From assembly GCA_013824715.1 (NCBI GenBank), contig PNOH01000006.1:1-64000 (forward strand): DNA of 64,000 nt, read 5' to 3'. A program made the position numbers and the translations under genes. Positions 1 to 64,000 of the stretch are shown one piece after another; the first letter of the stretch is position 1; each line of letters begins with the position of its first letter. The notes beneath the pieces were generated by a model. That model saw only the letters and a list, made by a program, of their open reading frames with translations. It was not told the DNA's origin and ran no database searches. Source of the DNA: Odoribacter sp. GTDB taxonomy: Bacteria > Bacteroidota > Bacteroidia > Bacteroidales > Prolixibacteraceae.

Positions 1-100
1 ACGTCCGCGGGACATAGTAGAACAAGGCTTTGGCCTACTTTCGGACGAAACAGCATTGGCCTTCAAAAAATGTAGTTACATAAAAGAGAGCTGCCAGAAG

Positions 101-3100
101 TTAAGTGTATGATACCGGCAGGGTAAATTTGAATTGGCTCCCCTTTCCTACTTCAGTTTCAACCCAAATCTTTCCCTGGTGTTTCTCAACAAACTCCTTG
201 CAAAGGATTAAACCAAGGCCGGTACCCTTTTCATTTTCAGTACCACTTGTTGATAGGTTAGCATCTATTCTGAAAAGTTTTGCCATGGTTTCTTTAGTCA
301 TCCCGATGCCGCTATCTGATACCGATATTTCTACATGATTGTTGTCAATAAAGGCCTTAACTTCCACTTTGCCGTTTTTATAAGTAAACTTTATTGCATT
401 TGATGTCAGATTTCGCAATATGGTTTTGAGCATATTTTTATCTGCTAAGATGGTCAAATCTTCAGTAATGGAGTTTTTAAGTTCGATGTTTTTCCCTTTT
501 GCCATATCATTTAAAATGCCAAATTCTTCATTTAAAAGACCACTCAGATTAATTGGTATGGGTTTGAACAATATTTTCCCGGTTTGTGAATTGGCCCATT
601 CCAACAGGTTTTCAAGTAAGCTCAAGGTCTGAACGGCAGAAGTGTTTATCATTCCGGCAAACTCCTCAATGGTTTCCAGGTCAATTGTTCTTATATCTTC
701 TTTCAGCATTTCGCTAAAACCGATAATGGTATTAAAAGGGTTTTTCAGGTCATGTGCTATAATAGAGAAAAACTTATCTTTTGATGCATTGAGTTCGTAT
801 AATTTGGCAGTTTTTAGCGCTACTGATTTTTCAAGCAATATCTTTTGATTTTTCAGACGCTGGACCCGTGAAAAATAAATGAAAGCAAGCAAGAAGATAA
901 TTGCAGAAACAGTAATTATTCTGAACCACCAGGTATTCCACCATGGAGGCAGGACCGTGATCCGGATCGAGGTTCCCGTTTCGTTCCATACGCCGTCGTT
1001 ATTTGAGCCCTTCACACGAAACACATATTCCCGTGGACTTAAATTTGTATAAGTTGCTTCTTTTCTTGTATCAGAATATATCCAATCATTGTCAAAACCC
1101 TCCATTTTATAGGCATATTGATTTTTTTCAGGCGCCGCAAAATCCATCACAGCAAAATTAAAAGTAAGTACGGATTGTTTATAGGATAAAGTCAGAGTTT
1201 CTGTTTCAGTAATGTTTTGAATCAATGGTGAATTTTCAACGCCCGGCTTTACACTTTTATTAAATATCTTTAGATCAGTAATCAAAACATCCGGGATGTT
1301 TTTGTTTTCGGCAATTTTTTCAGGGTAAACAATGTTGAAGCCACTTGTGCCACCCATTAAAAGAGAACCACTTTTTGTTTTCAGAATGCTCCTTTCAAAG
1401 AATTCGTTCCCTTGTAAGCCATCGGCTTTGGTAAAGTTTTTAAAAGTCGCATTTTTTTTATCAAACCGGCAAGCGCCATGGTTTGTTGTCACCCACAGAT
1501 CTCCAGATTGATCTAAAACAAGTCCTTTAATATAATTATCAGGCAACCCATTTTTTTCATAATATCTGGTGAATGATCCGGTATTGGGATCGAGCCGGTT
1601 AAGTCCATCGGCTGTTCCTATCCAGACACACGAGTCATTTTCAACCAGGATATCGGTAATTCTCGGGTGACTCAAACTGTTTGCATCATTTGGGTCAGGC
1701 ATATAAGTTATAAATTGATTTTCACCCGGAGAAAAAATCTGGAAATAATAAGGAGTACCAATAAGTAAGCGTTTTTTAGAATATTTTGCTATTTTAACAA
1801 TCATTTCGTTGATTAAACCGCTGTTGGCCAGATTGTACGCAATGAACTTCTTCTCTTTGATTTGAAAATGTATCAACCCATGTTCAAAACTTCCCAGCCA
1901 TAAATCATCATTATCGCCTTCAGTAATTGCAAAAATATTGTCATCCTGAATACCGCTATTTTTGGTTGTAAACGATGTAAACGATTTGGTTTTACTATCA
2001 AAACGAACGAGTCCTCCGGCCCATGTTCCCATCCAGATTTGATTTTTGGAATCTTCCAATATGCAAAGGATGGCGTTGCTGCTTAAATTTGAATTATTAA
2101 TATTGAAACGTGTGAAATGGTTGTTCTGCTTATCAAAAAGATTTAATCCTCCTCCGTCGGTACCCAGCCATGTTTGCCCATAATGGTCTTCCAAAAAACA
2201 CGTAACCGTATTATTGCTCAAACTGAATGGCGCCCCGGGCAAGGTTTGATAATTAATTATGGCATCCCTGTTTTTCATGGCAATATTGAGACCACCTGAA
2301 AAGGTACCAAACCACAAATTTCCTGTTTTATCCTGATAGATAGCTTGAATAGATTCATTATTCAAACTCTTTGGATCGTAATCATCTTTGCGGTAATGCC
2401 AGAATCTATGATTCATCCTGTCAAATAGATCAATCCCACCGTTCTCAGTACCAATCCATAGATTCCCAAGGTCGTCAACATAAAGGGAAACTACCTGATT
2501 GATTGAAAGACTGTGCTTATCCTTTTCAACGTGTTGATAATGAATTAAATTTGTGATTTTAACTTCCTCATTACTTCTTAGGCAATATAGACCTTCTGTG
2601 CTTCCAAACCAGAGATTTCCTTCCCTATCCTCTGTCATATCCAAAAAAATTGTTTTTGACAAATCTTTGGCATCGTTTTCAGATTGGGTAATATGCTTAA
2701 AAGTTTTTGACTCAGGAAGAAAGAGGTTTAATCCTTTTCGTGTTGTTACCCACAATCGGTAATTTTTATCAATCAATACAGATTCTACATTGTCGTTACT
2801 GAGACTTTCGGGATTATTTGGATCGTGAACATACTGAACGATCTGGTTTTTAGAGCGATCGAAATAAATTAGTCCAACGCTGGTAGCCAGCCATAAGTTG
2901 CCGAGGGAATCCTCGGTAATTTTTTTTACAGAACAATTTATTCCTCTTAAAGGAGATAATTTATCATGTACATAATTCAAAAAGCAATCGTTCATCCGAT
3001 CGTAAAAGCACAAGCCGTTCTCTGTACCAATTAATAAATTCTTATTATGGTCTTCAAACATCGTTTGCACAACATTATCAACCAGGCTGGTCGAATCGCC

Positions 3101-3361
3101 AGGAATATTTTTGTAATGTATGAAATTAAAGCCATCGTACCGGTTTAGCCCAATTGTGGTGCCAATCCATATAAAACCTTTTTGATCTTGTATAATACTT
3201 GTCACAGTTGAAGATGAAAGGCCATGATCAACTGTCAGATAATCGAATTGCAGGCGCTTTGGCTGAGCATAAGCGCTTGACATGAAAATCAAGAGCAGAA
3301 AAATAAAATTAAAATATAATTGATATGAATACTGGCTCTTCATCTTTGAAAATGTTCCCAT
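101..3361 (-). CDS. Propeller-type sensor histidine kinase
   Basis: A membrane sensor kinase of the Bacteroidota hybrid-two-component family. Seen: an N-terminal signal/anchor segment, then many two-component-propeller repeats (recurring G-x-LWIGT / D-x-x-GNLW words) over about residues 35-700, a Y_Y_Y-type domain near 735-800, a transmembrane helix near 810-830, a HisKA segment with AHDLKNPF (His870), the ATPase N-box SNAIKFT (about 987-993), G1 DSGIGM and G2 GTGLGL. The protein ends right after the ATPase domain, so the receiver and AraC-type output domains of classical HTCS proteins are absent and a separate regulator must be supplied. A second Met at residue 7 (base 3343) starts a cleaner signal peptide and may be the true start. 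Family knowledge suggests it senses oligosaccharides or cell-surface ligands in the periplasm; the ligand cannot be read from sequence. Confidence 0.93.
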   Translation of the reverse strand: MGTFSKMKSQYSYQLYFNFIFLLLIFMSSAYAQPKRLQFDYLTVDHGLSSSTVTSIIQDQKGFIWIGTTIGLNRYDGFNFIHYKNIPGDSTSLVDNVVQTMFEDHNKNLLIGTENGLCFYDRMNDCFLNYVHDKLSPLRGINCSVKKITEDSLGNLWLATSVGLIYFDRSKNQIVQYVHDPNNPESLSNDNVESVLIDKNYRLWVTTRKGLNLFLPESKTFKHITQSENDAKDLSKTIFLDMTEDREGNLWFGSTEGLYCLRSNEEVKITNLIHYQHVEKDKHSLSINQVVSLYVDDLGNLWIGTENGGIDLFDRMNHRFWHYRKDDYDPKSLNNESIQAIYQDKTGNLWFGTFSGGLNIAMKNRDAIINYQTLPGAPFSLSNNTVTCFLEDHYGQTWLGTDGGGLNLFDKQNNHFTRFNINNSNLSSNAILCILEDSKNQIWMGTWAGGLVRFDSKTKSFTSFTTKNSGIQDDNIFAITEGDNDDLWLGSFEHGLIHFQIKEKKFIAYNLANSGLINEMIVKIAKYSKKRLLIGTPYYFQIFSPGENQFITYMPDPNDANSLSHPRITDILVENDSCVWIGTADGLNRLDPNTGSFTRYYEKNGLPDNYIKGLVLDQSGDLWVTTNHGACRFDKKNATFKNFTKADGLQGNEFFERSILKTKSGSLLMGGTSGFNIVYPEKIAENKNIPDVLITDLKIFNKSVKPGVENSPLIQNITETETLTLSYKQSVLTFNFAVMDFAAPEKNQYAYKMEGFDNDWIYSDTRKEATYTNLSPREYVFRVKGSNNDGVWNETGTSIRITVLPPWWNTWWFRIITVSAIIFLLAFIYFSRVQRLKNQKILLEKSVALKTAKLYELNASKDKFFSIIAHDLKNPFNTIIGFSEMLKEDIRTIDLETIEEFAGMINTSAVQTLSLLENLLEWANSQTGKILFKPIPINLSGLLNEEFGILNDMAKGKNIELKNSITEDLTILADKNMLKTILRNLTSNAIKFTYKNGKVEVKAFIDNNHVEISVSDSGIGMTKETMAKLFRIDANLSTSGTENEKGTGLGLILCKEFVEKHQGKIWVETEVGKGSQFKFTLPVSYT

Positions 3362-3571
3362 CTTTTAATACTACTCAATTTTTAAATATTCGAAAAGTAC
3401 TGATAATTTTATTACAATTCAAACTACTCTTGTTGGCGCCATCACCTAATTACCAGCCTTGATTTTGAAAGCAAACTGATGGCTTTTTCAACTCTCCTGA
3501 AAATAAAATAAACCGGCTGTAACATTTCAAAATACCTCGCCGTCATACAGGCAAAATTTAACATTACAGCC

Positions 3572-4438
3572 ATGAAAACAATTTTTTTCTCTCTTATCTT
3601 AATCGCTTTATTTATCCTGAATCTGGATGCTCAGGAATTGTCAGATGACACAAAATCATTCACACCTACTTCCGGTTTAGTAATTCCGGCCGATACCATT
3701 ACTCCTTCGGCTGATAAGGATACCTCCATAGTCCGTATTGGCAAAAAAGATGTAAAAGTGATCGATCATGAAAACGGCACCGAAATCCTTTGGGGCAAGG
3801 ACAGACACAAAAAAGACAAATCAGACCGGTTTAACGGTCACTGGGAAGGTGTTGAATTTGGTTTCAATGGATTTGACAAAGCTGATTACAGCGCTTATCA
3901 GGGACTTGAATTCATGTCGCTGAACCAGGGAAAATCGGCAGAATTCAATTTAAACTTTTACGAGCTGAACATTGGACTTGCCAAATCTTATGCAGGTCTG
4001 GTTTCAGGAATGGGATTAAGTTTTAACAGTTACCGGTTCGAAAATCCATTCACTTTGCTAAAGGGCGCAAACAGAACTGAGCCAGACCTTCTGGACAAAG
4101 AGGGTCTTTCAAAAACCAAACTTGCCGTTTCGTACCTGAATGTTCCTTTATTGCTCGAATTCCAGATTCCGGTCAATCAAAACGAAGGAAGGTTGTTTAT
4201 TAATGCAGGCCTGGTCGGAGGGGTTAAAATTGGCTCGCACACAAAAGTAAAATATGGTGACAAAAAAGATAAAGTTCGTGACGGATTTAATATGAATTCG
4301 TTTAAATATGCAGCAACTGCCCGTATTGGCTATAAAGATGTCAGTTTATTTGCCACTTACAGCCTGACCCCCTTATTTCAGGTTGACAAAGGGCCTGAAC
4401 TTACGCCTTTCACAATCGGAATCAGTTTTTTAGATTAA
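3572..4438 (+). CDS. Outer-membrane beta-barrel family protein, copy 1
   Basis: A 288-residue secreted protein with a signal peptide (residues 1-20, ending LDAQ). Alternating hydrophobic strands in the C-terminal two thirds, ending in ITIGISFLD-type barrel residues, suggest a PorT/OmpA-like small outer-membrane beta-barrel. The stretch GHWEGVEFGFNGF recurs as GHWAGVELGINGF in the next gene, and the two share PLLLEFQIPV / PLLVEFQIPV, so they are tandem paralogues. Between signal peptide and barrel lies a charged region (KDRHKKDKSDR). No enzymatic motif is visible; specific role unknown. Confidence 0.8.
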   Translation: MKTIFFSLILIALFILNLDAQELSDDTKSFTPTSGLVIPADTITPSADKDTSIVRIGKKDVKVIDHENGTEILWGKDRHKKDKSDRFNGHWEGVEFGFNGFDKADYSAYQGLEFMSLNQGKSAEFNLNFYELNIGLAKSYAGLVSGMGLSFNSYRFENPFTLLKGANRTEPDLLDKEGLSKTKLAVSYLNVPLLLEFQIPVNQNEGRLFINAGLVGGVKIGSHTKVKYGDKKDKVRDGFNMNSFKYAATARIGYKDVSLFATYSLTPLFQVDKGPELTPFTIGISFLD

Positions 4439-4463
4439 ACAGAAACAATTTTCAGAAAACAAG

Positions 4464-4497
4464 AAAGGAGTTTATCAGGTCAGATAGACTCCTTTTT
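4464..4497 (+). terminator. Rho-independent terminator after barrel protein copy 1
   Basis: Arms at 4464-4476 and 4483-4495 pair over 13 bases with one G-T wobble around a 6-base loop, and the right arm runs into a T tract. It lies 26 bases after the stop codon of the upstream gene, so the two tandem barrel genes are probably separate transcripts. Confidence 0.75.
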
Positions 4498-4666
4498 GAT
4501 TTTGATTAGTTATCTTTGTTTGAGAATAAGTTCGAAGTGCCTAAAGCCGGATGAAGAATTGACCATTGGATCATTGACTATTTACTATTTGTAGCAAAGA
4601 GCAAAATAAATGGTAAATCGTAAATGACAAAATCGTAAATCATTAGAAATAACAGCCACTTCCATA

Positions 4667-5470
4667 ATGAAGCACATATTTTTGATTTTTCTGGCAATCC
4701 TCACCTCATTTCTGGCGTTTGCCCAGGAAAGTGATTCGGTCATTGTTGTGAAAAGTCCCGCCGGAAGGTTGTCCGGGCTGATTGATATTCAGGATTTAGT
4801 AAACGAAGGATACAATTTCTGGGACGAAGAATTTGAAGGCCATTGGGCAGGTGTTGAATTAGGCATTAACGGCTTTGCCAATGCCGATTATAGTATGTAT
4901 TCTTCTACGGATAACAATTTTCTAAAGAATGATCTGCTTCGCTCCAATATCTTAAATCTAAATGTGCTGCAATATTCGAAGGGATTACAGCAAAACCGAA
5001 ATAACATTGGCCTGATAACAGGCCTGGGCTTAAGCCTGCAAAGTTACCGCCTCGATAATAACACGACCATTTCGATTGACGAAAACCGGAAAGTTTATCC
5101 GCAAACTCAGTATTTCGATTCAAATCAAAAATCCAAACTGTCATCCGTTTACCTGGAAGTCCCGTTGCTGGTCGAATTTCAGATTCCTGTCGGTCATAAT
5201 GCCAACCGCCTGTATTTTTCAGCCGGAATAACCGGGGCAAAACGCCTGGAAACACATACCAAACTGAAATACCGGAAAGACGGAAAAAGAGAGAAACTGA
5301 AATCACCCGGCGATTATTCCATTCGTGAATACAAAGTTGCCGGCACTTTCCGTGTTGGTTACCGATGGGTAAACCTGTTCGCAACTTACGATTTAGTTCC
5401 TTTGTTTGAAGATCGCCGGGGACCTGAATTGTTTCCATTTTCTGCCGGAATAAGGCTAATTTCATTCTAA
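4667..5470 (+). CDS. Outer-membrane beta-barrel family protein, copy 2
   Basis: A 267-residue paralogue of the preceding gene: signal peptide (residues 1-19, ending AFAQ), the shared GHWAGVELGINGF segment near residue 60, the shared PLLVEFQIPV strand, and a C-terminal barrel-like tail (FSAGIRLISF). It lacks the long charged insert after the signal peptide found in copy 1. Probably a small outer-membrane barrel protein of unknown function. The 190-base gap to copy 1 holds the terminator and AT-rich simple sequence. Confidence 0.78.
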   Translation: MKHIFLIFLAILTSFLAFAQESDSVIVVKSPAGRLSGLIDIQDLVNEGYNFWDEEFEGHWAGVELGINGFANADYSMYSSTDNNFLKNDLLRSNILNLNVLQYSKGLQQNRNNIGLITGLGLSLQSYRLDNNTTISIDENRKVYPQTQYFDSNQKSKLSSVYLEVPLLVEFQIPVGHNANRLYFSAGITGAKRLETHTKLKYRKDGKREKLKSPGDYSIREYKVAGTFRVGYRWVNLFATYDLVPLFEDRRGPELFPFSAGIRLISF

Positions 5471-5598
5471 GAATCCCCTTCCCCAACCCTTCCCCAAAAT
5501 TGGGAAGGGAGCCGGAATATGCAAATTCAGATCAATTTTCGTTTTTAAAGGATGGCATAACAAATAAACTTTTTATATAAAAATAAAATTCAATTGAA

Positions 5599-6303
5599 AT
5601 GAAATTACTTCTGATCAGCAATTCGACCATGCCGGGAGAGGCATACCTTGATTATCCAAAACTTGAAATTAAAAAGTTTTTAGGCGAGAATCCTTTAACG
5701 GCCTTGTTTATTCCCTATGCCGCAGTCACTTTTCCGTTCGATGTTTATGAGCAAAAAGTGGCCGAACGATTTGGCGAATTGGGTTATCAGGTAAAAAGTA
5801 TTCATCATTTCAGCGATCCTGTTCAGGCAGTCAGGGAGGCTGAGGTAATCGTAGTTGGTGGCGGAAATACCTGGCAATTGGTCAGGATGCTGCACGATAA
5901 TCGGCTGATGAACGAGATTCGCGAAAAAGTACTGAATGGAACTCCTTATGTAGGCTGGAGCGCAGGCTCAAATGTGGCTTGCCCAACTTTGCGGACCACC
6001 AACGATATGCCGATAATAGACCCTAAAAGCTTTGACACGACCGGCCTGGTGCCTTTCCAGATCAATCCGCATTACCTCGATGCCAATCCTGAAGGCCATG
6101 GCGGCGAAACCCGCGAACAGCGCATCGAAGAGTTTCTGGAAATAAATCCTGAAATCTATGTCGTAGGACTGCGCGAAGGTACCATGCTGCGTATTGAAGA
6201 TCAGCAAATTCGCCTGATCGGAAGCCGGACAGCCCGGATTTTTAAGAAAGGCATGAGCCCGGCAGAACTTTGTTCACAGGATGATTTTGGGTTTTTGCTG
6301 TAA
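5599..6303 (+). CDS. pepE: Dipeptidase E (alpha-aspartyl dipeptidase, family S51)
   Basis: A cytoplasmic serine peptidase that hydrolyses dipeptides with N-terminal aspartate. The 234-residue length matches the family. Seen: GGGNTWQL (residues 87-94), the nucleophile motif GWSAGSN with Ser121, then Asp136 in TTNDMPI and His158 in INPHYLD, which align with the Ser-Asp-His triad of S51 enzymes. No signal peptide. Its 3' end nearly meets the convergent gdhA gene (10 bases between stops). Confidence 0.93.
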   Translation: MKLLLISNSTMPGEAYLDYPKLEIKKFLGENPLTALFIPYAAVTFPFDVYEQKVAERFGELGYQVKSIHHFSDPVQAVREAEVIVVGGGNTWQLVRMLHDNRLMNEIREKVLNGTPYVGWSAGSNVACPTLRTTNDMPIIDPKSFDTTGLVPFQINPHYLDANPEGHGGETREQRIEEFLEINPEIYVVGLREGTMLRIEDQQIRLIGSRTARIFKKGMSPAELCSQDDFGFLL

Positions 6304-6313
6304 TTTTTATGAA

Positions 6314-7696
<1,383 letters not shown>

Positions 7697-7866
7697 TTAG
7701 GGATTGGTAAAATTTCGATGATTATTTGGAAGTCCAAACAATTTCGAGGCTTAAAAATAATACCTATAAACAATGCTTTTGTATGGCAGACTGAATTTAC
7801 GTGTAACACGTAAGGGATTAATCATGAATAGCGGAGACAGGAAAATGAAGATTGGAAATCCACTCG

Positions 7867-7906
7867 CTGAGTAGCGAAGCGTATCGAAGGAAAGCGTATC
7901 GAAGGG
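7867..7906 (+). repeat. Dispersed repeat with internal AAGCGTATCGAAGG duplication
   Basis: The unit beginning CTGAGTAGCGAAGCGTATCG is followed by a second partial copy (AAGCGTATCGAAGG). The reverse complement of 54127-54151 matches the first unit with only two substitutions (T/C and A/G). Both sites are intergenic, so this is a dispersed noncoding family. Confidence 0.65.
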
Positions 7907-7991
7907 AGAATTTGACTTATCACCACTTCCAGCCTGTTCCATATAAGTTGGCCAACCAATTGTAATTATTGTATTTCAATTACCAAATTCT

Positions 7992-8026
7992 AATTATTAA
8001 AATTTAATAATTAAATTTTAATAATT
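7992..8026 (-). terminator. Perfect 15-bp AT palindrome, possible terminator of the LuxR-type gene
   Basis: Two 15-base arms (7992-8006 and 8012-8026) are exact inverted repeats around a 5-base loop. It lies 32 bases past the stop of the minus-strand regulator. The stem is all A/T and no clean T run follows, so terminator function is uncertain; it could instead be a protein-binding site or DNA-structure element. Confidence 0.4.
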
Positions 8027-8058
8027 GAACTTTGGGGACTCTGTACTTTAGGCACTTT

Positions 8059-8712
8059 CTAAATCTCGATGATATTGTTTTTGATGGCGAACTTAACCAT
8101 GTCCACCGTGCTTTTCAGGTTAAGTTTCTGCATGATATGGTTTTTATGCGACTCTACCGTGCGGACACTGATGAAAAAACGGTCGGCAATTTCCTGATTG
8201 GTGTAACTTTCGCCCCATAGTTTGAGAATTTCGATCTGACGGGAACTTAAGTTTCCGATATCGGTATTCTGGTTCATTTCATCGGCTTTCAGGCTCGAAA
8301 TATAGCGGTTCAGCAATAGATGAGTGATCGATTTGCTGTAGTAATCATGTCCGTTTCGCAGAGTATAAATGGCTTCCAGCAGACTGTTTCGATCCGAGTC
8401 TTTCCCCAGAAAACCTTTGGCTCCTGCTTTGATGGTCTTTAGAACAATTTCTTCGCTGTCGATAACTGAAATAATCAGAATTTTCAACTTTGGAATGGTG
8501 ATATTCAACTGTACGATGAGGTTCAGGTTTCGTACCGAAATGTCGTGCATATTCATGATCAACACGTGAATTTGCATTGATTTAAGCTTTTCGGTCAAAA
8601 CATCACGGTTGTCGCAATGAAGCACAATCCGAATATCGGTAATGCCCGACAAAAGTCCGGAAATGCCTTCCAGTACCAGCTTGTGTTCATCAAATAAAGC
8701 GATATCAATCAT
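8059..8712 (-). CDS. LuxR/NarL-type response regulator with non-canonical receiver
   Basis: A 217-residue DNA-binding regulator. Residues 1-120 form a receiver fold (acidic Asp8/Glu9, conserved Ser in LIISV, Lys in GFLGKDS), and about 150-215 form a LuxR-type helix-turn-helix (LSSRQIEILKLW...NQEIADRFF...VRTVESHKNHIMQKL). At the phospho-acceptor position the usual VLLLD is VLIMN, so Asn54 replaces Asp and ordinary phosphorylation is not expected. It starts 3 bases after the stop of the PPDK-like sensor gene on the same strand, so they are almost certainly co-transcribed. Targets unknown. Confidence 0.9.
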   Translation of the reverse strand: MIDIALFDEHKLVLEGISGLLSGITDIRIVLHCDNRDVLTEKLKSMQIHVLIMNMHDISVRNLNLIVQLNITIPKLKILIISVIDSEEIVLKTIKAGAKGFLGKDSDRNSLLEAIYTLRNGHDYYSKSITHLLLNRYISSLKADEMNQNTDIGNLSSRQIEILKLWGESYTNQEIADRFFISVRTVESHKNHIMQKLNLKSTVDMVKFAIKNNIIEI

Positions 8713-8715
8713 TTC

Positions 8716-11700
8716 TTATACAATTATTGCCGAGGTTTTATATATTCCGTCCATTAAAATGGTCAGTGGTTTTTTGAAGCGAACATGTTTGAAATATTTA
8801 GTTTCGCGTATCACTTTTTGATTTTTAAACATCTCCCAACGCACGAAATCAACAGGCGATGAATGTTGCACTGAAAAATAGCCTATGTTCATGGAAGTTA
8901 CATTGTGAAAGAAATGCGAACCGAGCGACGAATCCAACGGATAATTTTCAAGGCTCACCTCCACAATCACTTTGGCATTTGAAATTTGCGACCAGTTTAC
9001 CGGAATTCCCACAAACCGGTCCCTGCTGCCCCATCTGCCAGGCCCAATCAAAACATAATGCCTGTTTTTTTTGATCATCAGATTATTCAGGGAATCAATT
9101 TCAGCCGCCATTTCAATTGTTTTCAGTTTACTAAAGGTTGAAGTATCAACAAAAATTACATCCCGGATATCTTTGATTTCGCCATTACCAAGGCTCGATC
9201 GGGTAAACAAAGCCATTTGCGATTGATCAAGTTGGTCGATAATGATATTTTGCAATACCTGATTGCTAATCAGAGGTTTAATTTGAAGGAGGTAAAATGT
9301 GGGCAAGTCATTTTTTGTACGGTTCAGGTCAACAGCATATTCAATTTCGACCGGAGAACCAAACGCTTCTTTAATCGTGTTCAGCAATATATTGATTGTT
9401 TCAGCCAGAGGAATGTAGTTGTACTGAAGTATATCGGCAAAATTGATGATTCGTGGGCCATAAGTGTTCAACCCTGGCTCAATTCGATCGTTGTTGGGAT
9501 TGTAAACCGAGACACAATGGTTCAGCGTTCCATGTTTTTCAGCTTCGCTGATATCCAGAAGTTTGAGCGCTGCCAATTCACCATTTTCCAAAAAATCGAA
9601 ATCCGTATCCCGGCAATCGAGTGCGTAAAACTGTACCTGTGAATTATTCAGCAAATCCTTGATGCTATGAACTGAAACTTTAGGGTATTTTGGCGAAAAC
9701 CGGAACGATTTCCAGCCATCAACTACGTAAGTTCCCAAACCAACTGCGGCCACAGCAAAACCTTCATCCGGCTTCATGTTGGCCACCGGATAATAGTTGT
9801 ACGACTGTGCTACACCACTGATTTGAGGATAATAATAGTCGCCGTATTGGTTTCCGACCAATTCCTGCAAAACAACTGCCATCTTTTCTTCTTCGACTTT
9901 GTGATGGATGATCGAAAAATAATTGCGGGCTTTCTTTGAGAACGTTGAAGCAAAAACCAGCTTGATAGCAATTGAAATCCGCCCGAGTACAAGTTTTTTA
10001 TTTGTAGCGTGATTGGGAACAATGTAGGTATCAAATACTCCGGCAAAGGGCTGCGTAATGGAATCTTCAGAAGTACTTGACGATCGTACAGCGATGGGTT
10101 TATCAATCTGGGAAACAAAAATTCGTAGCTTTTTCAGGAGCGAAATGGATAAATGAGCATCAACAAAATGGCTTCTCAGTTCGGCATACGAAATGTTCCG
10201 GTCGATGATTTTGTCGAAAAGCTTATTTTTCGAGATGAAATGCTGAAACTCATTCGTGCCGATGACTATAGTAATGGGGGCAAGAATGTTGATCCGGTTA
10301 GCCAAAGTCGGAAATTCGAGGTTGTAGATCAGCGTGTTGATAAATGCCAGTCCACGGCCTTTTCCTCCAAGCGACCCACCTGAAAAAGAAACAATATTTT
10401 TCTCGTCAAGGGTGGATGTTTCATCGAAGCTCAGGATTTTCCCCTTTTTCTTTTCCTCGCGATAGCGTTTAATCGTATCGAGAAAAAATTGCCTCATCTC
10501 ATCCATGTCTTTAAAGGTAGTCGCCGCAACCGGATTGAGTGTCCGTGCCAGTTGTATTTCTCCACGCGACATGAGCCAGAGCGATAACTGATTTTCGGAA
10601 GCATGGAGGAACAACGATTCGTCGGGTACTTCCTGAAGCAGGGTTTCGAATTCGCGCAATGATTTTGCCACTCCGATCCGATTGCCTTCCTTGTCCCTGA
10701 AAACAAAATTTCCAAAGCCCAGATAACTGGTCAGGTAATGTTTGAGGTCGGCAAGTAAGGTTTCCGAATTTTTATTGACGAATGCCACTTCAAGCTCTTT
10801 GGCGATTTCAAGATTTCTATCTTCAGAGGATTGCAGGATAATAGGTAGTTTTGAAATGTGTGACTTTACATACTTAATAAAAGTAACACCAGCATTTTTA
10901 TCTATTTTCCCGCCCCGGTCGAACTCCACATCAGAGATCACACAAAGCAGAAAGTCTTTGTATTTATTGAAGATGGCAATGGCTTCTTCATAATTACGGG
11001 CGAGTAAAATTTTTGGCCTCGACCGCATTTTTGAAATCTTATCCAGTTCGTTCTTCTCAACTTCAGGCAACAATTGCTGTACCTGGCTAAAGACGATGTC
11101 GTACAGGTGCTGAAGGTATTTGGAATAATACAGAGGCGAATCTTCAATAAGTAAAATAACTCTGACCAGGCCAATTTTTGTGTCGTTTTCAACATTTACT
11201 TTGTCTTCAGTTGATTTCACTATAGCAAACAGGATCAGCGAATCGCCATTCCAGACAAAAAGTTTATCAACCGACCGTATGGTAGGTACCAATTCTTCGA
11301 AATACTTGATATCGCTTTTTTTGTTCAGGAGCAAATAAATGGGCATTGATTCATTTTTTGCTTTGATTTGTTCACTTAAAATCACAGGCGCTTCGCGGTC
11401 CATGCCCGCCATGAGGATGACCAGATCAAAATGAGTTGTTTCCATTAAGGCGAGCGCTTCTTCGGCTGATGAAGCACCGGTAATCCTGGGCACCGAAAAA
11501 AGGCTGTACTGGTAGGCTTCGCCCATAAATTTTTCGAAAAAGGAATCTTCGCTTTCGAGTGTAAATGCATCGTACAAAGTGGCCACAAAAAGAATATGCC
11601 TGATTTTGTACTTCATCATGTCGAGATAAATGTACTTATCAAGAGCCTGTTGGTTGAAATACAACTGGAGTGGCTTTTTATTTGTCATCAATGAGTTTCT

Positions 11701-13326
11701 GAAGTCATCGGAGGGATGAATCACCTGAAGCGGTATCCCTTTCCGGTGGATAATTTCACGACCTTTGAAATTATTCAGATAACCACTGATCATCCTGGCA
11801 ATGTTCATCAGTAAATTGCGCTCTTCAACCAGAAATGGCCCCTCGTCTTCTTTCGGAAATTGTTTCAGGTAAAAAATTTCGATGGTTCCCTTTTTATTGT
11901 CTATGGTCACGAAATTTTCCTGCTGTACCCAGTCTGTTTCCAAAAAATTAGGACTGGTGTAAGTTTTACCTTCAAATTTGATTCGCGAAGCTGTAAACTT
12001 AGGATATTGCCACGATTTTGGAAGGATTGCACAAATTTCAAACAAAGTTTCATCTACCGATTTTCCCTCATCAATAATTAAGGTAGTTTGGTTAATGGCT
12101 TTTAGCTCTTTTAACCGTTCGGTGTTTTCGTGGTGCAGCTTATTGAATACATCACGGGTGGCAGAACCGGCAATCAGGTTTGCAAGGTTGATCAGCAAAT
12201 TACGCTCTTCTTTCAGGAATGGGCCTTCGTCAGCATCCTGAAATTGTTTCAGGTAAAAAATTTCAATTGTTCCTTTTTTTCTCCCGGGAGCTTCAAATCC
12301 CTGTGCCATTTTCCATTTGGTTTCGCTGAAATTGCGGCTGATAAAAACATTTTTTCCGTAACTGATGCGGGCTGCCGTATATTCGGGATATTGCCACGAT
12401 TCGGGCAAAATTGAACAGATGATTTGGAGCGACTCTTTGAGTGATTTTCCGGATTGCAGGATCTCCGAAGTCTGGTTTATCCCTTTCAACTCTTTCAGCC
12501 GTTCAGTATTCTTGATGAGTAATTCCTGCAGGGCTTTTTTCGAAGCCATCCCTGAAATTAAAGCAGCAAGATTGTCAATCAGATTCCGTTCTTCGGTTAG
12601 AAAAGGCCCTTCACCGGCTGCAGGAAATTCTTTCAGATAATAAATCTCGATCGCTCCTTTCGACAAATCAGGCGTATCAAACTTCTGTTGCAACCTCCAT
12701 TGGGTTTCCTTGAAATTGAGGCTCGTGAAATTTTTATTTCCATATCTGATGCGTACAGCAGTTTGTCCCGGATACTGCATGGCCTCAGGTAAAAACGAAC
12801 AAATTTCCTGCAACAATTCATCAAGTGAGGTACTTTTCCGGATGATTTCGGTGGTGCGATTTATTCCCTGAAGCTCTTTTTGGCGTTCACCCATATTGAA
12901 GCTTAACTTTTCGAGCTGGATTTTTGAGACAAGGCCAACGAGTAAGCCACCAAGTGTTTTTATGATCAATTCAGTTTCCAGAATTACTGATCCTGAGGAA
13001 TTTGATATGATCTGATCTGACAGAAATAGCTCAATAAGGCCGTGTTTCCGGTCGGGTATATGAAACCCATGTTTCACAACAACCGGTGTTTCTTCAAAAT
13101 TTTGACTCAGGTAGGTTAACCCATTGAATGAAAGACGTATGCAAACTGCATTTTCATTATGAGATTGTCCGACAACGGCATCACAGAAATGCTGTAATGC
13201 ACTATCCATGTCATTTTCCTTTTCGATAATTTCAATTATCCTGAAGGTAAGATGCTCTTTATTAAATAATTGCAATTGATTTTGAGAACTATTTTCTTTT
13301 AATGAAGTATCTGCGTTTTTAGACAT
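8716..13326 (-). CDS. Multidomain sensor fused to PEP-synthase/PPDK ATP-binding domain
   Basis: A 1536-residue cytoplasmic protein with no signal peptide or clear membrane helix. Four sensor repeats lie at about 25-140, 150-270, 275-395 and 405-520; the last three share ICS/ILPES-WQYP, ET-W, G-IEI-YLK-F and EGPFL-EERNLL. A receiver-like domain (about 575-700) has Met639 at the acceptor position; a second (about 720-865) keeps acidic Glu728/Asp729 and a candidate acceptor Asp799. From about 980 it has a PPDK/PEP-synthase N-terminal ATP-binding domain: SGGSLGGKGRGLAF (982-995), AVRSSSTSED (1079-1088) and EIEYAVD...LLQIKPL (1327-1352). The phospho-His swivelling domain and PEP/pyruvate-binding domain are absent; a GPGRWGSRD tail domain follows. 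It is therefore unlikely to be PEP synthase and more likely a nucleotide-dependent signalling protein (inference). It is followed 3 bases later by the LuxR-type gene. Confidence 0.85.
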   Translation of the reverse strand: MSKNADTSLKENSSQNQLQLFNKEHLTFRIIEIIEKENDMDSALQHFCDAVVGQSHNENAVCIRLSFNGLTYLSQNFEETPVVVKHGFHIPDRKHGLIELFLSDQIISNSSGSVILETELIIKTLGGLLVGLVSKIQLEKLSFNMGERQKELQGINRTTEIIRKSTSLDELLQEICSFLPEAMQYPGQTAVRIRYGNKNFTSLNFKETQWRLQQKFDTPDLSKGAIEIYYLKEFPAAGEGPFLTEERNLIDNLAALISGMASKKALQELLIKNTERLKELKGINQTSEILQSGKSLKESLQIICSILPESWQYPEYTAARISYGKNVFISRNFSETKWKMAQGFEAPGRKKGTIEIFYLKQFQDADEGPFLKEERNLLINLANLIAGSATRDVFNKLHHENTERLKELKAINQTTLIIDEGKSVDETLFEICAILPKSWQYPKFTASRIKFEGKTYTSPNFLETDWVQQENFVTIDNKKGTIEIFYLKQFPKEDEGPFLVEERNLLMNIARMISGYLNNFKGREIIHRKGIPLQVIHPSDDFRNSLMTNKKPLQLYFNQQALDKYIYLDMMKYKIRHILFVATLYDAFTLESEDSFFEKFMGEAYQYSLFSVPRITGASSAEEALALMETTHFDLVILMAGMDREAPVILSEQIKAKNESMPIYLLLNKKSDIKYFEELVPTIRSVDKLFVWNGDSLILFAIVKSTEDKVNVENDTKIGLVRVILLIEDSPLYYSKYLQHLYDIVFSQVQQLLPEVEKNELDKISKMRSRPKILLARNYEEAIAIFNKYKDFLLCVISDVEFDRGGKIDKNAGVTFIKYVKSHISKLPIILQSSEDRNLEIAKELEVAFVNKNSETLLADLKHYLTSYLGFGNFVFRDKEGNRIGVAKSLREFETLLQEVPDESLFLHASENQLSLWLMSRGEIQLARTLNPVAATTFKDMDEMRQFFLDTIKRYREEKKKGKILSFDETSTLDEKNIVSFSGGSLGGKGRGLAFINTLIYNLEFPTLANRINILAPITIVIGTNEFQHFISKNKLFDKIIDRNISYAELRSHFVDAHLSISLLKKLRIFVSQIDKPIAVRSSSTSEDSITQPFAGVFDTYIVPNHATNKKLVLGRISIAIKLVFASTFSKKARNYFSIIHHKVEEEKMAVVLQELVGNQYGDYYYPQISGVAQSYNYYPVANMKPDEGFAVAAVGLGTYVVDGWKSFRFSPKYPKVSVHSIKDLLNNSQVQFYALDCRDTDFDFLENGELAALKLLDISEAEKHGTLNHCVSVYNPNNDRIEPGLNTYGPRIINFADILQYNYIPLAETINILLNTIKEAFGSPVEIEYAVDLNRTKNDLPTFYLLQIKPLISNQVLQNIIIDQLDQSQMALFTRSSLGNGEIKDIRDVIFVDTSTFSKLKTIEMAAEIDSLNNLMIKKNRHYVLIGPGRWGSRDRFVGIPVNWSQISNAKVIVEVSLENYPLDSSLGSHFFHNVTSMNIGYFSVQHSSPVDFVRWEMFKNQKVIRETKYFKHVRFKKPLTILMDGIYKTSAIIV

Positions 13327-13342
13327 ATTATTCAGTTTAGCC

Positions 13343-13450
13343 TTAATCTCCAGAACCGGTAACCTTCTTCAAAATTAATACATAATTGGTTCTGTCTGTA
13401 ATAAATGGCGCGAAATCATCCAAAGTAACGGTCTTGGCGTCTCGCGCCAT
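13343..13450 (-). CDS. Possible 35-codon ORF between reductase-like and sensor genes
   Basis: An ATG-started frame encoding a 35-residue peptide (begins MARDAKTVTLDDF, ends KKVTGSGD) in the 147-base gap. The frame stays open upstream into the end of the reductase-like gene, in the +1 frame relative to it, so it could be a true small gene, a frameshifted C-terminal extension, or chance. No homologue is recognised. Confidence 0.25.
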   Translation of the reverse strand: MARDAKTVTLDDFAPFITDRTNYVLILKKVTGSGD

Positions 13451-13473
13451 CAGTCGCAAATTCTCGATACTGT

Positions 13474-14304
13474 TTAAAGGGGGATATTTATTTCGTTACC
13501 TGCATTAATTTTGTGCGGTATTTCTTCTTCATGTCCAAACCGTTTAATCATTTCCCCGAAGTTAGGGTAGTAGGCATTAAAATTATACCCATCAACACAC
13601 ACCACCCTTGTTGAGCCGCAAATACTTACTTTAAAAATGCCATGCCCGGTATTTTTACCGGTATTCTTCAAATACATAATGGCTTGAGTCGGAATATTGT
13701 ATTTGATTGTGTGCGCGCAGGTAGTTTTAATTGTTGTGGCAGGGCCAAAGGCAAAAACCTGATTAATTTTATTTGTTCTAATCGTTTGTGTCATCATCTG
13801 ACAAACCGATCCCTTTTCCCCATAACTCCCATCATCAGTAAGTGTATAAACTTCATCCGAAATTGCTTTAATTTCATTTTCAAGTATAATTCCTTCTTTT
13901 GTCTGTGACGAAAGAATAGTGATGATACGATTTCCGGCAGCATGGAGTGAAGTTAAAACAGGCAGAAGCGGGACAATTCCTTGTTCCCGGCCTATACACA
14001 AGACATTCCCAAAATTTTCGATTTGAGCCGGATAGCCGAAAGGACCTTCGATTCCAACTATTTCGTTTCCCGAATTCAATTCCGCAAAATGCTTTGCAGC
14101 ATCGTTGGCAGCATAAATAATAACGGTAATGGTTTCTTTTTCCGGATCGGTTTTGACTACTGGAACCGAAATTTCAGGTTTGTCTTTTTCACCCTGAAGA
14201 ATGACATATTGACCAATTCGAATCTCATTTATGGCGATTGAAGTCCTGATTTCAAATTTCACCACTTTGTCTGAAATCTTCTTCTTTGCTATGATTTTGT
14301 TCAT
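13474..14304 (-). CDS. NfnA/SudB-like FAD/NAD-binding reductase lacking FeS cysteines
   Basis: A 276-residue member of the ferredoxin-NADP reductase-like family that includes NfnA, sulfide dehydrogenase beta and the dihydroorotate dehydrogenase electron-transfer subunit. Seen: an N-terminal FAD-domain barrel (residues 1-95, EGPFGYPA), a nucleotide-binding segment (VLCIGREQGIVPLLPVL, 101-117, where the family usually has GGGVG) and FAFGPAT (184-190). The C-terminal [2Fe-2S] loop, usually CGxC followed by CVDG, is replaced by GHGIFKVSICG...VVCVDG, leaving only Cys229 and Cys236. The usual NfnB/GltA-like partner is not adjacent. It may be a degenerate or repurposed redox sensor subunit; its position 147 bases upstream of the PPDK-like sensor suggests a functional link (inference). 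Confidence 0.8.
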   Translation of the reverse strand: MNKIIAKKKISDKVVKFEIRTSIAINEIRIGQYVILQGEKDKPEISVPVVKTDPEKETITVIIYAANDAAKHFAELNSGNEIVGIEGPFGYPAQIENFGNVLCIGREQGIVPLLPVLTSLHAAGNRIITILSSQTKEGIILENEIKAISDEVYTLTDDGSYGEKGSVCQMMTQTIRTNKINQVFAFGPATTIKTTCAHTIKYNIPTQAIMYLKNTGKNTGHGIFKVSICGSTRVVCVDGYNFNAYYPNFGEMIKRFGHEEEIPHKINAGNEINIPL

Positions 14305-14411
14305 TTGTCACGATATTTTTTAGAGGTTTTGAAGTTAGATTGATTCGGCCTCAGAAAAAAAATCGCTGCCCGATTTACGTATATCTACTACGTAAAAGAC
14401 GGAAAAAAGAA

Positions 14412-15644
14412 TTATTTCACCTCTCCCGTCAAATACCTTCCCGAAATAAACCGGATAGGATACCAGGCTGCCAGAAAGCCGATGCCGGTAACCAGAAGAA
14501 AAATGGCCAGCAGATCGGCAATACGGATTTCGACCGGATAGCTTGAAAAGATGAATGATCCTTCATTTCCTGGAATTTTAAGGATTCCAAATTTAATCTG
14601 AACCCAGCAGATCAGGATTCCAAGGATCAGGCCAAAAACAGCTCCGGCCAGTGAAATCATCCAGCCTTCGAAAAGGAAAATGGTGCGGATGAGTTTCTGG
14701 TTGGCTCCCATGCTCTGCAGAATGGCGATGTCGGCTTTTTTATCAATGATGAGCATCGAGAGCGAGCCCAAAATATTGAAAGATGCGATAATAAGTACGA
14801 ATCCAAGTATGAGGAAGATGGCCCATTTTTCGGATTTCATTACCCGGTAAAAGAGTTCGTGTTGCTCGAATTGTGTTTTTACTACAAACTTTTCGCCCAG
14901 TATCTGTGCAATTTCAGGTTTTACCAATTCTTCTGAAACGCCTGATTTTAATGCAAGCTCAACCGCGCTTACCCGGTTTCCCATCTGAAACAGTTCCTGG
15001 GCAAAACCGAAAGGAACCAACACGTATTTCGAATCAATTTCCTGTTGGTTGGCAAATATTCCGGAGGCATAAATCGTGCTGTGGTTAAACGCATTGGCCA
15101 GTGAGGGCTGACCACTTGTACCTTTTTTCAGGGTATATATATGGACCGGATCGGTAAAATTCAGGCCGACTGACAAATAATAGGCAACACCCTGACCGAC
15201 CACAGCGAACGGAGAATTTTTGGCTTCCAAAATAAAGCGGCCACTGGTAATGCTACTGGTGTCAAGTCCTGAAATTTCGTTGTAATTGGCCGGAACGCCT
15301 TTAATTGTTGCAAAGTATTGCCTTTCGCCATAGCGAAGCAGTGCATCTTCTTCAATTACCGGAGTGACCGATGCAATTCCGGTTAAATTTCTGATTGCCT
15401 CAAAGTTTCCTTCGTTCAGGTCGAATGATTTACCCTTTGCAGCCGTTATTTTGATATCAGGATCGAAAGAAGAGAACATTGATTTGATAGCAGTATCGAG
15501 CCCGTTGAAAACAGAAAGGATAACGATCAGCGCAAAAGTGCCAACAGTAACTCCGGCCACCGAAATGCCGGAAATGAGGTTGATCACATTGACCGATTTC
15601 TTTGAAATCAGGTAACGACGGGCGATATAGAAGGCGGTTTTCAA
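14412..15644 (-). CDS. FtsX/LolC-E family ABC transporter permease
   Basis: A 410-residue inner-membrane protein: an N-terminal helix (about 18-45), a large periplasmic domain (about 50-265) and three C-terminal helices (about 275-300, 325-350, 378-400), the MacB-PCD plus FtsX layout. The segment DKKADIAILQSMGA is the typical cytoplasmic loop of LolC/E-type permeases. It likely works with a separately encoded LolD-type ATPase in lipoprotein release. It lies downstream of the methyltransferase and rbfA on the same strand. Confidence 0.88.
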   Translation of the reverse strand: MKTAFYIARRYLISKKSVNVINLISGISVAGVTVGTFALIVILSVFNGLDTAIKSMFSSFDPDIKITAAKGKSFDLNEGNFEAIRNLTGIASVTPVIEEDALLRYGERQYFATIKGVPANYNEISGLDTSSITSGRFILEAKNSPFAVVGQGVAYYLSVGLNFTDPVHIYTLKKGTSGQPSLANAFNHSTIYASGIFANQQEIDSKYVLVPFGFAQELFQMGNRVSAVELALKSGVSEELVKPEIAQILGEKFVVKTQFEQHELFYRVMKSEKWAIFLILGFVLIIASFNILGSLSMLIIDKKADIAILQSMGANQKLIRTIFLFEGWMISLAGAVFGLILGILICWVQIKFGILKIPGNEGSFIFSSYPVEIRIADLLAIFLLVTGIGFLAAWYPIRFISGRYLTGEVK

Positions 15645-15717
15645 TATTTATCAGGTAGATGGTCTAAAAGCAGAATTCAATTTCATTCAAAATTTAAAAT
15701 TCATCATTCAAAATTTC

Positions 15718-16539
15718 CTATTTCCAGGCTTTTACAATCAATCCGGTTCCGCTTTTGTGTTTCATTCCAAGATCGAAGAAATTCAGGATGATGGCAAAAG
15801 GAAAAACAATCAGGTAATAAAACGGAAGGATGACAAAGAATATTTTGCTCCCACCCAGCATCATGATCGGATATTTCATCGAAAGTTTCCAGGATATTTT
15901 CCCCGGAATCCCATACGAATAGCAGGCTTCAACTTGCGAAAACCCGACCGATTTCAGCTTGGTTTCAATCCCGGCAATGTTGTATCCGTCGCGCACATGT
16001 TCGTCAATAAATCCGTGAACGCCTTCTTCGTGATCATGGTCGTGCGAATCAGATCCGCCTTGATCGGAAGGTGTCGAAATCAGCAACATTCCACCTTTTT
16101 TCATCGAAGTATAAAAATTCCGGAATACCTGAACATCTTCTTCAATGTGCTCCATCACATCCACCGAAAGTATCAGATCGTATTTGTCCTTTTCCTGAAA
16201 CCGGGTCAGGTCGGCTAGCTCAAACTTTACACGATCGGAAAGACCAGCTTTTTGCATAAACCCTATGCAATCTTCAATCTGTTCAGGTTTAATGTCAACA
16301 GCTTTGATTTTTGCCTTTGGAAACCATTTGGCCATGCGGAAGGTATATTGTCCGAATCCCGAACCGGCATCGAGTATATCTTTTACTTCCGGAGAAATAT
16401 GGTTGCGCTTGCGAAGTTCTTTGCGGATGTGCCAGGCCCGAAGCAAAAGTAAATCGAGCAAATGATAAAATATTTTTCGCAAAATCGGATGCTGGTTGAA
16501 TACTTTTCCCAGCGAGCTTTTAATCGGATCGTATTGCAT
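15718..16539 (-). CDS. Class I SAM-dependent methyltransferase
   Basis: A 273-residue protein with the SAM-binding motif DAGSGFGQYTF (about 57-67), an acidic VDIKPEQI second motif and DLILSVDVMEHIEED (motif IV region). The C-terminal part (about 220-260) is strongly hydrophobic (FFVILPFYYLIVFPFAIILNF), so the enzyme may be membrane-associated and act on a lipid or envelope substrate. The substrate cannot be assigned. It lies between rbfA and the permease gene. Confidence 0.85.
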   Translation of the reverse strand: MQYDPIKSSLGKVFNQHPILRKIFYHLLDLLLLRAWHIRKELRKRNHISPEVKDILDAGSGFGQYTFRMAKWFPKAKIKAVDIKPEQIEDCIGFMQKAGLSDRVKFELADLTRFQEKDKYDLILSVDVMEHIEEDVQVFRNFYTSMKKGGMLLISTPSDQGGSDSHDHDHEEGVHGFIDEHVRDGYNIAGIETKLKSVGFSQVEACYSYGIPGKISWKLSMKYPIMMLGGSKIFFVILPFYYLIVFPFAIILNFFDLGMKHKSGTGLIVKAWK

Positions 16540-16576
16540 AATATCAAGGAAAATGGAAAATGGAAAAATGAAAAAA

Positions 16577-16643
16577 GTGATCAGTCGCAGTGATCAGTCG
16601 CAGTGCTTTACATTTCTGAACACTGAGACTGAACACTGAGACT
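16577..16643. repeat. GTGATCAGTCGCA direct repeats and related inverted words
   Basis: GTGATCAGTCGCA occurs twice in tandem (16577-16605). It is followed by two copies of AACACTGAGACT that run to the rbfA stop. The same words recur at 29892-29971 after ruvC, where GTGATCAGTGTTCAGTCGCA is followed by the inverted form ACTGCGACTGAATACTGA. This looks like a low-copy noncoding repeat placed just after gene ends. Confidence 0.6.
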
Positions 16644-16980
16644 ATTCTTTCAGCAGCCGGTCTATATTATCAATGTAATCGAGGCTGTCGTCAATGTGAA
16701 AATCGAGTTGTGGAACAATCCTTAATTGTTTACCCACTTTCAGTCCAAGCAGACCGCGTATTCTGGATTGATGATGTTTGATTTCGAGCAAAGTTGCAGC
16801 GCCTTTTTCAGAAGGGAAAATACTCAGGTAAACCCGGGCTATTGCGAGGTCGGGCGAAATCCGGACATTCGTCACACTGATGATAACCCCGTGAAACAGG
16901 TCTTTTCCTTCCTTCTGCAGGATTTCAGCAATATCCTTTTGTATCAGGCGCGATATTTTATTTTGGCGGGTCGTTTCCAT
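16642..16980 (-). CDS. rbfA: Ribosome-binding factor A
   Basis: A 112-residue KH-fold 30S maturation factor. Seen: the N-terminal RQNKISRLIQKDIAEILQ helix typical of RbfA, VIISVTNVRISPDLAIARVYLS in the middle and a C-terminal LRIVPQLDFHIDDSLDYIDNIDRLL, which is the family signature. Length is normal. First gene of a probable minus-strand run with the methyltransferase and FtsX-like permease. Confidence 0.95.
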   Translation of the reverse strand: METTRQNKISRLIQKDIAEILQKEGKDLFHGVIISVTNVRISPDLAIARVYLSIFPSEKGAATLLEIKHHQSRIRGLLGLKVGKQLRIVPQLDFHIDDSLDYIDNIDRLLKE

Positions 16981-17151
16981 CGTATTTAATATGAAATTAA
17001 GGGTTCAAAGGTAGTTAGTATTTACCATTAACCAATTTACAATTTACAAATTCAAAATGATCTGAAATCATTTTGCTGCCAACCGGATCGTTTATTTTTT
17101 TTAAGTTCGCCCTCGTAATTTCCTTTTTCCCTATTCCTCTTTTCTATACCT

Positions 17152-17592
17152 ATGGAAGGACTTTTTGATTATAGCCTTTGGGGACTTTTTCTGGCTAGTT
17201 TTCTGGCCGCTACGGTTGTGCCTTTTAGTTCCGAAGCAATACTTTCTTTCCTGATTGCCAGCGGAACAGATGTCACCTCGGCGGTACTGGTGGCTTCGGC
17301 CGGAAACTGGCTGGGCGGCATGAGCAGTTTTGCCATAGGATATTTGGGTAAATGGGAATGGATTGAAAAATACCTCCGGATTAAACGCGAAACCATAGAA
17401 AAATGGCACAACCGGTTGTATAAACGCGGGGCTATTTTTGCTTTTCTGAGCTGGGTCCCGGGAGTTGGCGATATTTTTGCAGTCGGGCTGGGAATATTGC
17501 GTGCCAATATCTGGATAACTGCCACTGCTATGCTCGCTGGTAAATTTTTGCGTTATGTGATTTGGGCATGGCTTAGCGGGCTTGTGTTTTGA
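17152..17592 (+). CDS. DedA/YqaA-like (VTT-domain) membrane protein
   Basis: A 146-residue integral membrane protein with the YqaA signature: FLAATVVPFSSEAILSFL near the N-terminus, GNWLGGMSSFAIGY and FLSWVPGVGDIFAVGLGILR. The latter corresponds to the re-entrant helix motif of DedA/VTT proteins, which are thought to move lipids across the membrane. No partner gene adjacent. Confidence 0.88.
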   Translation: MEGLFDYSLWGLFLASFLAATVVPFSSEAILSFLIASGTDVTSAVLVASAGNWLGGMSSFAIGYLGKWEWIEKYLRIKRETIEKWHNRLYKRGAIFAFLSWVPGVGDIFAVGLGILRANIWITATAMLAGKFLRYVIWAWLSGLVF

Positions 17593-17646
17593 AAAAAATG
17601 AAAGATCGAATTGCTGAGTTTTTTATAAGCTCCCTGTATTCTTGAA

Positions 17647-18798
17647 TTATTGACGACGATAAAACATTACAACATGGTTGCCGAAAATATCGTTATAGGC
17701 CAAATTTAAGGTGTTGATAGATGAAATTGGTAGTGGTGTGGCCAAAACATCTTCCGTAAATTCAGGGCCATAGTTTTTAGAATCATATATTCGTGAAGTC
17801 GCACCTTCTATTTGCACCATAATATCTGTAAGAATTTGTGTAGCATCGACTTCTTTTCCGGAGTTACCCAAATAATATTTCCAGGAAACTTTGGTTAATC
17901 TATTCGATGAGTCATAGGTCAGAGTAGGGAAAACGTATATCAAATTGTTGAGACTACCTGAAAAAGTTGGCAGATCAAAATATAAAGGTTTGTCTTTGTA
18001 GATTACTTTACACTGGCCAGATAAATAGGTACTTATCGGAAATACTTCTGACCAGAAGATCGTATTGTAGGATAACACTTTCTTGTCAGCGGTGTAAGAG
18101 TTTATCTCTCCATTTAAACTGGAAAAAGTGACTCCGACTGGCGTACTGCTTTCTGAAGAATAAAACATTAAACGGTATGAATCAACATTTATAGAACTCA
18201 AGCGCGTCGGAGTAGTGTTAAAATTACCTCCATTGCCAAAATATATAAATCCTAACCGTAAAAATTTACCTTCCAATAAGTCAATTACCCCATTGCGGTC
18301 GGTATCAGGGTTTTGCACAAGTAAAGAAAAGTTGACATTAGCATATCGGTATCCTTGTATTTGGTCAGTGCTCATATTCATAAATTTGGTCAGAATATTC
18401 GTGCTGGAAGAAACCACGCTACCGTCGGTTGAAAGTTCGCCAAGATTGACCACCGAAACTGTATCATTCAGATAATTCAGCGGGAGCGACGCAATGCCTT
18501 CACTGAGTTTTAAGCAGCCAAGGAAGTTTTTAGCTTCATTGGTGAAGATCAGCCCTACAGGTTGGTCTTTGTTGACCTGAATAGAAAATGTTCCGTTGGT
18601 AATGTCTGCAAGGGTATGTTCTCCAGATAGGTTAAAAAGCATCACTTTAGTGGCCGATTTTAAATCGATCCTTGCCGATTTTGTGATGGATAATTTCCCG
18701 GTAATTTTAACCTGGTCTGTTTTTTGATTTTCATTATCACCTTTTTCGCATCCTGCAAAAATAACCAGTGCTATAAGCACAGCAATAAGCATTTTCAT
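17647..18798 (-). CDS. Lipoprotein of unknown function
   Basis: A 383-residue exported lipoprotein when started at the ATG at 18798, which gives MKMLIAVLIALVIFAGC with a clear lipobox; an upstream ATG at 18840 would place 14 unlikely residues ahead of it. The mature part begins with a Gly/Lys-rich segment, then a segment reminiscent of Bacteroidota prealbumin-like or calcium-binding modules (NPDTDRNGVIDLLEG resembles a thrombospondin-type-3 calcium loop), then beta-rich sequence. No enzyme motif recognised. Isolated between the YqaA-like gene and a remnant region. Confidence 0.75.
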   Translation of the reverse strand: MKMLIAVLIALVIFAGCEKGDNENQKTDQVKITGKLSITKSARIDLKSATKVMLFNLSGEHTLADITNGTFSIQVNKDQPVGLIFTNEAKNFLGCLKLSEGIASLPLNYLNDTVSVVNLGELSTDGSVVSSSTNILTKFMNMSTDQIQGYRYANVNFSLLVQNPDTDRNGVIDLLEGKFLRLGFIYFGNGGNFNTTPTRLSSINVDSYRLMFYSSESSTPVGVTFSSLNGEINSYTADKKVLSYNTIFWSEVFPISTYLSGQCKVIYKDKPLYFDLPTFSGSLNNLIYVFPTLTYDSSNRLTKVSWKYYLGNSGKEVDATQILTDIMVQIEGATSRIYDSKNYGPEFTEDVLATPLPISSINTLNLAYNDIFGNHVVMFYRRQ

Positions 18799-18941
18799 GA
18801 TTTCAGTGTTTTGGGTTAAATTGTTTCTAAAATTATACAATTATTTCTAAAAGTGATATAATACAATAAAAATACTCCTATCCGGGGTATTGCCCGATAG
18901 TCCTACACTCAGCTCGTTTGGAGCTGCACTTTTTTAGGTTG

Positions 18942-19429
18942 ATGCCGGAAAAACACGGGAAATTATTACCCCGAACAGCCGAACTTACCAAGACATCGCA
19001 GTTGCCGGTAACGATTTGGTCATCAAAGTGGTTGCCACAGGGGAACAAACAATTTCCCGGGTGGTGTTTTTCAACGGAACCGACAAGCTTGGCGAAACCA
19101 ATATCGCGCCATACGACTATACCTGGGCCAAAATACCGCAGGGAATCCCTCAGCTTCAGGCTAAAGTAACCGACAACACGCGTATGACCGGAATTTCGCC
19201 ACCCATCACCATCAGGCTAAATGCGGCCTGGGGACCGATTGAATACATCGAAAACTTTGACGACGATCTGGCCCAAAACTGGACAGCGGGAAGTGGAGCC
19301 TGGATGGTTGAAAACAAACAACTTTACCACAGTTCGAACAATGGCATCAACCTGAATATTTACAATTCTTTCATATATTTTGGAGGAAAATCATCCAGAT
19401 ATTCTGGAAGAAAATGTAAATTTCACTAA
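18942..19429 (+). pseudogene. Remnant of a secreted Ig-like/LamG-like protein
   Basis: An open frame with no start codon (a TAG immediately precedes it) encodes a typical bacterial Ig-like module (KVVATGEQTISRVVFFNG...LGETNIAPYDYTW) followed by the beginning of a LamG/concanavalin-type domain (YIENFDDDLAQNWTAGSGAW). It then loses similarity and stops at 19429. Both ends are missing. Modules like these occur in pectate lyases and other secreted carbohydrate-active proteins of Bacteroidota. The 100 bases before it contain no recognisable coding sequence. The intact GH10 gene starts 20 bases after it. Confidence 0.7.
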
Positions 19430-19448
19430 ATATTTAAATTCAATCAAA

Positions 19449-20576
19449 ATGAAGCTAAATCTTCTGATACGAATCCAATTAACCGCTTTGATCCTCGTGA
19501 TTGGCCTGGTCGCAGTTTCAGCAGATAAAAAAGGCCTTAAAGATGTTTTTCAGGGGAAATTTTACATCGGAACGGCACTAAATTCAAGACAAATTACCGG
19601 GAGAGATACTGCCTCTGTCCTGATTATCAAACAACATTTCAACTCCATTACTGCCGAAAACTGCATGAAAAGTGCACTGATTCATCCGGAGGAAGGGAAA
19701 TTTAATTTTGCACTACCCGATCAGTTTGTGGAATTCGGGTTACAAAACCAGATGTTTATTGTTGGCCATTGCCTGGTTTGGCACTCTCAGGCTCCCAAAT
19801 GGTTTTTTGTTGACGGACGAGGTGACGATGTTTCGCGCGAAGTTTTGATCAGCCGCATGAAAACACACATTGAAACTGTGGTTGGCCGTTACAAAGGCAA
19901 GGTAAAAGGCTGGGATGTGGTAAACGAAGCCATTCTGGACGATGGCTCATGGCGCGCGAGCAAATTTTATAAGATTATCGGTCCGGAGTATGTGAAACTG
20001 GCTTTCCGGTTTGCCCGCGAAGCCGATCCGGATGCCGAACTCTACTACAACGATTATTCAATGGCGATTCCCGGCCGTCGCGAAGGAGTGGTACGGATGG
20101 TGAAAGACCTGCAGAAAGAAGGAATCCGCGTTGACGGAATCGGGATGCAAGGCCATTGTAGCATGGATTTTCCGAAGATCGAAGAATTTGAAAAAAGCAT
20201 TCTGGCTTTTGCCACTCTGGGTGTGCAGGTACATATAACTGAAATGGATATTTCTGCCCTTCCAGGCCCAAAAGACAAACAGGGGGCCGATGTTGATTCG
20301 CGGATTGATTATCATGCTGAAATAAATCCTTATACCAATGGACTGCCCGAAGAGGTCGAAAAAGCCCATGCCAAACGCTATCAGGATTTTTTTGATTTGT
20401 TCGTGAAACATCAGAATAAAATTGCACGGGTGACCTTATGGGGCGTTCACGACCGGCAATCGTGGAAAAACAATTTTCCGGTTCCCGGACGGACAGACTA
20501 TCCGCTGCTTTTCGACCGCAATTTACAGCCTAAAAGTTTTGTGAAAAGCTGGCTTGACCAAGCTTCTTTTGAATAA
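19449..20576 (+). CDS. GH10 endo-1,4-beta-xylanase
   Basis: A 375-residue secreted GH10 enzyme that cleaves internal bonds of xylan. The start at 19449 gives a clear signal peptide ([21 protein letters not shown]); the longer frame from 19380 runs through remnant sequence. Seen: [16 protein letters not shown] (substrate-binding), [10 protein letters not shown], acid/base Glu160 in WDVVNEA, nucleophile Glu265 in HITEMDIS, and the aglycone WGVHDRQSW motif. Length is that of a single catalytic domain with no binding module. It is sandwiched between two decayed genes. Confidence 0.93.
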
Positions 20577-20593
20577 ATTAAACAGTCCTCCAG

Positions 20594-21092
20594 ATGAAAA
20601 AAACAATCCTGATCATTGCTTTTTGCCAGTTGCTCCACTTTGCACATTCACAAAATAAAGACAGTATAAGGGTTATAAATAATTACACCAAAATCTTAAA
20701 AATATTCCGGATAACAATGGTAAGGTCGGTGTTTTTGGTGTCTCCTATCCGGGATTCTATTCCACCATGGAGGCTGTCTCCAATCATCCGGCAATTGTGG
20801 CGGTAAGCCCACAGGCTCCTGTAACCAACTGGTTTATCGGGGATGATGCAGTTTCAATATTGGCGACGTTGCCCATACATTTAAAAAGGGGCATCGTGTA
20901 ATGGTACAGGTTCAAAGCAGTTGGTTTCCTTTAGTTGACCGCAATCCCCAAAAGTTTGTCAACATTTATACTGCAACAGAAAGCGATTTTCAAAAAGCGA
21001 CCATACGCATTTATCATGACGAAAAGCACAGCAGCAGTGTTGCTTTGTCGGTACTGAATAGCCTTGAAAAGAGTTCACCGGGAGATAATTAA
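20594..21092 (+). pseudogene. Decayed S15/CocE-type serine hydrolase
   Basis: Three disconnected pieces of one gene. 20594-20692 encodes a signal peptide and mature start (MKKTILIIAFCQLLHFAHSQ). In a shifted frame, about 20700-20900 encodes NGKVGVFGVSYPGFYSTMEA and AVSPQAPVTNWFIGDDA, the catalytic-serine region of X-Pro dipeptidyl-peptidase/CocE-family hydrolases. From about 20901, VQVQSSWFPLVDRNPQKFVN matches the family's C-terminal end and runs to the stop. Most of the roughly 600-residue protein is missing, so there are large internal deletions as well as frameshifts. Confidence 0.75.
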
Positions 21093-21110
21093 AAATTTAA
21101 TTTTTTCGAG

Positions 21111-21170
21111 ATCACACTTTAAGTGCCATTTATGTGATTTATTTCACATTATTGGCACTTAAAGTGTGAT
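21111..21170. repeat. 60-bp palindrome with perfect 18-bp arms
   Basis: Arms 21111-21128 and 21153-21170 are exact inverted repeats. The 24-base spacer itself contains ATGTGA/TCACAT inverted words, so nearly the whole 60 bases can fold into one hairpin. It lies just after the decayed hydrolase and 135 bases before the GH5 gene. It could be an old terminator, an operator-like site or a remnant mobile-element end. No T tract follows. Confidence 0.7.
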
Positions 21171-21223
21171 TCTGAGCAATATGAAAGATTGATGAACTTC
21201 GATTTTATCTTAATGATTTTGAA

Positions 21224-21231
21224 TACTTTTG
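21224..21231 (+). promoter_or_regulatory. Candidate -7 element (TACTTTTG) for the GH5 gene
   Basis: Matches the Bacteroidota -7 consensus TAnnTTTG exactly. It predicts a leader of about 68 bases before the ATG at 21306. No convincing -33 TTTG is seen at the usual spacing, so confidence is low. Confidence 0.3.
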
Positions 21232-21305
21232 TTGTAAATTATTCTTTTCGGAGTGGCCTCAAATCTGATTCTCAAAATAAACGTAAATAAAAACCTAAAA
21301 ACGCC

Positions 21306-22556
21306 ATGACCAAAAATCTTATTTTCTCTTTCCTCATTGCGCTGAGTTTATATGCCTGTAACACGGCATCTAAGCATAAGTCCACAACACAAGCCACCTT
21401 CATCAGAATTGATGGCCAAAACCTGATTGCCCCCAATGGCGAAAAATTTTTCATTCAGGGAATTAATTTGGGCAACTGGTTAAATCCTGAAGGTTATATG
21501 TTCGGGTTTAAACGGACCAGCTCGGCCCGATTAATTGACGAGGCTTTCTGTGAAATGGTTGGTCCCGATTTTACCAAGCTTTTCTGGAAACAGTTTAAAG
21601 ACAATTACATTACCCGCGATGACATCCGCTACATCCGTAAAACCGGGATGAATACCATCCGTATTCCATTTCATTACAAATTGTTTACTGATGAAGATTA
21701 TATGGGACTATCGGTTGCGCAGGATGGATTTCAACGAATAGACAGTTTAGTCAACTGGTGCCGCGAATCGGAGATTTACCTGATTCTGGATATGCACGAT
21801 GCCCCGGGAGGACAAACAGGCGACAACATTGACGACAGTTACGGCTATCCGTGGCTGATGACCAGCGAGGAAAGCCAGAGCAAGTTTGTGGCTATCTGGA
21901 AAAAGATTGCAGAACATTACCAAAATGAACCGGTCATTCTGGGATATGATTTGCTGAACGAACCCATTGCCACCTATTTTGGCGATGAAAAGGAAAAACT
22001 GAACGCCGCCCTCGAACCCGTCTATAAAAAGGCTGTTGCAGCCATTCGCGAAGTGGACCAGAATCACATCGTCATATTGGGAGGCGCCCAGTGGAACAGC
22101 AATTTTAAGGTTTTCACGGATTCAAAGTTCGATGGCAAATTAATGTACACCTGTCACCGTTACTGGTGCGACACGCTTCAGGCCAATATTCAGGATTTTG
22201 TCAGTTTCCGCGACTCGGTCAATTTACCTATGTTTATGGGCGAAACAGGCGAGAATACCGACCAGTGGATTGGAGCCTGGACCCTGCTGATGGAAAGCAA
22301 CAACATAGGTTGGACCTATTGGCCATACAAAAAGATGGGCCACCCAAGTTCGGTGATGAACATTGTCCAACCCGAAAACTGGGATAAAATCGTTGAATTC
22401 ACCGAAGCGCCGCGCAACAATTTTGATGAAATACGCAAAGCGCGCCCTGATCAGGAACTGGTTAAAAAGGCCATGCTTCAAATGATCGAAAACTGCAAAT
22501 TCAGCAATTGCAAAGTCAACGAAGGATATGTGAGAGCAATGGGAATAAAGCCCTGA
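21306..22556 (+). CDS. GH5-family glycoside hydrolase lipoprotein
   Basis: A 416-residue lipoprotein (LSLYAC lipobox, Cys18) with a GH5 barrel. Seen: GINLGNWLNPEGYMF near the N-terminus (typical of exo-beta-1,3-glucanase/BglC-like GH5 members), NTIRIPFHY, DMHDAPGGQTG, acid/base Glu219 in DLLNEP, CHRYWC, and nucleophile Glu313 in MFMGETGEN. Likely acts on a beta-glucan at the cell surface; exact linkage is not predictable here. The last codons (GIKP) resemble the start of a dispersed repeat also found at 28200, so the C-terminus may have been modified by repeat insertion. Confidence 0.88.
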   Translation: MTKNLIFSFLIALSLYACNTASKHKSTTQATFIRIDGQNLIAPNGEKFFIQGINLGNWLNPEGYMFGFKRTSSARLIDEAFCEMVGPDFTKLFWKQFKDNYITRDDIRYIRKTGMNTIRIPFHYKLFTDEDYMGLSVAQDGFQRIDSLVNWCRESEIYLILDMHDAPGGQTGDNIDDSYGYPWLMTSEESQSKFVAIWKKIAEHYQNEPVILGYDLLNEPIATYFGDEKEKLNAALEPVYKKAVAAIREVDQNHIVILGGAQWNSNFKVFTDSKFDGKLMYTCHRYWCDTLQANIQDFVSFRDSVNLPMFMGETGENTDQWIGAWTLLMESNNIGWTYWPYKKMGHPSSVMNIVQPENWDKIVEFTEAPRNNFDEIRKARPDQELVKKAMLQMIENCKFSNCKVNEGYVRAMGIKP

Positions 22557-22626
22557 TTCAAATTCTCCGGAAAGAATAAATTGCATCTGTTATTCAACTT
22601 ATGATCCTGATTTTCCAATAACGATT

Positions 22627-24501
22627 TTACCAATTCCCCAACTCCTTTTCAAATTTGGCCTTTTTTGCATCAACCGATCCTGGAACCAGAAGTACCTGAA
22701 TCGTTTGTTTTTGGTTCGGTTCCAGTTGAAATTCGAAACCTGCCAGCGTTTTTCCCGGATTCGGGGCATCATAGCTGGTTGTTGGTTCTACCGACCAGGT
22801 TTTCATCGTAACCTTAGCCGGAGAATTAACTTGTAAAACCAGTGAATGGCCTTCTTTTGTAAAGGTAATGCTGTTTTTTCCCAATTCAGGAACAGCAGAA
22901 GTCAGCATGGTCCAGCGAACGGTGGTTGGTTTATTCGGTGCAACCAGCTCGTCCCTGATCACAACATATTTTTGGTCAACAATGGCAACACCGCGTTTGG
23001 CTGATGCCAGTTGGGTTTCATAAACTGATGACATGTCGGAAATAGCGTACATAAAATCAGGTTTATCAGAGAATTGATCAATTTTGGCGTATCCTTTTAC
23101 CTGCTGAAGCTGGTCGTTGATGGTAAGCGTGTTGTGTGCCCTGTTATTTATCCTGAAAATACTCCAGCGTTGCGCATCCTGGGTGCGACCAAAAACCTGA
23201 ATGCCTTTTGATTCGAGCGATTCGTAATCCTGCATGCCAAAATCGGTGGCCCAGCGGGTTCCTTCTGATTCCATGATGAAAGAACCAATATCCATGTGTC
23301 CATGATTGACTGAAGCCGATCCTGCTTTGAACCCGAGGTATATGGCATTTGGGTCGGTCCATGAAGTACGCATCATACAAACCGGATTCGCGCCCTGACC
23401 TTTCCATGCTTTATAGCTGGGTACTGATATTTTATCCAGAGGAAGATCTTTTCCCCAGATCATAATAACAGGGAAAAGCCTGTCGTTGGTGAACGAAGAA
23501 TAATCTTCTTTTTGAAGGTATCTTTTTTCGATCCATAAGAGCGACAGATCGTTGTTGCGCTGAGCCAGCCAGAACATCGTGGGGCTAAGATCACCACGTG
23601 GACCACTATCCCCCCAGTTAAAGCACAAGGTAGAAACAGCAGTCATATTTTCATAGAATCCGGCAGTTTGAAGGAACCCTGGTGAATTATTTAATCCGAA
23701 ATCGCTGGCAAAGATTCTTTCAATGGCGCTAAGAAACATGACATTGAACGAGGTTCCGTAGCCCCAGTATCCAAATCCTTCAGGATAAGCGCCATCGGGT
23801 TTGTATTCTCCCATTGGCAGCGTGATGGATTCAATGGCCCGGGCGATCATGTTTTTTGAAAGCTCCGGGTAATCTTCGGCAACTGCCAACGCACCGTAAG
23901 TCATTCCGGCATTGCATACCTGGTTCCAGTTGTTTGTTGACTTAGCCCAACCGTTATATTTTGAATCAAGTGATGGATTTAATCCTTTATTGACAATGGC
24001 TTCACGAATAATTTTTTTTGAATCATCTGTTAATTTTGGATACAACCAGTCGTACCCAATGGAAACGGCCATAGTCATTTCGGCCACATCCAGAAAATGC
24101 GATGGGTTCCAGTCGCTGAATTCAGAGATAGCGAGCATTTCTTTTTCGCAGCGTTGGAAATATTTATCCTGACCGGTCATCCGCCAGGCATACGACAGAT
24201 GGAAAATGCGGCGCAGCGCTTCGCGCGATTTATCGAGAAGGCGTCGGCCAATCTGTATGCGTTCAACCGGCGGTAGTTCAATGATGTTGTCACATTCTTT
24301 CAGAATGGCTTCGTGCATTTTCTGCCAAACCGGGTTGCCGGCAATTGATTGCTCAATCTGGCATTCTTCACCCTGCAAAAGTAAAATGCGCGGATGCTGT
24401 TTGTCGGTAATGGTTTTCACAGAAACGGATTGTTGTGCGAAGCTGGTTCCGGAGAAACAGGCAAACAGCAAAATAATCAGAGTGTTTTTAATAGGGTTCA
24501 T
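22627..24501 (-). CDS. Heparinase II/III-family polysaccharide lyase-like protein
   Basis: A 624-residue secreted protein. The start at 24501 gives a clean signal peptide ending GTSFAQ; an upstream ATG at 24549 would add 16 unlikely residues. The N-terminal half is alpha-helical toroid-like (HLSYAWRMTGQDKYFQRCE, SIGYDWLYP, NNWNQVCNAGM). The C-terminal half is the Hepar_II_III beta-sandwich with NHGHMDIGSF and NNRAHNTLTIND, where catalytic His residues lie. Such enzymes degrade acidic polysaccharides (alginate, heparin-like or related glycans); the substrate is unknown. Reads towards the convergent GH5 gene. Confidence 0.85.
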   Translation of the reverse strand: MNPIKNTLIILLFACFSGTSFAQQSVSVKTITDKQHPRILLLQGEECQIEQSIAGNPVWQKMHEAILKECDNIIELPPVERIQIGRRLLDKSREALRRIFHLSYAWRMTGQDKYFQRCEKEMLAISEFSDWNPSHFLDVAEMTMAVSIGYDWLYPKLTDDSKKIIREAIVNKGLNPSLDSKYNGWAKSTNNWNQVCNAGMTYGALAVAEDYPELSKNMIARAIESITLPMGEYKPDGAYPEGFGYWGYGTSFNVMFLSAIERIFASDFGLNNSPGFLQTAGFYENMTAVSTLCFNWGDSGPRGDLSPTMFWLAQRNNDLSLLWIEKRYLQKEDYSSFTNDRLFPVIMIWGKDLPLDKISVPSYKAWKGQGANPVCMMRTSWTDPNAIYLGFKAGSASVNHGHMDIGSFIMESEGTRWATDFGMQDYESLESKGIQVFGRTQDAQRWSIFRINNRAHNTLTINDQLQQVKGYAKIDQFSDKPDFMYAISDMSSVYETQLASAKRGVAIVDQKYVVIRDELVAPNKPTTVRWTMLTSAVPELGKNSITFTKEGHSLVLQVNSPAKVTMKTWSVEPTTSYDAPNPGKTLAGFEFQLEPNQKQTIQVLLVPGSVDAKKAKFEKELGNW

Positions 24502-24545
24502 GGTGTATTTAATTTTTAGATGAGATCGAACATTAGGACAGTTAT

Positions 24546-25214
24546 TCAATAAATCGCGTTAAACTTCGCTTTTACAATTTCCTTCACTTCCTGAATATCT
24601 ATTTTCCGGCCAAGCTCTCGTTCGATGGATGTTACACCATAAGTCATGAACCCACATGGATTGATATAATTGAAATATCGCATATCGGTATTCACATTTA
24701 ATGCAAACCCATGCATCGAAACATATCGGCTAATCCGAACGCCAATAGCGCTTATTTTCCTTGCTTTTGCCGGGATAGTTGAATCGAGCCAGACACCGGT
24801 TGCCCCGTCTTTCAATGCCCCATCCAGTCCGTATTCGGAAATGGTTTGGATAATGGCCTGCTCCATTTTATAAATATAGTCTTTTACCCCGATTTTGTAG
24901 TTCTCCAGATCAATAATCGGATAACCAACCAATTGTCCCGGTCCGTGGTAAGTAATATCCCCTCCGCGGTTGATTTTATAATAAACCGCATCAATTTTCT
25001 TCAGGAAATCGCCGTTGATTAAAAGGTTGTGTTCGTCGCCGCTTTTGCCCAGCGTATAAACATGTGGATGTTCAACCAGCAAAAACCGGTTGATCGGACT
25101 GCTCTTTTTACTGGCAAGCTTGTCAGTAACAATTTCAGCATGTATTGTTTCCTGATAATCCCAGCATTCTTTATAGTCTTTCAGGCCAAGGTCTTCGTAA
25201 TTGAAATTTGCCAT
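24546..25214 (-). CDS. lipB: Octanoyl-[ACP]:protein N-octanoyltransferase
   Basis: Transfers octanoyl groups from acyl carrier protein to lipoyl domains, the first step of lipoate synthesis. The 222-residue length is normal. Seen: LVEHPHVYTLGKSGDEHNLL, the RGGDITYHGPGQLVGYPI signature (about 83-100), the active-site Lys in ARKISAIGVR and the catalytic Cys in INPCGF. It lies about 120 bases downstream of lipA on the same strand, with a tandem repeat between them. Confidence 0.95.
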   Translation of the reverse strand: MANFNYEDLGLKDYKECWDYQETIHAEIVTDKLASKKSSPINRFLLVEHPHVYTLGKSGDEHNLLINGDFLKKIDAVYYKINRGGDITYHGPGQLVGYPIIDLENYKIGVKDYIYKMEQAIIQTISEYGLDGALKDGATGVWLDSTIPAKARKISAIGVRISRYVSMHGFALNVNTDMRYFNYINPCGFMTYGVTSIERELGRKIDIQEVKEIVKAKFNAIY

Positions 25215-25283
25215 TATGTAGTCATTTTATAGTCAATCATGGTCATTAAATAGTCATTCATTGTCTATGAAGCATACATTAGT

Positions 25284-25345
25284 CCTTCAGTAATTCAATC
25301 CTTCAGTAATTCAATCCTTCAGTTATTCAATCCTTCAGTTATTTT
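25284..25345. repeat. 16-bp tandem repeat between lipA and lipB
   Basis: The unit CCTTCAGTAATTCAAT is repeated almost four times (units at 25284, 25300, 25316 and 25332; the last two carry one A-to-T change and the last is partial). The fourth copy overlaps the lipA stop codon. Probably slipped-strand or duplication-derived. Confidence 0.85.
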
Positions 25346-26208
25346 GCGTCCGCATGTAACTCAGCACGATACGACGACCTCACAAGCGGGCTGCTCTCAA
25401 CAAACGAAAAACCCTTTTCAAGTCCGGTTGTCCGGTATTTTTCAAACTGTTCAGGCAAAATATACTCCACAACCTGAATGTGGCTGAGCGTTGGCGCCAG
25501 GTATTGCCCGATGGTCATCACTTTGCAGCCAACAGCAAGCAAATCATCCATCGCTTGCAGAACTTCAGCTTCGGTTTCGCCCAAGCCGAGCATAATACCC
25601 GATTTGGCCACAATTCCGGAATTGGCAATATAGTTGATCACCTCAAGGCTGGTGCGGTATTTGGCCGCTGACCGTACTTGGGGAGTCAGCCGTTCAACTG
25701 TTTCCATGTTGTGCGAAATCACTTCAGGAGCAGCTTTAATAACTTTCTGGATCAATTCCGTTTTTCCCTGAAAATCGGGAATAAGTACTTCAATTTTAGT
25801 TTCAGGATTCCGTTTTTTCACTTCCAAAATAGTTTCTGCCCAAAATCCGGCGCCCAAATCAGGCAAATCGTCGCGGTCAACCGATGTGATTACAGCATGT
25901 TTCAGTTGCATGATACGCACCGATTCGGCTATACGGTAAGGTTCTTCGGGATCAGGAGGCAGTGGTTTCCCTGTTGTGACACCACAGAATTTGCAATTTC
26001 GGGTACAAATATCGCCCAAAATCATAAAAGTCGCTGTTCCCCGGTTCCAGCATTCGCCAATATTGGGACAGTTTCCACTTGAACAAATGGTATGTAGCTG
26101 ATGCCGGTTCACCAGATTTTTAACCCTCGAATAGTTTTCTCCTTTGGGCATTTGCATTTTCATCCATCGCGGAAGCCTTTCCCTTCCTTCTGTCGCTGCA
26201 CTCATCAA
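25339..26208 (-). CDS. lipA: Lipoyl synthase (radical SAM)
   Basis: Inserts two sulfurs into protein-bound octanoyl chains. The 289-residue length is typical. Seen: the auxiliary cluster motif CSSGNCPNIGEC, the radical-SAM CTRNCKFC motif, SVDRDDLPD, and the C-terminal RSSYRAE containing the conserved RSS. The start used is the first of two adjacent Met codons. lipA and lipB are co-oriented and probably co-transcribed. Confidence 0.96.
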   Translation of the reverse strand: MMSAATEGRERLPRWMKMQMPKGENYSRVKNLVNRHQLHTICSSGNCPNIGECWNRGTATFMILGDICTRNCKFCGVTTGKPLPPDPEEPYRIAESVRIMQLKHAVITSVDRDDLPDLGAGFWAETILEVKKRNPETKIEVLIPDFQGKTELIQKVIKAAPEVISHNMETVERLTPQVRSAAKYRTSLEVINYIANSGIVAKSGIMLGLGETEAEVLQAMDDLLAVGCKVMTIGQYLAPTLSHIQVVEYILPEQFEKYRTTGLEKGFSFVESSPLVRSSYRAELHADAK

Positions 26209-26314
26209 ATCCGAATTTCTGCAAAATTAGATTTAAAATCTGAAGTTGCAGGTTCGTTCCAGGCAATTCGGCTTACAAATCTTAGTTAAGTTTACCGGAA
26301 ACGTTTTGGTTTGT

Positions 26315-26322
26315 TATTTTTG
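26315..26322 (+). promoter_or_regulatory. Candidate -7 element (TATTTTTG) for the TPR gene
   Basis: Exact match to TAnnTTTG, giving a predicted leader of about 17 bases. The -33 region has only TTTA at a suitable distance, so it is suggestive only. Confidence 0.3.
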
Positions 26323-26345
26323 TGGTTCAATCATAAAATCAGTTG

Positions 26346-28214
26346 ATGAAGACTTTGATCCTAATCCTTTCTTTACTGGCTCCTTCCTTTGTTTTCGGAC
26401 AGGCGCAGGATATTCAAAACATGTCTGTTCTGGCCAGTCAGTATTACCAAAATAAAGAGTTTGGGAAAGCATCAGAAATTTACGAGAAATTGTATTCGGC
26501 CACCAAAGCTGAGGGCTATTTCAACATTTATCTTGATTGTCTGCTTGGGATTCCGGATTTCGACAAAGCTGAAAAAGAAATCAGAAAAGGGCTGCGTGGA
26601 AATTCTACTGATGCCTACTGGTATGTTCAATGGGGCTTTGTGAAAAAAGCGGAAGGGCAGCCCGTTGAAGCAATAAAATTGTATGAAAAGGCACTTTCCT
26701 CAATCTCAGACAATCCGGCTGAATACCCGGTACTGGCCAATCAGTTCATTGGCCGGCGTGAGTTCGAATTCGCCGAAAAAGTATATCTCAAAGGGCGTTC
26801 CGTTTCACCCGAAAACCAGTATAACTATGAACTCGGCCGTATTTATTATTACATGCGTAATTACGACCTGATGTTGAAAGAATACCTGTCCTGGATAGAT
26901 CAAAAGGAAAGTAACATCGAAATTGTAAAGAGCAATATTAGTTCGGTATTATCGCTGGATAACGATCAGGAGATCAGTAAACAATTGAAAACCTATATGC
27001 TGAAACGTATTCAGGCCGAACCCGGTCAAATTTCTTACACGCGGCTTCTGATCTGGCTATTCATTCAGGATAAAAACTTCACTGCAGCCACCCGTCAGGC
27101 TATTGCGCTCGACAAACGCACCGGAACTGAGGATGGCAACATCTTTGGGCTCGCCAATGTTTCGGCTGCGAACAAAAATTACGACGAAGCAGTTAAAGCC
27201 TATGATTATCTGATTAGTAAAGTCAAAAAATCTGAATATTATAAACTGGCCATTTTGCAGCGGATGCAAATGCATTACGACCGATTTGTTGAAGAAGATA
27301 TTCAGGATTTTACCCGTGCAACCGGATTAAAGAACCAATTTACCCAAACATTCAACGAACTCGGCATGATTCCTGAAACATCAGGACTCCTGACCAAATA
27401 TGCCCATTTGCTTGCTTTTTACCTTAAAAAACCCAGCGATGCCATTCAGTGTTTAACTGATGGGCTTTCTATACAGGGCATCAATATCCAGCAAATTTCG
27501 GCATTAAAAGCTGAACTTGCGGATGTGTCTGTTTTTTCTGGCGATTTATGGGAGGCTGTAATTACCTATTCGCAGGTGGTTGAAAGCAATAAAGGCACTT
27601 TGCTGGCCGATGATGTAAAGTTTAAAAAAGCCAAATTGGGTTATTATATGGGCAATTTTCAGTGGGCCAAAGCCCAACTTGATGCCCTGCGGGCGAGCAC
27701 TTCGAAATTGATTGCCAATGATGCCATGGAGCTTGCCCTTTTTATCAGCGAAAATATGGAAACTGACACCACTGCGGTGCCGCTTCAAATTTTTGCGCGT
27801 TCCGATCTTCACTTATTCCGGAATAATTTTCAGGAAGCTTTGGCAGCCCTCGATTCTGTAAATCAATTATACCCCTTTAATTCACTGACTGATGATGTCA
27901 GTTTCCGCAAAGCAGGTATTTTTCAGAAACAAGGAAAATATGCTGAAGCTGCCCTATTGCTCGAAACGATTATAAGGGACAATAGCTGGGAAATGCTGGC
28001 CGACGATGCCCTTTTTCAACTGGCAGCAATCTATCAGAATAGACTGAACCGGAAGGACGAAGCGATGGCGCTTTACAAAAAAATGCTGACCGATTATCCC
28101 GGAAGCGTTTATGTGGTTGATGCCCGAAGAGAGTACAGGAAATTGCAGGATTCTGAAAATAAAACCGAGCTGCCAGCAAACATAGAAGAAAACCAAAAAG
28201 GGCTAAAGCCCTGA
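26346..28214 (+). CDS. Secreted TPR-repeat protein
   Basis: About 622 residues with a signal peptide (TLILILSLLAPSFVFGQ) and many tetratricopeptide helix pairs along the whole length (for example EFGKASEIYEKLY, EAIKLYEKAL, YDEAVKAYDYL, KYAEAALLLETII, EAMALYKKML). It is probably a periplasmic or outer-membrane-associated scaffold; no enzymatic domain. The end of the frame (KGLKP plus stop) lies inside a dispersed GGGCTAAAGCCC palindrome, so the true ancestral C-terminus may have been different. Two adjacent ATG codons at 26343 and 26346; either may start it. Confidence 0.85.
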   Translation: MKTLILILSLLAPSFVFGQAQDIQNMSVLASQYYQNKEFGKASEIYEKLYSATKAEGYFNIYLDCLLGIPDFDKAEKEIRKGLRGNSTDAYWYVQWGFVKKAEGQPVEAIKLYEKALSSISDNPAEYPVLANQFIGRREFEFAEKVYLKGRSVSPENQYNYELGRIYYYMRNYDLMLKEYLSWIDQKESNIEIVKSNISSVLSLDNDQEISKQLKTYMLKRIQAEPGQISYTRLLIWLFIQDKNFTAATRQAIALDKRTGTEDGNIFGLANVSAANKNYDEAVKAYDYLISKVKKSEYYKLAILQRMQMHYDRFVEEDIQDFTRATGLKNQFTQTFNELGMIPETSGLLTKYAHLLAFYLKKPSDAIQCLTDGLSIQGINIQQISALKAELADVSVFSGDLWEAVITYSQVVESNKGTLLADDVKFKKAKLGYYMGNFQWAKAQLDALRASTSKLIANDAMELALFISENMETDTTAVPLQIFARSDLHLFRNNFQEALAALDSVNQLYPFNSLTDDVSFRKAGIFQKQGKYAEAALLLETIIRDNSWEMLADDALFQLAAIYQNRLNRKDEAMALYKKMLTDYPGSVYVVDARREYRKLQDSENKTELPANIEENQKGLKP

Positions 28215-28350
28215 TTAATATTCACATTCAATGTCCGTCACATGAATGTGACGGCAAAGGATAATGCATTAATCACCATTAAGCCAATATTCTTTGCCGT
28301 CTGGCTTTAGCCGACGGACATGATAATAGTAAGAAACAGGGCTTTAGCCC
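28200..28350. repeat. REP/BIME-like cluster 1
   Basis: Outer palindromes GGGCTAAAGCCC (28200-28211) and GGGCTTTAGCCC (28339-28350) enclose two inverted copies of a hairpin element. Copy 1 is 28233-28262 (GTCCGTC, stem-loop, GACGGCAAAGGAT) and copy 2 is 28289-28319 in reverse orientation. The stem of copy 1 is CCGTCACAT/ATGTGACGG and that of copy 2 is CCGTCTGGCT/AGCCGACGG. The same element recurs at 54180-54284 and 60563-60693. Confidence 0.8.
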
Positions 28351-28363
28351 AAATGGTTTTATC

Positions 28364-29236
28364 ATGAAACAGGTATCAAAAGCATATATCTATGCACTTT
28401 GTTCGGTCGTTCTATGGTCAACCGTTGCAACAGCATTTAAGCTTGGACTGAAAGAACTGTCTCCGCTTTATCTGATTTTAACAGCATCAGCGGTTTCACT
28501 TCTTACCTTTTTTATCGTCATTCTCATTCAGGGTAAAATCCGGGAATTGTTTACTGTAAATTGGACTGGCCTTGGAAAATCAGCATTGCTTGGCGCATTA
28601 AATCCATTTGGGTATTACCTCATTCTTTTTGAGGCTTACAGCCTTTTACCTGCACAGGTTGCCCAACCGCTCAATATGGTCTGGCCTATCACCCTGGCTT
28701 TGCTTTCCGCACCATTGCTGAAACAAAAGATAACATTCCGGAATATCATTGCCATTCTCATCAGTTTTATTGGTGTAATATTTATTTCCTCGCAGGGAAG
28801 CTTTTCAGGAATACAAAAAACAAACCCCACCGGAGCCATACTGGCAGTTGGAAGCAGTATCATCTGGGCGCTTTTTTGGATATTGAGCGTACTCGACAAA
28901 CGCGACGAAATCATTAAGTTATTCTGGAATTTTGCTTTCGGTCTGGTTTATCTGCTGATTGCCGCATTCTTTTTTACCGATTTTCAATTTCCCGGGCTGA
29001 AAGGCCTTCCTGCCGCCATTTATATTGGCTTATTCGAACTTGGGATCACCTATATTCTTTGGATGAAAGCCATGCAGTTGAGTGAAAACAATGCAAAAAC
29101 AGGCAACCTCATCTTCCTTTCACCTTTCCTGTCTTTGGTATTTATTCACTTTATCCTGGGCGAAAAGATATTTTTTACAACTTTTATCGGACTGGCATTT
29201 ATTATTTCGGGCATTTGGGTTCAGCAAAAAAAGTAA
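28364..29236 (+). CDS. EamA/DMT-family transporter
   Basis: A 290-residue inner-membrane protein with about ten helices in two EamA repeats (about 8-140 and 155-288). Seen: VLWSTVATAFKLGL in helix 1, GALNPFGYYLILFEAYSLLPA at the repeat boundary and FIGLAFIISGIWVQQKK at the end. Drug/metabolite transporters of this type export amino acids or other small molecules; the substrate is unknown. A single gene between the repeat cluster and ruvC. Confidence 0.9.
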   Translation: MKQVSKAYIYALCSVVLWSTVATAFKLGLKELSPLYLILTASAVSLLTFFIVILIQGKIRELFTVNWTGLGKSALLGALNPFGYYLILFEAYSLLPAQVAQPLNMVWPITLALLSAPLLKQKITFRNIIAILISFIGVIFISSQGSFSGIQKTNPTGAILAVGSSIIWALFWILSVLDKRDEIIKLFWNFAFGLVYLLIAAFFFTDFQFPGLKGLPAAIYIGLFELGITYILWMKAMQLSENNAKTGNLIFLSPFLSLVFIHFILGEKIFFTTFIGLAFIISGIWVQQKK

Positions 29237-29307
29237 CCTGAAATTTTCACTCTCCGACTCTTTGCTCCTTGCCCTTTGCTCCTTGCCGAAATTCATGCCG
29301 AAAAGCG

Positions 29308-29315
29308 TACATTTG
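29308..29315 (+). promoter_or_regulatory. Candidate -7 element (TACATTTG) for ruvC
   Basis: Exact TAnnTTTG match, with TTGC about 22 bases upstream as a possible -33 element. The predicted transcription start is about 13 bases before the ATG. Confidence 0.35.
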
Positions 29316-29334
29316 AGTTTTGATATGAGTCAAC

Positions 29335-29892
29335 ATGGACAAAGAACCGGTAAAAATACTCGGCATCGACCCGGGAACCAATATAATGGGTTATGGACTG
29401 ATTGAGGTAGTTGATAACAAACCTCGTATTCTTCAGGTGGGTGTGATTAAAACCACCGGGTTCAGCGATCATTACCAAAAACTGAGACATATTTTCGAAC
29501 GCTCCAATGCTTTACTGAATGAATTGCAGCCGGATGAGCTGGCCATTGAATCCCAATTTTATGGCAAAGATATTCAGGCTATGCTGAAACTGGGACGTGC
29601 ACAGGGTGTTGTGATGGGATTGGCATTGAGTAAGAACATCCCGGTTTTCGAATATGCCCCGCTGAAAGTGAAACAATCTATTACAGGAATGGGGCGTGCA
29701 GCCAAAGAACAGGTTGCCTTTTTCCTGAAAAACATGTTCAGCCTGAATGAACTTCCGAAGGAACTTGATGCAACCGATGCCATTGCAGTAGCCGTTTGTC
29801 ATTATCTCCAGATGAGAAACCCGATAGCAAAATCAGGGATAAAAAGCTGGGGCGATTTTGTGAAAAAAAACCCTGAAAAAGTGAAGAAATAG
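29335..29892 (+). CDS. ruvC: Holliday junction resolvase RuvC
   Basis: The endonuclease that resolves Holliday junctions with RuvAB. The 185-residue length is normal. Catalytic acidic residues are visible in ILGIDPGTNIMGYG (Asp), LAIESQFYG (Glu) and DATDAIAVAVCH (two Asp). The FYGKDIQAMLKLGRAQGV segment is the family signature. Ends close to a dispersed repeat and the convergent HIT gene. Confidence 0.96.
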   Translation: MDKEPVKILGIDPGTNIMGYGLIEVVDNKPRILQVGVIKTTGFSDHYQKLRHIFERSNALLNELQPDELAIESQFYGKDIQAMLKLGRAQGVVMGLALSKNIPVFEYAPLKVKQSITGMGRAAKEQVAFFLKNMFSLNELPKELDATDAIAVAVCHYLQMRNPIAKSGIKSWGDFVKKNPEKVKK

Positions 29893-29971
29893 TGATCAGT
29901 GTTCAGTCGCAGTGTTCAGTATCGTGAAACGCCTTTCTTTCCCTGTAAACTGCGACTGAATACTGAATACT
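29892..29971. repeat. CAGTCGCAGT-family repeat, second copy
   Basis: Related to the repeat at 16577-16643. Direct words GTGATCAGTGTTCAGTCGCA are followed about 35 bases later by the inverted form ACTGCGACTGAATACTGA, so the RNA could fold and serve both convergent genes (ruvC and the HIT gene) as a terminator. Confidence 0.55.
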
Positions 29972-30365
29972 AAAGGCACTCTTTAGCAATAGCAGCGGTT
30001 ATTTCAGCCATTTCTTCTTTCGAGAAAGTCAACTTCTTTGAGAAGTTCAACAAATCGGCTTCCGACTGCATAGGAACCAAGTGAATGTGAGCATGAGGTA
30101 CTTCAAGCCCTAAAACCATGACACCCACTTTTTTGCATGGAATAGCTCGTTGGATTCCCAAAGCTACTTTTTTGGCAAACAACTGCAATCCGGCATAGGT
30201 TTCATCGTCGAGGTCAAACAAATAATCAATTTCCTTTTTCGGGATGACCAAAGTATGACCTTTAGCTACCGGAAAAATATCAAGAATGGCAAAGAAATGA
30301 TCATTCTCGGCCACTTTCCATGCTGGTATTTCACCGTTTACAATTTTAGTAAAGATGCTGGCCAT
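29970..30365 (-). CDS. HIT-family nucleotide hydrolase/transferase
   Basis: A 131-residue cytoplasmic protein with the histidine triad HAHIHLVPM (active site) near residue 93 and the N-terminal FTKIVNGEIPAWKVAE typical of the HINT/HIT branch. It likely hydrolyses AMP-linked substrates. It starts 11 bases after greA, so the two are probably one operon. Confidence 0.93.
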   Translation of the reverse strand: MASIFTKIVNGEIPAWKVAENDHFFAILDIFPVAKGHTLVIPKKEIDYLFDLDDETYAGLQLFAKKVALGIQRAIPCKKVGVMVLGLEVPHAHIHLVPMQSEADLLNFSKKLTFSKEEMAEITAAIAKECL

Positions 30366-30376
30366 TTTTTGTTGTA

Positions 30377-30850
30377 TTAAATTGCAATATCAATAATCTC
30401 GAACTGCATTTTGCCTGAAGGTACCTGAATTTCAACCACATCACCAAGCTTTTTGCCCATTAGTCCCTTGGCAATTGGAGTCTGTATGGAGATTTTTCCT
30501 AATTTCAGGTCGGCTTCATGTTCCGACACAATAGTATATTGCATGGTTGAATCGTTCGTTTTATTCCGAATCGTAACTTTATTCATTATCTGAACAGAAG
30601 ATATATCAATTTTGGACTCATCAATAATTCGCGCTGAAGCAATTTTTTCACTTAATAAAGCAATTTTGGCTTCAAGCATTCCTTGTGCATCTTTTGCAGC
30701 GTCATACTCGGCATTCTCCGAAATATCACCTTTTTCAATGGCCTCCCCAATCATTTTCGAAATTGCCGGACGTTCAATTTTGGTCATCCGGTCATAATCT
30801 TCTTTCATTTTCCGAAGGCCTTCTTCTGTAATATAAGTAACCTTTCCCAT
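30377..30850 (-). CDS. greA: Transcription elongation factor GreA
   Basis: Rescues backtracked RNA polymerase. The 157-residue length is typical. Seen: an N-terminal coiled coil with GDISENAEYDAAKDAQGMLE, whose acidic residues enter the polymerase secondary channel, and the C-terminal FKBP-like domain with IQTPIAKGLMGKKLGDVVEIQVP. A good ribosome-binding-like AAGGAGAAT lies just before the ATG. Followed closely by the HIT gene. Confidence 0.97.
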   Translation of the reverse strand: MGKVTYITEEGLRKMKEDYDRMTKIERPAISKMIGEAIEKGDISENAEYDAAKDAQGMLEAKIALLSEKIASARIIDESKIDISSVQIMNKVTIRNKTNDSTMQYTIVSEHEADLKLGKISIQTPIAKGLMGKKLGDVVEIQVPSGKMQFEIIDIAI

Positions 30851-30880
30851 GGTATTCTCCTTTTTAAAAAACTATATTAA

Positions 30881-30914
30881 AACAAAAAAGAATTCCGGCA
30901 CAGCGGAACTCTTT
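30881..30914 (-). terminator. Terminator of the small membrane-protein gene
   Basis: Arms 30887-30897 and 30904-30914 pair over 11 bases with one G-T wobble around a 6-base loop. On the minus strand the hairpin is followed by TTTTTTGTTTT. It separates the 30978-31421 gene from greA. Confidence 0.7.
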
Positions 30915-30977
30915 TGTGACACAAACTTATATAAAATTTTTAATCTTTACGAATCGTATGTTTTATAAAACAATCAA

Positions 30978-31421
30978 TCAATATTTACGCTGCATGATCT
31001 CGGAATAAACAAATGCTTTGCGTAATGAAAAATCTTCCAGGTAACCTGGGCTATCCGAGTTATCCGTTCTCTCTTCAGGGTTTTCCACTTCAGCTTTACG
31101 TAACAAAGTTTGAATGGGCTTTTTCTTTTGTTCGGGTAACGTACTTTTAAAGCCTATACGAATAAGCCTTGATGGACCAACCGGCTTAGGACTAACCGCA
31201 GGCTCAGTTCTCAATACAGGTTTTACCCGAACTGGTGGTTTAATTTCCTCGACCGGATTTCCAAGAAAATTTTCACCCAACAATTGATCCATGAAGAAAT
31301 TCTTTGGCCGCGGAGCTTTCTCAGTCAATGGATTAGCATTTTCAGTATTTTTCTTCTTTTTATTAATTGCACCGAAAATAGTAAGCACAATTGCGATGAT
31401 AAGAAATATATAATCTTCCAT
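30978..31421 (-). CDS. Single-pass membrane protein of unknown function
   Basis: A 147-residue protein with one N-terminal helix (YIFLIIAIVLTIFGAI) followed by a basic KKKK patch, then a low-complexity Pro/Lys-rich cytoplasmic region and the C-terminal FSLRKAFVYSEIMQRKY. The conserved-looking C-terminus (LRKAFVYSEIM) resembles a motif in many Bacteroidota hypothetical proteins. Function unknown. Confidence 0.75.
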   Translation of the reverse strand: MEDYIFLIIAIVLTIFGAINKKKKNTENANPLTEKAPRPKNFFMDQLLGENFLGNPVEEIKPPVRVKPVLRTEPAVSPKPVGPSRLIRIGFKSTLPEQKKKPIQTLLRKAEVENPEERTDNSDSPGYLEDFSLRKAFVYSEIMQRKY

Positions 31422-31495
31422 TTTTGAATGTTTTTAAGCCGAATGAAATAATTTGTTCCTTACTTTGTTTTATGAAGGAATAAAGATATAAAAAA

Positions 31496-31942
31496 ATGAA
31501 TCAGCTTTCCATGAAAGTTTACAAATCAGTTTTGCTTTGTTTCGCTTTGCTTATTGGCATCAATAGCTGTAAAGACGATTACATATCGGTTATTCCCTAC
31601 GTTTACGTTGATATGAACATTAATCCGACCAACTTCATCGAATTCAATATACCTGGCGGATCCTATTATTTTGGCAATCATGGTTATGGTGGCATCATTA
31701 TTTTTCGGGACCTGGCCGATAGTTCAAATCCTTTTCTGGCCTTCGACGCCGCCTGTACTTACGAAGTTTCGTCAACCTGCAGGGTAGTGGCCGATGGGAC
31801 CGGATTAGCCAAATGTCCGTGTTGCGGCTCTCAGTATATTTTGTTCGGGGGGAATGGGAGCCCTACTAAAGGACCAGCCGTTGAGCCACTTAAACAATAC
31901 CGCACAAGTTATTCAACCGGACGCATTACAGTCAGAAATTAA
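31496..31942 (+). CDS. Rieske-like lipoprotein with altered cluster ligands
   Basis: A 148-residue lipoprotein (lipobox ending Cys25) with a Rieske-like C-terminal half. The usual C-x-H and C-x-x-H ligands are replaced: Cys87-Thr-Tyr89 and Cys107-Pro-Cys109-Cys110-Gly-Ser, with another Cys at 95. GGNGSPTKGPAVEPLKQYR is typical of the family. Histidine ligands are therefore missing, and the site might bind an all-cysteine cluster, zinc, or form disulfides. Another Met at residue 6 is a possible start. Confidence 0.75.
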   Translation: MNQLSMKVYKSVLLCFALLIGINSCKDDYISVIPYVYVDMNINPTNFIEFNIPGGSYYFGNHGYGGIIIFRDLADSSNPFLAFDAACTYEVSSTCRVVADGTGLAKCPCCGSQYILFGGNGSPTKGPAVEPLKQYRTSYSTGRITVRN

Positions 31943-31975
31943 TCCTGAATTTGCAGTTCATATACTTTCCTGGTT

Positions 31976-33394
31976 TTAATACCTGTAATGCTCAGGTTTA
32001 TAAGGCCCTTCTGCCGGAACCCCAAGGTATTCCGCCTGTTCCGGAGTCAATACCGTAAGCTTTACTCCGAGTTGTTCCAAATGTAAGCGTGCAACCTCTT
32101 CGTCCAGATATTTTGGCAACCGATATACATCAACGGCATAATCGTTTTTCCAAAGTTCTAACTGGGCCAGGGTTTGATTGGTAAAAGAGTTCGACATAAC
32201 GAACGATGGATGCCCCGTGGCACAACCCAGGTTTACCAAACGGCCTTCGGCAAGCAGAAATATGGAATGTCCATCAGGAAAAGTGTATTTATCAACCTGA
32301 GGTTTGATGTTTGTTTTACGGATTCCGGGCCATCCTTCGAGGCGAACCACCTGTATTTCGTTGTCGAAATGGCCTATGTTGCACACAATGGCCTGATCTT
32401 TCATCGCGGCCAGGTGTTCAGCGGTGATAATATCCTTGTTGCCGGTGGTGGTTACAAAAATGTTCCCTTCCGAAATCACATCTTCCATTGTTTTTACTTC
32501 GAATCCTTCCATGGCAGCCTGAAGGGCGCAAATCGGATCAATTTCTGTAACAATTACACGTGCTCCGTAACTACGCATCGAATGCGAACACCCCTTACCA
32601 ACATCGCCGTAGCCGGCAACGACAACCACTTTTCCGGCAATCATGACATCGGTGGCACGTTTGATTCCATCGGCCAGCGATTCGCGGCAACCGTAAAGGT
32701 TATCGAATTTTGATTTGGTAACCGAATCGTTCACATTAAAAGCAGGGAAAAGAAGCTTTCCTTCATTCATCATCTGGTACAGCCGGTGCACTCCGGTGGT
32801 TGTTTCTTCAGAAACGCCTTTGATGTATGGCACCTGGCGTGTCCAGCGCTGCGGATTAAAAGCAAGAATTTCTTTCAATGCATTATTCAGTTCGCGTTCA
32901 TCTTCTGCTTCAACCGGAATATCCAGAATGGATGGATATTTCTCTGCTTCATAGCCACGGTGAACCATCACTGTAGCATCACCGCCGTCGTCAACCAGCA
33001 AGGTTGGGCCAAGGCCGTTTTCAAAATCGAGGGCACGTTCGGTACACCACCAGTATTCGGCCAGCGATTCACCTTTCCATGCAAAAACCGGGATACCGGC
33101 AGCAGCAATGGCCGCGGCAGCATGATCCTGAGTACTGAAAATATTACAGCTTGCCCAGCGAACATCTGCACCAAGTTCAACCAAAGTTTCGATCAGTACC
33201 GCCGTTTGGATCGTCATATGGAGTGATCCCATAATGCGGGCTCCTTTAAGCGGTTTGGCTGCCGCATATTTTTTTCTGACAGCCATTAGTCCGGGCATTT
33301 CCTTTTCTGCTATCTCAATTTCTTTTCGCCCGAAGTTGGCCAGCGAAATATCGGCAACTTTATATGCCAGTTGTTCAAGTGTTTTTGTAGTCAT
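31976..33394 (-). CDS. ahcY: Adenosylhomocysteinase
   Basis: Hydrolyses S-adenosylhomocysteine to adenosine and homocysteine, using bound NAD. The 472-residue length is normal. Seen: [21 protein letters not shown] without the split, [12 protein letters not shown]-type segment (here [16 protein letters not shown]), [20 protein letters not shown] (active-site Lys/Asp region), the NAD motif [16 protein letters not shown] and the C-terminal [12 protein letters not shown]. Complete. Confidence 0.97.
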
Positions 33395-33417
33395 TTCTGA
33401 GTATTATAATTTGACGG

Positions 33418-33425
33418 CAAAGATA
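33418..33425 (-). promoter_or_regulatory. Candidate -7 element (TATCTTTG) for ahcY
   Basis: Exact match to TAnnTTTG on the minus strand, about 24 bases before the ahcY start. No clear -33 TTTG was found. No SAM- or SAH-riboswitch structure was recognised in the upstream 230 bases. Confidence 0.3.
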
Positions 33426-33623
33426 ATCAAATAGACACATTTTCATGTATGAGTTAATTATTCCTGAAATATCAGAATGTAAAATTTTTTAAATACGTTT
33501 GAAGAACAGTTTTCTGACATTCAGTATTAAAACGTGCCACTATCATGCCTGTCAGACTAATTATTTTGTGTTTGCATATTTTCTGACACCATTCTTTTTG
33601 TTCCACGCAAATCTGATTTAAAT

Positions 33624-34202
33624 ATGTTGAAAAAGGAAAAAATCTACACCGTACCAAATTTCATTTCATTTTACAGACTGATCGCTTTCCCGTTTATTCT
33701 ATGGCTTGCCATTGCCGGGAAGGAGGAATTATTTGCGATATTATTGATTGTAAACCTGATCACCGATGTTCTTGACGGATTTATTGCCCGAACTTTTAAA
33801 TGTGAGACAGAATTGGGAGCCAGACTCGATTCACTGGCCGATATTGGCACTTACATTTTGGCAATAGTCGGTATTTTTACCTTCAAGTATGCTGACATTG
33901 AGCCCCACATTGTTCTTTTCATCACGTTTATCTCGTTATTTTTTATTACTGACATTGTTGCACTTATTAAGTTCAGGCAATTTGCATGCTTCCATTTATA
34001 TAGCTGGAAAATTGGTGGTTATTTACAGGGAGGATTTTTTATCGCACTTTTTTCAATTGGTTTTTTTGAATTTTTATTCTATTTCGTCATGATTTGGGGA
34101 ATCCTTGCATTTATCGAACACATCATTATTCAGATGATTCTTCCTGAAATGAAATCAAATGTCAAGGGTTTATACTGGGTTTTGAAAGATAAAAAACAAT
34201 GA
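33624..34202 (+). CDS. CDP-alcohol phosphatidyltransferase family protein
   Basis: A 192-residue integral membrane enzyme with the complete family motif D-x2-DG-x2-AR-x8-G-x3-D-x3-D (from TDVLDGFIARTFK to GARLDSLAD, about residues 49-74). Family members transfer a phosphatidyl or related group from a CDP-activated lipid to an alcohol. It is the first gene of a tight three-gene set with a CTP-transferase and a CTP-type lipid kinase, with one base between its stop and the next start. Confidence 0.93.
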   Translation: MLKKEKIYTVPNFISFYRLIAFPFILWLAIAGKEELFAILLIVNLITDVLDGFIARTFKCETELGARLDSLADIGTYILAIVGIFTFKYADIEPHIVLFITFISLFFITDIVALIKFRQFACFHLYSWKIGGYLQGGFFIALFSIGFFEFLFYFVMIWGILAFIEHIIIQMILPEMKSNVKGLYWVLKDKKQ

Positions 34203-34203
34203 C

Positions 34204-34932
34204 ATGGGCGAAGGCTTTAAGCTAATTTTAATACTAATAATCTACTTCGCCCTGGGGGCTGGTTTAACTTACAGGAACAATAAAGGGAAGAATTCAGAGT
34301 CAACTGCTCAAAACTGGTTAAAATATCTCGTTTACCTGGGGATTATCTTTGCGCTGTTTGCCATCATCTATTATTTTAACTCCTGGTTCAAATATGCCTG
34401 TCTGTGGATTATTCTGGTAGGAATTTTCGAACTCACAAGGCTTGAAATAAAAAACAACAGAAAACGAAAAGCATTATTTTCCGGTATCCTGGTTGTTTTT
34501 CTGCTCATTTCATGCCTGTTTTACTCATTTAGCCTGATTGAGCGGCACATTTTACTGATTACATTTTTTACGGTTTCGGCATTTGATGCCTTTAGTCAAA
34601 CAATTGGACAGATGTTTGGAAAAAGTAAAATCGTTCCTCAAATCAGTCCAAATAAAACAGTTGGCGGATTTATTGGTGGAATTTTATTGGCAGTGACGAC
34701 TGCTTTGCTGATTGGAAATATCCTTAATCTGGAAACTGCTCTATCACTCTTCTGGGGAATCTGTATTTCTTTATCAGCATTTGTTGGCGATTTGGCTGCT
34801 TCGGCTGTAAAACGCAAATATCAGGTTAAAGATTTTAGCCGGCTGATACCCGGGCATGGAGGTTACCTTGACCGGTTCGACAGTTTAATGTTTGCAGGCG
34901 CAATGGTTTATCTTCTTAACAGATTAATCTAA
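34204..34932 (+). CDS. CdsA-like CTP transferase (phosphatidate cytidylyltransferase family)
   Basis: A 242-residue membrane protein with about seven helices. The C-terminal signature SAVKRKYQVKDFSRLIPGHG followed by GYLDRFDSLMFAG fits the CdsA prosite pattern. It would activate phosphatidate or another lipid phosphate to a CDP-lipid. Its linkage to a CDP-alcohol transferase before it and a polyprenol/phytol-kinase-like protein after it suggests one lipid pathway (inference). Overlap and spacing are operon-like. Confidence 0.92.
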   Translation: MGEGFKLILILIIYFALGAGLTYRNNKGKNSESTAQNWLKYLVYLGIIFALFAIIYYFNSWFKYACLWIILVGIFELTRLEIKNNRKRKALFSGILVVFLLISCLFYSFSLIERHILLITFFTVSAFDAFSQTIGQMFGKSKIVPQISPNKTVGGFIGGILLAVTTALLIGNILNLETALSLFWGICISLSAFVGDLAASAVKRKYQVKDFSRLIPGHGGYLDRFDSLMFAGAMVYLLNRLI

Positions 34933-34938
34933 AAGACG

Positions 34939-35607
34939 ATGACACAGTTTTACTTTTTGCTTCTCTATATTTTCGCATTCCTCACCATTCTTGCCTTGAG
35001 CGAATTAATCTACAAGAAGAAAAAGATTAGCGCGGAATACACCAGGAAAATATCGCACATTGCGGCAACGTTAACGAGCTTATCGTTTGTTTATGCATTC
35101 CAATCCCATTGGTTTGTTTTATTCCTGGCTATTTTTTCCTTTCTGCTTTTATTTATCGGGAAACTAAATAATGCTTTTAAATCAATTGAAAATGTTTCGC
35201 GCCATACATTAGGCAGTTACCTGTTGCCTGTCGGCATTTACATCAGCTTTGCCATTTCTGATTTTTTAAATGACAGATTACTTTTTGTTCTGCCAGTTCT
35301 TATACTTGCAATTAGCGATACTGCAGCAGGAATTACGGGAACATTGTATCAGAAGAAGGAGCGTAGTTTTTCTGTTTTGGGAAGAACATTCGACAAAACA
35401 TTTGCCGGAACATTAACTTTTCTTTTTTCATCATTAATGATCAGCTTTACGACTTTTATGGCTTTTGGATTTAATTTCCCGAAAGTAATTTTACTGACAA
35501 TTTACATTTCAATTGCAACAACAATAACTGAATTCTTGAGTCCCAATGGATCAGACAATGTTACAATACCAATAGTTGCCAGTTTTATTCTTGCCTATAC
35601 CATTTGA
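34939..35607 (+). CDS. Dolichol/phytol kinase-like membrane protein
   Basis: A 222-residue membrane protein of the SEC59/VTE5/DGK1 CTP-dependent lipid kinase group. Seen: EYTRKISHIAATLTS at about 34-48, LAISDTAAGITGTLYQKKER (about 128-147) and GRTFDKTFAGTLTFLFSS, the conserved nucleotide-binding region. Likely phosphorylates a polyprenol, phytol or diacylglycerol using CTP. Its last 13 bases overlap the convergent ribF gene. Confidence 0.85.
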   Translation: MTQFYFLLLYIFAFLTILALSELIYKKKKISAEYTRKISHIAATLTSLSFVYAFQSHWFVLFLAIFSFLLLFIGKLNNAFKSIENVSRHTLGSYLLPVGIYISFAISDFLNDRLLFVLPVLILAISDTAAGITGTLYQKKERSFSVLGRTFDKTFAGTLTFLFSSLMISFTTFMAFGFNFPKVILLTIYISIATTITEFLSPNGSDNVTIPIVASFILAYTI

Positions 35608-36539
35608 AGATTTCTGAATAAACTCAAAGTATCCACTTTATCCTTCTCCAATTGATCTTTCAAATCTTCGAGAGAATTAAATTTCTGCTCTTCACGAAGT
35701 TTTTTATAGAATATCAATTCAACCGGAGCGCCATAGATGTTTGATTCAAAATCAAAAATATGGACTTCGATGCTCCGGTGATCGGCATTATTGTTGACTG
35801 TTGGCCGGTTCCCAATATTTAACATTCCCTGGTACCATTGCTCCTGAACATTCACTTTCACGGCATAAACGCCAAAGCCCGGAATGATCTTATCAGGATC
35901 GGAAGCCTCCACGTTGGCCGTCGGAAACTGAATCTTTCTTCCGAGTTTTTGCCCTTCAACAACCTTTCCGTGAAGCGTAAACGAATATCCCAAAAAGGCA
36001 TTTGCTGTTTCAACATCGCCACGTTGAATAGCTTCACGTATTTTAGTAGAACTGACATTCGATTCGTTCATCAGCAAAACATCCAGCTTTTCAATCTGGA
36101 AACCCAAACGGGCCGCGCAATTCTTCAGGAATTCAAAGTCTCCCTTGCGGTTTTTCCCGAATTTATGATCGTAACCAACAACCAGATATTTGGTATGAAT
36201 CTGTCCGACGAGAATATCCTCAACAAATTGCTGGTAACTCAATTGCGAAAATTCAGTAGTAAACGGATAAATAATCAGGTGATCAATGCCAGATTGTTCG
36301 AAGAGTTCAATCTTTTCGTCAAGAGTATTTAAAATGCGCAGGCTGGTCTCATCCGGAGCCACCACTTTGCGGGGATGGGGGTCGAAGGTGAAAATGACCG
36401 ATTCGCCATTCATCTTCCTGGCCAAATCGCACAATCGGTCTATGATTTTTCGGTGCCCCAAATGAACGCCATCAAAAGTGCCGATAGTCAGAACCGGATT
36501 TTTTGCCTGAAAACTATTCAGATCTCTGTGTATCTTCAC
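35595..36539 (-). CDS. ribF: Bifunctional riboflavin kinase/FAD synthetase
   Basis: Makes FMN and FAD. The 314 residues comprise an N-terminal FAD-synthetase domain (TIGTFDGVHLGHRKII, about 16-31, and the KISTTKIR-like SNVSSTKIREAIQRGD) and a C-terminal flavokinase domain (GRKIQFPTANV, GVYAVKV, MLNIGNRPT, EVHIFDF). Complete and of typical length. Converges with the lipid kinase-like gene. Confidence 0.96.
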   Translation of the reverse strand: MKIHRDLNSFQAKNPVLTIGTFDGVHLGHRKIIDRLCDLARKMNGESVIFTFDPHPRKVVAPDETSLRILNTLDEKIELFEQSGIDHLIIYPFTTEFSQLSYQQFVEDILVGQIHTKYLVVGYDHKFGKNRKGDFEFLKNCAARLGFQIEKLDVLLMNESNVSSTKIREAIQRGDVETANAFLGYSFTLHGKVVEGQKLGRKIQFPTANVEASDPDKIIPGFGVYAVKVNVQEQWYQGMLNIGNRPTVNNNADHRSIEVHIFDFESNIYGAPVELIFYKKLREEQKFNSLEDLKDQLEKDKVDTLSLFRNLQMV

Positions 36540-36564
36540 TCGTCAAGGGTTTTAATTTTCGCTG

Positions 36565-36572
36565 CAAAATTA
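36565..36572 (-). promoter_or_regulatory. Candidate -7 element (TAATTTTG) for ribF
   Basis: Exact TAnnTTTG match on the minus strand about 26 bases before the ribF start; TTTG lies 24 bases further upstream, slightly beyond the usual -33 spacing. No FMN riboswitch recognised. Confidence 0.35.
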
Positions 36573-36694
36573 ATCTTTTTCGTTGTGCCGGTGCAGCAAA
36601 TCATACGGTATGTTTCGAAATCTGACCAGCCACGGTAGTAATGAAGGCGAAATTATTATTTTTATGCCCTTTATTGGCCAATAAAAAAAGTAAG

Positions 36695-37840
36695 GTGAAA
36701 AAAATAACTTCAATAGCGATCGTTCTGGCGACTTTTATCGTTGGGTGCAACAAACCTAACGGGTTTGTAATCAGCGGAAAGATAACCAATGCTGAAGAAA
36801 AATATCTATATCTTGATGAGTTAAAGGTATCTTCAAGTATTCCGGTTGATTCGGTGAAACTAAAAAAAGATGGTTCGTTCAAATTCAAAGGCAAGATCGG
36901 TTATCCAAATTTTTACCTTTTACGCATTAATGAAAAGAATTTCATAACACTTCTGGTTGATACTACCGAAAAAATTACCGTTTACGGCGATGCTTCCAAT
37001 TTTGCACACGATTACATAGTTGAAGGTTCGTCCGGTTCATTGCTCGTTCAGGAATTGAACAACAGACTTACGGTAACCAAACATAGAATTGATTCGATCC
37101 GCAACCGTGTTGATGCTTTCCGTTCACTGGCCGATCCCGTTCAAAAAAACAAATGGAATTCGGAATTGGCTGAGATCAAGCAAAATCAGATCAGGTATTC
37201 CACCGAATTTGTACAGAAACATCCATTTTCAATGTCTTCGGTATTGGCCTTGTATCAAAAATTCGACGACTCGAACTACGTCATTCAGGATATCCACTCG
37301 CTCAAAGTTGCTGCATCTGCACTGAATTCAATTTTTCCGAAATCGGAACATGTAAAAGCCCTGTATGCAAATACTCAACGACTGATGGTTCAGGAAAAAA
37401 ACAACAAACTACAGGCGTTCATTGCCGAAAACGGCGAAAATTCGCCCGACATTACACTGCCCAATCACAACGGGCGCGATATTTCACTTTCATCGCTAAC
37501 AGGAAAAATTATTTTAATTCAATTCTGGTCAGCCCTAAACCGTGATTCCAGGTATCAAAATCAGGCGCTGGTTGAACTCTACAATAAATACAGATCGAAA
37601 GGACTTGAAATTTATCAGGTCAGTGTAGATACCGACCGGAATGCCTGGTTAAGCGCCATTGAAGAGGATGGCCTGAACTGGATCAATGTTGGCGATATGA
37701 AAGGAAGCGTATCGGCGCTGCACAGTTTTAACATTCAGACGATACCTTCAAACTACATCCTAGATCGTGAAAGACGCATTGTTGCCCGGGATTTAAAAGG
37801 ACCTGCACTCGACCAGGCTATTGGGAAACTTACCAGATGA
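36695..37840 (+). CDS. TlpA-like thioredoxin-fold lipoprotein lacking the CxxC motif
   Basis: About 381 residues from the GTG at 36695, which gives KKITSIAIVLATFIVGC with a lipobox; an ATG at 36641 would add 18 residues ahead of it. A DUF4369-type N-terminal beta domain (about 22-110) is followed by a helical linker and a C-terminal thioredoxin fold (about 245-381). At the active-site position the protein reads ILIQFWSALNRDSRY, so both redox cysteines are absent. It may act as a chaperone or binding protein. Its last 4 bases overlap the lpxH start (ATGA). Confidence 0.82.
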   Translation: MKKITSIAIVLATFIVGCNKPNGFVISGKITNAEEKYLYLDELKVSSSIPVDSVKLKKDGSFKFKGKIGYPNFYLLRINEKNFITLLVDTTEKITVYGDASNFAHDYIVEGSSGSLLVQELNNRLTVTKHRIDSIRNRVDAFRSLADPVQKNKWNSELAEIKQNQIRYSTEFVQKHPFSMSSVLALYQKFDDSNYVIQDIHSLKVAASALNSIFPKSEHVKALYANTQRLMVQEKNNKLQAFIAENGENSPDITLPNHNGRDISLSSLTGKIILIQFWSALNRDSRYQNQALVELYNKYRSKGLEIYQVSVDTDRNAWLSAIEEDGLNWINVGDMKGSVSALHSFNIQTIPSNYILDRERRIVARDLKGPALDQAIGKLTR

Positions 37841-38613
37841 TGAAAAATCAAGACAAAAAAGCATATTTTGTATCCGACCTTCATCTTGGAGCTCCGGCTT
37901 TAAAGAACAATAAAGAACGGGAACTTGCCTTCGTCAACTGGCTCAACGAAATTAAGGAAGATGCCTCACATCTTTTTCTGATGGGCGACATTTTCGATTT
38001 CTGGTTCGAATACAAAACGGTTGTTCCCCGCGGATTTACACGAACTTTAGGGAAAATAGCCGAAATTGCTGATTCAGGAGTTGATGTTCATTTTTTTACC
38101 GGAAACCATGATGTCTGGATTTTTGACTACCTGCCCAACGAACTGGGGTTGACCTTGCACCGCAACGAATTCAAAACCGAAATTTCAGGAAAGAAATTTT
38201 ATCTGGCACATGGCGATGGCCTCGATGCAACCGACAAAGGATATTTACTGCTGAAAAAAATGTTTACCAGCAAAACCCTTCAATGGCTGTTTGCACGGAT
38301 TCATCCCAATCTTTCAATTTCTCTTGGACGCCATTGGTCCAAACATTCACGCATATCAAAAGGAGTGATTGGCGAAGAATTTAAAGGCGCAACAAACGAA
38401 GGAATGTTTATTTTTGCCGAGTCAATTCTCTGTCAGGAAGAATTTGATTATTTTATTTTCGGGCACCGGCACGTTATGATTGACAGTCCTATCGGAGAAA
38501 ACAGCCGTTACATCAACCTGGGCGACTGGATACAACATTTCTCTTATGGAGTTTTTGACGGAACCGAATTTAAACTGAAACAATATAATTATCAAGGCCC
38601 GCGCGGCCACTGA
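37837..38613 (+). CDS. lpxH: UDP-2,3-diacylglucosamine diphosphatase
   Basis: Hydrolyses UDP-2,3-diacylglucosamine to lipid X in lipid A synthesis. The 258-residue metallophosphoesterase shows the metal-binding motifs SDLHLGAP (about 13-20), MGDIFDFWFEY, GNHDVW, AHGDGLD and FGHRHVMID. The length and lipid-A-type motif spacing fit LpxH-like proteins of Bacteroidota. Translationally coupled to the preceding TlpA-like gene. Confidence 0.9.
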   Translation: MMKNQDKKAYFVSDLHLGAPALKNNKERELAFVNWLNEIKEDASHLFLMGDIFDFWFEYKTVVPRGFTRTLGKIAEIADSGVDVHFFTGNHDVWIFDYLPNELGLTLHRNEFKTEISGKKFYLAHGDGLDATDKGYLLLKKMFTSKTLQWLFARIHPNLSISLGRHWSKHSRISKGVIGEEFKGATNEGMFIFAESILCQEEFDYFIFGHRHVMIDSPIGENSRYINLGDWIQHFSYGVFDGTEFKLKQYNYQGPRGH

Positions 38614-38623
38614 AATTTGAATT

Positions 38624-39706
38624 ATGACAAAACGGGTTTACACTAAAATTGTGGGAACGGGAAGTTATCTTCCTTCACGTATAATCAGCAATGATTATTT
38701 CAACCATTATACTTTTTTTGATCACGCAACCAAAAAGCCATTTGAAAAAAGCAATGATGAAATTATTCAGAAATTTAAAGAAATAACCAATATTAGCGAG
38801 CGCCGATGGATTAGCGACGAACTGAATAATTCGGATATGGCATGCCTGGCCATTAAAGATGCCTGCGAATCGGCGAGCATTGATGCTGAAACGCTTGATT
38901 TTATAATCATTGCCCATAATTTCGGAGATGTTGATCCGGTTTCGACCCGGGTCGATATTATGCCCAGTCTGGCCAACAAAGTGAAAGCCAAACTCAACAT
39001 TGTAAATCCAGCATGTTTTTGCCACGACCTGATTTCCGGATGTCCGGGCTGGACTCAGGGAATGATCACCGCCGATGCCTATATCCGTAGCGGAATAGCC
39101 AAAAGGGGAGTGGTGGTGGGTTCTGATGTTTTGTCCAGGATTTCGGATCCGCACGACCGCGACTCGATGATTTATGCCGATGGTGCCGGGGCAACGATTG
39201 TCGAAGGCGTTGAAAGCGAAGAACCAACAGGGATAATTTCGTTTTCGAGCCGATCTGATTCGGTGCATTACTGGAATTTATTGACCAACGGAAAATCCAT
39301 TAATCCAAAATTTCGGGGGAATGACCAGTTTATTAAAATGCACGGTCACAAATTATATGTCTATGCCTTAAACTTTGTTCCGGGAGTGGTGAAAGACAGC
39401 ATCGAAAAAGCCGGATTGCAACTGAGCGATATCAAAAAAGTGCTGATCCATCAGGCCAACGAAAAAATGGACGAAGCCATCCTGAAGAATGTTTTTAAGC
39501 TGTACCACGAAAAACATATCCCGAAAGGAATTATGCCCATGACTATCGAAAAACTCGGAAACTCTTCAACGGCGACCGTTCCAACCTTGCTCGATTTAAT
39601 TCTGAAGGGCAAGATGGAAGGACAGTCGATCAATCCGGGCGATTACATTATATTGTGTTCGGTGGGCGCGGGGATGAACATCAATTCGATTGTTTATAAA
39701 GCATAA
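38624..39706 (+). CDS. 3-oxoacyl-ACP synthase III family protein
   Basis: A 360-residue FabH-like condensing enzyme. The catalytic triad is visible: Cys140 in GCPGWTQGM, His276 in IHQANEKMD and Asn313 in GNSSTATVP. It carries an extra Cys pair in NPACFCHD (131, 133) just before the catalytic loop. It may start fatty-acid chains or make a specialised acyl product. It follows lpxH by 10 bases, so they are probably co-transcribed. Confidence 0.9.
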   Translation: MTKRVYTKIVGTGSYLPSRIISNDYFNHYTFFDHATKKPFEKSNDEIIQKFKEITNISERRWISDELNNSDMACLAIKDACESASIDAETLDFIIIAHNFGDVDPVSTRVDIMPSLANKVKAKLNIVNPACFCHDLISGCPGWTQGMITADAYIRSGIAKRGVVVGSDVLSRISDPHDRDSMIYADGAGATIVEGVESEEPTGIISFSSRSDSVHYWNLLTNGKSINPKFRGNDQFIKMHGHKLYVYALNFVPGVVKDSIEKAGLQLSDIKKVLIHQANEKMDEAILKNVFKLYHEKHIPKGIMPMTIEKLGNSSTATVPTLLDLILKGKMEGQSINPGDYIILCSVGAGMNINSIVYKA

Positions 39707-39716
39707 ATTGTAGCTA

Positions 39717-39747
39717 CTCACGGGGTGACACGCAGTCACCCCGTGAG
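39717..39747 (+). terminator. Perfect 13-bp hairpin after the FabH-like gene
   Basis: Arms 39717-39729 (CTCACGGGGTGAC) and 39735-39747 are exact inverted repeats with a 5-base loop, 10 bases after the stop codon. GC-rich and stable, but without an immediate T tract. It adjoins the left end of the ung-derived direct repeat. Confidence 0.6.
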
Positions 39748-40146
39748 CAGCACCCAGAAAAGTCACCTACGGTTTTATTTTTACCACTTCACCGGTTCTT
39801 TTCCCCACTCCATCAAATATTGATTGGTGGTAGAAAATTGCTTGTTCCCGAAAAAACCGCGACTGGCCGATAAGGGCGATGGATGGACTGATTTCAAAAC
39901 CAAATGCTTTCGTTCATCAATAAATTCGCCTTTGCTGATGGCATAATTTCCCCAAAGGATAAAAACTACATGCTCAAGTTTATCGGCCACCAAATGGATC
40001 ACCGAATCCGTAAATTGTTCCCAGCCCTGTTTTTGGTGCGATCCGGCCTGATGGGCGCGAACGGTTAAAGTGGCATTAAGCAGCAAAACCCCCTGGTTGT
40101 GCAAGGCGTTCAAAGTTTCCGCTTTGGGGAATTTCTTTGAAGTATC
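39743..40146. repeat. Left direct repeat (ung 3' end plus flank) of the 40-45 kb cassette
   Basis: Matches 45376-45776 colinearly, without indels in the coding part, and extends beyond the ung stop through the shared flank (GTGAGC, 10 variable bases, AAAGTCACCT). The two copies flank the cassette of four genes. Confidence 0.85.
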
Positions 40147-40152
40147 CATCAA
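39781..40152 (-). pseudogene. Truncated uracil-DNA glycosylase remnant
   Basis: A 123-codon frame whose residues 3-123 align one-to-one with residues 100-220 of the intact Ung at 45411-46073. From [10 protein letters not shown] to NQYL there are only five differences in 93 residues; the last ten residues diverge more. The first 99 residues are missing, including the catalytic Asp of GQDPYHGP, although HPSPLS is kept. It cannot be an active glycosylase; it is the displaced 3' end left by duplication or insertion. Confidence 0.9.
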
Positions 40153-40276
40153 ACACTTCTATTTAAAACTATTCCAAATTATCCCCCCCCGCATTAAATT
40201 TAACAAAACACAGGGTTACCTTTTACTAATTTGGGGAATAAACATATAAATAAACATTGTCCTCCCCATACAGGAA

Positions 40277-40425
40277 AACTTCATTGTCGCTTCATCAAGT
40301 TGTACAATGAAGTTAATTTATTTGAGAAGGCTAATGATAAAAAGGGAAAAACCCGGCCCTAAAAAAGAAACCGGGTTATAACAAATTGTTTTTAACCGAA
40401 AAGGGCAGCAGCAACTGCCCTTTTC
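40277..40425 (+). promoter_or_regulatory. Leader with three successive hairpins
   Basis: Exact inverted arms at 40277-40287/40304-40314, 40350-40356/40371-40377, and 40398-40408/40415-40425. The last (GAAAAGGGCAG/CTGCCCTTTTC) ends only 16 bases before the ATG of the cassette's first gene. A run of eight or more C lies at about 40174-40181. It may be the cassette's left junction, an attenuator, or a terminator of upstream transcription. Confidence 0.5.
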
Positions 40426-40441
40426 AAAACACTTCAAAAGT

Positions 40442-41464
40442 ATGAAAAAATTAATGTTTATGGCAGCAATTGCTATGGTTTTAACAGTTTTTAATGCTTG
40501 TACGAAAGACGAGCTTAGTTCAGACAAGCAAGTCGTATCCAAAAAACCGGATGTTTATCTGGAGAACGGCTATCTGGCATTTAAAAACATGAATGCCGTG
40601 GATAGTGTGATCAATCTTCTCTCAAAGATGAGCCGACAGGAAAAAGAGGCTTGGGAACAGATGATTGGCCTAAAGAGCGCACGTTTTGAGTTTGACAGAC
40701 TCTTTGATGAGTATGAAAAACTGACTTCAAAAGTGGAGTTTCTGAAGTTTAAATCGAAGTATGCCGACCAGCTGAAGTTTAACGAGATGGACGAAACCGA
40801 TTGCTCTATTGATTACCCTTACCAGGACTCTTTCTTTGCTCCTGTAATGAATTCATCCGGGATACTAAAAGTTGGCATTAGCCTTTTTAAATTTACGAGA
40901 GAAAACCAAATCACTATTCTGGACGGCGATTTAGAAAAACTAAATAATATTTCAAAATTCCCAAATGATAACAACATAATTCTATCTACAACACTAAAAA
41001 GTACCAATGATGGATCAAGTACCACTAATGTTACCGGATTTCTTGGATGGAGAACAAGTGGAGATAGAAGGCTGTGGAATGATCTTAACTGGACAAAGTA
41101 CATTTATTCATTGTCTGGCTATCCCTTTCCAACTTTTAAGGTAGTTTATATAGGATATTTGCGACAGCAAGGACAAAAGAAAACGTTGTTCGGATGGGTT
41201 AACTATAGTACACAGTATATTGTTGAGGATATCTGGTATCAAGAAGGAAATCAACCAAAAACTCTAATACGTTCAGGTAATCATATTTCAACAGAAACCA
41301 CTCCATATTACGATTGGGGATTTAGTTATACTGAATATACAACTCCTTCTAGTTCTTCTTATGACAATGCCATTAGGCCAACAATGAGTTGTAAGGGAAA
41401 TGTTTCTTTTCGAGGATTCACTTTTACTTATCCAATTACCTATTCGGAACATACAGGATTTTAG
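40442..41464 (+). CDS. Lipoprotein of unknown function (cassette gene 1)
   Basis: A 340-residue exported lipoprotein (KKLMFMAAIAMVLTVFNAC lipobox). Residues 35-110 form a charged helical region (LENGYLAFKNMNAVDSVINL...EFDRLFDEYEKL) that resembles N-terminal regions of Bacteroidota DUF4848-type proteins; this assignment is uncertain. The rest is beta-rich with many Tyr/Trp/Thr. More AT-rich than the housekeeping genes. It ends at a strong terminator, so it is probably transcribed alone. Confidence 0.75.
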   Translation: MKKLMFMAAIAMVLTVFNACTKDELSSDKQVVSKKPDVYLENGYLAFKNMNAVDSVINLLSKMSRQEKEAWEQMIGLKSARFEFDRLFDEYEKLTSKVEFLKFKSKYADQLKFNEMDETDCSIDYPYQDSFFAPVMNSSGILKVGISLFKFTRENQITILDGDLEKLNNISKFPNDNNIILSTTLKSTNDGSSTTNVTGFLGWRTSGDRRLWNDLNWTKYIYSLSGYPFPTFKVVYIGYLRQQGQKKTLFGWVNYSTQYIVEDIWYQEGNQPKTLIRSGNHISTETTPYYDWGFSYTEYTTPSSSSYDNAIRPTMSCKGNVSFRGFTFTYPITYSEHTGF

Positions 41465-41485
41465 GTACAACTGATTAAACAAATG

Positions 41486-41513
41486 AATCCCTGCATTTAT
41501 GTGCAGGGATTTT
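41486..41513 (+). terminator. Rho-independent terminator after cassette gene 1
   Basis: Exact 10-bp stem AATCCCTGCA/TGCAGGGATT with a 6-base loop followed by TTTT at the arm end. It lies 21 bases past the stop codon and 14 bases before the next gene. Confidence 0.85.
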
Positions 41514-41524
41514 AAAAAATTATT

Positions 41525-42412
41525 ATGAGCAGAGTTTCTTTTTTTATCTATCTTTTTTGCTTATTCCTAGTTTTTTCATGCGAAAAGGATTTGAACACAG
41601 CCATTGATGTTTTTAAGAAACCGTGTTTTAATTGCATTTTAAATCCAGACTCCGTTATTACGGCAACAGTAAGCATGAGCAAATCAATTACAAATGAAGG
41701 TATGCCCGATAAAATTCTGGATGCTGTAATTGAGTTAAAAGAAGAAGGAAAACCTTCACTTTTTCTGAAACATATTGGAAACGGAAAATACAAGACTGAT
41801 CATAAGCCTTCTGTTGGAACAAAATATTCAGTAGAAATTTCTATTCCCAATTATCTAACATTAAAAGCAACAACCATTGTTCCGATACGACCAGAGGTTA
41901 AATATATTAAAGGTTACTTAAAACCAAAAGAAGAAATTAAATCGCGATATTCCAGTCTCCCATTCTACCCTTATACTTTTGAGATTAATGATAAGCCCGG
42001 ACTAAACCGATATTGGGTTTATTCAATGGAAAAATATATCGGCAATAATTATAAATGGGATTTTAGATCAATGTATTATGGCCCGGATTTTATTCAATAT
42101 GACGATTTTAATAAAGAGACAGATGCCGGGTTTCTTAACGGATTTTATTTTTTATATTATTTAAGGATCTTAGATTCAGGTATAGGAAGTAATGTATTTC
42201 AGGTAAATGAAGAATGTCCTGTTGACCAAAATTACAGATACTTCTTCATGGACACCGACGAGCATTACGACAAGTACCTGAAATCGACCATTAAACAAGC
42301 AATGAATGATGGCGATAATTTACTTTTTAACGAGCCGGTACAAATCTACTCAAACATCGAAAATGGTCTGGGGATTTTCGGTTCGGCAGCCATAACAAGT
42401 TTTAAACTATGA
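41525..42412 (+). CDS. DUF4249-family lipoprotein
   Basis: A 295-residue lipoprotein (LVFSC lipobox) with a transthyretin-like N-terminal module (TATVSMSKSI...AVIELKEEGKPSLFLKHIGNGKYKTD) and the DUF4249 core. DUF4249 proteins commonly pair with TonB receptors of the carboxypeptidase-regulatory type; here the next gene overlaps by 4 bases, supporting this. Probably the surface partner of that receptor. AT-rich. Confidence 0.85.
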   Translation: MSRVSFFIYLFCLFLVFSCEKDLNTAIDVFKKPCFNCILNPDSVITATVSMSKSITNEGMPDKILDAVIELKEEGKPSLFLKHIGNGKYKTDHKPSVGTKYSVEISIPNYLTLKATTIVPIRPEVKYIKGYLKPKEEIKSRYSSLPFYPYTFEINDKPGLNRYWVYSMEKYIGNNYKWDFRSMYYGPDFIQYDDFNKETDAGFLNGFYFLYYLRILDSGIGSNVFQVNEECPVDQNYRYFFMDTDEHYDKYLKSTIKQAMNDGDNLLFNEPVQIYSNIENGLGIFGSAAITSFKL

Positions 42413-44727
42413 GAATTTTCTTGTACATTTTATTTATATTTCCAATGCTTGTTTTTGCCCAGGGCCAGGTTACTGTAAGTGGGATTATTTCGGATCAAAA
42501 TTCCGGCGAACGACTTATTGGAGCCTCCATCTATTCTCCAGTCTCGAAACTTGGGGTTTCAGCAAATTCCTACGGGTTCTTTAGCATTAAACTTCCTAAA
42601 GGATCAAATGCCATTCAGGCAAGTTATGTGGGTTATCAAACTTCATCAGTCACTATTAATCTGCGAAAAGATACTGTACTCAATTTCACCCTAAAATCAT
42701 CATTAATCCTGAAAGAGTTTACAGTAAAAGGAACTCAAAGCCGAAACGCGCACCCGTATTTCTCAACCTTGAACATGGTAAAGCTGGATATGGCCAAAAT
42801 GGGAGACATTCCGGCTATTTTAGGAGAACGCGATTTGTTAAAATCAATCCAGTTTTTGCCAGGTATCAAAGGCGGCGCTGAAAATACCGCAGGGTTTAAT
42901 GTCAGGGGAGGAAGCAGTGACCAAAACCTGATCTTATTGGATGGTGTTCCGGTTTACAATGTGTATCATTTAATGGGTTTCTTTTCGGTATTTAACGGAG
43001 AAGCCATCAAAAATGCGGAACTTTTTAAAGGGGGGATTCCAGCCCGGTATGGTGGACATTTGTCTTCGGTATTGGATGTAAGCATGAAAGAAGGAAACCT
43101 GAAAAAGCCGGAAGGTACATTTACTATCAGCCCTGTTGCCGGAAGTTTCACACTGGAAGGCCCAATTAAAAAAGATACGGCATCGTACATTATTTCCGTC
43201 AGAAGGACATTCATTGACTTCCCTCTAATGTTGATCCAAAAAATGCAAAAGCAACCTTATATTGGCGGGTACTATTTTTATGACCTGAATGCCAAAGCCA
43301 ACTGGATGTTAAATCAAAAGAACCGTATTTACCTGAGCTTTTACAGTGGGCTCGACCGCAACTTTTTTACCGGTAACGACCGTAATTTAAAGCAAAGTTT
43401 CCGGTATCAATGGGGAAATACCACTACTGTGCTTCGATGGAACAGCACAATTACGCCTAAATTATTTTCAAACACCTCGCTGTACTTTAGCAGCTTCAAC
43501 AACACGCAGCGGACCAAAGCAAAAGAAGGTGACGCGGTTAACTTGTTCAAAACAACTTCAAAACTAAATGAATGGAGCTTTAAGTCAGATTTTGACTTCT
43601 ATGTTTCACCTGAACATGTCGTGCGTTTTGGCGGTAAAGTTTCGCTAATGGCTTTCAGTCCCGATATTTTACAGCAAAGAAATGATGAAACTGAAACAAA
43701 CTTTACCCAGGAAACCAGGAAAGAAGCCTTTGCAGGCGAGGTTTATTTGGAGGATGCCATGGAATGGGGGCGAATGAATGCCAATGTTGGACTTCGTACC
43801 GCATATTATGGCATTGAGGGGAAAACCTATTTATCGTTTGAACCAAGGATTGCATTGAACTGGACGTTAAAACCAGATTTAACGATTAGCGCCAGCTACA
43901 TGCGAAACAGCCAGAACCTTCATTTATTGACCAACTCATCGTTAGGCCTACCGACGGATTTATGGGTAGCATCGACCAAAAACATTGCCCCACAAAAGGC
44001 CGATCAATATTCGTTGGGGATCGAAAAACACATTGCCAGGAAATACACCTTTGGACTTGAAGGTTATTACAAAACCCTGAAGAATGTGACCCGGTTCAAT
44101 GAAGGCGCGGCTTTTTTAAGTGGCAGGGACCGGAATTGGGAAAACAATGTTTCGGTTGGGGAAGGCGAAGCTTATGGAAGCGAATTCATGTTCAGAAAAG
44201 AAAATGCACGGTTGAACTGGATGCTGGCCTATACCCTATCGTGGTCGAACCAGCGTTTCGACGACATTAACAGGGGGCGTTGGTTCCCGTTCAAGTACGA
44301 CCGGCGACATGATTTTTCGGCTTTGGTCGATTACAAGCTAAAAAGCAAAAAATCGGGCGAACGGAAAATAAGCCTTGCCTTTGTGTTCAAATCAGGTAGT
44401 CAGGTAACCATTAACGACACTGAAACAGAAGGGGTGATGCTCCCCGGCTTCGAATATTATGCTTCTCCAGAGTACGTGGACAAATTTCGGGTGCGCCAAA
44501 CTTATGAAAATCCGAATAATTTCAAGATGCCGTCGTTTCACCATCTCGACTTGAATTATTCAGTTAAGAAGTATCGAAACAGCGGAAGGGGTCACGAATG
44601 GTCATTTTCAGGCTACAACATTTATAACCATCTAAACCCATGGATGACCTACAAAGAAGATGGTGTTGCCAAACAACTCAGCATATTCCCTTTTATTCCA
44701 TCAGTTTCATATCGCTATAAATGGTAA
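42409..44727 (+). CDS. TonB-dependent outer-membrane receptor
   Basis: A 772-residue receptor: signal peptide (to VFAQ), an N-terminal carboxypeptidase-regulatory-like domain (about 21-105; VSGIISDQNSGERLIGASIY), a plug domain (about 130-240; FNVRGGSSDQNLILLDGVPVYN) and a 22-strand barrel ending YRYKW. With the DUF4249 lipoprotein it likely imports an oligopeptide, siderophore or glycan; the substrate is not predictable. Starts inside the preceding gene (ATGA). Confidence 0.95.
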   Translation: MRIFLYILFIFPMLVFAQGQVTVSGIISDQNSGERLIGASIYSPVSKLGVSANSYGFFSIKLPKGSNAIQASYVGYQTSSVTINLRKDTVLNFTLKSSLILKEFTVKGTQSRNAHPYFSTLNMVKLDMAKMGDIPAILGERDLLKSIQFLPGIKGGAENTAGFNVRGGSSDQNLILLDGVPVYNVYHLMGFFSVFNGEAIKNAELFKGGIPARYGGHLSSVLDVSMKEGNLKKPEGTFTISPVAGSFTLEGPIKKDTASYIISVRRTFIDFPLMLIQKMQKQPYIGGYYFYDLNAKANWMLNQKNRIYLSFYSGLDRNFFTGNDRNLKQSFRYQWGNTTTVLRWNSTITPKLFSNTSLYFSSFNNTQRTKAKEGDAVNLFKTTSKLNEWSFKSDFDFYVSPEHVVRFGGKVSLMAFSPDILQQRNDETETNFTQETRKEAFAGEVYLEDAMEWGRMNANVGLRTAYYGIEGKTYLSFEPRIALNWTLKPDLTISASYMRNSQNLHLLTNSSLGLPTDLWVASTKNIAPQKADQYSLGIEKHIARKYTFGLEGYYKTLKNVTRFNEGAAFLSGRDRNWENNVSVGEGEAYGSEFMFRKENARLNWMLAYTLSWSNQRFDDINRGRWFPFKYDRRHDFSALVDYKLKSKKSGERKISLAFVFKSGSQVTINDTETEGVMLPGFEYYASPEYVDKFRVRQTYENPNNFKMPSFHHLDLNYSVKKYRNSGRGHEWSFSGYNIYNHLNPWMTYKEDGVAKQLSIFPFIPSVSYRYKW

Positions 44728-44756
44728 TCTCAATAAATCAATTCACATTCAGAAAC

Positions 44757-45362
44757 ATGAAAACAATTACAGCAATTCTATTGGTACTGACAGTACTGTG
44801 CGTGCAAGCTCAGGAAAAATTCTCACTTAGCGTTCAACTGGAAGGCGTATATTCTATGCCTCTAACTCAAGGAAGTTTCCCTGTAAAAATTGAAAAGGAT
44901 TTCGGAAGCGGTATCGGACTAAATTTCTCTCATCAGATTTGGAAAACATTTTCAGCGAATACCGGTCTTAACTTCCGGTATATTCAGTATAACCGATTAG
45001 ATAAAAATGTTGGTTACCCTATCGGTTATCCAACTCTGGATGGCTACCAATATAAACAAAGCTATTTGGTTTTACCTGTCAGCCTCCGAAAAACTTATTT
45101 AAACGAAAAACTATTTTTGGAAGCTGGGTTGGAATTAAACAGGATTTTTGGAAGAGAAAAAAAAGATCCCCAAACTGAATTGCTTTGGAAAATTGGAGCA
45201 GGCAGTAAAGTTGGAAAACTGAATTATTCTCTCAACTATTTATGGGGAAATAAGGAACAGGAAGACATTCTGCGATTGGATCCAAATTTAAAGATAGTTG
45301 CCTATAAAAGCCGGATGTTGCAATTCGAAGTTTCGTACCCACTTTGGCAAAAAAACAAATAA
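44757..45362 (+). CDS. Small outer-membrane barrel protein (cassette gene 4)
   Basis: About 201 residues from the ATG at 44757, which gives a proper signal peptide (TITAILLVLTVLCVQAQ); the longer frame starts inside the receptor gene. Repeated amphipathic strands (GSGIGLNFSHQIWKTFSANT, GLNFRYIQYN, LQFEVSYPLWQ) fit a small beta-barrel. It likely belongs to the receptor operon. Function unknown. Confidence 0.8.
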   Translation: MKTITAILLVLTVLCVQAQEKFSLSVQLEGVYSMPLTQGSFPVKIEKDFGSGIGLNFSHQIWKTFSANTGLNFRYIQYNRLDKNVGYPIGYPTLDGYQYKQSYLVLPVSLRKTYLNEKLFLEAGLELNRIFGREKKDPQTELLWKIGAGSKVGKLNYSLNYLWGNKEQEDILRLDPNLKIVAYKSRMLQFEVSYPLWQKNK

Positions 45363-45375
45363 CAAGCTAACTTTA

Positions 45376-45776
45376 GTGAGCGGGTCACTTCAAAGTCACC
45401 TGCTTAATCTTTACCAGAGAATTGGGTCCTTCCCATTATCCTCCAAATATTGATTGGCAGTTGAAAACTGCCTGTTCCCGAAAAACCCGCGACTGGCCGA
45501 TAAGGGCGAGGGATGGACAGATTTTAGTACCAAATGATTCCGCGCATCAATAAATTCGCCTTTACTGATGGCATAATTTCCCCAAAGGATAAAAACTACA
45601 TGCTCAAGTTTATCGGCCACTAAATGAATAACCGAATCGGTAAACTGTTCCCAGCCCCGTTTTTGGTGCGATCCAGCCTGATGGGCGCGAACCGTTAAAG
45701 TGGCATTAAGCAGCAGCACGCCTTGTTTGGCCCAGCGTTCCAGGTTTCCGCTGGTTGGAATTGGCGCACCGGTATC
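45376..45776. repeat. Right direct repeat (within the intact ung and its flank)
   Basis: The right-hand partner of 39743-40146. It covers the last 121 codons of ung and 35 bases of downstream flank. Recombination between the two copies would remove the cassette and restore a single ung. Confidence 0.85.
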
Positions 45777-46073
45777 AGCCTGAATCTCCTTGAAAATATT
45801 CCTTAAACTTGGAGGAAAATCGACCCCATCGTTCACTGAAAAACAAAGACCATGCGCCTGTCCCGGGCCATGATACGGATCCTGCCCCAAAATCACCACT
45901 TTCACCTGATCGAACGGACATTGTTCGAAAGCATTAAAAATCAATTTCGCTGGTGGATAAATGGTTTGGCTTAAATATTCCGACCGCACAAATTCGGTTA
46001 ACTGCTTAAAGTACGGTTTTTCAAATTCTGACTGAAGCTGCGTTTTCCAGCTTTCTTCGATCCGGACTTCCAT
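45411..46073 (-). CDS. ung: Uracil-DNA glycosylase
   Basis: Removes uracil from DNA. The full 220-residue family-1 enzyme shows [18 protein letters not shown] (catalytic Asp65), the LLLNATLTV Asn motif, FILWGNYA and [11 protein letters not shown] (His187). Its 3' half is duplicated at 39781-40152. Confidence 0.97.
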
Positions 46074-46175
46074 GATTATTCATTTTTCAGTTGAGGAAAA
46101 CAAAGTAGCCAAAAATTTCTAAAACATTCAACAATTCGACAATTTGTCAATTGGACAATTGAACAATCAACCAAT

Positions 46176-46239
46176 AGCCATTTAGCCATTTAACCATTTA
46201 GCCATTTAACCATTTAGCCATTTAACCATTCAGCCATTT
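46176..46239. repeat. 8-bp tandem repeat (AGCCATTT/AACCATTT)
   Basis: Eight consecutive 8-base units, mostly alternating AGCCATTT and AACCATTT, between ung and rmuC. The preceding 60 bases are also simple sequence built on CAATT words. Likely variable in copy number between strains. Confidence 0.85.
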
Positions 46240-46313
46240 ATTTCTCGCTTATTTTCATTCCTCATTCACCGATTGCCCGTTCCTTTTTGTATTTTTATTC
46301 AAAATTCTGAATC

Positions 46314-47660
46314 ATGGATATTCTTTTTCTTTCAGCGGGCCTCGCCCTCGGTATTCTTCTTGGCTTTCTTTTCCTGAAAGGGAAACTTCAAAAGCAACGT
46401 TCTGATTTCGAACTTGAAAAACGATCCGGGGAACAAATCCTGATTCAGCAGAAATTTGAACTGGATAAGGAAAAGTCGTTGTTCGAAGACCGAAATCTAA
46501 CGCTACTGAAAGAAAAAGAAGAGTTAATTCAGCAAATTCAGGTGCTGCGTACCGAAAACTCGATTCAAAACCAGCAACTGGCCAGGGCCGAAGGCGATTT
46601 CCTGAACCTTCAGGAAAAGTTGGATACCCAGAAGAAGGAAATGGAAACCATTCAGCAAAAATTCACCTCCGAATTCGAGAGTATTGCCGCCAAAATCCTG
46701 AAACAGAATACGGCTGAATTTTCGGCTTCCAATCAGAAAAGCATCACCGAATTGCTTTCTCCTTTAAAAGAAAAAATTCAGGTTTTCGAGAAAAAAGTGG
46801 AAGATACATACGAAAAAGGGTTAAAAGACCAAACCGACCTGAAAGCCGAACTCAAAAAACTGCACGACCTGAACCTGAAGATCAGCGACGAAGCCAATAA
46901 CCTGACCCGTGCACTGAAGGGCGATGTTAAAAAACAAGGCAACTGGGGCGAAATGATCCTGGAACGAATCCTGGAAAGGTCGGGGCTTACTGAAGGCCGC
47001 GAGTACATGAAACAGGAAAGCGTCCTTTCTGAGAATGGACAGCGGTTGCAACCTGATGTGGTCATTCATTTACCCGACCAGAAACACATTGTGGTTGACT
47101 CTAAGGTTTCGCTGGTGGCCTACGAACGGCTGGTCAATTCCGACAATGAAAAGGACCGGGTGAACCATGTCAAAGAGCACCTGCAAAGTGTCAGAAGTCA
47201 CATTAAAATCCTGAGCGAAAAACATTACCAACATTCTCAGGGATTCAACAGCCCCGATTTTGTATTGCTTTTCATCCCTATCGAATCGTCGTTCAGTATA
47301 GCTGTTCAGGAAGATCAGGATTTGTTCTCGTTTGCCTGGGACAATAAAGTAGTCATTGTTAGTCCGTCAACTTTACTGGCCACCCTGCGTACCATTGCTT
47401 CCATCTGGCAGCAGGAAAACCAAAACCGCAACGCATTGGAAATTGCCCGGCAAAGCGGCGCTCTGTACGATAAATTCGTTGGTTTTATTGAAGATATGGA
47501 GTCGATAGGCAAGAGCATCGACAGCACCCGGAAAAACTACGAGATGGCCACCAACAAATTGTACACGGGCAGCGGAAACCTGGTGAAACGTGCCGAAAAC
47601 ATCAAAAAACTGGGAGCAAAGACTACTAAGGAATTGCCAATTGAAAAGCTAATTGAATAG
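46314..47660 (+). CDS. rmuC: DNA recombination protein RmuC
   Basis: A 448-residue protein with an N-terminal membrane helix (FLSAGLALGILLGFLFL), a long coiled coil (about 25-200) and the RmuC nuclease-like domain (about 205-420; KKQGNWGEMILERILERSGL, DVVIHLPDQKHIVVDSKVS, FIPIESSFSIAV). RmuC limits inversions at short repeats; the family has a PD-(D/E)xK-like core. Complete. Confidence 0.95.
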   Translation: MDILFLSAGLALGILLGFLFLKGKLQKQRSDFELEKRSGEQILIQQKFELDKEKSLFEDRNLTLLKEKEELIQQIQVLRTENSIQNQQLARAEGDFLNLQEKLDTQKKEMETIQQKFTSEFESIAAKILKQNTAEFSASNQKSITELLSPLKEKIQVFEKKVEDTYEKGLKDQTDLKAELKKLHDLNLKISDEANNLTRALKGDVKKQGNWGEMILERILERSGLTEGREYMKQESVLSENGQRLQPDVVIHLPDQKHIVVDSKVSLVAYERLVNSDNEKDRVNHVKEHLQSVRSHIKILSEKHYQHSQGFNSPDFVLLFIPIESSFSIAVQEDQDLFSFAWDNKVVIVSPSTLLATLRTIASIWQQENQNRNALEIARQSGALYDKFVGFIEDMESIGKSIDSTRKNYEMATNKLYTGSGNLVKRAENIKKLGAKTTKELPIEKLIE

Positions 47661-47794
47661 TGTTTTAGAGAAGTTGAAAAAGTTTTTCCATACGTGTGTA
47701 ACATTAGGTACAAATGGGTTCGTAAGATACCTGTACTTTTAGGTCGCAGAATAAAATTCAACTTTTTGAATGCCTGCGGCAAATCTCAATAACT

Positions 47795-48373
47795 ATGAAA
47801 TATATATTGCACTTTCTTCCGCCCAAACCATGGAGGTTTCCGGTATTGCTGATTGCCGGAATCTTCATCGGACTGTTTTTTTTTCTTTTTTATGTGAGCA
47901 AAGCTTATTCTTATTTGTCTGATAATCCAGAAACCTGTGTCAACTGCCACATCATGTCGCCACAGTATGCTACCTGGAACCATAGTTCGCACCGGCGGTA
48001 CACGAACTGTAACGACTGCCATGTACCGCACAATAACGTATTCAACAAGTACTTTTTCAAAGCTAAAGACGGGATGCGCCATGCTTCCATGTTTGCACTC
48101 CGCCTGGAGCCTCAGGTTATTTTTATTCATCAGGCCGGAAAGGATGTGGTTCATCAAAATTGCATCCGTTGTCACTCTAATTTATTGCTCGATCCGAAGT
48201 TGGATTCTTCAGTAAAAAATCAGTCTGTCCATGCTACCGATCGTGTTTGTTGGGAATGTCACCGCGAAGTTCCGCACGGAAGGGTAAATAGCCTGAGCAG
48301 CACGCCTTATGCGAGGGTTCCGTTGCCCGAAAGTCCGGTGCCTGATTGGTTGAAAAAAGCAATGGCAGATTAA
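47795..48373 (+). CDS. nrfH: Cytochrome c nitrite reductase small subunit
   Basis: The membrane quinol dehydrogenase that feeds electrons to NrfA. A 192-residue NapC/NirT-type tetraheme protein with an N-terminal helix (about 16-35) and four haem motifs: CVNCH (48-52, followed by the axial Met in IMSP), CNDCH (72-76), CIRCH (123-127) and CWECH (152-156). It is followed by nrfA 26 bases later. Confidence 0.96.
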   Translation: MKYILHFLPPKPWRFPVLLIAGIFIGLFFFLFYVSKAYSYLSDNPETCVNCHIMSPQYATWNHSSHRRYTNCNDCHVPHNNVFNKYFFKAKDGMRHASMFALRLEPQVIFIHQAGKDVVHQNCIRCHSNLLLDPKLDSSVKNQSVHATDRVCWECHREVPHGRVNSLSSTPYARVPLPESPVPDWLKKAMAD

Positions 48374-48399
48374 TAAAAACAAAAAATAAATACACTCTT

Positions 48400-49920
48400 A
48401 TGAAACCCATTACACAAATTATTGAGAATCGGCCATGGATGGCCTGGCTCATCTTTCTGGTCACCATCATTATAGTTTTTATAGTCGGTTTACTGGCCTC
48501 ATCGGTGATTGAGCGGCGTGCTGAAGCTGTTTTTGTGAATGTTCCGAAAACGGAAATCTCGCAATTTGAACCCCGAAATTCGGTTTGGGGCGAAAACTTT
48601 CCGCGCGAATTTCAGTCGTATTCCCAGACTGCCGATACCACATTTGCCAGTAAATACAATGGGAGCCAGATGATAGACATGCTGGAAGTTGAACCCCGCT
48701 TAGTCGTCCTTTGGGCCGGATATGGTTTTTCGAAAGATTACAGCCAGGGGCGCGGACATTTTTACGCTGTCGAAGATATCCGGAATTCATTGCGTACCGG
48801 CGGACCGACCAACGAAACCGATGGACCTCAGCCTTCAACTTGCTGGACATGCAAAAGCCCCGACGTTCCGCGCATGATGCAGGAAGAAGGGGTTACTGAA
48901 TTTTACAAGGGAAAATGGTCGCGACTGGGAGCCGAAGTAGTTAACCCGATTGGCTGCGCCGATTGTCACGACTCAAAAACCATGAACCTGCATATTTCGC
49001 GTCCGGGATTGATTGAAGCTTTTGAGCGCCAGGGCAAAGATATTACTAAAGCTTCGCACCAGGAAATGAGGACTTTGGTTTGTGCCCAGTGCCATGTGGA
49101 ATATTATTTCGACAAACACAAAGCGGAAGGCGCTGCTTACCTGACTTTTCCGTGGGATAAAGGGTTGAGCGCCGAAGCCATCGAAAAATATTACGATGAA
49201 ATTGAATTCTCTGACTGGACACATTCCATGAGTAAAGCGCCGATGCTGAAAGCACAACATCCGGAGTACGAAACGTATTCACTGGGCATTCATGCTGAAC
49301 GCGGAGTTTCGTGCGCCGACTGCCACATGCCGTATAAAAGTGAAGGCGGCCAGAAATTTACCGATCACCATATCCAGTCGCCACTGAATAATGTGGCCAA
49401 TTCGTGCCAGATTTGCCATCGCGAAGAAACAGCTAAACTGATCCAGAATGTATATGACCGTCAGGATAAAATTATCGAAAACCGAAACAAATTGGAAGAG
49501 TTGTTGGTTTATGCACATGTGGAAGCCAAAAAAGCATGGGATTTGGGTGCGACTGAAGCTGAGATGAAAGATATTCTGATGGGGATCCGACATGCACAGT
49601 GGCGCTGGGATTTCGCTGCTGCCAGTCATGGGGCATCCTTTCATGCTCCGATTGAAACCAGCCGGATCATTTCATCCGGAATTGCTATTGTTGGAGAAAC
49701 CCGTATCAAACTGGCCCGATTACTGGCCAGCAAAGGATTCAATCAGGAAATTCCTTATCCTGATATTGCCACCAAAGCTAAAGCACAGGAGTTTATTGGA
49801 CTGGACATGAAAAAACTTCGGGAAGAGAAGTCAACCTTCCGGAAAAACCTGGTTCCCCAATGGATTGAGGCTGCTGAAAAGCGCGAAGCCGGATACGACA
49901 AAAATGGAATACGACAATAA
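48400..49920 (+). CDS. nrfA: Ammonia-forming cytochrome c nitrite reductase (catalytic subunit)
   Basis: A pentaheme enzyme reducing nitrite to ammonium. About 506 residues from the ATG at 48400, which begins the N-terminal anchor helix (about 13-34); an upstream in-frame ATG at 48346 lies inside nrfH. Haem motifs: the catalytic CWTCK (148-152, Lys-ligated), CADCH (186-190), CAQCH (228-232), CADCH (305-309) and CQICH (336-340). The retained N-terminal helix suggests a membrane-anchored form. Functions with NrfH. Confidence 0.97.
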   Translation: MKPITQIIENRPWMAWLIFLVTIIIVFIVGLLASSVIERRAEAVFVNVPKTEISQFEPRNSVWGENFPREFQSYSQTADTTFASKYNGSQMIDMLEVEPRLVVLWAGYGFSKDYSQGRGHFYAVEDIRNSLRTGGPTNETDGPQPSTCWTCKSPDVPRMMQEEGVTEFYKGKWSRLGAEVVNPIGCADCHDSKTMNLHISRPGLIEAFERQGKDITKASHQEMRTLVCAQCHVEYYFDKHKAEGAAYLTFPWDKGLSAEAIEKYYDEIEFSDWTHSMSKAPMLKAQHPEYETYSLGIHAERGVSCADCHMPYKSEGGQKFTDHHIQSPLNNVANSCQICHREETAKLIQNVYDRQDKIIENRNKLEELLVYAHVEAKKAWDLGATEAEMKDILMGIRHAQWRWDFAAASHGASFHAPIETSRIISSGIAIVGETRIKLARLLASKGFNQEIPYPDIATKAKAQEFIGLDMKKLREEKSTFRKNLVPQWIEAAEKREAGYDKNGIRQ

Positions 49921-49956
49921 GGAAATAAGGAAAAAGGAAAAAACACTCAATAATTC

Positions 49957-51186
49957 ATGATGACAAGAACAATTATTATTGGAATTCTCTGCTTTCTTGC
50001 AGGCAGTCAGGTTAAAGCACAATTCAGCCTTTCCGGAGAGTTAAGGCCAAGGACCGAATACAGTCACGGTTATGGTACCCTGGCAGCCGAAGATCAAAAA
50101 CCGTCAACTTTCACCTCACAGCGCACCCGTTTAAACTTCGATTACAAAATGGATTTGCTGAAATTTGGGATAGTACTACAGGATGTCCGTGTATGGGGAA
50201 ATCAGGTGCAATCAGTCTCCAATGAAGACTTTGCAGTTTCTGTTCATCAGGCCTGGGCTGAAATGAATTTGGGCAAAAGCCTGACACTGAAAGTTGGCCG
50301 CCAGGAGTTGGCCTACGACGATCAGCGAATTTTTGGCATCAATATTTGGAGCCAGCAAGGCCGCTCCCACGATATTGCAATATTTAAATATGCCAAAAAA
50401 CTGAATGTTCATTTGGGTATCGCCCATCACGAAAATACAAACCGCAAAAACAATTTGTATGAAGGCCCCGATGCCTATAAAGATTTACAATTTCTTTGGA
50501 TTAACCGAAAAACCGAAAAACTGAACCTGAGTTTGCTATTCCTGAATAACGGGAAACCAGTAATGGTAGGAAGTGTGCAAAAATCGAGATACAGCCAGAT
50601 ATTTGGCACACACATCGATGTACCTATGGAAAACATGGCATTTTCCGGTAACCTGTATTTTCAAACCGGCGAAGATGGTGCGAACAAATCGCTTCGTGCA
50701 TTTAACCTGATGGCTGAGGCAACTTACATTATTTCTGAAAATACACGGTGGACTGCAGGTTATGAAATCCTTTCAGGAACTGATTATGATCAGACTGAAA
50801 AGAATTCTTCCTTTAATCCGATTTATGGCAACAACCATAAATTCAACGGATACATGGATTATTTTTATGTGGGAAATCACCTGAACAATGTAGGCCTGGC
50901 CAACGCTTATGCCAAATTTGCAACCAGCAAGAAAAAAACAGCATTCAACGCCGACGTACATTTTTTTGCCAGTACTGCCAAAATTTCAGCAACTGCAGAT
51001 AATTATCTGGGAACAGAACTGGATTTGAGCCTGACCCGGACTTTAAACCCCGCCACTAAAATTACCTTTGGTTACTCGCAAATGTTTGGCAGCGAAAGTC
51101 TGGAAATACTGAAAGGAGGCTCTGCCGGAGCTTTCAACAACTGGGCTTATGTGATGATCGCAGTAACTCCTAAATTTATTCCGTAA
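49957..51186 (+). CDS. Alginate-export-like outer-membrane porin
   Basis: A 409-residue barrel protein with a signal peptide (to VKAQ), SGELRPRTEYSHGYG and TSQRTRLNFDYKMD at the N-terminus, as in the Alginate_exp/porin family, and many amphipathic strands. It lies 36 bases after nrfA on the same strand, so it is likely a nitrite/nitrate- or ion-permeable porin serving NrfHA (inference). Confidence 0.82.
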   Translation: MMTRTIIIGILCFLAGSQVKAQFSLSGELRPRTEYSHGYGTLAAEDQKPSTFTSQRTRLNFDYKMDLLKFGIVLQDVRVWGNQVQSVSNEDFAVSVHQAWAEMNLGKSLTLKVGRQELAYDDQRIFGINIWSQQGRSHDIAIFKYAKKLNVHLGIAHHENTNRKNNLYEGPDAYKDLQFLWINRKTEKLNLSLLFLNNGKPVMVGSVQKSRYSQIFGTHIDVPMENMAFSGNLYFQTGEDGANKSLRAFNLMAEATYIISENTRWTAGYEILSGTDYDQTEKNSSFNPIYGNNHKFNGYMDYFYVGNHLNNVGLANAYAKFATSKKKTAFNADVHFFASTAKISATADNYLGTELDLSLTRTLNPATKITFGYSQMFGSESLEILKGGSAGAFNNWAYVMIAVTPKFIP

Positions 51187-51209
51187 AGAGCTAAAAAAAA
51201 TTCCGGATA

Positions 51210-52568
51210 TCAATCCTGTTCAACTGCAATTAAAAAATGCTGTGTCCTGAAATATAGTGTGTTTCCTGAAATTGCAGGAGTAGCCATGCAAATATCTTTC
51301 AGTGCATTTTTTGCTAACAGTTTAAACTCAGGCCCTGCCTGAATCACATAAATGTTTCCATCTTCGGAACTGAAATAGAGTTTTCCTCCGGCAGCAATGC
51401 CCGAAGCAGTAAATGCTTCTTTCAGGCTTTCCTTATACTTCTCTTCCCCGGTCAGCGCGTCGAAACAGGTTAATTGGCCGTTCACCTGAAGGTTGTAAAG
51501 GTACCCGTTGTAAACAAGAGGTGTTTGCATGTATGCGCCACCCCGTTTCACACTCCAGGCAATGTATTGGTTTTTGGTACTATCCGGAGCAAGGGTAATA
51601 TCTCCCATAGCTGATAGTTTAACCGCGAATATGGGTGAAAACTTTCCATGTGCACCGTTCAGGTAGATCAGATCATTCGCTATCACCGGCGTTGGGGTAG
51701 GAATATCACCTCCGTTGCCAAGTTTCCAGATTTCATTTCCTGTTTCGAAATCGTAGCCACACATATGGGTAAAGCCATTTGCAACAACCTGAGTCTTTCC
51801 ATTCTTTGTATAAATGGCAGGAGTAACATAGGTTTGAGCTTTTTCGCCACGTGCAGTTCTCCAGATTTCAATACCAGTCGGAAGGTCGAATGCGGCTATA
51901 AAGGGATTTTTCGGAATGTCGCACTGAACAATTATTTTGTTTTTGAAAATGATTGGTGAACTTGAGTAGCCCCACTCAATTCCAGGAACGGCAGCGAAGC
52001 CCGGATTAATTATTCCCATATCTTTTTTCCAGATGAGATTACCCATAAAATCATAACAATACATTCCTTCCGAACCAAAGTGTACGACCAGATATTTACC
52101 ATCGGTGGCCGGAGTGCAGTTGGCCTGTGAGGCTTTGGTGTGTCGCTTCGACTTTGGGATTCCTTTGTGTGCAAGCCTTTCCCAAAGTATTTTCCCGGAG
52201 GATTTGTCGAGGCAATACACTTTGAATTCATGAACCGTGCTGTCGTTGGCCTCGTCAATATCGCCGTAAAGGCCAACTTTAAGCGATTCGCTGCTGGTAG
52301 TACTAACGGCCGTGGTCACAAACAGGTAATTATCCCAGATCACAGGGCACGAATGACCTAAACCCGGAATCGGAGTTTTCCACCTGATGTGTTCTCCGGT
52401 TTCGGCATTCCAGGTGGTAGCGGTTTTTTCATTTTCGATGAATCCCAACGCAAACGGGCCACGGAAGCCCGGCCACTGCTGGTTGTAAGGAGTTTGGGAA
52501 AATCCGTTTAAGTTGAATAAGAACAGCAAAATAACGGGCAAACTGAATAGGTTGATTTTGGTTTTCAT
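51210..52568 (-). CDS. PQQ-like beta-propeller (BamB-type) secreted protein
   Basis: A 452-residue protein from the ATG at 52568 (signal peptide to GFSQ); a longer frame from 52697 has no export signal. It consists of repeated PQQ-type blades ([20 protein letters not shown]-like segments, [53 protein letters not shown]). A binding scaffold rather than an obvious dehydrogenase, since no catalytic residues were recognised. Confidence 0.88.
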   Translation of the reverse strand: [452 protein letters not shown]

Positions 52569-52793
52569 AGAAACTATTTTGGTTTTAGGAATATGTGCGA
52601 CCGGAAACGAAGGTAAATTTGGGAAAAAATTACGCTTGTGCGTAGTTCGAAGGTAAATTTTACTCCCTTTTTTATTTTCGGATGATCGAAATGTCATTCC
52701 GAAGAATATCGGGATCTTTTGGAATACCGGTAAATAAGATGAAAAGTTTTAGCCAATTTTGTTTTAATTTAGCTGATAATAAACCTGACTGAC

Positions 52794-54113
52794 ATGAAAA
52801 AGATGCGCTGTTTTGCCTTGCTAACATTTACGCTCAGCTTTTTGAGTTTGGGACAAGTGGCAATAACCTCTCCCGATTGCAATAATGATGTAAAAGACCA
52901 CCGTGGAAAAATGAAACCCTGGACCAAAGGCGCCCACGAAACCGATAAATACCGCAATGTATTCCTTGATGCCGGATACAAACAGGCTGACATTGATGCC
53001 AAACTGGCCAAAGCTTATCACGATTTGTTTGAAGGTCCCGACCGGGTGTATTTCGAAGTGGGCGACTCGATGGCTTATGTTTCCGATCTTAAAAATAACG
53101 ATTGCCGTACGGAAGGATTATCGTACGGGTTGATGGTGGCGGTACAACTGGATAAAAAAGATGTTTTCGACAAACTTTGGCGATGGACCAGAAAATACAT
53201 GCAGCACCAGGGTGGCGCACGTGATGCCTATTTTGCCTGGAGTGTCAACAATAAAACCTTCAAGCGTAATTCAGATGGCTCTGCTTCCGATGGCGAACTT
53301 TATTTTGTGACCGACTTGCTTTTTGCCTCCAACCGGTGGGGTAACGAAACAGGGATCAATTACTACGCCGAAGCCCGGAGAATTCTGGATGCCATGTGGA
53401 GCAAAGATGGAACGCAAGGCGTTACAAATGTGCTGAATACCGAACACAAGCAAATCACCTTTGTGCCCGATAAAGGTGGCTACAACTGGACAGACCCGTC
53501 GTACCATTTGCCAGCCTTTTACGAAGTGTGGGCCGAATATGCCAAAGACGGACATGAACAATTTTATCGTGATTGTGCCGACACCGCGAGGATTTACCTT
53601 CACCGTGCATGCAACCGGCCCACCGCATTAAATTCCGATTATGCCGAATTCAGTGGAGCTCCACGGAATTTCTGGAAAATGCAACCAGCCTTTCGGTACG
53701 ATTCGTGGCGGGTACCTATGAATATTGCCATGGATTATTCGTGGTATGCCAAAGACCAGAAATGGCAACAGGATTACGGCAAACGGCTTCAGAATTTCCT
53801 GTTTTGCAGGGGAATTGACACCTTCGAAGATCAATTTATGCTGGATGGAACATTGCCAAAGGAAGAGCATATTCTGGATGCAGGCGGGTACAAAAAACTG
53901 CGGCATTCGCTTGGTTTGGTTGCTACCTCTGGCGCTGCTTCGCTGTTGGGAACCCAGGCCAAAAGCTGGAAATTTGTTGATGCAGTTTGGAATGCCAAAC
54001 TGGAACCCTACTCTGACGGATATTTCGATCCGTATTACGACGGATTACTCTACCTGTTCAGCCTGATGCACCTGAGCGGCAATTACCGGATAATTACTCC
54101 GGGGATGAAATAG
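52794..54113 (+). CDS. GH8-family xylan-degrading enzyme
   Basis: A 439-residue secreted GH8 (alpha6/alpha6 barrel) enzyme. Seen: signal peptide (to SLGQ), DCRTEGLSYGLM with the general acid Glu107, SASDGELYF with Asp166, and RYDSWRVPMNIAMD where the family keeps its catalytic base. The long form with many inserts resembles reducing-end exo-oligoxylanases (Rex) more than cellulases, but this is tentative. Convergent with the GH43 gene, with a repeat cluster between them. Confidence 0.88.
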   Translation: MKKMRCFALLTFTLSFLSLGQVAITSPDCNNDVKDHRGKMKPWTKGAHETDKYRNVFLDAGYKQADIDAKLAKAYHDLFEGPDRVYFEVGDSMAYVSDLKNNDCRTEGLSYGLMVAVQLDKKDVFDKLWRWTRKYMQHQGGARDAYFAWSVNNKTFKRNSDGSASDGELYFVTDLLFASNRWGNETGINYYAEARRILDAMWSKDGTQGVTNVLNTEHKQITFVPDKGGYNWTDPSYHLPAFYEVWAEYAKDGHEQFYRDCADTARIYLHRACNRPTALNSDYAEFSGAPRNFWKMQPAFRYDSWRVPMNIAMDYSWYAKDQKWQQDYGKRLQNFLFCRGIDTFEDQFMLDGTLPKEEHILDAGGYKKLRHSLGLVATSGAASLLGTQAKSWKFVDAVWNAKLEPYSDGYFDPYYDGLLYLFSLMHLSGNYRIITPGMK

Positions 54114-54121
54114 TTTGGGAA

Positions 54122-54158
54122 ATGCTCCCTTCGACACGCTTCGCTGCTCAGGGAGCAT
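54122..54158. repeat. Palindromic repeat ATGCTCCCT...AGGGAGCAT
   Basis: 9-bp arms (54122-54130, 54150-54158) flank a sequence whose reverse complement matches the dispersed repeat at 7867. It lies 8 bases after the GH8 stop and may double as its terminator. Confidence 0.65.
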
Positions 54159-54179
54159 CGCTTTGATCAGCAGCTTCAA

Positions 54180-54284
54180 GTCCGTCCGCTAAAGCGAGAC
54201 GGCAAAGGATATTATCTCATTGAAATACATTTTCACTCATTCAAAGCTTTGTCTTTCCTTTGCCGTTGGTTTCAACCAACGGAC
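54180..54284. repeat. REP/BIME-like cluster 2
   Basis: Copy 3 (54180-54210; CCGTCCGCT/AGCGAGACGG) in forward orientation and copy 4 (54256-54284; CCGTTGGTT/AACCAACGG) reversed, 45 bases apart, between two convergent genes. Orientation is the same as in cluster 1. Confidence 0.8.
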
Positions 54285-54298
54285 ATGAGTTGCCAATT

Positions 54299-56404
54299 TC
54301 ATCTCACCTCCACCTCTCCCCCCATCCCCGATCTCCCAGCCTCTCCCAGCGCTTCAATCGAAAAATGGTAGGTTGTGCCTTTGTCCATTCCGCGGAAATT
54401 GTAGCTGCTTTCGCCGTTTACGGTGATGCAGTTGTAAAGCTTGCCGGGAACAACGCCGTACCAAATGTTGTAGCCATAAGCACGAGCTGATGGACTCCAG
54501 CTAATCTTCGCATTGCGCGGGTCAGCAACCGGGCGGTCAACCTTAAAGTTTCGGACTTCTTCAGGTTTTTCGCCTTTGGCCAGTCCAAACACCCTGAAAT
54601 CGCTGATGGCAAATGATCCGGTTGGCATGTGGATGTTTTCGATTTTCAGGTAGCGTGTATTGACCGGTTTTTGCAATTCCACGTAATCGTGCGGCACATC
54701 TCGGTCATTGTTGCTTTTATCTACCAATAGTGTCCAGTTTTGGCCGTCAACCGACTGGAAAATCCGGTACTGATGGTACAAATCCATCGCCCGGTTGTGT
54801 TGAAAAGCCTTGTGCTCGTAGTAATTCACTTGCAGTGCGTGTACTTCTTTCACTTCGCCCAAATCCATCTGCAGCCATTCGCCGGACTCGCCACTTTTGG
54901 CTGTCCAGTAGGTTCGCATGTTTTCGTCCGAAGCATTTTTGGCAATCAAGTCGCCATCGGTTGAAGAAACGGTTACCGGTTTTTGGTACGAAAGCAGCAT
55001 CCATCCGGAGAACGTTCCGCTGCGGTGATTGGTTGTTTTGGTTGGGTTCAGGCAAGGGTAATCGCCGTAGCCGGTGGAGGCATACATCGTTCCGTCCTCA
55101 TCGAATCCGGCGGGATAAATGCCAATGCGCCGCTCGAACTTGTATTTGAGCGACAACATGCAGGTAGCCACGTGCCAGTAATTTCCATAGTTATCCTTAA
55201 ATGTTCCTCCATGGCCGGCGCCCTGTACAAAGCCGCCTGGTTTGTACGACACCGGGTTGTGTTTCTGGTAAGTGAATGGCCCCAGCGGGTTATCGGCCAC
55301 GTAAACACCGTCGGCATACACCTTAAATTCGGTTCCGGGCGCGCCGTACTGAAAATAGTATTTCCCCTTGTGTTTATTCACGAAAGCCCCTTCGGTAAAT
55401 GGCGCCAGCGTGGTACTGTCGTCGTTGTTCATGCCAAAACGCTCCCATCCGTGTTCGTTGGGCTGAAGCATCATCACATCGGTAATTTTGCTTTTCGGGT
55501 AAAAGTCACTGCGGTTCAATTCAACGCCTTTCAGTGGAAACTCGTTGCTCGATCCGTAATACATATACAAACGCTGGTCATCGTCAAGAAAAAATCCTGG
55601 GTCCCAGAAAGGCAGCGAAACCGATTCGATCTTGCGTTTGAAGCGTCCGCTCTTTGGATCGGTGCTGTACCAAACGGGCAATCCACGGTAAGTCGAACCC
55701 ACATAAAAAAGCGTATCACCACTCACGAATGCGGATGGCGCGCATTGGTCGTCATCGGTTGGGCTGCGCTGGAAACTGGCATACACAAATTCCCAATGAC
55801 TTAAATCTTTCGAATAATGGAATCCGCCCTGATTGGTCGAAAACAGGAAATATTCGCCCTTGTAATTGATCAAAATCGGGTCGGCCGACGAGCGAAACGA
55901 ACCAGCAGCCTTTACGTTGTTGTTGTATGGCTCAAAATTATAGCTGATGTTTACCGGGTTGCAAAAGGTTTTCAGGTGATCGTTCTGCGGGTCGAACCAT
56001 TCGGTTGCCCGTGCCTTTTCAATTTTTGCAGAAGTTATGTTTTGCGGATTCAGTTTGATGTCCACCTTACTTCCCATTCTTTTCACATTCACGTTGGCCA
56101 TCTCCATTCCGGGGTAATACACCGCCATCACCGAGTCGTAGCCGCCGTCAATAATCTTGTACATTCCATTCGCATCGGTATTGTCGTGCACCGGACTATA
56201 CTGAAACATGACCGTCGCGCCTTCAAGCGGGTTCCCATCCGGCCCGGTAATTTGTCCGGAGCGGAATTTCTTCTTCTTTAATGTGATGGTATAGTCGCTT
56301 ACCTGGCCTTTCACCACAATGACACTGTCTTCGGGCTCCTGGGCCTTAGCCTGAAAAGCAAAGAATAAGGGGAATGTGATGAGGATGAGAAGTGATTTTT
56401 TCAT
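54299..56404 (-). CDS. GH43-family glycoside hydrolase with F5/8-C and Fn3-like domains
   Basis: A 701-residue secreted enzyme: signal peptide (to QAKAQ), a CarboxypepD_reg-like module (about 48-118; GPDGNPLEGATVMFQY), a GH43 five-bladed propeller (about 165-450; base Asp175 in SADPILIN, pKa-setting Asp268 in WDPGFF, acid Glu338 in FTEGAF), an F5/8 type C module (about 480-605; EWLQMDLGEVKEVHALQVNY) and an Fn3-like end. Probably releases arabinose or xylose from xylan-type chains; the specificity is inferred. An antisense reading frame of 273 codons is not a gene. Confidence 0.9.
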   Translation of the reverse strand: MKKSLLILITFPLFFAFQAKAQEPEDSVIVVKGQVSDYTITLKKKKFRSGQITGPDGNPLEGATVMFQYSPVHDNTDANGMYKIIDGGYDSVMAVYYPGMEMANVNVKRMGSKVDIKLNPQNITSAKIEKARATEWFDPQNDHLKTFCNPVNISYNFEPYNNNVKAAGSFRSSADPILINYKGEYFLFSTNQGGFHYSKDLSHWEFVYASFQRSPTDDDQCAPSAFVSGDTLFYVGSTYRGLPVWYSTDPKSGRFKRKIESVSLPFWDPGFFLDDDQRLYMYYGSSNEFPLKGVELNRSDFYPKSKITDVMMLQPNEHGWERFGMNNDDSTTLAPFTEGAFVNKHKGKYYFQYGAPGTEFKVYADGVYVADNPLGPFTYQKHNPVSYKPGGFVQGAGHGGTFKDNYGNYWHVATCMLSLKYKFERRIGIYPAGFDEDGTMYASTGYGDYPCLNPTKTTNHRSGTFSGWMLLSYQKPVTVSSTDGDLIAKNASDENMRTYWTAKSGESGEWLQMDLGEVKEVHALQVNYYEHKAFQHNRAMDLYHQYRIFQSVDGQNWTLLVDKSNNDRDVPHDYVELQKPVNTRYLKIENIHMPTGSFAISDFRVFGLAKGEKPEEVRNFKVDRPVADPRNAKISWSPSARAYGYNIWYGVVPGKLYNCITVNGESSYNFRGMDKGTTYHFSIEALGEAGRSGMGGEVEVR

Positions 56405-56508
56405 GGCGGTTAATTTGAAAATGGAGACAGGAGAAGGGAATCCGGAGACCGGAAAAGGAGCAGTGAATTGGTTTTCCTGTCTCCCTTTTCCGGTTTCCGT
56501 TCAGATTT

Positions 56509-58806
56509 TTATTTCAGCACAAACCCTGCTTCAAGTGTATTGACCGAACTGGTGCCGACAAAAACCTTAAAATCGCCGGGTTCACTTACGAATTTCAAAT
56601 CACCGTTGTAGAAACGGAGGTCTTTTTCGGTCAGGGTGAACTCAACCGTGCGGGTTTCTCCTTTTTTCAGGAATATTTTCTGGAAGCCTTTCAACTCCTT
56701 CACCGGGCGGGTTACACTTCCCACCAAATCGCGCAGGTACAACTGAACCACTTCGGCGCCGTCATAGTTTCCGGAGTTGGTCACCTCAACCGAAACTTTC
56801 AACAGACCATTAACAGTCACGCTCGAATCGGATAATTTCAGGTTTTTGTAATCGAAAGTCGTATAGCTCAATCCAAATCCGAATGGGAAAAGCGGATCAT
56901 TCGAAACATCAAGGTAATTCGAGCGGAATTTCGAGAACCATTTGCCGTCCTGCAAGGGGCGGCCAGTATTTTTATGGTTGTAATAGAGCGGAATTTGTCC
57001 TACGTTTTGCGGGAAAGTTGCACTCAGTTTTCCTGAAGGATTGACCTTGCCCAGTAACACATCGGCAATGGCATTTCCTGCTTCGGTACCGGCAAACCAC
57101 ACATTCAGTATTGCCGGAATATTGGCTTTTTCCCAACTTATGGTTAGCGGACGACCGGTGAAAAGCACCATCACTACCGGTTTTCCGGTTGCAAGCAAAG
57201 CTTCCAGTAATTCTTTCTGGTTCTCCGGAATGTTGATATCAGATCGGCTCGCCGCCTCACCGCTCATTTCGGCCGATTCGCCCATGGCTGCAATTATTAT
57301 ATCTGATTTTCCTGCTACTTCAACGGCCTCGTCAATCATTTCTTTTTGTGAACGGCTATCCCATTTGGTAGGTTTTCCAAAGATGCTGACACGCGCATCG
57401 AGTTGAGGATCGCTGACGATGTTGGTTCCTTTGGCATACAGGACATTGGTATTGGCTCCAACCGCAGTTTCTAAACCATCGAGCAATGAAATTGATTTGG
57501 CAAAATCGCCGGCCACACTCCAGGTTCCGGGCATATTCTCGCGATTGTCGGCCAATGGGCCAATCAATGCAATTGTTTTTTTATCCTGAATGGGCAAAAC
57601 CTGATTGTCATTTTTTAGCAAAACAAAGGTTTGTGCGGCAATTTCGCGGGCTGCCTGCCTGTTCTCAGGAGTAAAAACTTCGCTTTTGGCACGGTTGACA
57701 TCGCAATAGCGGTATGGATCTTCAAAAAGTCCGAGTTGGTATTTGGCTTCCAGGATACGGCGGCAAGCCTGATCAATTTCCTGCTGAGACACTTTCCCTT
57801 CTTTGAGCGATTCTTTCAGGGTACCCAAAAATCCATCGGCAACCATATCCATATCGGTTCCGGCGTGAAGGGCAAGAGCTGAAACAGTTTTCAGGTTTCC
57901 CAAACCGTGGTCGGTCATCTCCGAAATACCAGTATAATCGGTTACAACAAAACCTTTGAATTTCCATTCCTTACGCAGAAGGTCGGTCAGCAGCCATTTG
58001 TTTGCCGTTGCCGGAACTCCGTCAATTTCGTTGAAAGATGCCATTATACTGCCGGCACCGGCATCGAGGGCAGCTTTGTACGGCGGCAGATATTCGTTGT
58101 ACATGCGTATGCGGCTCATGTCGGTGGTGTTGTAATCGCGGCCAGCTTCGGCAGCCCCATACAACGCGAAATGTTTGACACAAGACAGAATGGTGTTGTT
58201 CTTTCGCAAGTCGTCGCCCTGGTAACCTTTCACCATGGCACGGGCAATTTGCGAACCCAGATAAGTATCTTCTCCTGAACCTTCGGAAACACGACCCCAG
58301 CGGGGATCACGGGCAATGTCAACCATCGGCGAAAAGGTCCAGCAAATGCCATCGGCGCTCGCTTCCTGCGCAGCGATACGGGCGCTTTTTTCAATCAGGG
58401 CCATGTCCCAACTGCACGACATTCCCAAGGGAATCGGAAAAACGGTCTGGTAGCCATGAATAACGTCCATCCCAAAAATCAGGGGTATTTTCAAACGGCT
58501 CTGTTCAACCGCAATTTGTTGAACATCGTGTATTTTTTGAGCAGATTTGATGTTGAAAAGCCCGCCGACTTTACCTTCTTTGATTTTCGCAGCAATGTTA
58601 TTATTGCTTCCTGCACCGGTAATAATATCACCAGATGCCGGTAAGTTCAACTGCCCCAGCTTTTCATCGAGGGTCATTTTACCCATCAGGTCATCGATAA
58701 AAGTCTTCATCTGCTGATCTTCTCCGGAAGTTTGTTTTTGATTGCAAGACATTAGTAGTGAAGTGAACAGCGCCAGTAAAAGCAATAAGCTAGTTGATTT
58801 TTTCAT
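56509..58806 (-). CDS. GH3 beta-glucosidase lipoprotein
   Basis: A 765-residue lipoprotein (LLMSC lipobox, Cys21). Seen: GH3 N-terminal barrel with KHFALYG, nucleophile Asp290 in GFVVTDYTG, the alpha/beta sandwich domain with MGESAEMSGEAASRSDI and the C-terminal Fn3-like domain (EVVQLYLRDLVGSVTRPVKE). It resembles BglX. Next to a GH144 gene, the combination recalls characterised systems where GH3 trims sophoro-oligosaccharides; substrate remains inferred. Confidence 0.93.
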   Translation of the reverse strand: MKKSTSLLLLLALFTSLLMSCNQKQTSGEDQQMKTFIDDLMGKMTLDEKLGQLNLPASGDIITGAGSNNNIAAKIKEGKVGGLFNIKSAQKIHDVQQIAVEQSRLKIPLIFGMDVIHGYQTVFPIPLGMSCSWDMALIEKSARIAAQEASADGICWTFSPMVDIARDPRWGRVSEGSGEDTYLGSQIARAMVKGYQGDDLRKNNTILSCVKHFALYGAAEAGRDYNTTDMSRIRMYNEYLPPYKAALDAGAGSIMASFNEIDGVPATANKWLLTDLLRKEWKFKGFVVTDYTGISEMTDHGLGNLKTVSALALHAGTDMDMVADGFLGTLKESLKEGKVSQQEIDQACRRILEAKYQLGLFEDPYRYCDVNRAKSEVFTPENRQAAREIAAQTFVLLKNDNQVLPIQDKKTIALIGPLADNRENMPGTWSVAGDFAKSISLLDGLETAVGANTNVLYAKGTNIVSDPQLDARVSIFGKPTKWDSRSQKEMIDEAVEVAGKSDIIIAAMGESAEMSGEAASRSDINIPENQKELLEALLATGKPVVMVLFTGRPLTISWEKANIPAILNVWFAGTEAGNAIADVLLGKVNPSGKLSATFPQNVGQIPLYYNHKNTGRPLQDGKWFSKFRSNYLDVSNDPLFPFGFGLSYTTFDYKNLKLSDSSVTVNGLLKVSVEVTNSGNYDGAEVVQLYLRDLVGSVTRPVKELKGFQKIFLKKGETRTVEFTLTEKDLRFYNGDLKFVSEPGDFKVFVGTSSVNTLEAGFVLK

Positions 58807-59141
58807 TTTTTTGTAGTTTTTAATCTTGTTTGTAGCCTTGTGGTGGGTGCAAATATGAAAAAATTAACCACAATAGGCACATAAGTTTTACGAATGAAAT
58901 AATGTCGTAATTAGAACGAAATCTGCCACCGCTATGCGGCTAAAGATTTAAATATCCGTTCGACTGATCTACCATACTATCTGTGCTCTGCACCTTAACC
59001 ATTTAACAGCCGCATAGCGGTGAAAGTATGGTAGAAAATATATTGAACGGCAAGAACAGAAGCCGCGTAGCGGTGAAAGAATTTATCCTCATTTCGCTTT
59101 TATAAATTTTAAGTGACCTATGTGACTATGTGGTTCACAAC
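58807..59141. other. Intergenic region with three AGCCGC-family repeats
   Basis: About 335 bases without a gene. It contains copies of AGCCGCATAGCGGTG at 59008-59022 and AGCCGCGTAGCGGTG at 59061-59075, and an inverted copy (CACCGCTATGCGGCT) at 58927-58941. The inverted pair could form a 15-bp stem. The GH3 upstream region is at its left end. Confidence 0.75.
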
Positions 59142-60494
59142 TTAAAACGTGAACCCCAATTTCGTCAGTCCGTTCTGGATATCTTTATCCTGCATAAACA
59201 GTTTCCAGAGCAGTTGAGAGCGGTAATTTTCGATCATGGCCACAATTGGTCCCTGGTCAATGGCCAGGTAATGTGGGGGGAACCAGTTTTCGGTTTCGCT
59301 GAACGCATCATAAAAGCCATATTTTCCCCAGAGTTTGTCTCCCATTTTATCATAGAAATAGCGGGCGGCGCGCATACTTTCTTCAGGAGTATATGGAAAT
59401 GACGAAAGTGCAGCAGTTGGCGAAATCACTCCCAAATCGTTCGAAGGCATGTGGGCATTGTAACCTTTTACCGAATAACTTGCAGTCAGGCCCCAGCAAT
59501 CACTTCCGTAACCTTTGAATTGCTTCGGATTTTCGACACAATATTTATAATCTATCAAAACATGATTTCGCGTTTCGTCCCAATAGTTGGCATACCGATC
59601 TTTCAGTTTGCGGGGGTCGAGTCCCAGATAAGAATAGTGCGACCAAAAAAGCGGGCCGCCATATTTCAGGGCTCCGTTGTGTTTCAGCTTCAGGGTATAA
59701 CCGTATTGGGTTGTTACGCCGTTGATGCCGCCACCACGCGCCCAGCATTGGTGATAGGCTTCGGGAGAGAGCGGATAAGTTGGCGAACTTGCTCCCAAAA
59801 CGTAAGCAATCAAACATTCGTTATAACCCTCAATGGCAAAATTCATTTCCCAGTTGTAAGTTGGCGACCAATGCCAGTACAAAGCTTGTTTACCGTTCTG
59901 GTACCAGCTCCATTCAACCTCATTGCATAATTTGGCTATTTTATCAGCCAGTGCTTTTTCTGCCGGAACATCCTGTTTCAGGTAATTCTTTACACAGATC
60001 AGTCCCTGAACCAGGTAGGCGGTTTCAACGATATCACCTCCATTGTCCTTTGTTCCGAAAGGTTTCACTTTCCCGGTTTCGCCAAACATCCAGTGCGGCC
60101 ATGCGCCGTGAAAACGATCAGCTTTTTCGAGAAATCCGGCAATTTTGGCGAGGCGTTCCACTCCGGCTTCGCGGGTAATAAAGCCCCGTTCCATCCCGAC
60201 CAGAATCGCCATCAGTCCAAATCCTGAACCTCCTGAAGTGACCACGCTTTTATCGTTTTCAGGATAAACGCCATCGGTATGAATCCGCTCACAGGCCATT
60301 CCCGAGGTGGGTTCGGCGCCATCCCAAAAATACTGGAAGGTGCGGTATTGGATAGAATCGAGTAATTGATCATCAGAAAGACGCGTTGCTGGTGCAACGT
60401 CTATTTTGGTTTTGACTATGGCGCTTCCGCAGGAATAGAAAACCATTAGTATGAAAAGGGGCCAAATTGAGTGTAACAATAGTTTATTGTTCAT
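59142..60494 (-). CDS. GH144-like (glucoamylase-family) lipoprotein
   Basis: A 450-residue lipoprotein (FYSC lipobox). Seen: LLDSIQYRTFQYFWDGAEP near residue 45, TSGGSGFGLMAILVGMERGF, PHWMFGETGKVKPFGTKDNG, GYNECLIAYVLGASSPT and SETENWFPPHYLAIDQGPIV; these are signatures of the bacterial glucoamylase/GH144 family, whose characterised members hydrolyse beta-1,2-glucan. A second member lies at 62836-64000. Likely works with the adjacent GH3. Confidence 0.88.
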   Translation of the reverse strand: MNNKLLLHSIWPLFILMVFYSCGSAIVKTKIDVAPATRLSDDQLLDSIQYRTFQYFWDGAEPTSGMACERIHTDGVYPENDKSVVTSGGSGFGLMAILVGMERGFITREAGVERLAKIAGFLEKADRFHGAWPHWMFGETGKVKPFGTKDNGGDIVETAYLVQGLICVKNYLKQDVPAEKALADKIAKLCNEVEWSWYQNGKQALYWHWSPTYNWEMNFAIEGYNECLIAYVLGASSPTYPLSPEAYHQCWARGGGINGVTTQYGYTLKLKHNGALKYGGPLFWSHYSYLGLDPRKLKDRYANYWDETRNHVLIDYKYCVENPKQFKGYGSDCWGLTASYSVKGYNAHMPSNDLGVISPTAALSSFPYTPEESMRAARYFYDKMGDKLWGKYGFYDAFSETENWFPPHYLAIDQGPIVAMIENYRSQLLWKLFMQDKDIQNGLTKLGFTF

Positions 60495-60876
60495 GGGATC
60501 AGGAATAAAAACAATTTATGAATTTCGGTCTTAGTGTGTTCAAAACTATGTAATGGAATGTTATCCTTTGCCGTTGACTTCAGTCAACGGGTAAAAGAAA
60601 GATACAAGACCGGGGCTTTAGCCCAATAAACTGTGGCTAAAGCCAAAAGTGCACTTTAAATCTGTCCGTCAACTGAAGCTGACGGCAAAGGATAGTCTTC
60701 GGCATGAGTTTGACTGAGTTCACGGCGCAGTCTCAGTCGCTTTCTTAGGTAAATACCGGATACTTATTTAAGATTAACCAACTTCAATTTCAGGTTTCAA
60801 ATTTACAAAAGGATAGTTGAGCGAACCCAACCATCCTTTTCGCCAAATCAGTAACCCTGAGAACTAAGAGTAAATG
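60495..60876. other. Repeat-rich intergenic region with BIME-like cluster 3
   Basis: Hairpin copies 5 (60563-60592, reversed, CCGTTGACT/AGTCAACGG) and 6 (60664-60693, forward, CCGTCAACT/AGCTGACGG) flank GGGCTTTAGCCC (60613-60624) and GGCTAAAGCC (60635-60644). The pair is oriented opposite to clusters 1 and 2. A candidate -7 word TAGTTTTG for the GH144 gene is at 60541-60548 on the minus strand. The remaining sequence is AT-rich with no gene. Confidence 0.78.
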
Positions 60877-62802
60877 TTATTGAAGCACAATTTTAGTATT
60901 TCCCAGGTTCGTATTTACAATATAGATGCCATTTTTCAGGTTTACGCTAAGCTTGCCATCAAAGGCAGCTCCTTCAGCCACATTTCTGCCAACCAAATCG
61001 AAAACGCGAACATAGCCTGAATAGTTTGAAATATGTATTTCTCCACTGGTATAGTAGGCGTTAATATTCTTGTCTTCAATCCGAATGTCAAGGCCGGTAG
61101 GTGAACTTGTGAATGTAAACTCGTCGAGATACAAGGTACGACTTACATTATCGGCAGTATTTTGCTCAAAGAAAACGCCTTTCACCACATCTTTTGCAAC
61201 AAAACTTGCATCAGCAGCCCAGACATCAGCAAGGGGCACACTCACTTCAGTCCAGATATTGGCAACTAAACCATTTGGCAGGTAGTTAGCCAAGGGTAAT
61301 TTCCCCGATTTATTTGGGTTACCGCTATGTGACTCAAAAAAGAACTTTGGCAGCGCTGTTTTAGCCAACGCAACTGGCGAGTAAACCCAAAATTTGAGCT
61401 GTTTCATGGTAGTTAAGTCGAATGCTTTCCAACCCACTGAGGCAACTAAGGCCATCCAGCCTCCATTATCAGTTGATTTCCATTGAAGTTTCAAAGCATT
61501 GGTTCCGGCTTTAACAGGGGTCGTGACACAGGGCAGCTTATCACCATCTGTTCTTCCGGCTGCTTGCCAATGTTCGGTTACAACTGTACTTGGAGTTGTC
61601 TGATTAACCCAGCTTTGATCGTGGAAACGATCGCTGGCACTATTATCAAATAAAGTTAGTGTTGATGGTGGAGGAGGAACTACCACCGTCTCATCGAAGA
61701 TCACAGTGATATCATCAATATAACTAATCGCCGTAGGATCAATTGGTGAGTAAAAGTCAGGTTGCATGCCGAGTACTTTAATGTTTTTTATTCCGTTTGC
61801 AGTCAGGTCGAAAACCATGGTTTCCCATACATTGGTTTTCGATGCCGGGGTGACAGCAGTAAACTCTTTTGTAATGGCACCCTCGCATTTAATGCGTAAT
61901 TGAGATGTTGCATTTTTTCGTAAGTATTTGACCTCAATACGGTGGTATCCTGAAGGAACTTCGTTTACTAAAAAAGCCCAAAAACCAGCCCAATCCTTAT
62001 TTTCGGCTCCGGCATCGTAGCGTTTCCATTCCCATACTTTATTGCTGGTATTGATACCCGTTTTAAAAGGATTAACCACTACTGCATAATCAAAATGGGA
62101 AGGGGGATTACCATGTACTTCAGTGGTAAAACTTACCTGACCGCTTTCAAAGTCATCTAAAACAATGTTTTTATTGTTGAATTTAAATTCATCCAAATAG
62201 AGGGTACGTTCTACATTATCAGCAGCATTTTGTTCAAAGAAAATACCTTTCACCACATTTTTCGCTGTAAATGTGGCATCGGCGGCCCAAAGGTCGGCAA
62301 GAGGAATAACTACTTCGGTCCAGGTATTTGCAGCCAAATCGGCGGTCACATAATTTCCCAATAGCAGTTTGCCTGTTTTGTTGGGAGTACCGCTATGCGA
62401 TTCGAAAAAGAACTTTGGCAACGCTGTTTTAGCCAATGCAACGGGAGAGTTGACCCAAAATTTGAGTTCTTTCATCTTTGTCAGGTCAAAGGATTTCCAT
62501 CCTACAGAAGCGATGATGGCCATCCAGGCACCACCTTCTGTTGATTTCCACTGAAGTTTCAGTGCATTTGTGCCTGCTTTTACAGGAGTTGTTACACAAG
62601 GCAGTTTATCACCATCTGTTCTTCCAGCGGCTTCCCAATGTTCAGTAACTACGGTACTCGGAGCTGTTTTGTTTACCCAGCTTTGGTCATGAAAACGGTC
62701 GCTGGCACTGTTATCAAAAAGGGTTAGCGAACTAATATTTTCCTGAGCCAATAAACTGCCCAGGGAAAATAATACCATACAAAAAGTAAAGATTGTTCTC
62801 AT
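60877..62802 (-). CDS. T9SS-sorted protein with duplicated carbohydrate-binding-like domain
   Basis: A 641-residue secreted protein: signal peptide (to SLLAQ, residue 20), repeat A (about 26-208), a different beta-sandwich domain (about 213-370), linker VVVPPPPS, repeat B (about 381-564) and a C-terminal type IX secretion sorting domain (about 572-641; YYTSGEIHISNYSGYVRVFD and the KNGIYIVN ... KIVLQ end). Repeats A and B are nearly identical over most of their length (for example RFHDQSWVN, RTDGDKLPCVTTPVKAGTNA, VALAKTALPKFFFESHSG). No catalytic motif; likely binds a polysaccharide. It lies 33 bases after the GH144-like gene. Confidence 0.85.
   Translation of the reverse strand: MRTIFTFCMVLFSLGSLLAQENISSLTLFDNSASDRFHDQSWVNKTAPSTVVTEHWEAAGRTDGDKLPCVTTPVKAGTNALKLQWKSTEGGAWMAIIASVGWKSFDLTKMKELKFWVNSPVALAKTALPKFFFESHSGTPNKTGKLLLGNYVTADLAANTWTEVVIPLADLWAADATFTAKNVVKGIFFEQNAADNVERTLYLDEFKFNNKNIVLDDFESGQVSFTTEVHGNPPSHFDYAVVVNPFKTGINTSNKVWEWKRYDAGAENKDWAGFWAFLVNEVPSGYHRIEVKYLRKNATSQLRIKCEGAITKEFTAVTPASKTNVWETMVFDLTANGIKNIKVLGMQPDFYSPIDPTAISYIDDITVIFDETVVVPPPPSTLTLFDNSASDRFHDQSWVNQTTPSTVVTEHWQAAGRTDGDKLPCVTTPVKAGTNALKLQWKSTDNGGWMALVASVGWKAFDLTTMKQLKFWVYSPVALAKTALPKFFFESHSGNPNKSGKLPLANYLPNGLVANIWTEVSVPLADVWAADASFVAKDVVKGVFFEQNTADNVSRTLYLDEFTFTSSPTGLDIRIEDKNINAYYTSGEIHISNYSGYVRVFDLVGRNVAEGAAFDGKLSVNLKNGIYIVNTNLGNTKIVLQ
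61111..61662 (-). repeat. Intragenic direct repeat, copy B
   Basis: Encodes residues 381-564 of the T9SS protein and matches 62179-62727 over its full length, with gaps of only one or two codons. Confidence 0.85.
62179..62727 (-). repeat. Intragenic direct repeat, copy A
   Basis: Encodes residues 26-208 of the T9SS protein. Long stretches are identical to copy B, which points to a recent duplication or ongoing gene conversion. Confidence 0.85.
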
Positions 62803-62835
62803 AGTCGTGTAATTTAAAGTGTTAATAAAATTTAG

Positions 62836-64000
62836 TTATCTTAATCTCGTTAAAAGGTTATATTCTTTGCTGTCTGAGGTTGTCATCCTTAAGGTATGTT
62901 GTTTTCCTTTCAGGATATCCTGACTATCGAATTCAAAAACATTTTCCCCAACCTTACCGGGGACTGTTTTTTCAAGAACAATTTTGTTCTGCACTTTACT
63001 GGTGACTGTAAATTTTACATTACCAGCACTTTCCAGGAAGTAAGCGAGTTCAAACAGTTTGCGATCCGGATGGCGCATCATGTCAAATTCGCTGGTCAGT
63101 GTGTTAATTGTGGCTAAATGGAATCCTTGCTTGTAGGATGGTTTATCTTTTACGCCAGCAAGTTTCAAACCTTGTTTGACATGTTCATTCTTCATCATCA
63201 GGTTCCAGATAAGCCCCGACCGGTAATTTTCCATCATCACTACGATTGGACCCTGGTCAATGGCCAGGTGTTTTTTTTCTGAAGTATTTGTGCTCAGGCA
63301 ATAAGCATCGGCAAATCCAAATGATCCCTGGGCAATTGGCATACTGGCGAGGTTCAGAAGTACCTGAGTACTGTAAAAAGGTGTGTAAGGATATGAAGCC
63401 AGCGCGGCAGTTGGAGCAATTACGCCATCGTCGTTTAACGGGGAGCGTGCGGAGTAATTCCAGGGTGGTTTGCCACCGTAACAGGCAGTTAGTCCCCAAT
63501 TGCGTTCATCATATTTATAAGAGGCGGGAGCTTCTTCCAAACAATAGTGACGGTTAATCAATGTGTGAGCAACGTTTTGCTTCCAGTAGTTGGCATATTT
63601 GTCCTCAATCATCTGAGGGTTTAAACCTAAAAAGGAGTAATGGGCAAAAAACATGGGGCCTCCTTTATTTTCGCCTAAAGGCAGCTCATATCCATAGAAT
63701 GACCGGTTTGGGTGAAAAATTCCCCCGTTACTTTGCCAGCCCCGGGCATAAACATCTTCGGAAATATTATGAGGAACCGGAGCAGCCAAAGCCAAAATGT
63801 ATGCAATCCAACCCTCATTCCATCCTTTGATATCCATAGTTAAACGATTGCTTTGCGAATACCACAGCCATTGCATGGCATTGCCCGAACCGGCATAAAA
63901 CCGCCAATCCATACTGTTCCAAAATGACCGGACAGAATCGCGAATTTCTAATTCAGTTGCTGAATTGGAGGTGTAATATTCAGAAGCGGTGAGCAGTCCG
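62836..64000 (-). CDS. GH144-like glucoamylase-family protein, 5' end beyond window
   Basis: The open frame runs to the window edge; an internal ATG at 63912 is not its start because coding sequence (GLLTASEYYTSN...FWNSMDW) continues upstream. Seen: MDWRFYAGSGNAMQWLWYSQ, KGWNEGWIAYILALAAP, HLAIDQGPIVVMMENYRSGL and a C-terminal beta-sandwich region (KFTVTSKVQNKIVLEKTV). Related to the GH144-like protein at 59142 but with an extra C-terminal domain. Starts the minus-strand run with the T9SS-sorted protein. Confidence 0.85.
   Translation of the reverse strand, partial: GLLTASEYYTSNSATELEIRDSVRSFWNSMDWRFYAGSGNAMQWLWYSQSNRLTMDIKGWNEGWIAYILALAAPVPHNISEDVYARGWQSNGGIFHPNRSFYGYELPLGENKGGPMFFAHYSFLGLNPQMIEDKYANYWKQNVAHTLINRHYCLEEAPASYKYDERNWGLTACYGGKPPWNYSARSPLNDDGVIAPTAALASYPYTPFYSTQVLLNLASMPIAQGSFGFADAYCLSTNTSEKKHLAIDQGPIVVMMENYRSGLIWNLMMKNEHVKQGLKLAGVKDKPSYKQGFHLATINTLTSEFDMMRHPDRKLFELAYFLESAGNVKFTVTSKVQNKIVLEKTVPGKVGENVFEFDSQDILKGKQHTLRMTTSDSKEYNLLTRLR

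Follow-up and report, generated by a model that had tools for sequence, protein, structure and literature searches.

The window analyzed here is a 64,000-nucleotide stretch of DNA from Odoribacter sp. (contig PNOH01000006.1, positions 1 to 64,000). It contains genes for an NfnA-like flavoprotein, a giant sensor protein and a regulator, followed by gdhA, together with two operator-like sites:

6314–7666, minus strand: glutamate dehydrogenase gene (gdhA), 450 aa (PF00208, E = 1e-89), the proposed main target
7797–7813, no strand: operator-like palindrome TTACGTG-N3-CACGTAA, ∼130 bp before gdhA begins
8059–8712, minus strand: regulator gene, 217 aa
8716–13326, minus strand: sensor gene, 1536 aa
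8719–9129, minus strand: C-terminal domain of the sensor without a Pfam family, aa ∼1400–1536; its GxGRWG and G(S/T)HFF motifs are invariant
9265–10374, minus strand: PPDK_N ATP-grasp of the sensor, aa 985–1354 (Pfam E = 9.6e-38)
10723–11160, minus strand: second receiver of the sensor, aa 723–868, with the full active site E728, D729, D799, S833, K852
11254–11598, minus strand: first receiver-like domain of the sensor, aa 577–691, phospho-Asp lost
11740–13260, minus strand: four GAF-like sensor repeats, aa ∼23–529
13474–14304, minus strand: NfnA-like gene, 276 aa
14388–14404, no strand: operator-like site with 1 mismatch to YTMCGTRNNNCACGKAA, 84 bp before the NfnA-like start

The original prediction treated the NfnA-like, sensor and regulator genes as a three-gene system. 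Its coordinates, lengths and strand are exact, as are the 3 bases it placed between the sensor stop and the regulator start. The sensor–regulator pair is conserved, but the three-gene frame proved too narrow: gdhA is a fourth and more constant member, and the fast-evolving NfnA-like gene lies beside the pair in only 12 loci, the window's own included. A comparison of gene order across Bacteroidota, proposed at the time as a check, found the pair beyond this strain, in the genus and in several Bacteroidales families. In all, the pair occurs at 20 loci (counting the window's own), with regulator identity down to 44–50%, and in 19 of these the regulator lies directly downstream on the same strand. 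The same pairing is seen in 8 of 79 named loci that carry the receiver–receiver–ATP-grasp core of the sensor. The order sensor–regulator–GDH was found in 18 of the 24 loci examined for it; at five pairs (L018, L020, L087, L091 and L127) the fetched stretch contains no GDH neighbor. An order confined to this strain, which would have refuted the original prediction, is not what is seen; chance or a strain artefact is ruled out, as gene order and residues are conserved. Inside one genus, the correlation of the pair with GDH partly reflects shared ancestry.

Four repeats had been predicted in the sensor, and the third, used as a query, recovered the others with identities of 57, 57 and 28%. Structure prediction of the sensor alone, another check proposed at the outset, gave an AlphaFold2 model (mean pLDDT 85.2) that shows four alpha/beta repeats. 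Foldseek assigns them a GAF fold; by Pfam, 21 members gave no match to a GAF profile. Similar repeats recur in other Bacteroidota proteins with PAS and histidine-kinase domains (L177–L180). The top Foldseek rank for the sensor, a mycobacterial large GDH, had a probability of 0.41 and a TM of 0.09 and was disregarded. Both receiver-like domains are present and, as predicted, only the second keeps the phospho-acceptor: Asp799 is found in 175 of 177 distinct cores, and the active site around it is complete in nearly all of them. At the corresponding position of the first domain, 638, 157 of the 177 have T, L, I, C, V or S. The Pfam receiver match in the sensor is under the cut-off; when the core model was compared with the PDB, PleD, a tandem-receiver protein, gave the top matches and PPDK ranked tenth. 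Pfam found no HisKA or HATPase domain in the sensor, which is not a histidine kinase. The core linker gives a weak match to DUF5752 (E = 6.6e-4, under the cut-off).

Within the ATP-grasp, residues K989, R1081, E1087, D1088, Q1154, E1327, E1329 and Q1348 are each invariant (177/177 cores). The choice of PPDK_N residues that presumably bind ATP is a judgment at the motif level. Profile comparison of this part with the genome's own PPDK was weak; the ATP-grasp is therefore assigned from Pfam and from PEP-synthase and Rph structures. The predicted absence of the phospho-His and PEP domains is borne out, as PF00391 (PEP-utilizers) and PF02896 (PEP-binding) were not found in the sensor by Pfam. A separate PPDK, complete and 907 aa long, carries both and is the only PF00391 protein of the genome. 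The predicted domain make-up is right in the domains it listed but stops short: the protein goes on past the ATP-grasp into a conserved domain (∼1400–1536), in which His1471 is invariant across the 177 cores. Likeness of a GSH/TSH motif raised the idea that this is a divergent PPDK phospho-His domain; profile comparison with hhalign gave no alignment between the two, and we make no such claim. A nucleotidyltransferase domain was not detected in the window's sensor by Pfam. The invariance of the ATP-grasp residues and the C-terminal histidine in 177 cores argues that the core is probably a working catalyst.

The regulator has Response_reg and GerE domains by Pfam and, in keeping with the original prediction, cannot be phosphorylated at the normal site: Asn54 occupies it, and the acidic pair, Ser and Lys are kept. 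All 33 aligned partner regulators have an incomplete receiver active site, and the Asp is missing in 31. With its phospho-Asp replaced and its receiver joined to a DNA-binding domain, the window's regulator belongs with the aspartate-less receiver (ALR) regulators. The NfnA-like protein resembles the FAD/NAD-binding subunit over its full length (NCBIfam matches; PDB 4ylf, E = 2.5e-38). In an alignment with the true NfnA, which is encoded elsewhere in the genome and followed by NfnB (L033), it has lost the CxxC region and, of the cysteines in the motif, retains just the last (CVDG), as expected from the claim that the usual FeS ligands are missing. The FeS-binding family PF10418 matches L033, L104 and L226 but gives no match in this protein.

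Over the last 190 bp before gdhA (17 loci), no other window of 17 columns is conserved as well as the palindrome, with 88% conservation in the arms and 47% in the other columns. An exact copy occurs at a single place in its own 4.6-Mb genome. Across 31 genomes, the exact palindrome gave 23 matches at 17 places (12 matches for the reversed control); 10 of these places are upstream of this GDH and 1 is before nfnAB. In another family, the sole exact copy sits before true nfnAB. One genome (G011) retains the site with gdhA even though transporter genes part gdhA from the regulator. The named core loci add up to 1.31 Mb (80 loci, of which 28 have a GDH neighbor), and the exact motif occurs there only in L083, L084, L085 and L088. 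Five named core loci have the order sensor–regulator–GDH, and these four are among them. The motif in L089 is weak (3/7 arm pairs). Versions with 1–2 mismatches stand at the same place before the NfnA-like gene in 8 of 12 loci (the window, L003, L004, L007, L008, L009, L013 and L019). With ≤1 mismatch allowed, the palindrome is absent from the fetched stretches of the five pairs without a GDH neighbor. At ≤2 mismatches, the window holds 4 matches against 2.5 expected, which is not above chance. No motif was found upstream of the sensor gene (best 4–6 mismatches; 26 loci, ≤260 bp each, L090 left out) or in locus L033, the 3.8 kb that hold the genome's true nfnAB. A Bacteroidetes promoter consensus matches twice in the window, away from these genes and not above chance. 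What ties the regulator to the palindrome is co-occurrence and conservation.

The receiver–receiver–ATP-grasp core is a widespread uncharacterized family linked to glutamate dehydrogenase. It is present in Bacteroidota and in records from several other phyla. In a phylum sample from outside the order, GDH lies ≤5 kb away for 28 of 32 near-full-length core genes (21/25 genomes); for 26 of these the distance to the GDH domain match is at most 520 bp. Some relatives consist of the core without GAF-like repeats. In other Bacteroidota, core-only genes that lie near GDH mostly show no LuxR neighbor, so the core may originally have had a role without the LuxR regulator. At L183–L187, GDH is clustered with ∼580-aa and ∼1065-aa PPDK_N proteins, and the large PPDK_N proteins of L182, L184 and L187 (the three tested) have a C-terminal nucleotidyltransferase domain.

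From the domains, conserved residues, gene order, GDH linkage and the motif with its near-exclusive position, we consider it moderately probable that the locus encodes a dedicated sensor–regulator–operator system, which controls glutamate dehydrogenase and Nfn-type flavoproteins via an aspartate-less regulator. The GAF-like repeats would sense a cue, metabolic or redox in nature, which the receiver pair, the PPDK-type ATP-grasp and the C-terminal domain would convert into an ATP-dependent state. The chemistry may be a conformational change or a phosphoryl or pyrophosphoryl transfer, possibly via His1471; the original prediction had named nucleotide-dependent conformational change or pyrophosphoryl transfer, and either may apply. 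This state could then be handed to the adjacent regulator, through contact or through modification away from the usual Asp. The regulator would bind TTACGTG-N3-CACGTAA before gdhA and the NfnA-like gene and set transcription of both, with either sign. The original claim of signaling rather than metabolism is well supported by the separate complete PPDK, the recurrence of the repeats in PAS/histidine-kinase proteins, the degenerate regulators (33/33) and the shared DNA motif. The neighboring GDH, Kor-like, Nfn and NuoE/F-like genes strengthen the link it suggested to redox or metabolite status; the signal itself we infer.

The core might instead act on the GDH enzyme itself, by covalent modification or binding, with the LuxR gene and operator being a later transcriptional add-on in the genus and not necessarily under the sensor. 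The GDH linkage of the phylum-sample core genes fits this idea, and the nucleotidyltransferase domain of the large PPDK_N proteins could modify an enzyme, but that domain is absent from the window protein. The title of a 1996 J Bacteriol paper, reportedly on Bacteroides GDH, points the same way. Yet that gdhA is followed directly, in four Bacteroides-like genomes, by genes for 375/382-aa and 258-aa proteins, and the effect may be unrelated, since the core lies ∼4–6 kb off, beside a second GDH; at that distance in these Bacteroidaceae-like family genomes, the report is a lead only. The sensor–regulator pairing is also closer than an accessory gene would predict, and we regard direct action on GDH as unlikely. 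We find it improbable that the second receiver is the real input, with an orphan histidine kinase phosphorylating Asp799, the GAF-like repeats only modulating and the regulator constitutive. Its near-universally complete active site and the existence of repeat-less relatives agree with such a role, which nonetheless leaves the kept-together pair unexplained; the named neighbor clusters contain no histidine kinase, a weak point as most neighbor genes are unclassified.

Least credible, and in our judgment highly improbable, is a metabolic enzyme, PEP-synthase-like or a ligase. The invariant ATP-grasp residues would suit one, and among NCBIfam families the protein comes closest to PEP synthases, prodigiosin ligases and rifamycin phosphotransferase, though each match falls far under its cut-off. 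However, the fused receivers and GAF-like repeats, the paired regulator and the motif speak for signaling, and PEP synthase identity was rejected on the missing phospho-His and PEP/pyruvate domains and the separate complete PPDK.

The giant sensor, unusual regulator and matching DNA site probably tune glutamate synthesis and redox balance. We found no published description of this PPDK-like sensor system for glutamate dehydrogenase in the open-licence PubMed Central literature. To our knowledge, control of ammonia assimilation in Bacteroidota is poorly understood; a candidate sensor, regulator and DNA site can now be named for one glutamate dehydrogenase, and a large uncharacterized core family gains a probable process. 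We tentatively propose, as a possibility, that the PPDK-type ATP-grasp stands in place of a histidine kinase: GAF-like sensors would gate a (pyro)phosphorylated state (His1471 or Asp799), read by the aspartate-less LuxR regulator controlling glutamate dehydrogenase and Nfn-type electron transfer, and the ancestral core would control glutamate metabolism generally, in an ATP-dependent way. If true, this would be a new class of signal transduction. The system would also show one way of connecting receiver domains that are no longer phosphorylated, through pairing with a non-kinase ATP-binding protein.

Several known systems share parts of this arrangement. PEP synthase, PPDK and rifampin phosphotransferase (PF01326; 5hv6, 1ggo) have the same ATP-grasp with motifs intact, whereas their phospho-His and PEP domains were not found in the sensor, which has receivers before the ATP-grasp and an unrecognized domain behind it. 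The 276-aa protein is similar over its full length to the electron-transfer subunits NfnA, SudB and PyrK (4ylf, 5jca) but differs in the lost FeS CxxC, the absence of an adjacent NfnB partner and its fast evolution. With tandem GAF proteins (phytochromes, PDE5/6), the repeats have a fold in common by Foldseek, short of a Pfam family match. Two-component systems with NarL/LuxR regulators (NarL, VraR) likewise place a sensor beside a receiver–HTH regulator and a palindrome before the likely target; here, however, there is no histidine kinase, and the regulator lacks a phosphorylatable Asp. RitR, as covered in the relevant passages of one survey (PMC4395418), resembles the window regulator in being a receiver–DNA-binding protein with Asn at the phospho-site. 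There it is OmpR-type and appears without such a partner sensor, GDH link or operator family, whereas the window regulator is LuxR/NarL-type. The survey (Maule et al. 2015, PMC4395418) also reports a high degree of association between ALR domains and effector domains of the pyruvate phosphate dikinase type, which fits the first receiver of the sensor.

The original prediction described three adjacent minus-strand genes as a degenerate NfnA-like protein, a sensor fused to a PPDK-type ATP-binding domain and a LuxR-type regulator, and domain searches bore this description out. The features concerned are:

13474-14304, minus strand: NfnA-like protein, 276 aa
8716-13326, minus strand: sensor, 1536 aa
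8059-8712, minus strand: LuxR/NarL regulator
7797-7813: putative operator, upstream of gdhA
6314-7666, minus strand: gdhA (glutamate dehydrogenase, GDH)

In Pfam, the sensor matched PPDK_N at residues 985-1354 (E 9.6e-38) and, under the cut-off, a receiver at 614-675; no phospho-His or PEP domain was found. The regulator comprises Response_reg and GerE domains (Pfam), and the 276-aa protein is grouped with NfnA/PyrK subunits (NCBIfam, PDB). AlphaFold2 models of the sensor (mean pLDDT 85.2 for residues 1-560 and 83.9 for 551-1536) show, from N to C terminus, four repeats of alpha/beta fold, a pair of receiver folds, a linker that is mostly helical, the ATP-grasp region and an alpha/beta domain. 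Foldseek ranked the tandem-receiver protein PleD first and PPDK 1ggo tenth for the core (residues 551-1536), and matched the repeats to GAF-PHY and phosphodiesterase GAF proteins. Pfam scans gave no convincing family for the repeats (21 members) or the C-terminal domain (25 members). The repeats recur in other Bacteroidota proteins with PAS and histidine-kinase domains (L177-L180), which argues that they serve as signalling input; another repeat protein (L181) has PAS only. Elsewhere in the window, at 47795-49920, a NapC/NirT-type cytochrome and a cytochrome c552 make up a cytochrome c nitrite reductase pair.

We compared 177 distinct full-length cores from the fetched loci. K989, R1081, E1087, D1088, Q1154, E1327, E1329, Q1348 and H1471 are present in all 177; we take the conserved ATP-grasp residues to be those of PEP synthase, a motif-level judgement based in part on an alignment to 5hv6. 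In the second receiver, E728 is found in 177 cores, D729 in 165, and D799, S833 (Thr in the other two) and K852 in 175 each. In 157 of the 177, the first receiver has T, L, I, C, V or S at its phospho position. This conservation suggests that the ATP-grasp and the second receiver are functional, unlike the first receiver. The regulator phospho-site lacks Asp in 31 of 33 rows, being mostly N but also T, S, H, I or V; L083 and L012 are probably one contig, so the true row count may be 32. Regulators of loci L018 and L093 have the Asp and are missing other active-site residues. The LuxR gene adjoins the sensor in 20 loci including the window's, directly downstream on the same strand in 19 and divergently in L025. 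Among the named loci, it lies directly downstream of the core gene on the same strand in eight, and nearby on the opposite strand in five.

Proteins related to the sensor are widespread. Of 61 relatives' genomes (own included), 57 gave a match of some kind; so did 38 of 198 Bacteroidota genomes, a count that includes the own genome and four matches to the repeats only. In a Bacteroidaceae-like family, 109 of 121 genomes were positive, most with a single core-only gene that encodes about 990-1000 aa. Relatives also occur in records under such labels as Spirochaetes, Acidobacteria, Cloacimonadota and Desulfobacterales. The own genome has a core-only paralogue (G000:C26:26138-29062; L002, L068) with 47% identity and no GDH neighbour, and genes like it are found in most searched genomes of the family. 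In seven loci (L092, L095, L096, L101, L106, L108, L115), a close tandem encodes two divergent core proteins, and the N-terminus of the first is longer by about one repeat or more; the tandems of L092, L101 and L108 sit between KorAB-like genes and GDH.

Of 80 named loci fetched, the 79 with a core gene were used to count neighbours within four gene positions; because many contigs are short, the counts are lower bounds. GDH was found in at least 28, KorB-like in 13, LuxR in 13, KorA-like in 11, NfnB-like in 8, NuoE-like and NuoF-like in 5 each and NfnA in 4. Pfam on one member per named neighbour cluster agreed with these identities. Outside Bacteroidales, at least 28 of 32 near-full-length core genes, in at least 21 of 25 genomes, lie by coordinates <5 kb from GDH, at least 26 of them ≤520 bp from a GDH domain match; by our estimate, as each genome has between one and five GDH genes, a random gene would lie this near roughly once in 100-200. 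Within the order, 21 of the 28 top-scoring, mostly sensor-bearing matches are GDH-linked, but only 7 of the 51 others. Among 23 same-genus genomes, we read the match tables as placing the sensor-bearing form in 16; it is absent from G001, G005, G006, G013, G017, G020 and G022. The higher-scoring GDH (E below 1e-88), the type adjoining the regulator, occurs in 15 of these 16 (the exception, G015, is fragmented) versus one of the seven others (G005), a co-occurrence that reflects ancestry in part. In distant relatives (L183-L187), two PPDK_N proteins cluster with GDH, one of ~580 aa and one of ~1065 aa that also has a sensor part. Three proteins of 1063-1066 aa combine a sensor repeat and PPDK_N with a nucleotidyltransferase domain, C-terminal in all three tested:

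L182, 3446-6643
L184, 7646-10834
L187, 3578-6769

In L184 and L187, the protein is encoded two genes away from GDH, recalling the nucleotidylating regulators of glutamine synthetase.

The order sensor-regulator-GDH holds in 18 of 24 loci compared, the other six having no GDH match in the sequence available; three pair-bearing loci outside this set (L087, L091, L127) have no GDH neighbour. Across 17 intergenic regions, compared over the final 190 bp ahead of gdhA and with L083 excluded, the best 17-column window was exactly TTACGTG-N3-CACGTAA, with 88% mean identity in the arms versus 47% in other columns. L088 carries matching changes in both arms (TTCCGTG/CACGGAA); the L089 palindrome is weak (3/7 pairs). 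YTMCGTRNNNCACGKAA has a single mismatch-free occurrence in the own genome (98.9% complete), at 7797-7813. In 31 genomes it gave 23 matches at 17 places (reversed control, 12 matches): 10 upstream of this GDH, one upstream of true nfnA and six elsewhere. The five same-genus genomes of this set that lack the pair have no site at GDH. No exact site at GDH was found in pair-bearing G003, G007, G009 and G015, although G003 has a one-mismatch version. In G011, the motif remains by gdhA despite transporter genes between gdhA and regulator. The nfnA site (L226:1501-1517) is the only exact copy in G040, a genome of another family, and lies about 70 bp upstream of an nfnA with the CxxC motif and PF10418, followed by an nfnB-like gene; the sensor-regulator pair of G040 (L018) is located elsewhere. 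Among the 80 named loci (1.31 Mb), only L083, L084, L085 and L088 have the exact motif. In 8 of 12 loci, the region before the NfnA-like gene has a one- or two-mismatch version in the same position, and beyond it what looks by eye like another CACGTAA-like half-site; for two of the remaining four loci, the upstream sequence was shorter than 100 bp. Another one-mismatch copy (L086:5241-5257) precedes a dihydroorotate-dehydrogenase-like gene (PF01180) a few kb from the sensor. No motif was found upstream of the sensor gene in an upstream scan, or beside the own genome's true nfnAB. The 19-mer TAGCGAAGCGTATCGAAGG is repeated at 7872-7890 and 54128-54146 (second copy, two mismatches). Regulator and GDH are 392 bp apart here versus 133 bp in L003, the nearest relative, and insertion of a small repeat may account for the difference.

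The regulator would be the natural owner of the operator, since both occur in the same genomes in the sets examined and the operator stands at GDH or nfnAB in different families. A metabolic or redox cue for the sensor is likely (2-oxoglutarate/glutamate, ATP/AMP, PEP/pyruvate or redox state), because GDH and Nfn have NAD(P)H in common and Kor-like enzymes, whose genes are often nearby in relatives, act with 2-oxoacids and ferredoxin. As the regulator lacks the Asp, the sensor would have to act on it through contact or a non-Asp modification. A phosphoryl group could be carried by the invariant His1471, in G(S/T)HFF; no homology was found between its C-terminal domain and the PPDK phospho-His domain.

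Maule et al. (2015, PMC4395418) report a strong association of Asp-less receivers with pyruvate phosphate dikinase domains, apparently without taking it further. Full-text searches of the open-licence literature turned up no earlier description of the sensor, of its pairing with the regulator, of the link to GDH or of the operator. A 1996 paper, by its title, deals with genes located downstream of gdhA in B. thetaiotaomicron that act in trans, a lead for the core-GDH link that genome comparison weakens. The known kind that this system resembles is a sensor plus a receiver-HTH regulator; there is a real chance that it represents a new class, should the ATP-grasp be the signalling catalyst.
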